IMG/VR virus record: IMGVR_UViG_3300020420_001021
Span: 1 to 38,370 of that record
Reading direction: 5' to 3' (one strand)
Source: a virus
DNA length: 38,370 nucleotides
Numbering within the stretch: the first letter of the stretch is position 1; every line of letters starts with the position of its first letter. The notes below the pieces were generated by a model. That model saw only the letters and a program-made list of their open reading frames with translations. It was not told where the DNA came from and did not search any database. The position numbers and the translations under genes are program-made. Below, piece by piece: positions 1 to 38,370 of the stretch.

Positions 1-2
1 AA

Positions 3-1061
3 GGATATAGTGAGTATATGGTTTTTAGTTCTAAAGACAATTACAAAACACCTGATAACTTTGATTTTTGGATGGCAAGAAATATTTTAGCTAGTGATTT
101 TAATGGTGATGGTATTGATGATGTATTGTTTATTCAACACGGTCCAGATTTTGAACCGTGGAAACCTCAACCTAATATTGTTATGTTGAGTACTCCAAAT
201 GGTTACAAAAGAATTAAGTTAAACGAAAAAGGATTACATCATGGCGGTGCAACAGGTGATATTGATGGTGATGGTGATATAGATATTGTTGCTACAGTCA
301 CAAATAAGAAAACTATATCAGCATACTACAATGATGGCAATGGTAACTTCAAACGTAAGACAGTAGTAAGTGCAGGAAAACGTTATAACAATGTTCAGTT
401 ATGGGATATAGATAATGACGGCAATCTTGATATGTTATTAGATGGCGGCGATCCTAGTACAGTAGTATATTGGGGAGACGGCAAAGGTAAGTTTAAATCC
501 AAAACTATAATAAATGGTTTGAATACCAGAAATATGCAGGACGCAGAATTTACTGACTTGGATAACGATGGCAATGTAGATATACTAATGCTATCTAGTC
601 TTAAAGGCAGTAATAGAATGTATTACTCAGGATATAGTATTGATAGAATAGAATTTAATGGAAGAGGTTATGTCGTGGATACTATTCACGAACAACCAGA
701 AGATCCAAACGATTGGGTTTGGCATCCATATTTAAGTGGTTGTGATTTGAATAACGATGGTGACACTGATATCGTAATTGAGATATTTGGACAGTTTGGA
801 AACGAATATACACAAAACTTAGATAAAGTAGTGTTCCATAATGAGATAAATAACTTTACAAAGTATAGAGTTCTTTCAACTTTATATCTTCCAGGAAACT
901 TTTACGAAATATCCAAAGTTCAAAACCTAGCTAAGAAGTTAGGCATTTCAGTAGAACGTTACAATACAGATAAGACTTACTTTCCCATAACAGATAAGAT
1001 TAAAAAGGATCACAAGCATCACGTTTTAAAGAAAAACAATGTATTTCATGTTTGGTGGTAG
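3..1061 (+). CDS. VCBS/FG-GAP calcium-repeat protein, 5'-truncated by window edge
   Basis: Five Asp-rich calcium-binding loops of the DxDxDGxxD type are visible, at about residues 27-35, 81-89, 130-138, 180-188 and 243-251 counted from the ATG at 18. Their spacing is that of FG-GAP/VCBS beta-propeller repeats, which are found in extracellular, adhesive or carbohydrate-binding proteins. The reading frame is open leftward from the ATG to the window edge, so the gene probably starts upstream and the N-terminus is missing. The last 60 or so residues are basic and lack repeats. A virion surface or adsorption protein is possible, but nothing here proves it. The repeat assignment is firm; the role is unknown. 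Confidence 0.75.
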   Translation, partial: GYSEYMVFSSKDNYKTPDNFDFWMARNILASDFNGDGIDDVLFIQHGPDFEPWKPQPNIVMLSTPNGYKRIKLNEKGLHHGGATGDIDGDGDIDIVATVTNKKTISAYYNDGNGNFKRKTVVSAGKRYNNVQLWDIDNDGNLDMLLDGGDPSTVVYWGDGKGKFKSKTIINGLNTRNMQDAEFTDLDNDGNVDILMLSSLKGSNRMYYSGYSIDRIEFNGRGYVVDTIHEQPEDPNDWVWHPYLSGCDLNNDGDTDIVIEIFGQFGNEYTQNLDKVVFHNEINNFTKYRVLSTLYLPGNFYEISKVQNLAKKLGISVERYNTDKTYFPITDKIKKDHKHHVLKKNNVFHVWW

Positions 1062-1092
1062 TCTTAATTAAGCATTAGGTAAATATAATTAT

Positions 1093-2661
1093 ATGTGGTT
1101 ATCGTGGGAAAATTACTCAGGCATCCAGTGGGGCATTACGGCTAATGCCCATGATGCATCTTTAACAGTAACAAAAGATAACGATATTCTTTTTGCGGCT
1201 CATGCAGAAAGAACAAGTGGTATAAAATTTGATCCTGTATTAAATCAAGAAATTATAGATCAAGCTATGGAGTTTGGTGATCCAAGATGTATTCATTGGT
1301 ATGAAACTTCATGGTTAAAACGAATACGTCAACTATATGCAAAACAATGGAAGACGGCTTGGAAAAAACCAGGACCTCATCATACACTTTTAAAATATGG
1401 ATTTAACGGCGTTGATCAAGGCCTAGATGATTGGGACGATTCAATGCATTTGGATTTAAGAAGAGTTAAACTATTTAATCATAGACATCATCGTACTCAT
1501 GCATCAGCAGGATATTATACCAGTAGTTTTAATGATGCGGCAGTTCTAGTTATTGATTCAATAGGAGAGTTTGAAACTCTTACAATCTGGAAAGGTGAAG
1601 GAACAAAGTTAACGAAAGTATATAGTCAATCATATCCACATAGTGTTGGTTTATGGTATAGTGCAATGACTCAACGTATTGGTTTGAAACCTAATGAAGA
1701 AGAATATATTTTAATGGGTTGGTCAGCATTAGGTGATCCAGAAAAATATGCAGATAAAATTTGGAATGACTTCTTTTATCCATTAACAGATGAATTTCCT
1801 CACATAAAACTTAAACACAATTTACATAGAGGTTGTAGATGGTGGGCACCAGAGCTAAACACAATTCAGGACTATGCAGATATTGCGGCTGGAACACAGG
1901 CAGTATATGAAAAAATATTTAAGCATCTATTACTTTCTACAAAGAAGATGGTGGATAGTAATAACCTAGTAATAATGGGAGGTTGTGCCTTAAATTGTGT
2001 AGCAAACACAATGGCTCATGACATATATAAAAATGTTTGGATTATGCCAAACCCAGGTGATGCAGGAAGTTCATTAGGTGCAATACTTTCAGCTAGAAAG
2101 GACTTTATAGAATGGAATGGTCCTTATTTAGGATATGATATTAAAGGAAAATATCCTGTTAATGGAATATTAAATGAATTAAAAACCAATAGACTTGTTG
2201 GTTGTGCAAATGGCAAAGCAGAATTTGGTCCGAGAGCATTAGGAAATAGAACATTATTTGCTGACCCTAGAGGAAAAGATGTTAAGGATTTAGTTAATAC
2301 AGTTAAGAAGAGAGAAGAGTTTAGACCCTTTGCACCAGTAATAAAACAAGAAAAATTACATGACTATTTTGATTGTAATTTTAACAGTTCACCCTATATG
2401 CAGTATATTGGAAAGACTAAAGATCCTGATAGTTTTCCAGCAATTACACATTTAGATGGTACAAGTAGAATACAAACAGTAACAAGAAAGCAACATAAAG
2501 GGCTCTATGAGCTCTTAGATAAGTGGGAATCAGCCACTGGTTGCCCTATGCTCTTAAACACATCACTAAATATTAAGGGCGAACCAATGGTAGACACGGA
2601 GGAAGATGCAAAACGTTGGGAAGATCTTTATAAAGTAAAAGTGCTTACAAAGGAAGTATAA
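1093..2661 (+). CDS. NodU/CmcH-family carbamoyltransferase
   Basis: This 522-residue protein has the two-domain layout of carbamoyltransferases (NodU, CmcH, TobZ), which transfer a carbamoyl group from carbamoyl phosphate through a carbamoyl-adenylate. An N-terminal ASKHA-like start (GITANAHDASLTV) is followed by a His-rich segment (HRHHRTHASAGYYTS) and the phosphate-binding stretches GGCALNCVANT and PNPGDAGSSLGA. The C-terminal YrdC-like domain carries GKAEFGPRALGNRT, RPFAPV and NTSLNIKGEPMV. It is close to the usual family length and appears intact. The acceptor is unknown; nearby glycosyltransferases suggest a sugar. The next gene begins at the base after its stop codon, indicating an operon. 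Confidence 0.9.
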   Translation: MWLSWENYSGIQWGITANAHDASLTVTKDNDILFAAHAERTSGIKFDPVLNQEIIDQAMEFGDPRCIHWYETSWLKRIRQLYAKQWKTAWKKPGPHHTLLKYGFNGVDQGLDDWDDSMHLDLRRVKLFNHRHHRTHASAGYYTSSFNDAAVLVIDSIGEFETLTIWKGEGTKLTKVYSQSYPHSVGLWYSAMTQRIGLKPNEEEYILMGWSALGDPEKYADKIWNDFFYPLTDEFPHIKLKHNLHRGCRWWAPELNTIQDYADIAAGTQAVYEKIFKHLLLSTKKMVDSNNLVIMGGCALNCVANTMAHDIYKNVWIMPNPGDAGSSLGAILSARKDFIEWNGPYLGYDIKGKYPVNGILNELKTNRLVGCANGKAEFGPRALGNRTLFADPRGKDVKDLVNTVKKREEFRPFAPVIKQEKLHDYFDCNFNSSPYMQYIGKTKDPDSFPAITHLDGTSRIQTVTRKQHKGLYELLDKWESATGCPMLLNTSLNIKGEPMVDTEEDAKRWEDLYKVKVLTKEV

Positions 2662-3243
2662 ATGTACGTTGAAACTATTAACCCAGTTAGGTTTAAAGTG
2701 ACAGGTAATGACCTTCAAGGATTCTTTCAAGGACTTATAACTAATAACATAAAAAATATAGATGGCAAGTTAGAGAGTTTTATATTAACACGACAAGGTA
2801 AGATTAAACATCAGATAACCATAACAGATAATGGAGATTGTTATATTGTAGAATGTTCAAACGATCAAAGTAATTTAGGATCTTTCCTAAAACAATATGC
2901 TCCTCTTTCTAAAGTAACAGTGGAAAGTGAAAGCATTGATAAAGATCAATTTAATAAGGAATACTTTTTAAAACTATTAGAGCAAGGTAAAATAGATACA
3001 AACTTCTTAACTCAACCATCTTTATATCCAGCAGAAGTAAACGAAGATCTAGTTGATTATAAAAAAGGTTGCTATGTAGGACAAGAAGTAGTAGCAAGAA
3101 TGAAATTCAAACAGAAGAACAAAAAGATAGTTAAAATATTTAGAGAAGAACAGTTAACGGCAACTCACTTACCTGCTAGTTATAAAATCCTATCAAAGAT
3201 AGACAATTACGTTATTATCAAAAAACCTAGGGAAGAAGAATGA
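2662..3243 (+). CDS. ygfZ: YgfZ/GcvT-type folate-binding Fe-S cluster protein, short form
   Basis: The signature KGCYVGQE (around residue 130) with the preceding Pro-Ala-Glu-rich stretch is diagnostic of YgfZ, a tetrahydrofolate-binding protein that helps make or repair iron-sulfur clusters, with the conserved Cys in KGC. The N-terminus (residues 1-25, ending GLITNNI) matches the start of the folate-binding domain. At 193 residues it is much shorter than the roughly 325-residue bacterial form and seems to lack part of the middle and most of the C-terminal barrel. The stop codon overlaps the next start by four bases (ATGA). Given the several radical SAM proteins downstream, a role in Fe-S upkeep is a reasonable inference. 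Confidence 0.85.
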   Translation: MYVETINPVRFKVTGNDLQGFFQGLITNNIKNIDGKLESFILTRQGKIKHQITITDNGDCYIVECSNDQSNLGSFLKQYAPLSKVTVESESIDKDQFNKEYFLKLLEQGKIDTNFLTQPSLYPAEVNEDLVDYKKGCYVGQEVVARMKFKQKNKKIVKIFREEQLTATHLPASYKILSKIDNYVIIKKPREEE

Positions 3244-3689
3244 AGATATTAATTATGGGTTTACCCGGTAGTGGTAAAAGTACTTTAGCAGAACCATTAG
3301 CAAATGAATTAGGTGGTATTTGGATTAACGCAGACGCAGTAAGAAAACAATATGATGACTGGGATTTCTCTACTGAAGGAAGATTAAGACAAGCTAACCG
3401 AATGAAACAAATTTCAGATGGTGTAGTAATGGCAGGAAAAATAGCAATAGCAGACTTTATTTGTCCAACACGAGAAGCAAGATTACATTTTGATCCTGAT
3501 TATATAGTCTGGATGGATACAATTAAAAAGGGAAAATATGATGATACAAATAAACTATTTGAACCGCCAGATCTTAGTGTAGTAAATTATCATGTAGCAA
3601 AATGGTTTACTGATACTCATGCACAATTAGCAGAAGTCGTAAAAAATTTTACGCAGAGACAAATGGAGAATAATAACAATGCAGTTTGA
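3240..3689 (+). CDS. APS-kinase-like P-loop kinase
   Basis: A Walker A motif GLPGSGKST lies at residues 7-15. The following WINADAVRKQYDDWDFS and FICPTREAR stretches parallel the DGDNVR...LGFS and SPFREDR motifs of adenylylsulfate kinase (CysC), which makes PAPS from APS. The C-terminal part (KLFEPPD) also fits. At 149 residues it is shorter than typical CysC (about 200), so the substrate could differ. The stop overlaps the following nucleotidyltransferase by 11 bases, so the two are probably co-translated. A kinase for a modified nucleotide or sugar is the alternative. P-loop kinase is certain; APS specificity is only probable. Confidence 0.75.
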   Translation: MKILIMGLPGSGKSTLAEPLANELGGIWINADAVRKQYDDWDFSTEGRLRQANRMKQISDGVVMAGKIAIADFICPTREARLHFDPDYIVWMDTIKKGKYDDTNKLFEPPDLSVVNYHVAKWFTDTHAQLAEVVKNFTQRQMENNNNAV

Positions 3690-4092
3690 TTGGAAAAAGC
3701 CCACAGTTCAAATGCTTGGCAGATGGCAACCCTGGCATGATGGACATACAGAATTATTTAAAAAAGCCCTTGACAATACTGGGCAGGTATGTATAATGGT
3801 AAGAGACGTACATGGAATCGAAGATAATCCGTTTGACTTCAACCAAATAGTAGTTAATATACGGAACAGTTTAGAAGAACATGGCTTTAAAATGAATGAA
3901 GATTATGTAGTTATGAAACTACCTAATATTGTTGATATCAGCTATGGTCGTGGAGTAGGGTATACATTTACCCAACATGATTTGGGAGAAGAAGTACACA
4001 AAATTAGTGCTACCAATATTAGAGCAGATATGCGAGAGCGAGGACAAATAGTATACTCCAACATGAAGCACGAAGATTGGCCAGAAGGATAA
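3679..4092 (+). CDS. Nucleotidyltransferase (HxGH superfamily; cytidylyl/adenylyl type)
   Basis: Residues 14-23 read GRWQPWHDGH, the nucleotide-binding T/HxGH-type motif of the superfamily that includes NMN adenylyltransferase, phosphopantetheine adenylyltransferase and ATP sulfurylase. The second signature, ISATNIRADMRERG, begins at residue 109 and matches the C-terminal ISGTxIR motif. The protein (137 residues) is a single compact domain. Because it overlaps an APS-kinase-like gene, an ATP-sulfurylase-like activity is tempting, but the motif looks closer to NadM-type NMN adenylyltransferases. The substrate cannot be told from sequence alone. Confidence 0.8.
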   Translation: MQFDWKKPTVQMLGRWQPWHDGHTELFKKALDNTGQVCIMVRDVHGIEDNPFDFNQIVVNIRNSLEEHGFKMNEDYVVMKLPNIVDISYGRGVGYTFTQHDLGEEVHKISATNIRADMRERGQIVYSNMKHEDWPEG

Positions 4093-4095
4093 GAT

Positions 4096-4206
4096 ATGTT
4101 TATTTGGAATTGGATAAAAAAGAAAATTGATAAGTGGAAATACAAACGTAAACTTAAAGCAAAAATGAAAAAATTACAAGATGAAGATCCATATATTTAC
4201 GATTAG
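4096..4206 (+). CDS. Small basic protein, 36 aa
   Basis: An ATG three bases after the preceding stop opens a 36-codon frame ending in TAG. The peptide begins MFIWNWIKKK, is very rich in Lys/Arg, with a long amphipathic helical stretch, and ends in DPYIYD. The frame fills the gap between the nucleotidyltransferase and glyA exactly, and an RBS-like AGGGGAG follows for glyA. Small basic proteins with a similar ending are familiar to me from marine T4-like phages, but that is memory, not a search. The function is unknown. Confidence 0.6.
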   Translation: MFIWNWIKKKIDKWKYKRKLKAKMKKLQDEDPYIYD

Positions 4207-4216
4207 GGGAGTGTAA

Positions 4217-5359
4217 ATGGATATTAGAGTAGCAGAAATTTTAGATAAAGAATTAGATAGACAAACTTCAACTATTGAATTAATTGCAAGTGAAAACTTT
4301 GCTTCAAAAAGTGTTATGGATCTTGCAGGCTCTGTATTTACAAATAAGTATGCAGAAGGTTACCCAGGTAAAAGATATTACAATGGTTGTGAACATATGG
4401 ACGAGATAGAAGATCTTGCCATTGAAGAACTAAAGAAACTATATGTTTGTAATTTTGCTAATGTACAACCACATTCAGGAGTAAATGCTAACACCGCAGT
4501 ATATCAAGCATTCATGAAACCTGGTGATATATTAATGGGTATGGATTTAGCAAGTGGCGGACACTTGTCACATGGTGCACCACCAACATTAAGTGGTAAA
4601 GTTTACAATTCAATAACCTATGGTGTTGATGAAAACGGTTTGTTAGATTATGACTATATCGAAAGAGTAGCCATGCTGAATAAACCTAAAGTAATTGTTG
4701 CAGGTGCAAGTGCATATCCAAGACAAATAGATTGGTTAGCATTTAGAAGAATTGCAGATACTGTAGGTGCTATATTAGTCGTAGACATGGCACACTATTC
4801 TGGACTAATTGCTGGCAAGGCTTATGACAGTCCGTTGGCATATGCAGACGTAGTTACCAGTACTACACACAAAACTTTACGTGGTCCACGTGGAGGTATG
4901 ATATTATGGAACAAAGAAGAATATACTAAAAGGATTAATAGCAGTATATTTCCTGGTACACAGGGCGGTCCATTAATGAACATCATTGCCGCCAAAGCAC
5001 AATGTTATATAGAAGCAAACACAGATGAATTCAAAGAATACTCTCAGCAGGTTATTAAAAATGCTAGGGCAATGGCAAAAATATTTATAGAAAACAATTT
5101 TAAACTCTTGACTAATGGTACAGATAGTCATATACTATTATTAGATTTAAGTGATAGCAAATGGTCTGGTAGAGAAGCCGCTGATATATTAGAAAAGAAT
5201 AATATAACAGTAAACAAAAATGGAGTACCAAATGATCCCAGAAACTTTATAGAAACAAGTGGTATAAGAATTGGTACTGCCGCTGAAACAACCAGAGGAC
5301 ATAAGGAAGAATGGTTTTCTAACCTTGCTCAACAAATTGTAGATTTATTAAATGAATAG
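4217..5359 (+). CDS. glyA: Serine hydroxymethyltransferase
   Basis: The PLP-dependent enzyme converts serine and tetrahydrofolate to glycine and 5,10-methylene-tetrahydrofolate, the one-carbon donor for thymidylate. The start IELIASENFAS, the motif YAEGYPGKRYYNGCE and the PLP-lysine segment TSTTHKTLRGPRGG (Lys about residue 219) are canonical. At 380 residues it is slightly shorter than bacterial GlyA (about 415), with the loss towards the C-terminus. An AGGGGAG ribosome-binding site precedes the ATG. The stop overlaps the downstream methyltransferase by eight bases. All visible catalytic features are present, so it is probably active. Confidence 0.95.
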   Translation: MDIRVAEILDKELDRQTSTIELIASENFASKSVMDLAGSVFTNKYAEGYPGKRYYNGCEHMDEIEDLAIEELKKLYVCNFANVQPHSGVNANTAVYQAFMKPGDILMGMDLASGGHLSHGAPPTLSGKVYNSITYGVDENGLLDYDYIERVAMLNKPKVIVAGASAYPRQIDWLAFRRIADTVGAILVVDMAHYSGLIAGKAYDSPLAYADVVTSTTHKTLRGPRGGMILWNKEEYTKRINSSIFPGTQGGPLMNIIAAKAQCYIEANTDEFKEYSQQVIKNARAMAKIFIENNFKLLTNGTDSHILLLDLSDSKWSGREAADILEKNNITVNKNGVPNDPRNFIETSGIRIGTAAETTRGHKEEWFSNLAQQIVDLLNE

Positions 5360-6029
5360 AAAAATTTATAATAGAATAACTGAAATAGTTAAAAGTAGTC
5401 CTTCTACGTTATACAATTATTCGGAAATGCAAAATGCTATCAGAGGCATTTTTGATGTTAACGTTGAAATCAATGATCAAGACAATTTAATACAGATTGC
5501 TGACAAAACTGATAAAGCAGTATTAGGAAAATATTTTGCTGAAGTATGGCAATCAAAAACAAAATCATACAAGTATAGTGGACTAGCATTAATTGATGAA
5601 GTAAACAACTTAAAGCCAAGAAGTGTTTTAGATCTTGGTTGCGGGTTTAATGAATTCAAAGGAAAGATAAAAAATGTAATTGGTATTGATCCTTATAATA
5701 AAAAGGCAGATATACAATCAAGTATTCTTGAATACCAAAGTAAAGTTCCGTATGATGTGGTAATTAGTTTAGGTAGTATTAATTTTGGTACAGTAGATAA
5801 TATACTACAAGAACTAAAACACGCAGTGAAATTAACAACAAAGGGAGGACTTATGTTCTTCCGTGTTAATCCAGGTAAACTTCACCAGGCAAAAGAATCA
5901 CAATGGATTGAATTTTTTGATTGGAATACAGAGTTTATACTGAATAGTGCTAATCTACTTGGATGTCAAGTAGTTAGTATTAAGCCAGATGGAGACCGTT
6001 TCTACTTTGTCTGGAAGGTATTGGGATAA
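5352..6029 (+). CDS. Class I SAM-dependent methyltransferase
   Basis: The motif VLDLGCGFNEF (from residue 92) is the SAM-binding motif I of class I methyltransferases, followed by an acidic strand end (IGIDPY) and a post-motif region VPYDVVISLGSINFG. The first 80 residues are an unrecognised N-terminal part. The start overlaps glyA by eight bases, suggesting translational coupling. The product is 225 residues and looks complete. The methyl acceptor (nucleic acid, protein or small molecule) cannot be told. Confidence 0.75.
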   Translation: MNRKIYNRITEIVKSSPSTLYNYSEMQNAIRGIFDVNVEINDQDNLIQIADKTDKAVLGKYFAEVWQSKTKSYKYSGLALIDEVNNLKPRSVLDLGCGFNEFKGKIKNVIGIDPYNKKADIQSSILEYQSKVPYDVVISLGSINFGTVDNILQELKHAVKLTTKGGLMFFRVNPGKLHQAKESQWIEFFDWNTEFILNSANLLGCQVVSIKPDGDRFYFVWKVLG

Positions 6030-6032
6030 ATA
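6025..6032 (+). promoter_or_regulatory. Candidate T4-type late promoter box GATAAATA
   Basis: The octamer matches the T4 late -10 box TATAAATA at 7 of 8 positions. It lies at the end of the methyltransferase gene and in front of a 196-base gene-free leader before tctC. One-mismatch matches occur by chance in AT-rich DNA, so position is the main support. Confidence 0.45.
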
Positions 6033-6225
6033 AAGCTAGTGTAGAGTTACACAATCCCCTCAAATTTTATGATGGTTACTGTGGCGAATGCCGTAAACAG
6101 ATACAAACCATTACTCATCAAAGATGTTTTATCGGAATAACTTGCTGATCGGAGCAGGCATTTCCATGACTGAAACGTTGATTACAATGTTTCAAACACA
6201 AACAAGAAGTTAAGGAGAAACTAAT
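6030..6225 (+). promoter_or_regulatory. Gene-free structured leader of tctC
   Basis: This 196-base stretch has no convincing gene and is the longest non-coding gap in the window. It contains a small hairpin (GTGTA/TACAC, 6039-6052, loop GAGT) and a stronger one just before the ribosome-binding site at 6171-6194 (TGAAACGTTG/CAATGTTTCA with one G-U pair and loop ATTA). No T-run follows the second hairpin, so it is not a terminator. The RBS AAGGAG lies shortly before the ATG at 6226. I could not match it to a known riboswitch. An open frame without a start codon (6062-6148) encodes a CxxC peptide resembling the DCC thiol-oxidoreductase motif, possibly a gene remnant. Confidence 0.5.
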
Positions 6226-7329
6226 ATGATTAAGAAACTTCTAGCAACAGTAGCATTGACAGTTATGATGGCTACTTCAGCAGTAGCAGAAACTTTCGAA
6301 CTTCAGTTTCCGAACGGCCCAGGTAAAGGCGGTACGGCATTCTGGGGCGACACAGTAATGAAAGAGCTTAATGCCAAGCTCGAAAAATATGGGCATAATA
6401 TTATTCCACGTTACCTACCAGGACAACGTGGTAAAAAGTCTCTTAAAGACTATGGCGGTTCATATATGGAACGTCCAAAAACACTTATGATTGCACACGG
6501 TGGTAACGGTGAAGGCTTTCTTATTGAAGACGTAGGTGGTTTTGATTATCGTAACTACGATCCAGTGGTTGTAATGAATACTAATATCTGGGTTTCAATC
6601 AACGACGGTGTTGATTTTAAAAATGATGTAGTTAAATTTCCAGCAACTGGTGGTACAGGATTTGCCGCTGATATTATTGCAGTTGGTATGATGGCTTGTG
6701 GCCCTGAACTTAATGCAACAGTTGAAACGTTCTTATCATGTACTAGTGAACGTCTACGTTTCATTCCAGGATTTAATTCTGGTGGTGAAAGACGTCAAGC
6801 ATTTAGAAAAGGTCAGTTAGACTCAACACGTGATACACCACAAAGTTCAATGATGGCATATGGAGAACAGTATGCTTCAGGACAAAGTCGTGTATGGTTT
6901 GCACATGGTATTGTAGACGGTAAAGGTTCTGTCTACGGTGATCCAAATGCACCTGAAGGAGCACAATCATTCAACGAAGTTTATAAAGCTGAATATGGTG
7001 TTGAACCAAGTGGTCCTGTATATGATGCTTACAGAGCATTCCAAGGATATAGAGATGGTTTCCAGAAAACAATCTGGATTGCACCAAACTCTCCATACAA
7101 AGCAGACATCAATGCCGCAGTGGCAGAAATGTTAGCTGATCCAGAAGCAATGGCACGTCTAGATAAGAAACTAGGTGCGTTCCCTTGGTTAGCAGGTGAG
7201 GAAGTAAAAGCACATAGTGATTACTTATTCTCTCTAATTACAGAAGAACGTTTAGAAACACTTGTTATTCTTGCAAAAGAAGTATTCAAGTATAAAGATG
7301 CCTATGTAAAAACTGAGCTTCTAAAGTAA
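6226..7329 (+). CDS. tctC: TctC-like periplasmic solute-binding protein
   Basis: The N-terminus is a Sec signal peptide (two Lys, a hydrophobic core, cleavage expected after AVA near residue 21), so the protein is exported. The 367-residue product begins its mature part with a short strand and a Gly-rich PNGPGKGGTAF loop, like the ligand loop of Bug/TctC receptors of tripartite tricarboxylate transporters. Its position four bases upstream of tctA makes the receptor assignment strong. The ligand is probably a di- or tricarboxylate or similar organic acid. It has its own leader, a putative late promoter and a good AAGGAG ribosome-binding site. Confidence 0.8.
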   Translation: MIKKLLATVALTVMMATSAVAETFELQFPNGPGKGGTAFWGDTVMKELNAKLEKYGHNIIPRYLPGQRGKKSLKDYGGSYMERPKTLMIAHGGNGEGFLIEDVGGFDYRNYDPVVVMNTNIWVSINDGVDFKNDVVKFPATGGTGFAADIIAVGMMACGPELNATVETFLSCTSERLRFIPGFNSGGERRQAFRKGQLDSTRDTPQSSMMAYGEQYASGQSRVWFAHGIVDGKGSVYGDPNAPEGAQSFNEVYKAEYGVEPSGPVYDAYRAFQGYRDGFQKTIWIAPNSPYKADINAAVAEMLADPEAMARLDKKLGAFPWLAGEEVKAHSDYLFSLITEERLETLVILAKEVFKYKDAYVKTELLK

Positions 7330-7333
7330 TATA

Positions 7334-8899
7334 ATGGAGTGGATTCTTACATATCCAATCGCCGTGCAGTGGGCTATTATGCTCACTGCCGGTATCTTTT
7401 ATGGGGGACTGATCGGACTAATTCCTAGTGCAGGCCCAGGTAAAGCAATTATCATGCTCTTTGTTATTGTACAGAGTTTTGATTTTACTGGTGGTAATTA
7501 TCTATTCGTATTGTTTTCTATCGCAACAATGGTATCATGTACTATTGGTGACAGTTTCGCAAGTGTACTATTAGGTATACCTGGAGCGTCAGGAGCGGCA
7601 AGTACAATGGTAGATGGATTTCCTCTGGCAAAGCAGGGTAAGGCAAGTTATGCTCTTAGTTCTGCAATTACAGTAAGTACAGTTAATGGATTATTATTTG
7701 GTGCATTGGGTATGGCTATTATTCCTTTTTATGGACAGATAGCAGAATATGTAGGTGTACCAGAAATAGCAGGACTTATTCTTGTAGCATTCTGTTTAAT
7801 ATCAGTAGTGACTACCAAGAATATGTTTAGAAGTTTATGTGCCATAGGCGTAGGTTTATTTTTTGGATCTATTGGTTATGGTATGATGGGAGAAGTACGT
7901 AACACAGGTGGCTGGGAATATCTTGAAGATGGAGTACCAGTCGTCATTGTGGCGGCAGGGTTATTTGCTATTCCTGAATTATGGGAGGCTCTTACAACAA
8001 AATATCAAGTCGCAAAAATTTCACGTAAAGAACATAACCAACAAACTTGGGACGGCATTCTTGCTGTTTGGAAACATAAGTATCTAGCCTTTATGGGCGG
8101 ATGTATTGGTTTTGTTGTAGGTATTCTTCCTGGTACTGGTGGTGGTATTGGTGACTGGACAAGCTATAGTGCCACAGTAGCAATTAATAAAAAAGAAAAA
8201 GTAAAGTTTGGTACTGGAAATATCAAAGGTGTTATAGGACCTGAAGGTGCTAATAATGCTGGCAAGATGGGAGGCTTATTACCTACTATTATGTTTGGTA
8301 TTCCAGGCGGTAAAGTGTTTGCATTATTAATGGCACTATGGCTTTATATAGGCTTTGAAGTTGGTAATCCGTATATAATGGATGATACTCAATTTATTAA
8401 TAGTTTATTGAGTGGATATATGCTCGGAACGTTCTTTGCTGGTGTCTTAATGTTAGTGTTTGCAAGATGGTGTTGTAAGATTGTTTACATCAATCCATTG
8501 TATTGGATTCCTCCAATGTTAGCATTAACAATTTGGGCGGTTCTTGCAAGTAGATATTATTCAAGTGTATGGGAAGATTTAACAATGCTAGTGGCATTTG
8601 GTGCTATTGGTATGTTCTGTAAGTATCTTAAGTTTAGTAGACCTGCGTTACTTATGGCTTATATTTTATTCCCACGTATCGAGGCGTCTTATCTACAGTT
8701 ATCTAATGTATTCTTTTATGATGATATAAAGTCAGTATCAGCGGCATTATCTGGAGATTTTAGTTTATTAAGTCAAAACTATATCTTTAATAACCCTACA
8801 TTCATAGAACACCCAGCATTACCAATATGTATTTTAATTGGTATAGGGCTTCTGTTATACGGGTTCTTTAATAAGTCTCGAACAATGGACTATGCATAA
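7334..8899 (+). CDS. tctA: TctA-like tripartite tricarboxylate transporter permease
   Basis: The 521-residue, strongly hydrophobic protein has about 11-12 predicted membrane spans and the TctA signatures: GLIGLIPSAGPGKAI near the start, LLGIPGASGAASTMVDGFPL, a second GILPGTGGGIGDW loop, and GPEGANNAGKMG followed by FGIPGG. These two inverted Gly/Pro loops form the transport core of the large permease subunit. Length matches full-size TctA. The small subunit TctB, usually encoded between tctC and tctA, is missing; the gap is only four bases. The gene is followed by a strong terminator. It would act in the host inner membrane. Confidence 0.92.
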   Translation: MEWILTYPIAVQWAIMLTAGIFYGGLIGLIPSAGPGKAIIMLFVIVQSFDFTGGNYLFVLFSIATMVSCTIGDSFASVLLGIPGASGAASTMVDGFPLAKQGKASYALSSAITVSTVNGLLFGALGMAIIPFYGQIAEYVGVPEIAGLILVAFCLISVVTTKNMFRSLCAIGVGLFFGSIGYGMMGEVRNTGGWEYLEDGVPVVIVAAGLFAIPELWEALTTKYQVAKISRKEHNQQTWDGILAVWKHKYLAFMGGCIGFVVGILPGTGGGIGDWTSYSATVAINKKEKVKFGTGNIKGVIGPEGANNAGKMGGLLPTIMFGIPGGKVFALLMALWLYIGFEVGNPYIMDDTQFINSLLSGYMLGTFFAGVLMLVFARWCCKIVYINPLYWIPPMLALTIWAVLASRYYSSVWEDLTMLVAFGAIGMFCKYLKFSRPALLMAYILFPRIEASYLQLSNVFFYDDIKSVSAALSGDFSLLSQNYIFNNPTFIEHPALPICILIGIGLLLYGFFNKSRTMDYA

Positions 8900-8923
8900 C
8901 AAAACAATCCTTTGACATTAGGT

Positions 8924-8955
8924 AAAGTGAGCAGAATTACTCTGCTCACTTTTTT
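8924..8955 (+). terminator. Rho-independent terminator after tctA
   Basis: An 11-bp perfect stem, AAGTGAGCAGA (8925-8935) with TCTGCTCACTT (8941-8951), encloses the loop ATTAC and runs into a T-tract. It lies 25 bases after the tctA stop and just before an early promoter. It is the clearest terminator in the window. Confidence 0.92.
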
Positions 8956-8956
8956 C

Positions 8957-8984
8957 TTGACTTCTTACATATATCGCTTATAAT
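8957..8984 (+). promoter_or_regulatory. Sigma-70 promoter TTGACT-16-TATAAT
   Basis: The -35 box TTGACT (8957-8962) and a perfect -10 box TATAAT (8979-8984) are 16 bases apart. The promoter sits directly behind the tctA terminator. The expected transcription start falls at about 8990-8992, on the ATG of the next gene, so the transcript may be leaderless. Confidence 0.85.
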
Positions 8985-8990
8985 ATAGTT

Positions 8991-9689
8991 ATGGTAAATC
9001 CTGAATATGATACATGGCTTTCTGTGGGCGGTTATCTGCATACTAGCGGAACAACTGGACCTAAGAAAAGTATATTACAATCTCCAGAAAAGATTACAGC
9101 GAGTAACACATCGGCTATCATGGCACAAAAGCTAGGAACTGAAAGTAGAGTGTTGACTGTAGGTAAACTCAAACACGCCGGAGGTATTTTTGCACAGACA
9201 TTACCAGCTTATACTATAGGAGCATCAATTAAGGTAGATAACTTCAATCCTTTATTCTTTACACAAATTATTAAAAGTTATACTCATACACATTTAACAC
9301 CATTACAAGCAAAAGACGTAATGGATACAGATATAAATGTAGACTATAATGGAATATGGATAACTTGTGGTAGTGATAGAGTTCATTGGAATGTAATAGA
9401 ACATTTTGTAGAACGTGGTGCAACATTTATGGCTAATTGGGGAATGACTGAGGTAGGTCCTATTGCAATTAATTCAGTCTTTACAAGTTTAGATCAGGTA
9501 TTAGAAGCCAAAGAAAAATGTCCAAAAGATTACACATTGTTAGGAAATACTTTTTATTGTGATTACAAAATTCTAAATGAAGAACTAATAGTAAAAGGTA
9601 ACATCAGTGTATATGGTGATAACTGGTTTGCAACCGGTGATTTAGTAAAAGAAGTAGATGGTAATTTATATTTTAAAGGCAGAAAATGA
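8991..9689 (+). CDS. Minimal adenylate-forming (AMP-binding, ANL) enzyme core
   Basis: Core motifs of acyl-CoA synthetases and adenylation domains appear in order: TSGTTGPKK (residues 18-26, ATP loop), NWGMTEVG (A5), WFATGDLV (A7) and a terminal YFKGRK (start of A8). At 232 residues it lacks both the usual 150 or more residues before the ATP loop and the whole C-terminal lid domain; ANL enzymes normally have 450-550 residues. It may be a minimal ligase for a small carboxylate, or need a partner. The stop overlaps the next start (ATGA). No ribosome-binding site precedes the ATG, fitting a leaderless start. Confidence 0.8.
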   Translation: MVNPEYDTWLSVGGYLHTSGTTGPKKSILQSPEKITASNTSAIMAQKLGTESRVLTVGKLKHAGGIFAQTLPAYTIGASIKVDNFNPLFFTQIIKSYTHTHLTPLQAKDVMDTDINVDYNGIWITCGSDRVHWNVIEHFVERGATFMANWGMTEVGPIAINSVFTSLDQVLEAKEKCPKDYTLLGNTFYCDYKILNEELIVKGNISVYGDNWFATGDLVKEVDGNLYFKGRK

Positions 9690-10507
9690 AAGCATTAGAT
9701 AAGTCAAACTTATTATTCGTTAGTTTTGAACAAGCGGCTCGTGGACATAGACTGGCTAGAGTATTAGCAACATTACCAAATGTTTATTGGTATAGTCACC
9801 CAGCAAATGGTATAATGCCATGGAATATTTCTAGTAGAAATGATAGTTCTATTGAGCAAAGAAAGATAAGTGGATATCATTATAATAGATTAATGCCCAA
9901 TGGAAAGATGTTGCCACCGCCATATGACTACATACAAAAGTTTGTAAAAGACAAACATAAATACTATACACAAACATTTGAAGAACAATTTAATGAGTCA
10001 GGTGGTCATCTTATTCCAAACAATACTTATATTTTATATTGTACTCATAGTTTGCCTAATGAGATTAGAGAATATTTTCCTAATGCTAAAATAATTAATA
10101 TTGTACATGACCCAGTGGCTTGTTTGAAAAGATATATGACAGTTGGACTAAATTTTCCAGGATATGTTAGACATCAGACAGTTGAAGAAACAAATGAATA
10201 TCATCAATGGACTTTACATTTAAAAAGAAAGAAGCCAGATTTAACAGTTAAAGATGTTTGGGCAGTAGAACAACATGGCGTATGGTATGAAGACTCAATG
10301 TATGATGAACTTAAATCTTATAAACTAAAATTTTTCAAACAAAGAAGAGCAGTTCGTATGCAACACGTTGATGATAAGGTATTAAGTACAGCCAACGTTA
10401 GAAGCTATAAAATATTTAAAGACTTTATAAATGATAGAGTTGATACAAAACAAAAGACACATAAATTTTTAAACTTGGAACATGAACTATGGACACATCG
10501 AAATTAA
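9686..10507 (+). CDS. Unknown protein, possibly sulfotransferase-like
   Basis: The 273-residue protein starts four bases inside the preceding ligase gene. Its first strand (LLFVSFEQAARGHRLARVL) has the place of a 5'-phosphosulfate-binding loop but lacks a clear P-loop. The segment NAKIINIVHDPVACLKRY resembles the 3'-phosphate-binding segment of sulfotransferases (strand, then Arg/His-Asp-Pro, then helix). That likeness is weak. Neighbours are better sulfotransferase-like candidates, so a cassette role is plausible. The function is otherwise unrecognised. Confidence 0.5.
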   Translation: MKALDKSNLLFVSFEQAARGHRLARVLATLPNVYWYSHPANGIMPWNISSRNDSSIEQRKISGYHYNRLMPNGKMLPPPYDYIQKFVKDKHKYYTQTFEEQFNESGGHLIPNNTYILYCTHSLPNEIREYFPNAKIINIVHDPVACLKRYMTVGLNFPGYVRHQTVEETNEYHQWTLHLKRKKPDLTVKDVWAVEQHGVWYEDSMYDELKSYKLKFFKQRRAVRMQHVDDKVLSTANVRSYKIFKDFINDRVDTKQKTHKFLNLEHELWTHRN

Positions 10508-11193
10508 TATTTTTAACAGGTGCTCCTGGATCAAAATGGAGTGCAATTAGCTGGGTATTAAGTGAAGTACCAGAACTAAATGTAGACAAAACAGACAGAA
10601 CTCCTGAACGTTTAATGGTACATAAAGAAGTATATAATGGAGTTAGACATACAGGTGCATACTTTGGCCCAGGACAAGATTTAGGTACAGAGTTTGATAA
10701 CATTACAAAATTTACAAAGGAAGAAATCTGTGAACAAATCAAAAAAGGTTGGGAAGTATGGGATGATTCAAAGCATCACATTGTTAGGTGTCATCAGTTC
10801 ATTAATAATTTCGATTGGCTTGTTAAAACTTTTCCAGAATCGAAATTCGTTGTTGTCACAAGACGACCAGAACAATGCGTCATAGGTTGGAAAAGTGTAG
10901 GAGGTATTGATATACCATATCCACATTATAAAGAGTATTATAAAGATAATGAAACAGCAGAAATTATGATTAAAGAAGAAGCTCAGAAGGCTTTGGAAGT
11001 TATGTTTGTTCATCAAATGGATACACATATCGCTAGTTCAGGACATTTTAAAAGAAAATGGAATTTAGAGATAGAATCAGAAGACAGTGATTTAGCACGT
11101 TATATTAGATCAATTGAAGGTTATATGTATAAACAGGAAAATCCAATGTCATTATTAAAGTTTGATGTGGTAGTAGGATATTTAAATTTATGA
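10489..11193 (+). CDS. Sulfotransferase-like P-loop protein
   Basis: The N-terminus LIFLTGAPGSKWSAISWVL has the strand-loop-helix form of the 5'-phosphosulfate loop of PAPS-dependent sulfotransferases. SKFVVVTRRPEQCVIGW matches the 3'-phosphate-binding strand and Arg-Xaa-Pro turn. The product is 234 residues, near the lower end for this fold. The start overlaps the previous gene by 19 bases. Acceptor unknown. Kinase or other P-loop functions cannot be excluded. Confidence 0.6.
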   Translation: MDTSKLIFLTGAPGSKWSAISWVLSEVPELNVDKTDRTPERLMVHKEVYNGVRHTGAYFGPGQDLGTEFDNITKFTKEEICEQIKKGWEVWDDSKHHIVRCHQFINNFDWLVKTFPESKFVVVTRRPEQCVIGWKSVGGIDIPYPHYKEYYKDNETAEIMIKEEAQKALEVMFVHQMDTHIASSGHFKRKWNLEIESEDSDLARYIRSIEGYMYKQENPMSLLKFDVVVGYLNL

Positions 11194-11378
11194 GTAAAAA
11201 AGATAATCCATTTGAACCTAAAGATACTTGTAGTATTTGTGATAGTAAATATGATGAAGATGCAGGTGGCATACAAGGACATTTTGGAATATTACCAGTT
11301 ACATTTTGTGAATGGTGTTACTCAAGTATATACGATATGATAGCACAAGATATAAAGGATAATCCACCAGATGAGTAG
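11190..11378 (+). CDS. Small zinc-ribbon protein
   Basis: Two CxxC pairs, CSICDSKYDEDAGG and FCEWCYSS, about 27 residues apart, form a probable zinc ribbon in a 62-residue protein. Between them lies a hydrophobic segment (GHFGILPVTF). The stop overlaps the next gene by eight bases, and its start overlaps the previous one by four. Such proteins often contact nucleic acid or protein partners, but no role is shown here. Confidence 0.7.
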   Translation: MSKKDNPFEPKDTCSICDSKYDEDAGGIQGHFGILPVTFCEWCYSSIYDMIAQDIKDNPPDE

Positions 11379-11994
11379 AATGTTAATAATGACAGGTCCC
11401 CAAGGATCAGGTAATCATTTATTTTCTAAAGTATTTGCATTACATGAAGATGTGTATGGTTGGAAAACATTACTTAATACGTATTGGGAAGGACATCACC
11501 ATGAACCGTTTGCCAAATATTGGGGCAAGCCACATTTATTAAAAGAGTTTGATTGGACACAAAGTGATTATTATGTAACAAGTATTTCATGTCCTTTCTA
11601 TACAAACGGAATGCCATTAGTACCAGACTATCAATCGTTTATAGAACAAGTGCAAGAATATTGTGATGTTGAAATTGCTCTTATAGGTAGAGATCAAAAT
11701 ATTGTAAAGAGTCAACAGGAGAGAGTACGTGGTTCTGCAACATTAGATATTGCTTTACAAGAGTATAAATTTCTAACGGCAGAACATGATGTACATTTTT
11801 TAAGTCAAGAACTATTGTATATGTATAAAGGGGATTATCTTGAACAGTTAAGTAGACAACTAGATTTTCCTATTGCTTATTATGATCCTGAAGTTGAAGA
11901 GATATTAAAAGCAGATGCAAACGAAAAATATATTAAAAAAGTTCACGAATACTGGTTGGACTTTGAAGTTCACCGAGCTCAGCGAGAGAGTTAA
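11371..11994 (+). CDS. P-loop protein, sulfotransferase-like
   Basis: The 207-residue protein begins MLIMTGPQGSGNHLFSKVF, a P-loop-like strand-loop-helix like that of sulfotransferases (PxSGxxxL). VEIALIGRDQNIVKSQQERV may be the second phosphate-binding segment. It follows the zinc-ribbon gene in the same cassette. The 3' end overlaps the convergent glycosyltransferase gene by 62 bases. The substrate is unknown and a nucleotide kinase is a possible alternative. Confidence 0.55.
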   Translation: MSRMLIMTGPQGSGNHLFSKVFALHEDVYGWKTLLNTYWEGHHHEPFAKYWGKPHLLKEFDWTQSDYYVTSISCPFYTNGMPLVPDYQSFIEQVQEYCDVEIALIGRDQNIVKSQQERVRGSATLDIALQEYKFLTAEHDVHFLSQELLYMYKGDYLEQLSRQLDFPIAYYDPEVEEILKADANEKYIKKVHEYWLDFEVHRAQRES

Positions 11995-12673
11995 GTTTGT
12001 CTCTATACATTAGCCAATATTCCTCATAATCCTGTCCCCATACATCATTAAACGGCCCACCATTTGTAAAGTGTAAGGCGTGTGGTAAACTAGTTTGATG
12101 TTCATATTCACCTACTAAAAAATTCCAACTTTTTGATATGGATCCAAGATTATTATCTTTCGTCCATTCAAAACGGTGTAACCACTGTGGTGTTTGATTA
12201 CTTACAGTAATAGGAGTTAGTTTCTTACAGTCATTATGTTCACAATTAAATATCATAAGACTACTCCAATTCTTCTTAGGGAAGGTTAATTGAGGTTTAT
12301 TATAAAACTTTATATTACTTTTAGGAGTGTATTCAGGGTGTTGAACACACCAGACACTAGTGAACGAATAGTTAACTTTTTCTAATATTATCTGATCCCA
12401 TAATTTAGTAACGTTATCTAAGAATACAAAATCACTATCAACAAACATAGCAAACCCTTTATACCCTGTCAGATATGGAACTAAAAATCTACTATAAGTG
12501 AACTCAGTACTAGATGGATCTCCGTCAGGTCTAAAATATTTTTCAGCCTTACGTAGTTCATTAGTATCTAAATGATATATTTCAAGTGGTACTGAACTAT
12601 TATATCTTAAACTATACTCACAAACCTTTGATGCATCAGCTTGTTTTGAGTCATAACCTATAAATATTTTCAC
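11933..12673 (-). CDS. GT8-like glycosyltransferase
   Basis: The N-terminus KIFIGYDSKQADASKVCEYS and the metal-binding motif FVDSDFVFLDN (DxD) are typical of GT-A fold glycosyltransferases related to family 8, which use nucleotide sugars. Length is 246 residues. Translation begins at a GTG that overlaps the stop of the upstream 53-aa gene (GTGA). It is the last gene of the minus-strand operon and runs 62 bases into the oppositely oriented P-loop gene. The acceptor is unknown. Confidence 0.7.
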   Translation of the reverse strand: MKIFIGYDSKQADASKVCEYSLRYNSSVPLEIYHLDTNELRKAEKYFRPDGDPSSTEFTYSRFLVPYLTGYKGFAMFVDSDFVFLDNVTKLWDQIILEKVNYSFTSVWCVQHPEYTPKSNIKFYNKPQLTFPKKNWSSLMIFNCEHNDCKKLTPITVSNQTPQWLHRFEWTKDNNLGSISKSWNFLVGEYEHQTSLPHALHFTNGGPFNDVWGQDYEEYWLMYRDKLNSLAELGELQSPTSIRELF

Positions 12674-12831
12674 TTTTTTATTTTTTCATGATACTTCTTA
12701 GATTTTCTCATGCCCATATAGTGATCCCCTGGTTCGTAATTCCATTTCTTTCCATGGTGTCCTCTAATATCAGCATAAAACATACGAAGCTTCACTAATA
12801 ATTTTATCCATTCACCATGGTTTATTTTCAT
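12670..12831 (-). CDS. Small basic protein, 53 aa
   Basis: A frame of 53 codons fits exactly between rpiB and the glycosyltransferase gene. Its ATG shares one base with the rpiB stop (TAATG), and its TGA overlaps the next GTG start. The peptide begins MKINHGEWIKLLVKLR, contains several His and aromatic residues, and ends in a Lys-rich tail. The tight packing is the main evidence that it is real. No family recognised. Confidence 0.65.
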   Translation of the reverse strand: MKINHGEWIKLLVKLRMFYADIRGHHGKKWNYEPGDHYMGMRKSKKYHEKIKK

Positions 12832-13325
12832 TACAGTTTCCCTAGTTTTTCTACTCTCTTTTTATGTCTTCCACCTTCAAACTTTGTCGTTAAAAAGGTT
12901 TCGATTATTTTTTTGGATTGGGCAAAACTTGTAAAATCAGCACCTAAACATAAAACATTCGCGTCATTGTGTTTACGTGCCATTTCAGCATCTTTGGGAG
13001 TTCTGCAAACTACCCCTCTAATATATTGGAACCTGTTGGCGGCTATTGATACGCCAAATCCTGAACCGCATATAATAATTCCCATATTATAGACTTTCCA
13101 GCCTGCTTTTACTTTATCCCATGTAGCAAAATCCTTAACTACAGCCTGTACAACATCAGGATAATCGGCTTTCTTTTTATTATTATATACTCCTGCGTCT
13201 TGAAATAAAGTAATTCCAAATCTTGTTGGGTTATCATCATCAAGTGGTGTTAACCATTCGGATATTTTGTCCTTGAGCTCCATGCCTCTATGGTCTGAAG
13301 CTATTTGTAGATCTATTGATTTCAT
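12831..13325 (-). CDS. rpiB: Ribose-5-phosphate isomerase B-like protein
   Basis: RpiB/LacAB family isomerases interconvert ribose 5-phosphate and ribulose 5-phosphate. The start IASDHRGMELKDKI, the central GIIICGSGFGVSIAANR with the active-site Cys, and ARKHNDANVLCLGA all match the family. The product has 164 residues, near the usual 150, with a small insertion around residues 28-52. It would feed ribose phosphate to PRPP and nucleotides, or modify another sugar phosphate. It lies in the minus-strand operon, five bases after the upstream gene. Confidence 0.9.
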   Translation of the reverse strand: MKSIDLQIASDHRGMELKDKISEWLTPLDDDNPTRFGITLFQDAGVYNNKKKADYPDVVQAVVKDFATWDKVKAGWKVYNMGIIICGSGFGVSIAANRFQYIRGVVCRTPKDAEMARKHNDANVLCLGADFTSFAQSKKIIETFLTTKFEGGRHKKRVEKLGKL

Positions 13326-13329
13326 AAAT

Positions 13330-14334
13330 TTATTGTCCTAACCTATGCCTACTTATGTTCGGCCTATTATTTGTGAATGAATTTGCAGTTAAAGTATTAG
13401 TTTTATATTTTGAGTCTATCAAACTTTTTGGAGCCTTTACAAAACTTTCTGGTAACCACGTATCATTAACGAGTAAAAATTTAAACTCTCCTAACTGGAA
13501 AGTCCAATCATTTTTAAAGTAAATATCATCTATCATTTCCTTTGATTCCATCATACCCATTCTATGAATAGCATCTACATAAGTTAGATGATCAACATCT
13601 ACTTTAAATTTTTCTTTATTCTTAATTTTTCTATATTTTACAGCCGCCTTATGAAGTCCTAAAGCAAATGGCTTGTAATGATAATCATCAACATGGAAAG
13701 TATGTCCGTCTATTTTAACATTAGTGTGAAAAAATCTAAATGTATGATGATTAGCACAATGAAACATTTCAACTAGTTCATCTGGAGTATTCACTTCATC
13801 ATATGGAAGTGTCCAGTGCCAGGGAGATGGATCAAATTCTGGGTAATGTACATAAAAGCATCTAACTCTAGCTTGTGGTTTCAATAAACATAACACTATT
13901 CTTTTATCACTACCCGGGTGGCAACTATATTTTCTGCCAACTTGTATAATTTGTAGGGGTGATTGTTGTTCTTCTTTATCTATACTTTGGCTTAACCACC
14001 ATAACTTAAATATACTATAACAAGAATATATGTCAATATTTCCTCCCAGACTCTCATCTTCAGTCCATTGAGCAGGGTCAGTAATCTTAAATTGCTGTTT
14101 TCTGAAGGGTGAGACACTTTGGTAACGTTTAATTTTATCGCTCATAGTATCAATTAGTGTAGTTGATTCAAGAGGATCGCTATCAAATATACTACGGAGA
14201 GTCCTGCCAGGTACGTTAAACTTGACTATTCTAGCTCTATCAGTAGTTTCCATCCAATTCCAGAAGCCATTAACCAACTCTTGATTTCGAGCAGATATGT
14301 CATCCATTGTTAAGATTTTTCTTGATTTTTTCAT
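13330..14334 (-). CDS. Unknown protein, 334 aa
   Basis: First gene of the minus-strand operon. No known domain was recognised. The sequence is rich in aromatic residues and His (for example PSPWHWTLPYDE and HCANHHTFRFFHTN), without signal peptide or membrane segments, so it is probably cytoplasmic and folded. The ATG follows a short leader after a perfect TATAAATA box on this strand (14378-14385), which suggests late expression. Confidence 0.75.
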   Translation of the reverse strand: MKKSRKILTMDDISARNQELVNGFWNWMETTDRARIVKFNVPGRTLRSIFDSDPLESTTLIDTMSDKIKRYQSVSPFRKQQFKITDPAQWTEDESLGGNIDIYSCYSIFKLWWLSQSIDKEEQQSPLQIIQVGRKYSCHPGSDKRIVLCLLKPQARVRCFYVHYPEFDPSPWHWTLPYDEVNTPDELVEMFHCANHHTFRFFHTNVKIDGHTFHVDDYHYKPFALGLHKAAVKYRKIKNKEKFKVDVDHLTYVDAIHRMGMMESKEMIDDIYFKNDWTFQLGEFKFLLVNDTWLPESFVKAPKSLIDSKYKTNTLTANSFTNNRPNISRHRLGQ

Positions 14335-14349
14335 GAGATTGCCTTATAA

Positions 14350-14357
14350 TATAAATA
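14350..14357 (+). promoter_or_regulatory. T4-type late promoter box TATAAATA, rightward
   Basis: A perfect match to the T4 late -10 box lies in the 71-base gap between the divergent operons. It would drive the small membrane protein at 14406 and the genes after it. Perfect matches are expected by chance in this much AT-rich DNA, but this one is in the right place and orientation. Confidence 0.7.
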
Positions 14358-14377
14358 AATAAGTATGTATATAACAT

Positions 14378-14385
14378 TATTTATA
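14378..14385 (-). promoter_or_regulatory. T4-type late promoter box TATAAATA, leftward
   Basis: On the plus strand this reads TATTTATA. It is a perfect late box for the minus-strand operon, whose first ATG is 44 bases further on. It faces the rightward box at 14350-14357, 20 bases apart, so the two transcripts would begin almost on the same bases. Confidence 0.7.
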
Positions 14386-14405
14386 CATATCAAGAAAGCG
14401 AAATC

Positions 14406-14534
14406 ATGGATTTATTTATTTTATGGCACTGGCTTGCCATCATAACTGTTATCGGAGTATCGTTTACCTGTGGGTATATTACTCACAAAGTGATGTCTGA
14501 ACAACAAAAGAAACATAAAATCAATAGAAGGTAA
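14406..14534 (+). CDS. Small single-span membrane protein, 42 aa
   Basis: A 42-codon frame after the rightward late box encodes a hydrophobic helix (WLAIITVIGVSFTCGYI, about residues 9-25) followed by a Lys/Arg-rich tail, the layout of a one-span inner-membrane peptide with cytoplasmic C-terminus. The upstream ribosome-binding site is weak. The gene ends eight bases before the next. Function unknown; holin-like or accessory roles are possible but not shown. Confidence 0.6.
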   Translation: MDLFILWHWLAIITVIGVSFTCGYITHKVMSEQQKKHKINRR

Positions 14535-14541
14535 ATTTTAA

Positions 14542-15246
14542 ATGTTAGATACTTTTATGCTGACTTTCGGTGAGCCGGAGGCAGATGAAAACTTTGAAAT
14601 ACTGAAACAAAAATCTCCAAATGCAAAACGTATTGATGGAATAAAAGGTTTACTTAATGCACATAAAGCCTGTGCCGAAGAATCAAGAACCGGATATTTC
14701 TACGTAGTTGACGCAGATGCAGTAATTTCAGAAAACTTTCAATTTAAATTTGAACCCAGTGATAGGCGTGAAGCATATCCTGGTGTTCCAGAAACAGAAT
14801 GTGTTTTCACATACAGAAGTCATAATCCAATTAATGATTTAATATATGGATATGGTGGAGTTAAATTATTTCCAAAAGCAAATTTATTAAAAGTAAAAGA
14901 ATTTAAAGTAGATATGACAACTTCAATTGGTGCAAAATTTGTTCCTAAATTTGAAATATCAAACACAACAGCATTCAATACTGATCCATTTAATACTTGG
15001 CGTAGTGCATTTAGAGAATGTACAAAACTAGCAAGTAATATTATAGATCATAATAAGCAAGTAGACGATGCTTATCGATTAGAAGTATGGTGTACACGAG
15101 GCGATAATAGACGCTTTGGTGAGTACGCCTTATTAGGAGCCCAACAAGGTAAAGACTTTGGGTTACACTACAAAGATAATCGTAATGCATTAAACAAAAT
15201 TAACGATTGGGAATGGTTGGAGAAAACATTTAATGAGTCGATCTAA
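14542..15246 (+). CDS. Glycosyltransferase-like (GT-A) protein
   Basis: The segment TGYFYVVDADAVISENF contains a DxD-type metal-binding motif at the end of a hydrophobic strand, as in GT-A glycosyltransferases; an N-terminal strand (DTFMLTFGEPEADENF) precedes it. The C-terminal half (EVWCTRGDNRRFGEYALLGA) may be the acceptor-binding part. Length is 234 residues. The stop overlaps the next start by 14 bases. Sugar and acceptor are unknown. Confidence 0.6.
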   Translation: MLDTFMLTFGEPEADENFEILKQKSPNAKRIDGIKGLLNAHKACAEESRTGYFYVVDADAVISENFQFKFEPSDRREAYPGVPETECVFTYRSHNPINDLIYGYGGVKLFPKANLLKVKEFKVDMTTSIGAKFVPKFEISNTTAFNTDPFNTWRSAFRECTKLASNIIDHNKQVDDAYRLEVWCTRGDNRRFGEYALLGAQQGKDFGLHYKDNRNALNKINDWEWLEKTFNESI

Positions 15247-16141
15247 AATTAATGAAGTTTTAGAAAAAGAGTCTTGGCTACGTGGTTTATCAGACTATGC
15301 AGAGTGGGCTGGTTTTTTAGATAAGTATGATATAGTATACAAAGGTATGTTTACTACTTCCAATTTTAAGATGAGGGATCTCATATTTGAACTTATGAAA
15401 GTAACTGATCGTGGAAGTCTAAAATTTGGTGATACTGAACTTAAATCATATGTTAACACGGCAATAATGAGAACGTTGAATACCTATTATCCAAAGAGAG
15501 AAATTATCTTAGCCATATTAGCAAAAATAACAGAAGATGAATTTATTAAAAGATTGAATGGAATGGTTGGATATTGTGTTGAGCAGGACATAGAAATCAA
15601 AAACTTTAATGATTTCTTTAGTAGAGGACAAGTTAAAAGTAAAAATTGGTTAGTAGATGAATTATTAGAGATTGTTGATGGCAGTGTAGGTAACGTAGTA
15701 TTCTACGGAGGTTGGTATAATCTTACCGCCCATTTCTTCTTTGAAAAGTTTAAAGCAAATACAATTTATAGTGTTGATATAGATGAATCTGTTGTTGAAC
15801 CTAGTAAAAAATTATATGAAACAGAAAAATTTATAGGAATAACTGACAGTGTTGAAAATATTATTTGGGAAAACAAAAACGTTGTTAAACCATTTAATGA
15901 CAGAATTGATGCAGTAGTAAATACATCTTGTGAACATATGGATAACACTTGGTTTGATAACTTACCAAAAGGAACCTTTGTTGTATTACAATCAAATAAT
16001 TATTTTGAGAATAGTCAACATAGTAATTGTTGCAAGACATTAGAAGAAGCTAAACAAAAATATCCAATGGAAACTATCTATTATGATGGTGAATTGGATT
16101 TACAACTTTATACAAGATATATGTTAATAGGAGTCAAGTAG
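15233..16141 (+). CDS. Methyltransferase-like protein, copy 1 of tandem pair
   Basis: A helical N-terminal half (residues 1-130) is followed by a Rossmann-like half. VGNVVFYGGWYNLTAHFF resembles motif I of class I SAM methyltransferases, with an acidic strand end in YSVDIDE. NTSCEHMDNTWFDNLPKGTFVVLQSNNYF resembles motifs IV-VI. The protein (302 residues) is clearly paralogous to the next gene, with shared blocks FFSRGQV, VVFYGGWYN and NTSCEHMD. Substrate unknown. Confidence 0.65.
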   Translation: MSRSKINEVLEKESWLRGLSDYAEWAGFLDKYDIVYKGMFTTSNFKMRDLIFELMKVTDRGSLKFGDTELKSYVNTAIMRTLNTYYPKREIILAILAKITEDEFIKRLNGMVGYCVEQDIEIKNFNDFFSRGQVKSKNWLVDELLEIVDGSVGNVVFYGGWYNLTAHFFFEKFKANTIYSVDIDESVVEPSKKLYETEKFIGITDSVENIIWENKNVVKPFNDRIDAVVNTSCEHMDNTWFDNLPKGTFVVLQSNNYFENSQHSNCCKTLEEAKQKYPMETIYYDGELDLQLYTRYMLIGVK

Positions 16142-17133
16142 TGGATTTAAAAAAGTTTCAAAAAGAATATCATTGGATGAATGGATTAAGTGAGTTCTTT
16201 GAATTTACTGGACAGAAGGATCGTTGGGATCACATACACAAAGCATTATATCATGATAATTGGTTTCGTAAACGTGACGTTATGATTGAATTATGTTCAA
16301 TGCCTAATTCAAATCCTGCTCATGTCAAAGCCTGGATGAATGCTCTACTACACGAAAAGCTAGAAGATGTTGAACTAAAGCCACAACTACTGGCAACATT
16401 ATTTCGTAAGTATATGTTAGAAGATGAATTTCTAGTCAACACTTGTAAATTTATTAACTATTGGGCAGAAGGTGATAAAGCCGCAGAAATGCCAGATATG
16501 AATGACTTTCTATCACGTGGACAAGTGAGATCCAAATTATGGATTGTAAGTGAACTAGCTAAAATTGTTGATGGTAGTATAGGTAATGTAGTATTCTATG
16601 GTGGGTGGTATAACTTTATAGCACATATGCTATTCACTCAGTTTAACGTAAATAAAATTTATTCAATTGATTTAGATGAAAAATGTGTAAATCCAAGTAA
16701 GAGATTATATCATGATCAAGTAGAACAAGGAAGATTTATTCCATTGACACGTGATGTTAATACGTTATCCTGGAAAGGGAAAGAGCTACAATATTTGGAT
16801 CATAACATTAGAACAAGATTATTAAAAGAAAAAGAGGACGAAATAAGACAACATAATCTAGATGTAAATGAGATGGCTACAGTAACTATAGACAAAATGA
16901 ATATGGTTATTAATACATCTTGTGAACATATGGATGATACTTGGTTTGAAAAATTACCAAGTGGAACGTTTGTATTACTACATCAGAATGATTATTTTGA
17001 TAATGAACAGCATATGAATTGTTGCAAGGATCTTGAAGCAGTTAAAAAGAAATATCCAATGCAAAGTATCTATTACGAAGGGGAACTCGATACGTTTCTA
17101 TATAATAGATTTATGCTGATAGGAGTTAAATAA
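16141..17133 (+). CDS. Methyltransferase-like protein, copy 2 of tandem pair
   Basis: This 330-residue paralogue of the preceding protein keeps FLSRGQVRSK, GNVVFYGGWYNFIAH, YSIDLDE and NTSCEHMDDTWFEKLPSGTF in the same order. It has about 25 extra charged residues (around RTRLLKEKEDEIRQHN) before the last block. It starts with GTG sharing one base with the upstream stop (TAGTG). The pair looks like a tandem duplication that has diverged. Catalytic competence of each copy is unknown. Confidence 0.65.
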   Translation: MDLKKFQKEYHWMNGLSEFFEFTGQKDRWDHIHKALYHDNWFRKRDVMIELCSMPNSNPAHVKAWMNALLHEKLEDVELKPQLLATLFRKYMLEDEFLVNTCKFINYWAEGDKAAEMPDMNDFLSRGQVRSKLWIVSELAKIVDGSIGNVVFYGGWYNFIAHMLFTQFNVNKIYSIDLDEKCVNPSKRLYHDQVEQGRFIPLTRDVNTLSWKGKELQYLDHNIRTRLLKEKEDEIRQHNLDVNEMATVTIDKMNMVINTSCEHMDDTWFEKLPSGTFVLLHQNDYFDNEQHMNCCKDLEAVKKKYPMQSIYYEGELDTFLYNRFMLIGVK

Positions 17134-17394
17134 ATGACAAACATGGAAGACCCTAAAGTATTATCATATGATATTACAGAGTTTTCAAATTATAAGGAAG
17201 GTGATGTGTTTCCTGTGTACGACGCATTAATGAATATAACCTTTCAACTAGCAAAAATGGATTTAGATTATATGATTCATTTTACTTTAGCAGGAAGTCA
17301 TATGGGGCAAAACGGCCACAGGTATGTTGAAATAGAATTTAAGACTGAAGAAATGGCAATGATGGTCAAACTCAAAGGATTAGTTAAAAACTGA
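17134..17394 (+). CDS. Unknown protein, 86 aa
   Basis: The ATG follows the upstream stop directly, and the stop overlaps the radical SAM gene by one base (TGATG). The protein is acidic and soluble, with a predicted alpha/beta pattern, and no motif I recognise. Its position immediately before a radical SAM enzyme hints at a substrate or partner role, but this is only inference. Confidence 0.65.
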   Translation: MTNMEDPKVLSYDITEFSNYKEGDVFPVYDALMNITFQLAKMDLDYMIHFTLAGSHMGQNGHRYVEIEFKTEEMAMMVKLKGLVKN

Positions 17395-18407
17395 TGAATT
17401 GGTTAGAGAATACAAAGTACTTACAAATAGAAATAACTAGTTATTGTAATTCACATTGTGGTGCCTGTCAACGGCACATAAGTTACAAAGATGATACAAT
17501 ACACCCAAAGTTAGAACTACAACATATGAACTTTAAATTATGGCGTAGTATAATTGATCAAGCAAACAAATTAGATTTTGAATTAGTTAATTTAAATGGC
17601 AACTTTGGAGATGCAGGTATGCACCCTGGGTTACTATATATGGCTGAATATCTGTTTACAAAAAGTGATATGAGATTACAAATAAGTACTAACGGTTCTC
17701 TAAGAACAACAGAGTTTTGGAAAGAACTAGCTACAATGGGAGGTAACAGATTACAAGTTATTTTCTGTGTAGATGGATTAAAAGATACACATTCTATATA
17801 TAGACGTAAGACTAGCTTTGATAAGATAATTGAAAACATTAAAGCATTTACGTCAGCAGGTGGCAATGCAAATATGACTACAACATTATTTAATCATAAC
17901 AAACATCAAATAAAAGACATAGCAAAGTTAGCAAAAGAAATAGGATGTTTTGAACATAGAGCAAGAAAGAGTTATAGTCTTAAAGATTATTTGTCACTTG
18001 ATAATGTAGTAGTTTCTACAAAAGATATACAAGACAGTGATGTTCAAGTAACAAAATATAGAACTGTTAATTCAGGTAGAACAAAACACGAACCACATAC
18101 ACAATCTAAATGTCCATGGTATAACAGAAAGTATGTACAAATAGATCCGTATGGTCAAATATGGAATTGTTGTTATGCAAGTGAAACAAGATATGGTACA
18201 GATAAAGATAATTTAAATCATCCTGATGCTAATGAGCTTTTCAGTTCTGATCTTGATTTAAGAAAAAATACATTAGAAAATGCATTACAATCATATCATT
18301 GGGAACGATCTAAGAATAGAATAGAAGATGAAAAATGGTATATATGTTATGATGTTTGTGGGTTAGATGCAAACAAACAAAAATGGCAGAATTTAAACTT
18401 GGGGTAA
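17394..18407 (+). CDS. Radical SAM enzyme with SPASM/twitch-like C-terminus (A)
   Basis: The CxxxCxxC motif C18-C22-C25 (CNSHCGAC) binds the catalytic 4Fe-4S cluster and SAM. It follows a short strand (LQIEITSY), as usual. VDGLKDTHSIYRR is a conserved loop shared with the second copy at 18893. Cysteines in the last 100 residues (KCPWYN, WNCCYAS, ICYDVC) suggest an auxiliary cluster domain like SPASM/twitch. Length is 337 residues. The substrate is unknown; peptides and nucleoside or sugar derivatives are both possible for this family. Confidence 0.88.
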   Translation: MNWLENTKYLQIEITSYCNSHCGACQRHISYKDDTIHPKLELQHMNFKLWRSIIDQANKLDFELVNLNGNFGDAGMHPGLLYMAEYLFTKSDMRLQISTNGSLRTTEFWKELATMGGNRLQVIFCVDGLKDTHSIYRRKTSFDKIIENIKAFTSAGGNANMTTTLFNHNKHQIKDIAKLAKEIGCFEHRARKSYSLKDYLSLDNVVVSTKDIQDSDVQVTKYRTVNSGRTKHEPHTQSKCPWYNRKYVQIDPYGQIWNCCYASETRYGTDKDNLNHPDANELFSSDLDLRKNTLENALQSYHWERSKNRIEDEKWYICYDVCGLDANKQKWQNLNLG

Positions 18408-18412
18408 CTATA

Positions 18413-18670
18413 ATGAATGATGGAATGGATGATGAAATGTGGAATGCTATTTTAGATGGTTTATCCACAAGAGAACTACAGAGAGAAGCGGCTCGAGCAA
18501 TCAGTACCATGCCTGCAGATAATAATAGTATACATAAATTTAATAAAGATGCATATCATAATAGCCATTTATGGTATCGTGCCGTGATTAAATACTATGT
18601 ATTAGAACATGGTGATTTACCAAGTGCAACAGGACCAGGAGTAGATGTTAAATTCGTTATTGAAGAATAG
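18413..18670 (+). CDS. Unknown protein, 85 aa
   Basis: I chose the ATG at 18413, five bases after the radical SAM stop and preceded by GGGG; an earlier in-frame ATG at 18383 overlaps that gene and has no ribosome-binding site. The protein is mostly helical and charged (STRELQREAARAI) with a conserved-looking end (ATGPGVDVKFVIEE). It lies between two radical SAM genes. Function unknown. Confidence 0.6.
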   Translation: MNDGMDDEMWNAILDGLSTRELQREAARAISTMPADNNSIHKFNKDAYHNSHLWYRAVIKYYVLEHGDLPSATGPGVDVKFVIEE

Positions 18671-18893
18671 AGGACACGTATTTTATATTAAATATACAAG
18701 TGCTATATTAATATTAATAGCAATGATATTTCATGTTCAAGGATGGACACCCTGGAATAGTTTTTTACAAATGTTAGGAGCATCTGGTTGGATATATGTA
18801 GGATATAAATGGAATGAAAAAGCTCTTATCCTAAATTTCTTACCACAGTTTGCAATTATTATTCCTGGCTTATTATGGATGTGGTTTAATTAA
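18645..18893 (+). CDS. Small membrane protein, three predicted spans
   Basis: The 82-residue protein has hydrophobic stretches around residues 17-31, 40-54 and 60-81, separated by short loops including GWTPWNSFLQMLG and GYKWNEKAL. The start ATG overlaps the previous gene by 26 bases and has GGAG just upstream. The stop overlaps the next ATG by one base. It would sit in the host inner membrane. No specific function recognised. Confidence 0.65.
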   Translation: MLNSLLKNRGHVFYIKYTSAILILIAMIFHVQGWTPWNSFLQMLGASGWIYVGYKWNEKALILNFLPQFAIIIPGLLWMWFN

Positions 18894-19984
18894 TGTACAA
18901 TTATGAAAACATAAAAGAAATACATTTAGAGATAACTCAAAGATGTAATGCATCTTGTCCAATGTGTGATCGTAATGAAAACGGCGGAGTAGTTAACAAA
19001 CATATTAGAAGTGATTTACAAGAATTAACATTAGATGATTGTATTGATATCTTTCCAGCTGATTTTGTAGGACAGTTAAAGAATATGTATATGTGTGGAA
19101 ACTTGGGTGATCCTATTAGTGCTAAAGATACACTAGAAGTATTTGATTGGTTTAGAGCTTGTAACGATACAATGTGGTTGAGTATGAATACTAATGCTGG
19201 TGCCAGAACAGTAGCATGGTGGCAGGATCTAGCAAAGACAATTGGTAAGCATGGTGCAGTTATATTTTCAGTAGATGGATTAAAAGATACAAATCATTTA
19301 TATAGACAAGGAGTACATTGGGATTTAGTAGAACGTAATATGAGAGCGTTTATTGAAGCCGGTGGTAGAGCTCGTTGGGATTATTTAATATTCGAACATA
19401 ATGAACATCAAGTAGAAGAAGCAGAAGCCCTAGCAAAAGAGTGGGGTGTAGAAAAATTTATGAAGAAAAAGACAGGACGTTTTTTCTCAAGTGTACAAAA
19501 TAAGGGTAAAGACTTTCATCAGTCACGTAATCGTAAAGGTGAACAAACCCAGGTACTTGCAAAACCTAGAAAACTAGAGCATCAAAATCTAGCAATAGCG
19601 AAGGAAAAAGAGATACAAAAAACGTATGGTAGTATGATGGAATACTATAACAAAGCGAAAATTGACTGTAAAGTAGCAGGTCCTGGAAACTTGTTTATTA
19701 CAGCCGAAGGACTCGTTATGCCTTGTTGTTGGGTCGCCGGAAGAATGTATAAATGGTGGCATGATGATCACCGTGCTGAACAAGTATGGGATTTTATAGA
19801 CAGAGCAGGCGGAAAAGACGCGATTAGTGCTAAACTGCATGGCATTAAGCACGTCTTCAATACAGGAATCATGCAGGATATACAACGTAGTTGGAAACTT
19901 AATAGCATAAAAGAAGGCAAATTAGGCGTTTGCTCACAGAAATGTGGTACGGAATTTGATCCTTTTGGTGCACAATTTTCTTAA
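18893..19984 (+). CDS. Radical SAM enzyme with SPASM/twitch-like C-terminus (B)
   Basis: C18-C22-C25 (CNASCPMC) is the radical SAM cluster motif, at the same residue positions as in the paralogue at 17394. The conserved VDGLKDTNHLYRQ loop is also shared. C-terminal cysteines (DCKVAG, MPCCWVAG, GVCSQKCG) make a SPASM/twitch-like auxiliary cluster likely. Length is 363 residues. The lysine-rich insertion after residue 185 is specific to this copy. It is the last gene before the clamp promoter. The substrate is unknown. Confidence 0.88.
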   Translation: MYNYENIKEIHLEITQRCNASCPMCDRNENGGVVNKHIRSDLQELTLDDCIDIFPADFVGQLKNMYMCGNLGDPISAKDTLEVFDWFRACNDTMWLSMNTNAGARTVAWWQDLAKTIGKHGAVIFSVDGLKDTNHLYRQGVHWDLVERNMRAFIEAGGRARWDYLIFEHNEHQVEEAEALAKEWGVEKFMKKKTGRFFSSVQNKGKDFHQSRNRKGEQTQVLAKPRKLEHQNLAIAKEKEIQKTYGSMMEYYNKAKIDCKVAGPGNLFITAEGLVMPCCWVAGRMYKWWHDDHRAEQVWDFIDRAGGKDAISAKLHGIKHVFNTGIMQDIQRSWKLNSIKEGKLGVCSQKCGTEFDPFGAQFS

Positions 19985-19992
19985 AAAAACAG

Positions 19993-20021
19993 TTGACAAA
20001 ACATCAATTTAATCATATAGT
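19993..20021 (+). promoter_or_regulatory. Sigma-70 promoter TTGACA-17-TATAGT before the clamp gene
   Basis: A perfect -35 box (19993-19998), the optimal 17-base spacer and a -10 box with one mismatch (20016-20021) lie in the short gap before the clamp gene. The expected start is near 20028, leaving a leader of about 30 bases that contains GAAGGAG. Confidence 0.88.
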
Positions 20022-20057
20022 TATACTATTAACTTATAAGTGAAGGAGACTCTAAAT

Positions 20058-20807
20058 ATGAGTACAAAAGATATCGTTCAGGATATTGTTAAGCACACAG
20101 CTGGCTTAGGCTTTATCCAAGCAGTTAAGGTAACAGGTGAATCAGGTAAGACAGAGCTAAATGCAATGGATCCTGATAGAACTGTTATTCTTAAAGCAAA
20201 ACTACATGGAGACTACCCAGAATTTACAGGTGAATTTGGACTTGGTAATATGGGATTGCTTCAGGGTATTACAAAATTAACAAATTATAATGCTGATGGT
20301 TCTACTGTTGAAGTAGTAAGTCGTGAGCGTAATGGACAAAATGCTCCAGATCATTTGTTATTTAAAGATACTGAGGGCAACAAAGATCAGTATCGTTTTA
20401 TGAGTAAAGAGATTATTGAACAAGCTCTACAAACTGTTAAATTTAAAGGTGTTGAGTGGGACGTTACAGTAGAACCTACAAAACAAAAGGTTGCAGAACT
20501 TAATGAAGTCGCGGCAATCTATGGTGCTATTGAACCTAATATGAGAATTAAAACTCAAGATGGTAACTTAAATTTAAGTGTTGGAGCAAGTGATGGTTCT
20601 TTTACAGGAAACAGAACATTCGCAAACAATGTCGATGGTGAGATTAATCATGAAATGGCTTGGCCGTTAGCTCAGGTATTAGCAATCCTAAAACTAGGAA
20701 TGAGCGGTGCCTGTGTAATGAGTATTAGTACTAAAGGTGCTTTACAAATCAGTGTTGATAGTGGACTTGCAAAATATGATTATATTCTTCCAGCACAAAC
20801 AGCCTAG
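20058..20807 (+). CDS. 45: T4-type sliding clamp (gp45-like)
   Basis: I recognise this 249-residue protein as a gp45-family processivity clamp, which encircles DNA, holds the phage polymerase and, in T4, also activates late transcription. Supporting features are the length (T4 gp45 has 228), the two-domain beta-alpha repeat pattern, the SDGSF and GLAKYDYILPA strands, and an essentially non-catalytic composition. The ATG at 20058 was chosen because the upstream in-frame GTG at 20040 overlaps the ribosome-binding site GAAGGAG. It has its own strong promoter. TATAAATA boxes elsewhere fit a gp45-dependent late system. Confidence 0.82.
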   Translation: MSTKDIVQDIVKHTAGLGFIQAVKVTGESGKTELNAMDPDRTVILKAKLHGDYPEFTGEFGLGNMGLLQGITKLTNYNADGSTVEVVSRERNGQNAPDHLLFKDTEGNKDQYRFMSKEIIEQALQTVKFKGVEWDVTVEPTKQKVAELNEVAAIYGAIEPNMRIKTQDGNLNLSVGASDGSFTGNRTFANNVDGEINHEMAWPLAQVLAILKLGMSGACVMSISTKGALQISVDSGLAKYDYILPAQTA

Positions 20808-20819
20808 GATAATAATTAA

Positions 20820-22310
20820 ATGACAGTAAATCTAACTGAGAAAAATAAAGACTATGCAATCTTTTTGCCTAGTATCAGTACATTCTACAACAACGTAATC
20901 AGTAAGTATAGGAAAGACGGAGATGATTTTATCTCTCCAGATCGTGTTCCTGCCTTATTTGAACATGGGGTAGATGGTATGGATTTCCTAAAACAAAAAG
21001 ATACATATTACCAATATGATTGGGCCTTGTATTCAGCAGGCCATGCTCAATTGGATCTAACAAAAGCAGACGTTAGCGATAACATGGTTCAACAACGTGA
21101 TAGAAAGAATACATTTATTCTTGGTGACAGTGGTGGATTTCAAATTATTAAAGGCGTTATTAAATGTGATTGGGATAAATTTAAAACAGACGATAGTTTA
21201 CGTGAAAAGATTCTAGGGTGGCTAGAGTACACGGCAGACTATAGTATGATTCTTGATATTCCAACAATGGCGGCTAGTGAACCATACAAGCAAAAAACAG
21301 GTATTAAAGATTTTGCACAATGCCTAGACTATACAAAATTTAATTGTGATTGGTTTGTTAAAAATAGACTAGGACAAACAAAATACTTAAATGTTATGCA
21401 GGGTCGTACAAATCATGAAGCAAGTGTTTGGTATGATGCAGTTAAACATTTTCCATTTGAAGGTTGGGCATTTGGTGGTGCAACAAAGTATGACATTAAT
21501 ATTACTCTCAATCTTATGATTAAGATGAGAGATGACAAGCTATTAGAAAAAGGTGAACGTGATGTATTACACTTCCTTGGAACTAGTAAACTTGATTGGG
21601 CAGTAGGACTTACAGCCTTACAAAGAGCTATTAGAGAACATATTAATCCAGACATGAAAGTAATGTTTGATTGTGCTTCTCCTTTCTTAGCGACAGCAAT
21701 GGGGCAAGTTTATACTCAACACGTTCATAGAAATGATAAGTTCGGTTATGTTATGGACGCATTTGTAGATGATAAAAAATTTGCTAAAAGTGACATACCT
21801 TTTACTTGGACATCTCCAATTGGAAGTAGAATGACACAAGGCGATATTAACTGGTATTCTCCAGGAATGCTTAATAAAAATGGTAAAGAAGGCAAAACTG
21901 CCTGGGATAGTTTTACATATATGTTATTGATGAGTCATAACGTATATCAACATATTGAATCAGTACAAAGAGCTAATGCTCTAGCTGATCTGGCAACTAA
22001 ACGTCTTGATATTGATTGGCGTAGTTTTCAGAAAGCTAAAGGCAAAAGTCTTGAAATTGATCCATGGGTTCCTAGAAAGATCTTATTTATGAATAAGTTT
22101 ATTGATGAGTTATTTCGTACAGAGAATCCAATGAGTTTATTAGAGGAGGCTAGACCTTTATTAGCTGAATTTAATGGAACAAAAAGTCTGACTTCAACCG
22201 ATAGTGCATTTGGTAACTTATTTGAAACAGACAGCCCATCTTCTAGTTCTTTAGACGAGTTTACTGAAGAACAAGCTGAACAAGCTGAAGATGTATTGGC
22301 AACACTATAA
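20820..22310 (+). CDS. DpdA-like 7-deazaguanine DNA transglycosylase (TGT fold)
   Basis: The motif GDSGGFQI with the likely catalytic Asp at residue 103 is the hallmark of the tRNA-guanine transglycosylase barrel. Further TGT-like elements are NVMQGRTN and GWAFGGATKY. The CxCxxC zinc site of tRNA-type TGT is not visible. At 496 residues it is longer than bacterial TGT, with an acidic C-terminal tail (LDEFTEEQAEQAEDV). Phage TGT-like proteins (DpdA) insert 7-deazaguanines into DNA. The clustering with folE, a queD-like gene and queE supports that role here. The target base form (preQ0, preQ1 or other) is not determined. Confidence 0.75.
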   Translation: MTVNLTEKNKDYAIFLPSISTFYNNVISKYRKDGDDFISPDRVPALFEHGVDGMDFLKQKDTYYQYDWALYSAGHAQLDLTKADVSDNMVQQRDRKNTFILGDSGGFQIIKGVIKCDWDKFKTDDSLREKILGWLEYTADYSMILDIPTMAASEPYKQKTGIKDFAQCLDYTKFNCDWFVKNRLGQTKYLNVMQGRTNHEASVWYDAVKHFPFEGWAFGGATKYDINITLNLMIKMRDDKLLEKGERDVLHFLGTSKLDWAVGLTALQRAIREHINPDMKVMFDCASPFLATAMGQVYTQHVHRNDKFGYVMDAFVDDKKFAKSDIPFTWTSPIGSRMTQGDINWYSPGMLNKNGKEGKTAWDSFTYMLLMSHNVYQHIESVQRANALADLATKRLDIDWRSFQKAKGKSLEIDPWVPRKILFMNKFIDELFRTENPMSLLEEARPLLAEFNGTKSLTSTDSAFGNLFETDSPSSSSLDEFTEEQAEQAEDVLATL

Positions 22311-22324
22311 AAAAGGAGAGTAAA

Positions 22325-22567
22325 ATGGGAATACAAGAACTGAGAGATCAAAAGAAGGCATTAGAAGAACAACATAGGGATTTAGATGCCCAAATTTGGA
22401 AACAAGTTCCAAAGTTTAATTATGATAAACTTAAATCCATGAAACTTGAAAAGTTAAGTATAAAAAGACAGATTGAAAAACTTGATCTGCAAATAAAAAA
22501 CTCAATCATTGACTTAGAAAATACAATTAAGTCATTGACAAAAGAACCAATTAATGTTAATGTATAA
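22325..22567 (+). CDS. Coiled-coil protein, DUF465/YdcH-like
   Basis: An 80-residue, largely helical protein starting 14 bases after the previous gene with a good AAAGGAG ribosome-binding site. The pattern EEQHRDLDAQI, then KLEKLSIKRQIEKLD, resembles the YdcH/DUF465 helical hairpin. The C-terminal extension is helical and hydrophilic. No function is known for that family beyond small coiled-coil proteins. Confidence 0.65.
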   Translation: MGIQELRDQKKALEEQHRDLDAQIWKQVPKFNYDKLKSMKLEKLSIKRQIEKLDLQIKNSIIDLENTIKSLTKEPINVNV

Positions 22568-22582
22568 AGGAGTAAAAACATT

Positions 22583-22786
22583 ATGACAAAGAAAATACGT
22601 TTATTAGATGAAGAGGCTACAGAAAGCACAGAAACTGGCACGACTGCAACAGCCGCCAGTGCTGAGCCTAAAACTAGTGGCACTATGGACGCTCAAACAA
22701 TCGAACAGTTTATGAAGTATGCTGAAGCAATCGATTGGAAATTATGGGAAATTTTAAAATTACTTCGTTCAAAAATTGACGACTAA
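22583..22786 (+). CDS. Small protein with disordered N-terminus, 67 aa
   Basis: The first half is low-complexity and rich in Thr, Ala, Ser and Glu, so probably disordered. The second half (AQTIEQFMKYAEAIDWKLWEIL) is an amphipathic helix pair that may bind a partner. AAAGGAG precedes the ATG. No family assigned; the gene sits between the coiled-coil gene and the QueD-like gene in one operon. Confidence 0.6.
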   Translation: MTKKIRLLDEEATESTETGTTATAASAEPKTSGTMDAQTIEQFMKYAEAIDWKLWEILKLLRSKIDD

Positions 22787-22801
22787 TACTGGAGATCGAA
22801 T

Positions 22802-23197
22802 ATGACTCTTAAACTACTGAATAGCCAGATTTGGGTAACATTCCAAAAAGAAGGCATTCATAAATATCCAGCGGCGTTGGATGATCCAAAACTTGCAACA
22901 GGTGATTGGGACGACGTCAGTTTTTTAGGATATCCTCACAGACATATATTTCACTTTCGTGTAGATATAGATGTATTTCATGATGACAGAGAAATTGAAT
23001 TTATTCAATTCAAACGTTGGATGGAAAGACTATATGCAGACGGAACTATTCAGCTAGATTATAAGTCTTGTGAAATGATGGCAGAAGAACTAGCTGAACA
23101 CATTCACAAACGATTCCCTAATCGTAACTTTTCAATCAGCATCAGTGAAGACGGTGAAAATGGTGCTAAACTTAATTTTACTGGAGAAAGTAAATGA
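22802..23197 (+). CDS. QueD/6-pyruvoyl-tetrahydropterin-synthase-like protein
   Basis: The stretch PHRHIFHFRVDIDVFHDDREIEFIQFKRWME aligns by eye with the zinc-binding HGHxxxVxVxV...DFxxLK core of QueD, giving His46 and His48 as candidate zinc ligands and His20 as the third (split here for reading: PHRHIFHFRV, then DREIEFIQFKRW). SCEMMAEELAEHI and ISISEDGENGA fit the later helix and ExT-like strand. The usual catalytic Cys four residues before the first His is a Leu (residue 42). Length of 131 residues suits the family. Its place between the DpdA-like and folE genes supports the call, but the identity is tentative. Confidence 0.5.
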   Translation: MTLKLLNSQIWVTFQKEGIHKYPAALDDPKLATGDWDDVSFLGYPHRHIFHFRVDIDVFHDDREIEFIQFKRWMERLYADGTIQLDYKSCEMMAEELAEHIHKRFPNRNFSISISEDGENGAKLNFTGESK

Positions 23198-23610
23198 CAT
23201 TTTATCAAATCCCAGGAATTTATACCCTTCAGGATATAAAATATGATTTGTTAAAAATTATCGAACCACACGATGGTTGGATGTTTAATGAAAAAGACAG
23301 TGATAGAGTTAAAGCTCTATTCGAATCTTTTCTCGGGGACCTACAGGGTTCAAGAAAGATTTTTAACTTTACTATTCAGGTGACTGAAAAGGAAAATGCA
23401 TATACTTATGATGTGCAAATCAAAATTAACAAGGATCGAAGTCCTAAGAAACTTAAGATCCACGTTGGCAAGTTTGTCTATACGGATCCAATGGCAATTG
23501 ACTTAACAGTTGAAATTGAGCATCCTGATGGTACAAAGTCTTCTCATAAAGCAGACATAGTGCCTGCTGAAAAAGAAGATGCTAATAAAGGGAAAGAAGT
23601 TACTCCATGA
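23194..23610 (+). CDS. Unknown protein, 138 aa
   Basis: Its start overlaps the QueD-like gene (ATGA) and its stop overlaps the glycosyltransferase gene (ATGA). The N-terminal half is helical and the C-terminal half is strand-rich (FTIQVTEKENAYTYDVQIKI), ending in a charged tail. No signal peptide or membrane span. Position suggests a part in the same modification pathway, but I recognise no motif. Confidence 0.7.
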   Translation: MTFYQIPGIYTLQDIKYDLLKIIEPHDGWMFNEKDSDRVKALFESFLGDLQGSRKIFNFTIQVTEKENAYTYDVQIKINKDRSPKKLKIHVGKFVYTDPMAIDLTVEIEHPDGTKSSHKADIVPAEKEDANKGKEVTP

Positions 23611-24659
23611 CAGTGTATATTGTAGACATTGAAGCCGTCGACACTCGTTATACGGCACAATGGAAAAAATACTTGCCTGTTCAACTCCAACAGGCTACCG
23701 GCTTAGAAGTAAAAGTAATCAGTGGTGGAGAAACACCTCAGGCGACAACGCCTGGGGCTTTCCTAAATTTTGGAGGAACTAATGTTTATAAGTCTAATCA
23801 GCTTATGCAAATTGGTGAAATGTTTTGTAATGGAACAGTGAAAGACGGTGACTATTTTTTATATACAGATGCATGGAATCCAACAGTAATTCAATTAAAG
23901 TATATGGCACAGTTACTAGATGTTGATATTAAAGTAGGTGGTATGTGGCACGCCGGTTCATATGATCCTGCTGATTTTTTAGGCAGATTGATAGGTAATC
24001 AACACTGGGTTAGATATGCTGAAGCAAGTATGTTTAACTGTTATGATCATAACTATTTTGCAACACAATTTCATATTGATATGTTCTGTACAGTATTTGG
24101 TATTAAGCCAGATGAACAGTTTCATAAAATTGGTTGGCCAATGGAATATCTAAAAGAAGAATTGGCTCCTTATGCAAATCTTGAGAAAGAGAATATTATA
24201 TTATTCCCTCACAGAATAGCAGAAGAAAAACAACCTGAAATGTTTCGTGAGCTAGGAAAACTATTACCAGACTATGAGTTTGTTCTAGCACAGGAAAAGC
24301 AACTAAACAAACATGAATATCATACCCTATTGGGAAAGAGTAAAATTGTGTTTAGTGCTAACTTACAAGAAACATTAGGTATTAGTTGGTATGAAGCCGC
24401 ATTGGTGGGAACTATTCCAATGATACCTGAAAGACTATCTTATAAAGAGATGGCTATTCCAGAAGTATTGTATCCAACACAATGGACTCTAAATACTGAT
24501 GGATTTACAGTAAACAAAGGATTACTAGCACAAAAAATTAAAACAATGCTAGTACCTGAAAATTTAGAAATTAACAAAGATATCTGTAAAAGAGTAGTCA
24601 AAAAATGTGACGAATTCTTTAACGGAGAAAAATTATATAAAACAATTAAAGGAGCATAG
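23607..24659 (+). CDS. GT-B glycosyltransferase
   Basis: The C-terminal domain shows a GT1/GT4-type donor-binding region: IILFPHRIAEEKQPEMF, a helix-strand LPDYEFVLAQ, then LQETLGISWYEAALVGTIPMIP, matching the E-x7-E type nucleotide-sugar motif. The N-terminal domain is a second Rossmann-like fold. Length 350 residues is normal. It sits between the QueD-like and folE genes, so it may add sugar to modified DNA bases, or act on host glycans. A 9-bp hairpin lies inside the gene at 23736-23757. Confidence 0.8.
   Translation: MTVYIVDIEAVDTRYTAQWKKYLPVQLQQATGLEVKVISGGETPQATTPGAFLNFGGTNVYKSNQLMQIGEMFCNGTVKDGDYFLYTDAWNPTVIQLKYMAQLLDVDIKVGGMWHAGSYDPADFLGRLIGNQHWVRYAEASMFNCYDHNYFATQFHIDMFCTVFGIKPDEQFHKIGWPMEYLKEELAPYANLEKENIILFPHRIAEEKQPEMFRELGKLLPDYEFVLAQEKQLNKHEYHTLLGKSKIVFSANLQETLGISWYEAALVGTIPMIPERLSYKEMAIPEVLYPTQWTLNTDGFTVNKGLLAQKIKTMLVPENLEINKDICKRVVKKCDEFFNGEKLYKTIKGA
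23736..23757 (+). other. GC-rich intragenic hairpin
   Basis: CCTCAGGCG (23736-23744) pairs with CGCCTGGGG (23749-23757) across the loop ACAA, nine base pairs including one T-G wobble. It lies near codon 45-50 of the glycosyltransferase gene and is unusually G+C-rich for this sequence. No T-run follows, so it is not a classical terminator. Confidence 0.6.
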
Positions 24660-24678
24660 TATTGTGGAAAAGACCTCC
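24649..24678 (+). repeat. Shared initiation element, folE copy
   Basis: These 30 bases, covering the AAGGAG ribosome-binding site, GTG start and first five codons of folE, are identical except for one base to 32946-32975 at queE. GGAG can pair with CTCC at the 3' end of the element, and CCTCC is the anti-Shine-Dalgarno sequence itself, so pairing could hide the ribosome-binding site. Regulatory function is an inference. Confidence 0.8.
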
Positions 24679-25365
24679 AAGATCATTAAAGCAAGGCTGG
24701 AAGAAGCCGGCATTAGATACTGGGCTGGTGATAACATCAGTCAAGTTATAAAAGAAGGCGATAAAGAAGCCTTAATAGAAGAACTAACAGAAAAGTTTGA
24801 ATCAGTTTTAGACAGTTTAATTATTGATAGGAAAACAGATCCTAACAGTATGGACACAGGCAGACGCCTAGCTAAAATGTATATTAAAGAACTAATGGCA
24901 GGTAGATATAATCCTGCTCCCCCTGCAACCGCATTTCCAAATGAACCAGATCATATTACAAACGAAAAATATGATGGTATGTTGGTTGTACGTAGTGAAC
25001 TTATTAGTTTATGTTCACATCATCATCAACCAGTTAATGGTGTTGCCTATATTGGACTTATAGCCGCAGACAAATTAATTGGACTTTCTAAATATACTAG
25101 ACTCGCTCAGTGGTGTGCTAGAAGAGGCACATTGCAAGAAGAACTTGCCATGGAAATTAACAGACAGATCCGTGGTATAACAGGTTCAGATGATGTAGGA
25201 GTTTACATACAAGCAACTCATGGTTGTTGCGAGAATAGAGGTATCGGGGCTCACAGTAGTTTAACACAGACAACAGTTTTAAAAGGTTCTTTCTTTGACA
25301 ATGAACACGTTAAGAAAGAGTTTATGGATAACATTAAATTACAACAAGAATTCGCACCGAGATAG
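24664..25365 (+). CDS. folE: GTP cyclohydrolase I
   Basis: FolE converts GTP to 7,8-dihydroneopterin triphosphate, the first step of both folate and 7-deazaguanine synthesis. Zinc and catalytic residues are visible: C117 and H119-H121 in LCSHHHQPVNG, and ATHGCCENRG (Cys188/189) near the end. LIGLSKYTRLAQWCARR is also canonical. The GTG at 24664 was chosen because AAGGAG precedes it and it falls after the upstream stop; the frame is open further up to a GTG at 24607. From 24664 it has 233 residues, about the family length. The start region lies in the element shared with queE. Confidence 0.95.
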   Translation: MEKTSKIIKARLEEAGIRYWAGDNISQVIKEGDKEALIEELTEKFESVLDSLIIDRKTDPNSMDTGRRLAKMYIKELMAGRYNPAPPATAFPNEPDHITNEKYDGMLVVRSELISLCSHHHQPVNGVAYIGLIAADKLIGLSKYTRLAQWCARRGTLQEELAMEINRQIRGITGSDDVGVYIQATHGCCENRGIGAHSSLTQTTVLKGSFFDNEHVKKEFMDNIKLQQEFAPR

Positions 25366-25376
25366 GAGACTAACGT

Positions 25377-25910
25377 ATGATTAAAAAAGCACATTATACC
25401 TGGAAAGACATTGAACATATGATTACTTCAATTAATAATCTAATGTTCGCAGATGGGTGGCGTCCTGATATGATTATTGGAATGACACGTGGAGGATTAG
25501 TACCAGCAGTTATTTTATCTAATATGACTGGTATTAAAATGTATTCATTAGACGTTAGATTTAGAGATATAACTGAAGGATATCAACCTGAAAGTTTAAC
25601 CTGGGCCGCACATGAAGCATTTGTTGGTGGAAAAAACATTCTAGTATTTGACGATATTAATGATACTGGAAAAACTCTTGAATGGGTTAAACAGGATTGG
25701 GAGACGCATGGACGAAATGCTTTACCAGCAAATGAACTTAAAAAGCCTGAAGATGTATGGCATAAGTCAGTTCGTTTTGCTTGTTTAATTGACAATGGTG
25801 CAAGTGAGTTTGATACATTAGATTACACGGCATTAGAAATTAATAAAAGTGAAGAAGATGTCTGGATAGTCTTTCCTTGGGAAGGCGAAAGGGATTATGG
25901 CAAGTTCTAA
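25377..25910 (+). CDS. Purine-type phosphoribosyltransferase
   Basis: The PRPP-binding motif ILVFDDINDTGKTL (residues 88-101) with the preceding GMTRGGLVPA loop marks a type I phosphoribosyltransferase. The C-terminal WIVFPWE resembles xanthine/guanine phosphoribosyltransferases such as Gpt. It has 177 residues and a ribosome-binding site GGAG. A role in base salvage for DNA synthesis is likely; a role with deazaguanine bases is possible given the neighbours. It follows folE by 11 bases. Confidence 0.85.
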   Translation: MIKKAHYTWKDIEHMITSINNLMFADGWRPDMIIGMTRGGLVPAVILSNMTGIKMYSLDVRFRDITEGYQPESLTWAAHEAFVGGKNILVFDDINDTGKTLEWVKQDWETHGRNALPANELKKPEDVWHKSVRFACLIDNGASEFDTLDYTALEINKSEEDVWIVFPWEGERDYGKF

Positions 25911-26157
25911 AAAAATTAGTGTTCCTCATAATATAGTTAACATGGACGACGATTTAGTAATCCATAGGAACGGAAAAGACCATTCCATGTTTGCAATGTA
26001 TGATGATATTAATTTACGTTTAGAAGTTATAAGTGAAATAATAGATGAACTAATAGAATTAGGACCTGATGTCAGAGAAAAAGCAAGTGTCGAAACAAGA
26101 GTAGAACAAAAGCTAATGATGAGGAAACTTGCAGGAAAGGATAAAAATGATAGATAA
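25897..26157 (+). CDS. Unknown protein, 86 aa
   Basis: The start overlaps the phosphoribosyltransferase gene by 14 bases, with GAAAGGATT in front. The protein is charged, with a helix-rich C-terminal part (INLRLEVISEIIDELIEL). It has no signal or membrane segment and no motif I recognise. Confidence 0.65.
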   Translation: MASSKKISVPHNIVNMDDDLVIHRNGKDHSMFAMYDDINLRLEVISEIIDELIELGPDVREKASVETRVEQKLMMRKLAGKDKNDR

Positions 26158-26377
26158 AAAAGTACAAGGACTAGTTAATAGTTATGTAGCAACCGTTAAA
26201 GATCTAAATAATTTATATGCTGAATTACAAAAAGAAGGAGTATATATTTTTCAAGAATTTAATAATGACGGTGATGTTACACAATTAAATGTAAGAGATA
26301 TAAAACAAACGGTAACATATTTAGATCAACCGTTAGTGTTAACAGATGAAGTACAAATAAAAGGATCGGACGATTGA
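26147..26377 (+). CDS. Unknown protein, 76 aa
   Basis: The ATG at 26147 is preceded by AGGAAAGG, and I prefer it over a TTG 18 bases earlier. The product starts MIDKKVQGLVNSYVATV with a helix, then shows short strands (VYIFQEFNNDGDVTQLNV). It overlaps its upstream neighbour by 11 bases and the downstream DoxX-like gene by four. Function unknown. Confidence 0.6.
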   Translation: MIDKKVQGLVNSYVATVKDLNNLYAELQKEGVYIFQEFNNDGDVTQLNVRDIKQTVTYLDQPLVLTDEVQIKGSDD

Positions 26378-26790
26378 TACAAATTGCAACATACTATGAA
26401 AAGTTGAAAGAAATATCTCTTTCAACCTTATTACTGAGAATACCAATTGTTATTGTTTTCATTCAACAAGGACTTGCTAAAATTCCAGTAACAGTTGAAG
26501 ATGCAGAAGCATTTGATCTTCCATACATTGTATGGTGGTTTGTAGCCTATGGTGAATTAGGTGCAGGTATTGGTTTGATTGTTGGTGGTTTAGTGTTTTG
26601 GGATAAAATCTTGCCATGGCTAGGAGATGCAATAACTAGATTTAGTGGTTTTACTATTGGCTGTATTATGACAGGTGTTATATGGATTGGCGAACCTGAG
26701 AGTTTTATGTATGTAATTTTGTATGATAACTTTCATGTATTATTGTGGGTAGGTGGATTATTCTTTGCCTTAAGAGGAAATAGTAAATGA
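26374..26790 (+). CDS. DoxX-like integral membrane protein
   Basis: Four hydrophobic spans and the motifs LLRIPIVIVFIQQGLAKIP and AYGELGAGIGLIVGG are those of the DoxX family, small membrane proteins linked to quinone or thiol redox in bacteria. The 138-residue length fits. Translation starts from a TTG overlapping the upstream stop (TTGA), with only a weak ribosome-binding site. Its role in a phage is unknown; it may affect the host membrane together with the exported neighbours. Confidence 0.7.
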   Translation: MIQIATYYEKLKEISLSTLLLRIPIVIVFIQQGLAKIPVTVEDAEAFDLPYIVWWFVAYGELGAGIGLIVGGLVFWDKILPWLGDAITRFSGFTIGCIMTGVIWIGEPESFMYVILYDNFHVLLWVGGLFFALRGNSK

Positions 26791-27356
26791 CTACATATTC
26801 AATAGAGATTAATGGAAGAGGTGGTGAATCAGTAATAGGAACAATTACTGAAGAGCAATATAACTTCTGGGTAGATCAACATGAAGATGCAACACATAAT
26901 CATCTGTTTAATGATCCGATACAAAGTGATCCAGATGATGAAACACCAAATCCAGTAATCGATACAGAAGATCCTGTATATTTAGGTAACTGGTATGAAT
27001 TAGATGATTGTACTCATGTAAATGCTTGTCTATTAGATCACTGTCAAGTAACAGTACAAGATGATGAAGGTAATATGGTATGGGATAGTGATGAACCAGA
27101 TATTACATCAACAGATTTTGTTAGTACAGATGATATGGAAGGATTTTTCTTCTGGGGTTGGAGTACTGAAAAGGGTAACTTCTTTTCAGCTGAATTTGAT
27201 GCAGAAGATTTCGATCCAGAGAAACTTAGATTTTATGCAACAAAAGTAAACACTGATCGTTTTATAACAAAAGTTATATATGATGGTCAGGTTTTAGATA
27301 ATGATGGTGGAGACACCATAGGAAAAGGATATGATTATGAACTTATTGAAAGCTAG
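26787..27356 (+). CDS. Acidic unknown protein, 189 aa
   Basis: The protein is strongly acidic (many DD, DPDDE and EDPVYLG stretches) and rich in aromatic residues (EGFFFWGWS), with no signal peptide. The N-terminus overlaps the DoxX-like stop by four bases (ATGA). Very acidic phage proteins sometimes mimic DNA to block host DNA-binding proteins, but no such homology was seen here. Confidence 0.7.
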   Translation: MTTYSIEINGRGGESVIGTITEEQYNFWVDQHEDATHNHLFNDPIQSDPDDETPNPVIDTEDPVYLGNWYELDDCTHVNACLLDHCQVTVQDDEGNMVWDSDEPDITSTDFVSTDDMEGFFFWGWSTEKGNFFSAEFDAEDFDPEKLRFYATKVNTDRFITKVIYDGQVLDNDGGDTIGKGYDYELIES

Positions 27357-27771
27357 TATTACAATGTTTATTATGGCTTCCGTATTTCTTCCTGTTCATG
27401 CATCACAAGGTGTAAGTCCAGAAGATTTCTTAGAAAAGGATAACGGAGACCATAATGTACTGCCGTATACAAAACCAAAAGAAGAAACTCCAGCGCCAAA
27501 GTTTAAAGATCCATTTAAATTGATGAGAACAATTACTTGTGATGATACACAAACAATGGCAAATTATGTATTGGAGTATGGCCAAGTAGCATGGGTCATT
27601 GGCTTTAATAGATTAGCTACTCCTGAAGATCCATTTGTTGGACTTGTTATTACTAGGAACCCTGATAATTTTTCTTATTCAGTATTTTTAAACTCTGCAA
27701 ATGGAAAATCTTGTGTTGTAGCAACAGGAACCGAAATAAAAAGGATAGAGGATATACTCCCTCAAAATTGA
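27337..27771 (+). CDS. Exported protein with signal peptide
   Basis: The ATG at 27337, six bases downstream of another ATG, has the better ribosome-binding-site spacing (AAAGGAT). The product starts with a Sec signal (MNLLKASITMFIMASVFLP, cleavage expected after HAS). The mature part has a Pro/Lys-rich linker and two Cys (ITCDDT and SCVVA) that may form a disulfide. The gene overlaps its upstream neighbour by 20 bases. No family recognised; probably periplasmic. Confidence 0.65.
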   Translation: MNLLKASITMFIMASVFLPVHASQGVSPEDFLEKDNGDHNVLPYTKPKEETPAPKFKDPFKLMRTITCDDTQTMANYVLEYGQVAWVIGFNRLATPEDPFVGLVITRNPDNFSYSVFLNSANGKSCVVATGTEIKRIEDILPQN

Positions 27772-27772
27772 T

Positions 27773-27994
27773 ATGAAATCGGCACAAATTATACAGATTC
27801 CTAGACGTGTAGATGTCTATGAAGTAGTAGAATGGTCCAAAGAAAAACAATCTGAGGCTGTAGTAGGTTTTGGTTTAAATCTAGCAGAAGCAACAGAAAT
27901 ATGGAGTATGTTGGCATCAACAGCCACTGAAAACCCACAAAATTGGTTCTCTATTAGAAAACTCACAAAAATAGCGAAAAATAGTAAGAAATAA
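27773..27994 (+). CDS. Unknown protein, 73 aa
   Basis: Starts one base after the upstream stop. Begins with strand-like QIIQIPRRVDVYEVVEW and then a helix (GLNLAEATEIWSMLAS). No motif or transport signal recognised. It is the last gene before the promoter of the subtilase. Confidence 0.6.
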   Translation: MKSAQIIQIPRRVDVYEVVEWSKEKQSEAVVGFGLNLAEATEIWSMLASTATENPQNWFSIRKLTKIAKNSKK

Positions 27995-27997
27995 TAC

Positions 27998-28028
27998 TTG
28001 ACACCATGGTTGTTTATGTTATTATATA
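27998..28028 (+). promoter_or_regulatory. Probable sigma-70 promoter before the subtilase gene
   Basis: A perfect TTGACA (27998-28003) is followed, 19 bases later, by TATATA (28023-28028). The spacer is longer than ideal and the -10 box has two mismatches. It lies in a 65-base gap that ends with AGGAGG before the ATG, a good ribosome-binding site. Confidence 0.6.
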
Positions 28029-28059
28029 GATATTGTTAAACTAACGCCAGGAGGCAAAG

Positions 28060-30813
28060 ATGAACAAGATGATCAAGTTTGCGGCAATTGCCGTAATGGT
28101 ACTAGGTCTTTCTAGTACTTTTACATCAAGTGCAGATGCGGCAGGACGTAGTTATGTTGAATATGCTAAAAATATTAGTAACCCTGTAATTCAACAAAAC
28201 TTTATTAAATCAATGATTCGTAATTATTCACGAGTCGTTCCAATCTACGAAAATATTGTTAATAGGTATGCAACCAAGTATAGTAAATATTCTTGGTTTC
28301 AGAGAATTAAGACTCGTTTAGATTGGTATAAATCAGAAATTGTAGCATTAGAAGCTCTACAAGTATCTGAAAAGAAAATACAGGTTGTTACACTTCTTAA
28401 GACAGATGTTAAGAAGGAAACAAAAACTACTGTAGAACGAGATGACCCAAAAGTTATCAGCGAAGTAAACTCAGTCGTTGAAGAACGAGATGGGGATATG
28501 GTTAAAGTATATGCAGTACTCACAAAAGTATTTGAAACAAAGATTCATACAAAACAAATTGAGTACACATATCTAACTAAACATTACAGTAATGGAAAAG
28601 TAGAAGATTCAGTATCACATAAAGTGATTTCAACTGTAACCACAAGTGAACAAGAAACAAAAGTAGGCAGAGAGTTTATTAGGCAGTATGCTTATGTTGA
28701 TCCTTCAGATGGTGAAGGTCCTGCTATTAATGTTTTAACACCAGAACAATATTTGGCTAGGTCAGATGTTACACTTTATGGTGAAGGTGGTTCTACTTAT
28801 CATGACGCAGTTAAAAATCTTAATAGTAGAATTAATAGTTTTTATGCAACAGAAATTTTAGCAAAAAACTATGGTAATATTATTGAGGAAGTAAATGCTC
28901 ATATAGCATGGTCACGTGGATGGACAGGTAAAGGTTCTACTATTGCAATTATGGATAGTGGTATTGATCTTGATCATTCAGAGTTCGCAGGTAAAATTAA
29001 AGATACAGAATGTTTTACTAGAGCTTGTGATCTAAATGTTGAAACAATAAATGATGGCAACTGGGCATCACATGGTACTCACGTTGCAGGTATTGCGGCC
29101 GCAAATTTAGATGGCAAAGGAACAACTGGTATTGCTCCAGATGCTGATCTGCTTATTGGTAAGGTAGCACATAATAGTGGTTATTTTGAAATGACTAAAC
29201 TAGATGAAGCAATCAATTGGGCAGTTGAAAGAGGTGCAGATGCTATTAACGTTTCAGCTAATATGAATTATGGTTGGACATATACTCAAAATATGCACAA
29301 AATGAATGAAGATGGTGTATATGTTTTGAAACATGACTACTATGAAAGTATTGGTTGGGGTAAAAATGGTTATGCTAACTTGTTGGCAAGTCAGCAATAC
29401 TCAGGTGACTTTATCAATAGTATGCAAGGTCATGAAGCAGTAATTGTTATGAGTGCTGGTAATCAGGGATTAGACTATGTAACTAATCCAGCTCACCTAG
29501 CAGTAGCAACAGATAAAGATGGTAACTTACTATTAGATGGTAGGGCTCTTGTTGTTGGTAATTGGGATATGCGATTTAATAAAATTGCACGTTCAAGTAA
29601 CAAAGCTGGTACAGTATGTTATGATTACTCAAATGATAAGACAACTTGTAATAGTGATTATAGGGTCAAGGACTTCTATATTATGGCACCAGGTCAGTAT
29701 GTAGCGGCTCCTGATAAGAACGGAGAGTATCGTGTAAACAGTGGTACATCAATGGCGGCACCAGTAGTAACAGGTGCAGTAGCAGTTCTACACCAAATGT
29801 GGCCTCACATGAAAGGTGAAAATCTAGTTAAGTTAATCCTACAAACTGGTAATAAGAACATTGCAAACTATGATGAGAATATTCATGGACAAGGTTTGTT
29901 AGATTTAGATAATGCTACAAAGCCACAAGGTGCTATTGGTATTCCAACTACAGGCAGAGTAGATGGCGTAGTTAAGACAGTTAACCAAGTAGGTAACACA
30001 GGTCTTAATGGTGGAATACATCTTAGTGCTTTAAGTTCATTGATGGTAGTTGACGATTTTGATAGAGATTATTATGTAGATGGTAATCAGATGATAGCAA
30101 CTATTGATACACGTTCAGTACATACAACTAAGGCGGCTATGTATGATGTTAATGCTAATGCTTATACTTCTTATGCTATGGGTCTTCCAGTAGTACAAGC
30201 AGATGGTACAACAATTACAATGAGTCAAACAGGTTTAGGTTTCTCAGTTGAACAAGATCTAACTGATACAGTATCAATTGGTATTGTTAAAGAAGATGAA
30301 ACGTTCTTAGGAAACTATGCTAACAGTATGTTAATGAATGTTACAGATTCAACAACTAGTTTCGTTAAACTTGCACATACACAAGAAATTGGAAATGGGT
30401 TTAGTTTATTTGGAGATGCTAGTTTAGGAGTAACACACTTAAACGTAAATGGTTCAGCAATGATGAAAGATGCTAGTTTGCTTGTAAGTAATAGTGCAAA
30501 TATAGGTGCTAAATATAAGACAGGCAACAACACATTTGGTTTTGTTGCTGGTCTTCCTGTAGCAATCACATCAGGTGATGCCAAGTTCGAGGTTGCAGAA
30601 TCAGTAAGTTTAAGTGGTGACATTCAAACAACTGAAATGGACAGTAGTCTAGCAACTGAATCACGTGAATATAATTTAGGTATGTTTTATACAATGCAAA
30701 ACAATGATAGTAATACTTCAATTACTATGTTTTCAGAGTTAAGGAACAACTATACTGGTATTGACGGTGAAACTAATCTCGAAACTGGAATCAAGTTCGC
30801 GGTTAAGTTCTAA
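28060..30813 (+). CDS. Exported subtilisin-like (S8) protease, autotransporter-like
   Basis: The 917-residue protein starts with a signal peptide (cleavage near ADA, about residue 27). A 260-residue N-terminal region of unknown fold follows, then the S8 domain with catalytic Asp299 (IMDSGIDLDH), His338 (SHGTHVAGIAA) and Ser564 (SGTSMAAPV), plus the oxyanion Asn468 (MSAGNQG). The last 250 residues alternate hydrophobic and polar residues and end in Phe (GIKFAVKF), as in outer-membrane beta-barrel/autotransporter domains. All catalytic residues are present, so it is probably active outside the cytoplasm. The overlap with tdk is one base. A promoter and AGGAGG precede it. Confidence 0.85.
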   Translation: MNKMIKFAAIAVMVLGLSSTFTSSADAAGRSYVEYAKNISNPVIQQNFIKSMIRNYSRVVPIYENIVNRYATKYSKYSWFQRIKTRLDWYKSEIVALEALQVSEKKIQVVTLLKTDVKKETKTTVERDDPKVISEVNSVVEERDGDMVKVYAVLTKVFETKIHTKQIEYTYLTKHYSNGKVEDSVSHKVISTVTTSEQETKVGREFIRQYAYVDPSDGEGPAINVLTPEQYLARSDVTLYGEGGSTYHDAVKNLNSRINSFYATEILAKNYGNIIEEVNAHIAWSRGWTGKGSTIAIMDSGIDLDHSEFAGKIKDTECFTRACDLNVETINDGNWASHGTHVAGIAAANLDGKGTTGIAPDADLLIGKVAHNSGYFEMTKLDEAINWAVERGADAINVSANMNYGWTYTQNMHKMNEDGVYVLKHDYYESIGWGKNGYANLLASQQYSGDFINSMQGHEAVIVMSAGNQGLDYVTNPAHLAVATDKDGNLLLDGRALVVGNWDMRFNKIARSSNKAGTVCYDYSNDKTTCNSDYRVKDFYIMAPGQYVAAPDKNGEYRVNSGTSMAAPVVTGAVAVLHQMWPHMKGENLVKLILQTGNKNIANYDENIHGQGLLDLDNATKPQGAIGIPTTGRVDGVVKTVNQVGNTGLNGGIHLSALSSLMVVDDFDRDYYVDGNQMIATIDTRSVHTTKAAMYDVNANAYTSYAMGLPVVQADGTTITMSQTGLGFSVEQDLTDTVSIGIVKEDETFLGNYANSMLMNVTDSTTSFVKLAHTQEIGNGFSLFGDASLGVTHLNVNGSAMMKDASLLVSNSANIGAKYKTGNNTFGFVAGLPVAITSGDAKFEVAESVSLSGDIQTTEMDSSLATESREYNLGMFYTMQNNDSNTSITMFSELRNNYTGIDGETNLETGIKFAVKF

Positions 30814-31391
30814 TGGCAGTTAAAGAAAACTACACATACAATAGAGGGACCTGTGCAATGATCGCAGGTCCTATGTTTGCTGGCAAAAGCAGTGAACTAC
30901 TAAAAAGAATTCTCTTCCTCGAACATTCGGGGAAGAAAATTCTAGTTTTAAAACCACATATAGATGACAGATATAGTCAAAACCAGATTATTACACATAA
31001 CGGTTTAGGGCATGATGCCGTAAACGTAATTGATTTAGAATTAGTAAAAGACAATTATAACATTAAACCATATAATTTTCATACAGTATTTTTAGATGAG
31101 ATACAATTTTTTGAAACAGGACCTACATTATTCTTTGTAGAAGAAGCTCTACGTGAAGGAGTGAATATTGTAGCATCTGGTTTAAATCAGGATAGTTTAG
31201 GCGTACCATTTGAGACAACAAGTAGAATGATGGCATTGGCAGATGAAGTAATAACTTTAAAAAGTTATTGTATGGTTTGTGGTAGAGATGCAAATAAGAC
31301 TCAAAGATTAAGTCGTAAAAGTAACAGAATTGTAATAGGTGGAGCAGGACAATACGAGCCACGTTGTAATGAACATTGGGAGCCTAAGTGA
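30813..31391 (+). CDS. tdk: Thymidine kinase
   Basis: The enzyme phosphorylates thymidine for the phage dTTP pool. Visible are the P-loop AGPMFAGKSSEL (residues 18-29), the metal-binding FLDEIQFF, and a zinc-like C-terminal region with CMVCG and a later Cys and His (RCNEHW). The length of 192 residues is normal for type II thymidine kinases. It starts on the last base of the subtilase gene and overlaps the lipoprotein gene by four bases. Confidence 0.95.
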   Translation: MAVKENYTYNRGTCAMIAGPMFAGKSSELLKRILFLEHSGKKILVLKPHIDDRYSQNQIITHNGLGHDAVNVIDLELVKDNYNIKPYNFHTVFLDEIQFFETGPTLFFVEEALREGVNIVASGLNQDSLGVPFETTSRMMALADEVITLKSYCMVCGRDANKTQRLSRKSNRIVIGGAGQYEPRCNEHWEPK

Positions 31392-31687
31392 GAATAACAT
31401 TTTTATTATTGTTAGTATTTGTATTAATATTTTTAACAGGTTGTTTTGGACCTCCAATAGTAAAAATGGGTGAACTAACATTAACGGCAGTAGATGTTGC
31501 AACTGTTCCTGTTAAAAGAAAGATAATAAAAGAAGTAACTAATCAGGGAGATGACACATGGAAGACAGAGAACCAGAAAGATACTATGACTGGATGCTAT
31601 GGAAAATGCGACAAGAAAGAAAAGTTTCAGACAGTGTCAATTCATACCCAGACGGTTACAGTACAGAATGGAGAGAACACGAAATGA
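31388..31687 (+). CDS. Small putative lipoprotein
   Basis: A GTG overlapping the tdk stop (GTGA) begins a lipoprotein signal: a hydrophobic core followed by the lipobox FLTGC (Cys about residue 18). The first 55 residues look like a real protein; the rest (Thr/Lys/Gln-rich, with a GCYGKC motif) lies over the start of the next gene in another frame. It is similar in position to small phage lysis lipoproteins, but that is inference. Probably anchored in the inner or outer membrane. Confidence 0.6.
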   Translation: MRITFLLLLVFVLIFLTGCFGPPIVKMGELTLTAVDVATVPVKRKIIKEVTNQGDDTWKTENQKDTMTGCYGKCDKKEKFQTVSIHTQTVTVQNGENTK

Positions 31688-31962
31688 AAAACTATGATCA
31701 GTTAGATTCGGAAATTTTGAAACAACTTATATATGTTACTTCTGAAGAATGTGGGGAACTCGTACAGGCTTCTATGAAGATTGCACGTTGGGGTATTGAT
31801 AAAAAGAAACATACAAATTTGTTAGAAGAAGCTGGTGATGTAAGATGTATGTTAGACTTAATGATTGAAAATGGTTTATTTACAGAACAAGAGTTAAAAG
31901 ATCAAGCAAAGGTTAAACGTAATAAATTAAAAAGATATACTCCTATAATAGTGAAAGAATAA
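31558..31962 (+). CDS. MazG-like nucleotide pyrophosphohydrolase
   Basis: VTSEECGELVQASMKI and NLLEEAGDVRCMLDLM carry the paired acidic (ExxE and ExxD) Mg-binding motifs of MazG-type all-alpha NTP pyrophosphatases, which remove unwanted nucleotides. The ATG at 31558 has a strong ribosome-binding site (AGGGAG) and adds a 42-residue N-terminal extension overlapping the lipoprotein gene by 130 bases. An ATG at 31684 (ATGA with the lipoprotein stop) would give a 92-residue core. I keep the longer form because its extension has protein-like composition. Confidence 0.78.
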   Translation: MEDREPERYYDWMLWKMRQERKVSDSVNSYPDGYSTEWREHEMKNYDQLDSEILKQLIYVTSEECGELVQASMKIARWGIDKKKHTNLLEEAGDVRCMLDLMIENGLFTEQELKDQAKVKRNKLKRYTPIIVKE

Positions 31963-31964
31963 AA

Positions 31965-32747
31965 ATGAATAATAAGATAGCAGTATTTGGTTGTGGATTT
32001 GTTGGTGGAACAGTAGCAGACTTTTTAGAACAACATGATGTAGAAGTAACTAGAGTTGATCCAAAATTATATCCAGAAAACGATCCTGTAGATGCTATAG
32101 TAAAAGCAGATGGTATAATTATTTGTGTACCAACTCCAAGTAAAGAAGATGGATCTTGTGATGATAAACATATCAAAGAAGTATTAAAGTTATGTAATCA
32201 TAAAGAAAGAATTTTATTAAAGAGTACTGTAACCCCAGATCTACTTCAAACGTATGATGATAATGTAGTATACAATCCAGAATTTCTACGTGAACGTCAT
32301 GCAAAATCAGATTTTGCAAATCAACCTGTCCAAATCTTTGGGTATCATATGAACAACAAAGAAGATGCTATGTGGTGGGCTGAAATATTTGCAGAAATAC
32401 ATACTAATCCTATTGAAACTGTCTACACAAATAGACAGACAGCCAGTATGATAAAGTATGTACACAATGCGTTCTTAGCAACTAAGGTAGCATGGTTTCA
32501 TGAAATGTATAAAACTTTGCCTCCAGAAGTAAATTATGAAGCTATGATATCTACCCTAGGAATGTTTGAACGTATAGGAAATAATCATATGCAGGCACCA
32601 AATCATAACAATTTATTGGGTTATGGTGGTGCCTGTTTTCCTAAAGACGTTTCCGCATTGACAAAAATCATAGATCATAGTATATTAAAATATGTTCATA
32701 TGGTGAATACAAAATTAAACAAATTGGGAGAAGTGCATGACAGATAA
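31965..32747 (+). CDS. Nucleotide-sugar (UDP-glucose/GDP-mannose-type) dehydrogenase, short
   Basis: NAD-dependent enzymes of this family oxidise the sugar C6 to a uronic acid. Motifs visible: the Rossmann loop GCGFVGG, VPTPSKEDG, STVTPD, YNPEFLRE, KYVHNAFLATKVAWFHEM and the active-site GYGGACFPKD (Cys about residue 224). The 260 residues stop about 36 residues after the catalytic Cys, so the C-terminal sugar-nucleotide-binding domain of the usual 430-residue enzyme is missing. It may use a small substrate or a partner. The stop overlaps the next gene. Confidence 0.88.
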   Translation: MNNKIAVFGCGFVGGTVADFLEQHDVEVTRVDPKLYPENDPVDAIVKADGIIICVPTPSKEDGSCDDKHIKEVLKLCNHKERILLKSTVTPDLLQTYDDNVVYNPEFLRERHAKSDFANQPVQIFGYHMNNKEDAMWWAEIFAEIHTNPIETVYTNRQTASMIKYVHNAFLATKVAWFHEMYKTLPPEVNYEAMISTLGMFERIGNNHMQAPNHNNLLGYGGACFPKDVSALTKIIDHSILKYVHMVNTKLNKLGEVHDR

Positions 32748-32937
32748 AGTACAACCTGGACCCTTTAAAGATGCAGTTGAAGCTGAAGCAGATGGCGTAG
32801 TTAGAGCTATCTTAATTACATATAAACAGAGAGACGGCATTTTAGTAAAGGAAACTACTACAAGAAACTATTATGGTATTAAAGATTATCATGATTCTTG
32901 GAGCAGTGAGCCATTATGCAAGTTGGCAAAGGACTAA
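32737..32937 (+). CDS. Unknown small protein, 66 aa
   Basis: It overlaps the dehydrogenase gene by 11 bases. The peptide has a strand-rich centre (VVRAILITYKQ, then LVKETTTRNYYG) and ends with a Trp/Ser-rich stretch (HDSWSSEPL). No family I can name with confidence. It precedes queE. Confidence 0.65.
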   Translation: MTDKVQPGPFKDAVEAEADGVVRAILITYKQRDGILVKETTTRNYYGIKDYHDSWSSEPLCKLAKD

Positions 32938-32945
32938 ATATAATG

Positions 32946-32975
32946 AAGGAGCATAGTATTGTGAAAAAGACCTCC
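32946..32975 (+). repeat. Shared initiation element, queE copy
   Basis: Same 30-base element as at 24649-24678 with a single A/G difference, placed identically over the ribosome-binding site, the GTG and the first codons. The shared sequence covers wobble bases as well, which argues for selection on RNA or for recent copying rather than on the peptide alone. Confidence 0.8.
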
Positions 32976-33878
32976 GCAGTTAAAGAAGAGAAAAAATATT
33001 ACTTCTCTGAAATATTCCATAGTATTCAGGGTGAAGGACATTATACAGGAGTTCCAACAGCCTGGATACGTTTTTTCTTATGTAACTTGCAATGTAATGG
33101 ATTTGGGCAACTAGATCCAACTAACCCAGAGACGTATGATCTCCCGTTTGAAGATTTTGATGTTGACTCTGTAAAAAGAGTAGAAGATCTGCCTGTATGG
33201 GAAAAAGGTTGCGATAGTTCCTATACATGGGCTAAAAAGTTTAAAGGATTAATGGGGCAAGAAACGCCTACAGTATTGGCAAATAAAATTGTTGATATAA
33301 TGAAGAATGATAGTAACCCAGATGGATTATTCCTACACCCTGTTACAGGACAAAGGCAACATTTATGTATTACAGGTGGTGAGCCATTAATGGCAACAGG
33401 ACAATTGGCAACTATAGGAATATATGAAGAGCTTGAAAGACAAAACAATCTTCCAAGTTCAATGACATTTGAAACTAACGGAACACAAAAGTTAAGAGAT
33501 CCATTTATAGAATGGGTAAACAGAATTGATACAGAAATATTTTTTAGTGTAAGCCCTAAACTATTTACAGTATCAGGAGAAAAGCCAGAAAAGGCAATTA
33601 AGCCTGAAGTGGTTGCAGAATATAGAAAATTATCTAGCAAAGGACAATTAAAGTTTGTAGTAGGTCCTCAAGATAGAGAATGGGACGAAATGGAATCTGT
33701 TATTAAACAGTTTAAAGAAGCAGGTGTTGATTGGCCCATATGGGTTATGCCAACAGGTGCTAGAGAAGAAGAACAAACGGCAGGAGCAGGAAAGGTTGCT
33801 GAAAAGGCATTTAAACGTGGATATAATGTTGCGGCAAGAGTTCATGTTTATCTTTTTGGTAATGCAATAGGTACATAA
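32961..33878 (+). CDS. queE: 7-carboxy-7-deazaguanine synthase, radical SAM QueE
   Basis: The opening FSEIFHSIQGEGHYTGVPTAWIRFFLCN and later CITGGEPLM, TFETNGT, and SVSPKL are the core of QueE, which converts 6-carboxy-tetrahydropterin to 7-carboxy-7-deazaguanine. The cluster cysteines are unusual: C41 and C45 are followed by C84, a CX3CX38C arrangement instead of CX3CX2C, with the insertion placed between the second and third Cys. GTG at 32961 has AAGGAG in front; an in-frame ATG at 32943 is a possible longer start. Length is 305 residues, longer than the usual 220 because of inserts. Confidence 0.88.
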   Translation: MKKTSAVKEEKKYYFSEIFHSIQGEGHYTGVPTAWIRFFLCNLQCNGFGQLDPTNPETYDLPFEDFDVDSVKRVEDLPVWEKGCDSSYTWAKKFKGLMGQETPTVLANKIVDIMKNDSNPDGLFLHPVTGQRQHLCITGGEPLMATGQLATIGIYEELERQNNLPSSMTFETNGTQKLRDPFIEWVNRIDTEIFFSVSPKLFTVSGEKPEKAIKPEVVAEYRKLSSKGQLKFVVGPQDREWDEMESVIKQFKEAGVDWPIWVMPTGAREEEQTAGAGKVAEKAFKRGYNVAARVHVYLFGNAIGT

Positions 33879-33879
33879 T

Positions 33880-34035
33880 ATGGAAGTAGAAGATAATCAA
33901 ATAGAAGAAATTTTAGATAGAATTGATCAGATAGAATTTCAACAAAGATTAATGATCGAGAAGTTAACTCAACTAGTTGAAAAATTTGGTAAACATATCA
34001 ACACTGTTGAAAAGTTAGTTCAAACTAAAAAGTAA
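33880..34035 (+). CDS. Small coiled-coil protein, 51 aa
   Basis: A frame of 51 codons starts one base after the queE stop. The peptide is a single amphipathic helix with heptad-like hydrophobic positions (IEEILDRIDQIEFQQRLMIEKL). Composition and gene packing support that it is real. Function unknown. It ends 16 bases before the cytochrome b gene. Confidence 0.6.
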   Translation: MEVEDNQIEEILDRIDQIEFQQRLMIEKLTQLVEKFGKHINTVEKLVQTKK

Positions 34036-34051
34036 TTAGAAAGAAATAATT

Positions 34052-35341
34052 GTGGAAGAGAAGAAAGATTACAAGCCAGTAAAAACAAGTAAAGTAGGTG
34101 GTTCGCCATTTACAGGAGTATTAGGTTGGATTGATGATAGACTACCTTTATTCCGTATGTTCAAATATGAATATTTAGATTTTCAAGTTCCAAGAAGTTT
34201 AAATTACTTCTGGAGTTTTGGTGGCATTCTGATGTTTTGTCTTTTAGGACTAATTATAACAGGATTAACTTTGGGTATGCATTATAAACCATCAGCAGAT
34301 GATGCCTTTGTAAGTGTTGAACATATAATGAGAGATGTCAACTATGGTTGGCTACTTCGCTATATGCATATGAACCTTGCATCATTCTTCTTTATAGCAG
34401 TTTATTTACATATATTCAGAGCCATGTATTTTGGATCCTACAAAGATCCGAGACAAATTATGTGGCTAATAGGTATTATAATATTTTTCTTAATGGTAGC
34501 AACCGCATTTTTAGGATATACATTGCCTTGGGGGCAGATGAGTTTATGGGGTGCAACAGTTATTACAAGTTTATTCAGTGCAATACCTGTAGTAGGTGAA
34601 GGAATAGTACAATGGCTATGGGGAGGATACTCAGTTGATGATCCTACTATTAATAGATTCTATGTATTACACTGGCTATTGGCATTTGTGATATTAGGCA
34701 TAGTAATACTTCATGTAATTGCATTACATATTGTAGGCTCTAATAATCCATCAGGTATTGAACCAAAGGACACCAGAGATACAGTTACATTTCATCCATA
34801 TACAACGGCAAAAGATATGTATATGATGATATTATTCTTTACAATATTTGCCGCCTTTGTATTTTTTGTACCAAATGTATTAGGGCATCCAGACAATTAT
34901 ATTCCTGCTAATCCATTAGTAACACCTGCACACATTGTACCTGAATGGTATTTCCTACCCTTCTATGCAATTCTAAGAGCGATACCAGACAAGCTAGGTG
35001 GTGTTATTGCTATGGTTAGTGCAATAGGAATACTTGCTCTACTTCCTTGGTTGGATAGAAGTAAAATAAGATCCTGTATATTTAGGCCAATGCATAGACA
35101 GTGGTTCATAATTTTTGTATTAAACTTTATGATGCTGACATATGTTGGTGCAATGCCAGCTGAAGGATATTATATATTACTTGGAAGAATTGGAACGGCA
35201 TATTGGTTCTTATATTTTCTAGTTATTGTTCCATTGAATAGTATATTAGAAAAACCCAAACCTATGCCAAATTCTATTCACGAATATTTAGAATGGAAAG
35301 AACAAGGTAAAATTAAAAATATGTTTTCATGGATGAGATAA
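34052..35341 (+). CDS. petB: Cytochrome b of the bc1 complex, full length
   Basis: The 429-residue membrane protein has eight or so spans and the key cytochrome b features: heme ligands H106/H120 and H207/H221 (both 14 apart, as in bc1 complexes), [20 protein letters not shown] for the Qo pocket, and PEWY (residues 297-300) before [25 protein letters not shown] and VGAMPAEG match alphaproteobacterial cytochrome b. No Rieske or cytochrome c1 gene is in the window, so it would have to join host subunits. Start is a GTG with a weak AGAAAG site. All ligands are present, so it is probably functional. Confidence 0.97.
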
Positions 35342-35342
35342 A

Positions 35343-35573
35343 ATGACAAAGCCAAATACTTCATTTAAGTTATCGATAAGAGATATAGAAATAATAGAAG
35401 AAGCTCTAAGAGCAAAAGCAGGTAGGCGAGGTTTAGCTATTGCTAACGGAGAAACATCTCCTCAGTTAAAAGCCGAGATGATTGAACTACAAAACGTTCT
35501 TGGAAGAATACATGAACAGAAAAACTTTTATGCCAAATTCAAAGATGGCAAACAACCATATGTGAGTGGATGA
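35343..35573 (+). CDS. Unknown protein, 76 aa
   Basis: Starts one base after the cytochrome b stop, in the same orientation. Helix-rich, basic, with the segment FKLSIRDIEIIEEALRAKAG near the start and a helical middle. No transport signal or known domain. Possibly a phage protein conserved in T4-like viruses, but this is from memory only. Confidence 0.65.
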   Translation: MTKPNTSFKLSIRDIEIIEEALRAKAGRRGLAIANGETSPQLKAEMIELQNVLGRIHEQKNFYAKFKDGKQPYVSG

Positions 35574-35579
35574 GATAAA

Positions 35580-35765
35580 ATGACAGAAGAAGATACAATT
35601 AAACTATTTAAAGAGATTAAGAAAATTAATCTTAAGTTAAATCAAATAGAACAAGAACAGAAATTACTTAACGAGAAGTTAGGTAGGCATATCGAGTTTA
35701 TCGATAAAACGTATGAAGGATTAAAGAATCCAATAGAGACGGCTAGAAGATTTCTGGGAAGATAG
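35580..35765 (+). CDS. Coiled-coil protein, 61 aa
   Basis: Mostly one helix with heptad hydrophobics ([18 protein letters not shown]), followed by a short tail with FLGR. Similar in build to the 51-aa coiled-coil at 33880, possibly related. Function unknown. Confidence 0.6.
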
Positions 35766-35773
35766 GAAGAAAG

Positions 35774-36100
35774 ATGGATAATACATATAGAATAAAAGAA
35801 ACTATACAAAAAGCAATAGCTGATAATAATGTTGTTCTTTTTATGAAAGGAACACCAGATGCTCCACAATGTGGATTTTCAATGCAAGTATCTACTATCT
35901 TAAAAAACTTAGGTGTAGATTTTACTGGTGTTAATGTTTTAGAAAATCAATATCTGAGAGAAGGTATCAAAGTTTATAGTGATTGGCCAACTATTCCTCA
36001 ACTATATGTCAAAGGTGAATTTATAGGTGGGTGTGATATTGTCAGAGAGATGTATCAAGATGGTGAATTACAAACATTATTAGGAATAGAGAATGAATAA
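35774..36100 (+). CDS. grxD: Monothiol glutaredoxin (CGFS type, Grx4-like)
   Basis: CGFS at residues 33-36 in [13 protein letters not shown] is the signature of monothiol glutaredoxins, which bind and transfer 2Fe-2S clusters with glutathione. The helix VFLMKG-like start ([12 protein letters not shown]), the [19 protein letters not shown] end and length of 108 residues fit Grx4. The stop overlaps metK by eight bases. It is likely involved in Fe-S delivery, together with the YgfZ-like protein at 2662, to radical SAM enzymes. Confidence 0.95.
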
Positions 36101-37193
36101 CAGTTTAAGTAATTATATTTTTACTTCAGAAAGTGTTAGTGCAGGGCATCCTGACAAAGTAGCAGATCAGATTAGTGATGCTTTAGTAGATGCAGGACTA
36201 AAAAACGGTGACGAAACAACTAGAGTCGCAGTAGAAACTTTAGTAACAACTAATCATGTAACGGTTGCAGGTGAAGTAAAGAACTTTAACGTAAGTGACG
36301 ATGAAGTAGAAAAGATTGTAAGAGATAAAGTACGTGAAATTGGATATGAACAAGATGGTTTCCATTGGGATAGATTAGAATTCATAAATAAAATTCATGC
36401 ACAATCAGGTGATATAGGATTAGGTACAGATGAATTTGGAGCAGGTGATCAAGGTATAATGTTCGGTTATGCCTGTGATGATACTCCTAGTTTCATGCCA
36501 GCACCTATCCATTATTCACATGAAATATTAAAAGCATTAGATACTGTAAGATTAAGTAATACAGATATTTTAAAACCTGATGCAAAGAGCCAAGTATCAA
36601 TTAAGTATATTGATGGCGCTCCTGCATATGCGACAAACGTTGTATGTTCAACTCAACACGCAGAAGGTAAAGGAAAAGATGCAAAAGAATTAGCTCGTGT
36701 AGTAATGAAGGATCAGCTAGGAGAACTTTATGATGCTGAAAAAACTAATTTTTTTATTAACCCTACCGGTAACTTCGTTGTCGGCGGTCCTGACGGTGAT
36801 ACTGGTCTTACAGGCAGGAAAATTATCGTTGATACATATGGGGGCTATGCTCCTCACGGTGGTGGCGCTTTTAGCGGAAAGGACCCTACGAAGGTAGATA
36901 GAAGTGCGGCCTACATGGCACGTTGGTTAGCTCGCCAAGCAGTAGAAATGGGATATGCAAAATGGGCAACGATTCAACTTTCATATGCTATAGGTATTAA
37001 GGCACCAATGGCAGTTTATATTGATTGTAATCAAGAAGCAAATAAAACGGCTATTGAAAATTGGATTAGTACAAAAAACCTACAGCCGTTAGGTATTATT
37101 CGTAGATTTGATTTATTTAAATTTACTGAATATAGTAACAACTGTACCTATGGACATTTTGGAAATAAAGATGTTCCGTGGGAAAAACAATAG
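36093..37193 (+). CDS. metK: S-adenosylmethionine synthetase
   Basis: MetK makes SAM from methionine and ATP. Canonical motifs are [18 protein letters not shown] at the start, [14 protein letters not shown] in the middle and [19 protein letters not shown] for the phosphate-binding loop. Length of 366 residues is slightly shorter than the 384 of E. coli. The start overlaps the glutaredoxin gene. The SAM product would serve the radical SAM and methyltransferase genes of this window. It appears complete. Confidence 0.97.
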
Positions 37194-37201
37194 GAGAAGA
37201 T

Positions 37202-37483
37202 ATGTTTGATAAAATCAACAAACTTTTCAAAAGGAAAGAAGATAAGGATGCTTTGTCTGAAAAAGAAAAAGCTACGGCAAAAAACGAACCTTATGTTAAA
37301 GTACTAAACGTACAAATGGAAAAAGATAATCCAGGTCAAGGGTATTTTGAACTTGATTGGAATAAGCCTTTTGTTGAAAAGTTAAGAGCTAGTGGTTACG
37401 TTGGTAACACTGAAGAAGAGATAGTTGATGCTTGGTTTACGACATTATGTAGATCAGTATCTAATGAAGCAGATTTTGCTTGA
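37202..37483 (+). CDS. Unknown protein, 93 aa
   Basis: The ATG at 37202 was chosen because AGGAG precedes it; an upstream in-frame ATG at 37178 lies inside metK. The product starts MFDKINKLFKRKEDK, then a conserved-looking part (PGQGYFELDWNKPFVEKLR, GNTEEEIVDAWFTTLCR). I recall similar small proteins next to RNase H in marine T4-like phages. The stop TGA lies within the -35 box of the following promoter. Confidence 0.7.
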   Translation: MFDKINKLFKRKEDKDALSEKEKATAKNEPYVKVLNVQMEKDNPGQGYFELDWNKPFVEKLRASGYVGNTEEEIVDAWFTTLCRSVSNEADFA

Positions 37484-37508
37484 CGTTTTCATAAAATAGT
37501 CATATAAT
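37480..37508 (+). promoter_or_regulatory. Sigma-70 promoter TTGACG-17-TATAAT before RNase H
   Basis: -35 box TTGACG (37480-37485), 17-base spacer and a perfect -10 TATAAT (37503-37508). It is one of the best promoters in the window. The expected start is near 37515, just before an ATG at 37516 and the ribosome-binding site at 37525. Confidence 0.9.
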
Positions 37509-37536
37509 AAACTATATGCAGAAAAAGGAGAACCAG

Positions 37537-38370
37537 TTGACCTACATTTTAGTTGATACCGCTAATATGTTTATGAGAGCTAGGCACGTTGTTCGTGGTG
37601 ATGATATGGATACAAAAATTGGTATGGCATATCACATTATGTTTAATAGTATTAACAAGGTCTGGAAAGATCAGAATGGTGCTCATGTAGTCATGTGTCT
37701 AGAAGGACGTAGTTGGCGTAAAGATGTATATGAACCCTATAAAAGAAACCGTCAGGCAGTTCTAGCCGCAAAGACGGACAAAGAACAAGAAGAGGACCAA
37801 CAATATTGGTGGGCCTTTGATAACCTACAAGAATTTTTAAAAACAAAAACAAATGTAACAGTTCTGCAGGATAAGCAATGTGAAGCAGATGATTTCATTG
37901 CTCGTTGGATACAGAATCATCCAGATGCTAAACATTGCATAGTCAGTTCTGATAGTGACTTTTATCAGTTATTGAATGATAATGTAAGTCAGTATAACGG
38001 TATTACTGGCGAACTTATTACTACAAAAGGTATATTTAATGATAGTGGTAAAGCAGTAGTAGATAAGCGAACAGGAGAACCTAAAGAGATAGGAGATCCT
38101 GAGTGGTTGTTATTTGAAAAGTGTATACGTGGAGATACAAGTGATAATATCTTTAGTGCTTTCCCAGGTGCTCGTAAAAAAGGTACAAAAAGTAAAGTGG
38201 GTATGTTAGATGCATTTGAAGATAGAAAGAATAAAGGATATAATTGGAACAATTTTATGCTTCAACGTTGGGTTGATCATGAAAATGTAGAACATCGTGT
38301 GTTAGAAGATTATCAACGTAATCAAGTGTTGGTTGATCTTACTAGACAGCCCGATGATATTAAGGCACAA
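37537..38370 (+). CDS. rnh: T4-type RNase H / 5'-3' exonuclease, 3'-truncated by window edge
   Basis: The open frame runs off the right edge after 278 codons. Asp-rich metal-binding features of the FEN/T4 RNase H family are visible: LVDTANMFMRA at the start, VYEPYKRNRQ, CEADDFIARW and CIVSSDSDFYQLL, then CIRGDTSDNIF. T4 RNase H removes RNA primers from lagging-strand fragments. I chose the TTG at 37537 because AAAGGAG is six bases upstream; an in-frame ATG at 37516 would be nearly leaderless. T4 RNase H has 305 residues, so little is missing. Confidence 0.85.
   Translation, partial: MTYILVDTANMFMRARHVVRGDDMDTKIGMAYHIMFNSINKVWKDQNGAHVVMCLEGRSWRKDVYEPYKRNRQAVLAAKTDKEQEEDQQYWWAFDNLQEFLKTKTNVTVLQDKQCEADDFIARWIQNHPDAKHCIVSSDSDFYQLLNDNVSQYNGITGELITTKGIFNDSGKAVVDKRTGEPKEIGDPEWLLFEKCIRGDTSDNIFSAFPGARKKGTKSKVGMLDAFEDRKNKGYNWNNFMLQRWVDHENVEHRVLEDYQRNQVLVDLTRQPDDIKAQ

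Follow-up and report, generated by a model that had tools for sequence, protein, structure and literature searches.

The window and its shared translation starts

The stretch of DNA considered here, hereafter the window, is an entire IMG/VR record of 38,370 bases. It contains folE, for a GTP cyclohydrolase I, and queE, for a 7-carboxy-7-deazaguanine synthase-like radical SAM protein (Table 1). The start assigned to queE rests on its Shine-Dalgarno (SD) sequence and on the parallel with folE, since two in-frame ATGs, at 32916 and 32943, lie upstream of the GTG at 32961. In most close QueE relatives homology begins at query residue 9 or 10, the first eight or so residues of the window protein being missing there, and many of these relatives begin at MEEKKYY or a similar sequence; the window QueE thus has an extra N-terminus of about eight residues. 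BLASTN of folE or queE against cultured phages gives no match. The cultured phages whose FolE is closest (Sinorhizobium phage Phosso, Rhizobium phage RHph_I1_18, Vibrio phage 2.275.O and phage NCTB) have, on reading, neither of the two leader types described below, and a search of these four with the covariance model R1 finds nothing.

The window also encodes a sliding-clamp-like protein (20040-20807) that is closest to the clamps of jumbo phages (Phosso, PA5oct), which suggests that the window is probably a piece of a larger phage. A complete bc1/b6f-type cytochrome b at 34052-35341 (PF00033, E 3e-70; PF00032) is unusual viral cargo. The region 6226-8899 resembles, by eye, a tricarboxylate transporter pair, with a TctC-like binding protein (6226-7329) and a TctA-like membrane protein (7334-8899), and this pair has no PHROG match. 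Another duplicated translation start, TGGATGAGATAAAATGACA, is found at 35330-35359 and 35567-35596, before two neighbouring small ORFs, and a 242-base direct repeat, 75% identical, occupies the ends of two adjacent genes (15899-16140 and 16891-17132).

The translation starts of folE and queE are nearly the same. The 30-mers AAGGAGCATAGTATTGTGGAAAAGACCTCC at folE and AAGGAGCATAGTATTGTGAAAAAGACCTCC at queE are identical at 29 of 30 positions, differ by one base and lie 8,297 bases apart; no third copy occurs at three or fewer mismatches anywhere in the window, and dinucleotide shuffles yield 0 matches. A sequence-only reading had singled out this pair and had placed the ribosome-binding site, the GTG and the first codons within it, and both points are confirmed: each 30-mer spans the SD, the GTG start and codons 2-5, and encodes an M-x-K-T-S N-terminus. 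Upstream of the 30-mers the likeness drops to 85% over 41 bases, and downstream it ends at CTCC. Since the phage is probably incomplete, further copies may exist outside the window.

Table 1. Positions of the genes and of the parts of the start-site element in the window
Feature	Position	Strand	Basis
folE, GTP cyclohydrolase I, GTG start, 233 aa	24664..25365	+	PF01227 E=6.5e-35, phrog_2197
queE, 7-carboxy-7-deazaguanine synthase-like radical SAM protein, GTG start, 305 aa	32961..33878	+	phrog_2076 E=2.6e-54
Type-A RNA element around the folE start, comprising SD, spacer, GTG and codons 2-5	24649..24678	+	exact match; covariance model R1 24643-24681, E 2.1e-10 (this copy is itself among the sequences that built R1)
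Second element copy, at queE, one base different	32946..32975	+	exact match; R1 32940-32978, E 4.8e-10
GGAG, SD core and 5' arm of the putative helix, folE	24651..24654	+	partner 24675-24678; GGAA/UUCC, GGAG/CUCC, GGAU/AUCC across phages
CTCC, helix 3' arm within folE codons 4-5 (ACC TCC)	24675..24678	+	arm variants across phages; codon test
CATA, putative 4-nt bulge, folE	24655..24658	+	alignments A1/A3: invariant C; mostly CWWA, but CACA in L313
GT, putative inner pairs with AC 24673-24674, folE	24659..24660	+	invariant, so GT/AC gives no covariation test
GGAG, SD core and 5' arm, queE copy	32948..32951	+	sequence
CTCC, 3' arm in queE codons 4-5	32972..32975	+	sequence

The element at folE in other phages

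Relatives were gathered by FolE protein searches and by DNA pattern scans of IMG/VR contigs, which are redundant fragments. The possibility, raised in the sequence-only reading, that related phages might lack the element altogether is contradicted: about 70 further viral contigs, from uncultured aquatic phages, carry it where folE begins. The first pattern scan returned 73 contigs, with the match at folE in all 73, and apart from the queE copy the true matches of a looser scan likewise lie at folE. The consensus of this element, type A, is AAGGAAC[A/U]UAGU, 0-4 bases and AUG, with ACUUCC following as codons 4-5, or as codons 3-4 in the MKTS forms. Removal of near-copies leaves 24 distinct core sequences, and the element occurs in both of the deeply divergent FolE subfamilies (the CSHHH and CAHHF types). 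When 50 whole records of up to 342 kb were searched with R1, each of the 49 others gave one strong match and the window alone gave two; as for the weak second matches, the two best (G042, G081) prove on reading not to be elements, and the rest have E above 0.04. An exact scan of 84,980 bacterial and archaeal genomes with one type-A pattern finds none.

Type A displays features of a conserved cis-regulatory RNA, in that its position is fixed, compensatory changes occur (in one pair only) and the constraint acts at the nucleotide level. On these comparative grounds it is a conserved RNA structure at the start of folE in many related phages. Part of the element is coding sequence, and searches confined to intergenic regions would miss that part. 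Searches of the open-access literature find no description of type A, nor of the second leader type.

Pairing, codon use and folding

The earlier proposal that the GGAG pairs with a CCTCC downstream gains comparative backing. The GGAG can pair with CTCC, and the arms, which are GGAG/CUCC in the window, are GGAA/UUCC in most phages and GGAU/AUCC in L550. This last variant was recovered in a scan with both inner positions of each arm left free, which returned AA/TT at 50 sites, AG/CT at two (both window copies) and AT/AT at one (L550 folE). The arms are complementary at 53/53 element sites, both window copies counted; four chance matches elsewhere in the same scan are non-complementary. In alignment A3 the varying pair is AU in 22 sequences, GC in two and UA in one, with no broken pair, and the other five pairs of the helix never vary. 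On the FolE tree the window lies beside L031 and L550 beside L554, both neighbours having A-U; because the G-C and U-A phages are thus apart, each next to A-U relatives, the two compensatory changes are independent. The covariation that had been sought in related phages is present as one pair with three Watson-Crick types, and is limited to that pair, to two independent events and the copy. In both cases the change on the coding side is synonymous, from Thr ACU to ACC (window) or ACA (L550). The distance between the arms varies among phages and the arms are constant. For the inside of the hairpin, the GU/AC pairs with the bulge are one option among several. A second helix involving the CAU and the start codon is mostly possible but one pair fails in 8 of 25 sequences, and it was not adopted.

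The codons that form the 3' arm are themselves constrained. ACT TCC is found in 51/51 element-bearing folE genes, with ACC TCC in the window in addition, in a sample whose genes share descent and so are not independent draws. Since many of the loci were fetched by a pattern that includes ACTTCC, the unbiased figure is taken to be that of folE genes retrieved by protein, in which all 13 of the 13 that have the 5' half also carry the 3' half. In the remainder of the same genes TCC accounts for 6 of 642 Ser codons (0.9%), and FolE genes that start MKTSE and have no element use ACATCA or ACATCG. The compensatory synonymous changes and the fixed, rare ACU-UCC together argue for a conserved RNA structure rather than a peptide effect or a copying artefact.

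At 37 C the hairpin is predicted to have an energy of -0.9 to -4.9 kcal/mol, with a pairing probability of 0.47-0.97 for the SD; at 4 C the predicted range is -5.6 to -12.4 kcal/mol. Single-sequence folding shows no significant stability against shuffles, with free-energy z-scores near zero or positive, and so the case rests on comparison.

queE and the other pathway genes

A queE gene is present in 43 of the 49 records searched, window included. Among 26 other queE starts read in loci of element-bearing phages none has the element, and neither do the close relatives of the window queE; the queE copy is, across these records, private to the window phage, type A being otherwise a folE element. 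Three of the queE matches contain one internal in-frame TAA (G007:C1:7358-8266, G036:C1:4117-4992 and G049:C1:52728-53597), for which upstream over-extension or a disrupted gene is possible.

In 12 of 42 records, by a count of distances, queE lies directly behind folE, and in the adjacent cases read (e.g. L480, L481) the folE stop and queE start overlap as ATGA or TAATG, so that one element could act on both genes by coupling. In 25 of the 42, a distance of 2.7-12.7 kb separates queE from the folE element, and there, where read, a single element stands at folE and none at queE; common control of the two genes is thus not universal.

The sequence-only reading had put forward a common switch for 7-deazaguanine precursor synthesis and had suggested a search at queC and queD. 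QueD-like PTPS genes occur in 9 of the 49 element-bearing records and carry no copy of the element, QueC is not detected in any of the 49, and no TGT-type protein is found in 41 records. Given this, and the private nature of the queE copy, the element does not mark 7-deazaguanine genes in general. Of the earlier reading, a conserved RNA structure where folE begins is supported, and the queE copy fits a common switch for the pathway; the switch is not supported in its general form, the queE copy being private to this phage. As queE is not a folate gene, the copy nevertheless points to the 7-deazaguanine branch. The arrival of a copy as a unit on another gene of the pathway would offer a rare view of how a regulatory RNA module spreads.

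A second leader at folE

A different leader, type B, is found in 104 of 234 distinct folE leaders from related phages (about 44% of the sample), for example at L066:9960-9990, L082:5945-5975 and in L339. It is a small RNA resembling an H-type pseudoknot and comprises a hairpin with the loop AUCC[U/A/C]C, followed by AAC(A)UCGGAG. All four pairs of its P1 covary, with 73 double-change cells, a figure reached in 0 of 500 shuffles, and the UCC/GGA pairs of its putative pseudoknot are invariant. There is at most one strong match per genome.

The two types are apparently mutually exclusive in the records compared. No convincing type-B match exists in 34 type-A records, and type A is absent from folE in 41 records of the type-B set, where the lone weak type-A match (G081) is about 283 kb from the folE leader and has no ACUUCC. 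The A and B labels switch several times on the FolE tree, and since the leader types exchange in this way two unrelated RNAs seem to control folE. Type B has no credible match in Rfam at gathering or permissive thresholds, and an exact scan of bacterial and archaeal genomes with one type-B pattern finds none. It resembles the preQ1-I riboswitches in having a loop that ends [U/A/C]C before the 3' strand of P1 and a UCC/GGA pairing with the SD, and its topology is like that of preQ1-I type III (PMC11625349, PMC10622847). However, the type-B loop is only 6 nt, and the Rfam searches do not recover it.

Comparison of type A with known systems

The operator of RNA phage coat proteins is a bulged hairpin that includes the SD and the start codon. 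Type A, as predicted, would have the same hairpin design, although the sequence and the gene differ. As with the operators of T4 RegA, type A is an element at the start site of phage mRNAs, and the RegA operators block initiation. RegA sites have neither structure nor clear conservation and are spread over about 30 mRNAs (PMC3014915), whereas type A is structured, has a covarying pair and occurs at one site per genome, nearly always at one gene. It does not fit an operator of the RegA type, an A/U-rich unstructured site shared by many mRNAs.

Type A has no credible match in Rfam at gathering or permissive thresholds, up to E 2. The THF-II riboswitch (folE motif) is associated with folE, holds the ribosome-binding site in a helix and is proposed to switch off translation of the pathway's first enzyme (PMC6800512). 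Type A has in common with it the location at folE (all true type-A matches, save the queE copy) and a ribosome-binding site that is predicted to lie in a helix. THF-II, which binds THF or reduced pterins, has the ribosome-binding site in the right shoulder of P1, and a P2 stem, upstream of the AUG, whereas in type A the SD forms the 5' arm, the start codon lies between the arms and the 3' arm is in the coding region; type A departs from the THF-II consensus. The preQ1-I riboswitches (types I-III) are among the smallest aptamers and hide the SD of 7-deazaguanine genes (PMC11625349, PMC10622847). Type A, located at folE and, in the window, at queE, may likewise control genes of that pathway. Yet preQ1-I is an H-type pseudoknot in which a P1 hairpin stands upstream and a C reads preQ1, and type A, which has no such hairpin, was not assigned to this class.

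Proposed mechanism and alternative explanations

Type A probably acts as a cis-acting RNA that controls the initiation of folE translation, which is the best explanation of the comparative data. The partner of the 5' arm GGAR, which is the SD core, would be YUCC within codons 4-5, and the helix would probably also include the inner GU/AC pairs and the CWWA bulge. The resulting hairpin would enclose the start codon in its loop, and folding would hide the SD and the start together. As the hairpin alone is weak, we infer a signal in trans that stabilises it. This would most likely be an intermediate or a product of 7-deazaguanine synthesis, and less likely a protein; a feedback off-switch of this kind is a serious but tentative candidate, slightly more apt to be wrong than right. 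In the window phage, copying of the element from folE to queE would have added about eight codons and placed a second pathway enzyme under the same control, which several relatives could reach through a queE directly behind folE. A more specific version takes type A as a metabolite-sensing RNA of about 30 nt answering a 7-deazaguanine precursor, forming with the unrelated type B two interchangeable phage solutions to folE feedback, and moved here to a second pathway gene; as a whole it is possible but doubtful.

Phage coat proteins and T4 translational repressors block the ribosome by gripping RNA at the start site, and a phage or host RNA-binding protein, possibly FolE itself, might likewise hold the bulged hairpin. 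A small hairpin around the start codon, present once per genome and with an invariant C in its putative bulge, would suit such a protein, T4-like phages employ translational repressors (PMC3014915), and the presence of both leader types on folE would fit autogenous control. Against it, the window carries the element on queE too, two unrelated RNA folds at one gene would demand two binding specificities, and no candidate repressor was identified; we consider a protein operator unlikely, if still a real contender. It is rather improbable that the hairpin is a ligand-free attenuator or RNA thermometer, setting a low or temperature-dependent rate of translation. The predicted gain in stability from 37 C to 4 C is as a thermometer would have it, but the SD is predicted to be mostly paired at all temperatures in most sequences, and CWWAGU is kept beyond the needs of the outer pairing in two FolE subfamilies, which suggests recognition.

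An effect at the level of DNA, or an artefact, is very improbable. The arms form an inverted repeat that a DNA-binding dimer could use as an operator or promoter element, yet the spacing of their centre differs among phages, which is unlikely for a dimer site, and their register with the SD and start codon is constant. Only one record shows the queE copy, which would allow the assembly or copying artefact that the sequence-only reading had named as a danger; this was not upheld, since the window copies differ by one base, their flanks differ and the copied part begins and ends where the folE element of other phages does. Least credible of all is that the shared DNA merely reflects a conserved K-T-S peptide, for although every element-bearing FolE has TS after K, N or Q, ACT TCC with its rare TCC is fixed where the same MKTSE elsewhere uses ACATCN, the 5' half lies upstream of the start and is conserved jointly with the 3' half, and the Thr codon turns to ACC or ACA only with the matching change upstream. 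The KTS peptide that had been remarked on is indeed present in both proteins, as a by-product of the RNA element and not its cause.

The 7-deazaguanine route is described in one source (PMC6884629) as protecting the DNA of some phages from restriction. A start-site RNA that probably governs folE translation, and that in the window phage may extend the same control to queE, would provide a concrete and testable RNA control point for 7-deazaguanine precursor synthesis in phages.
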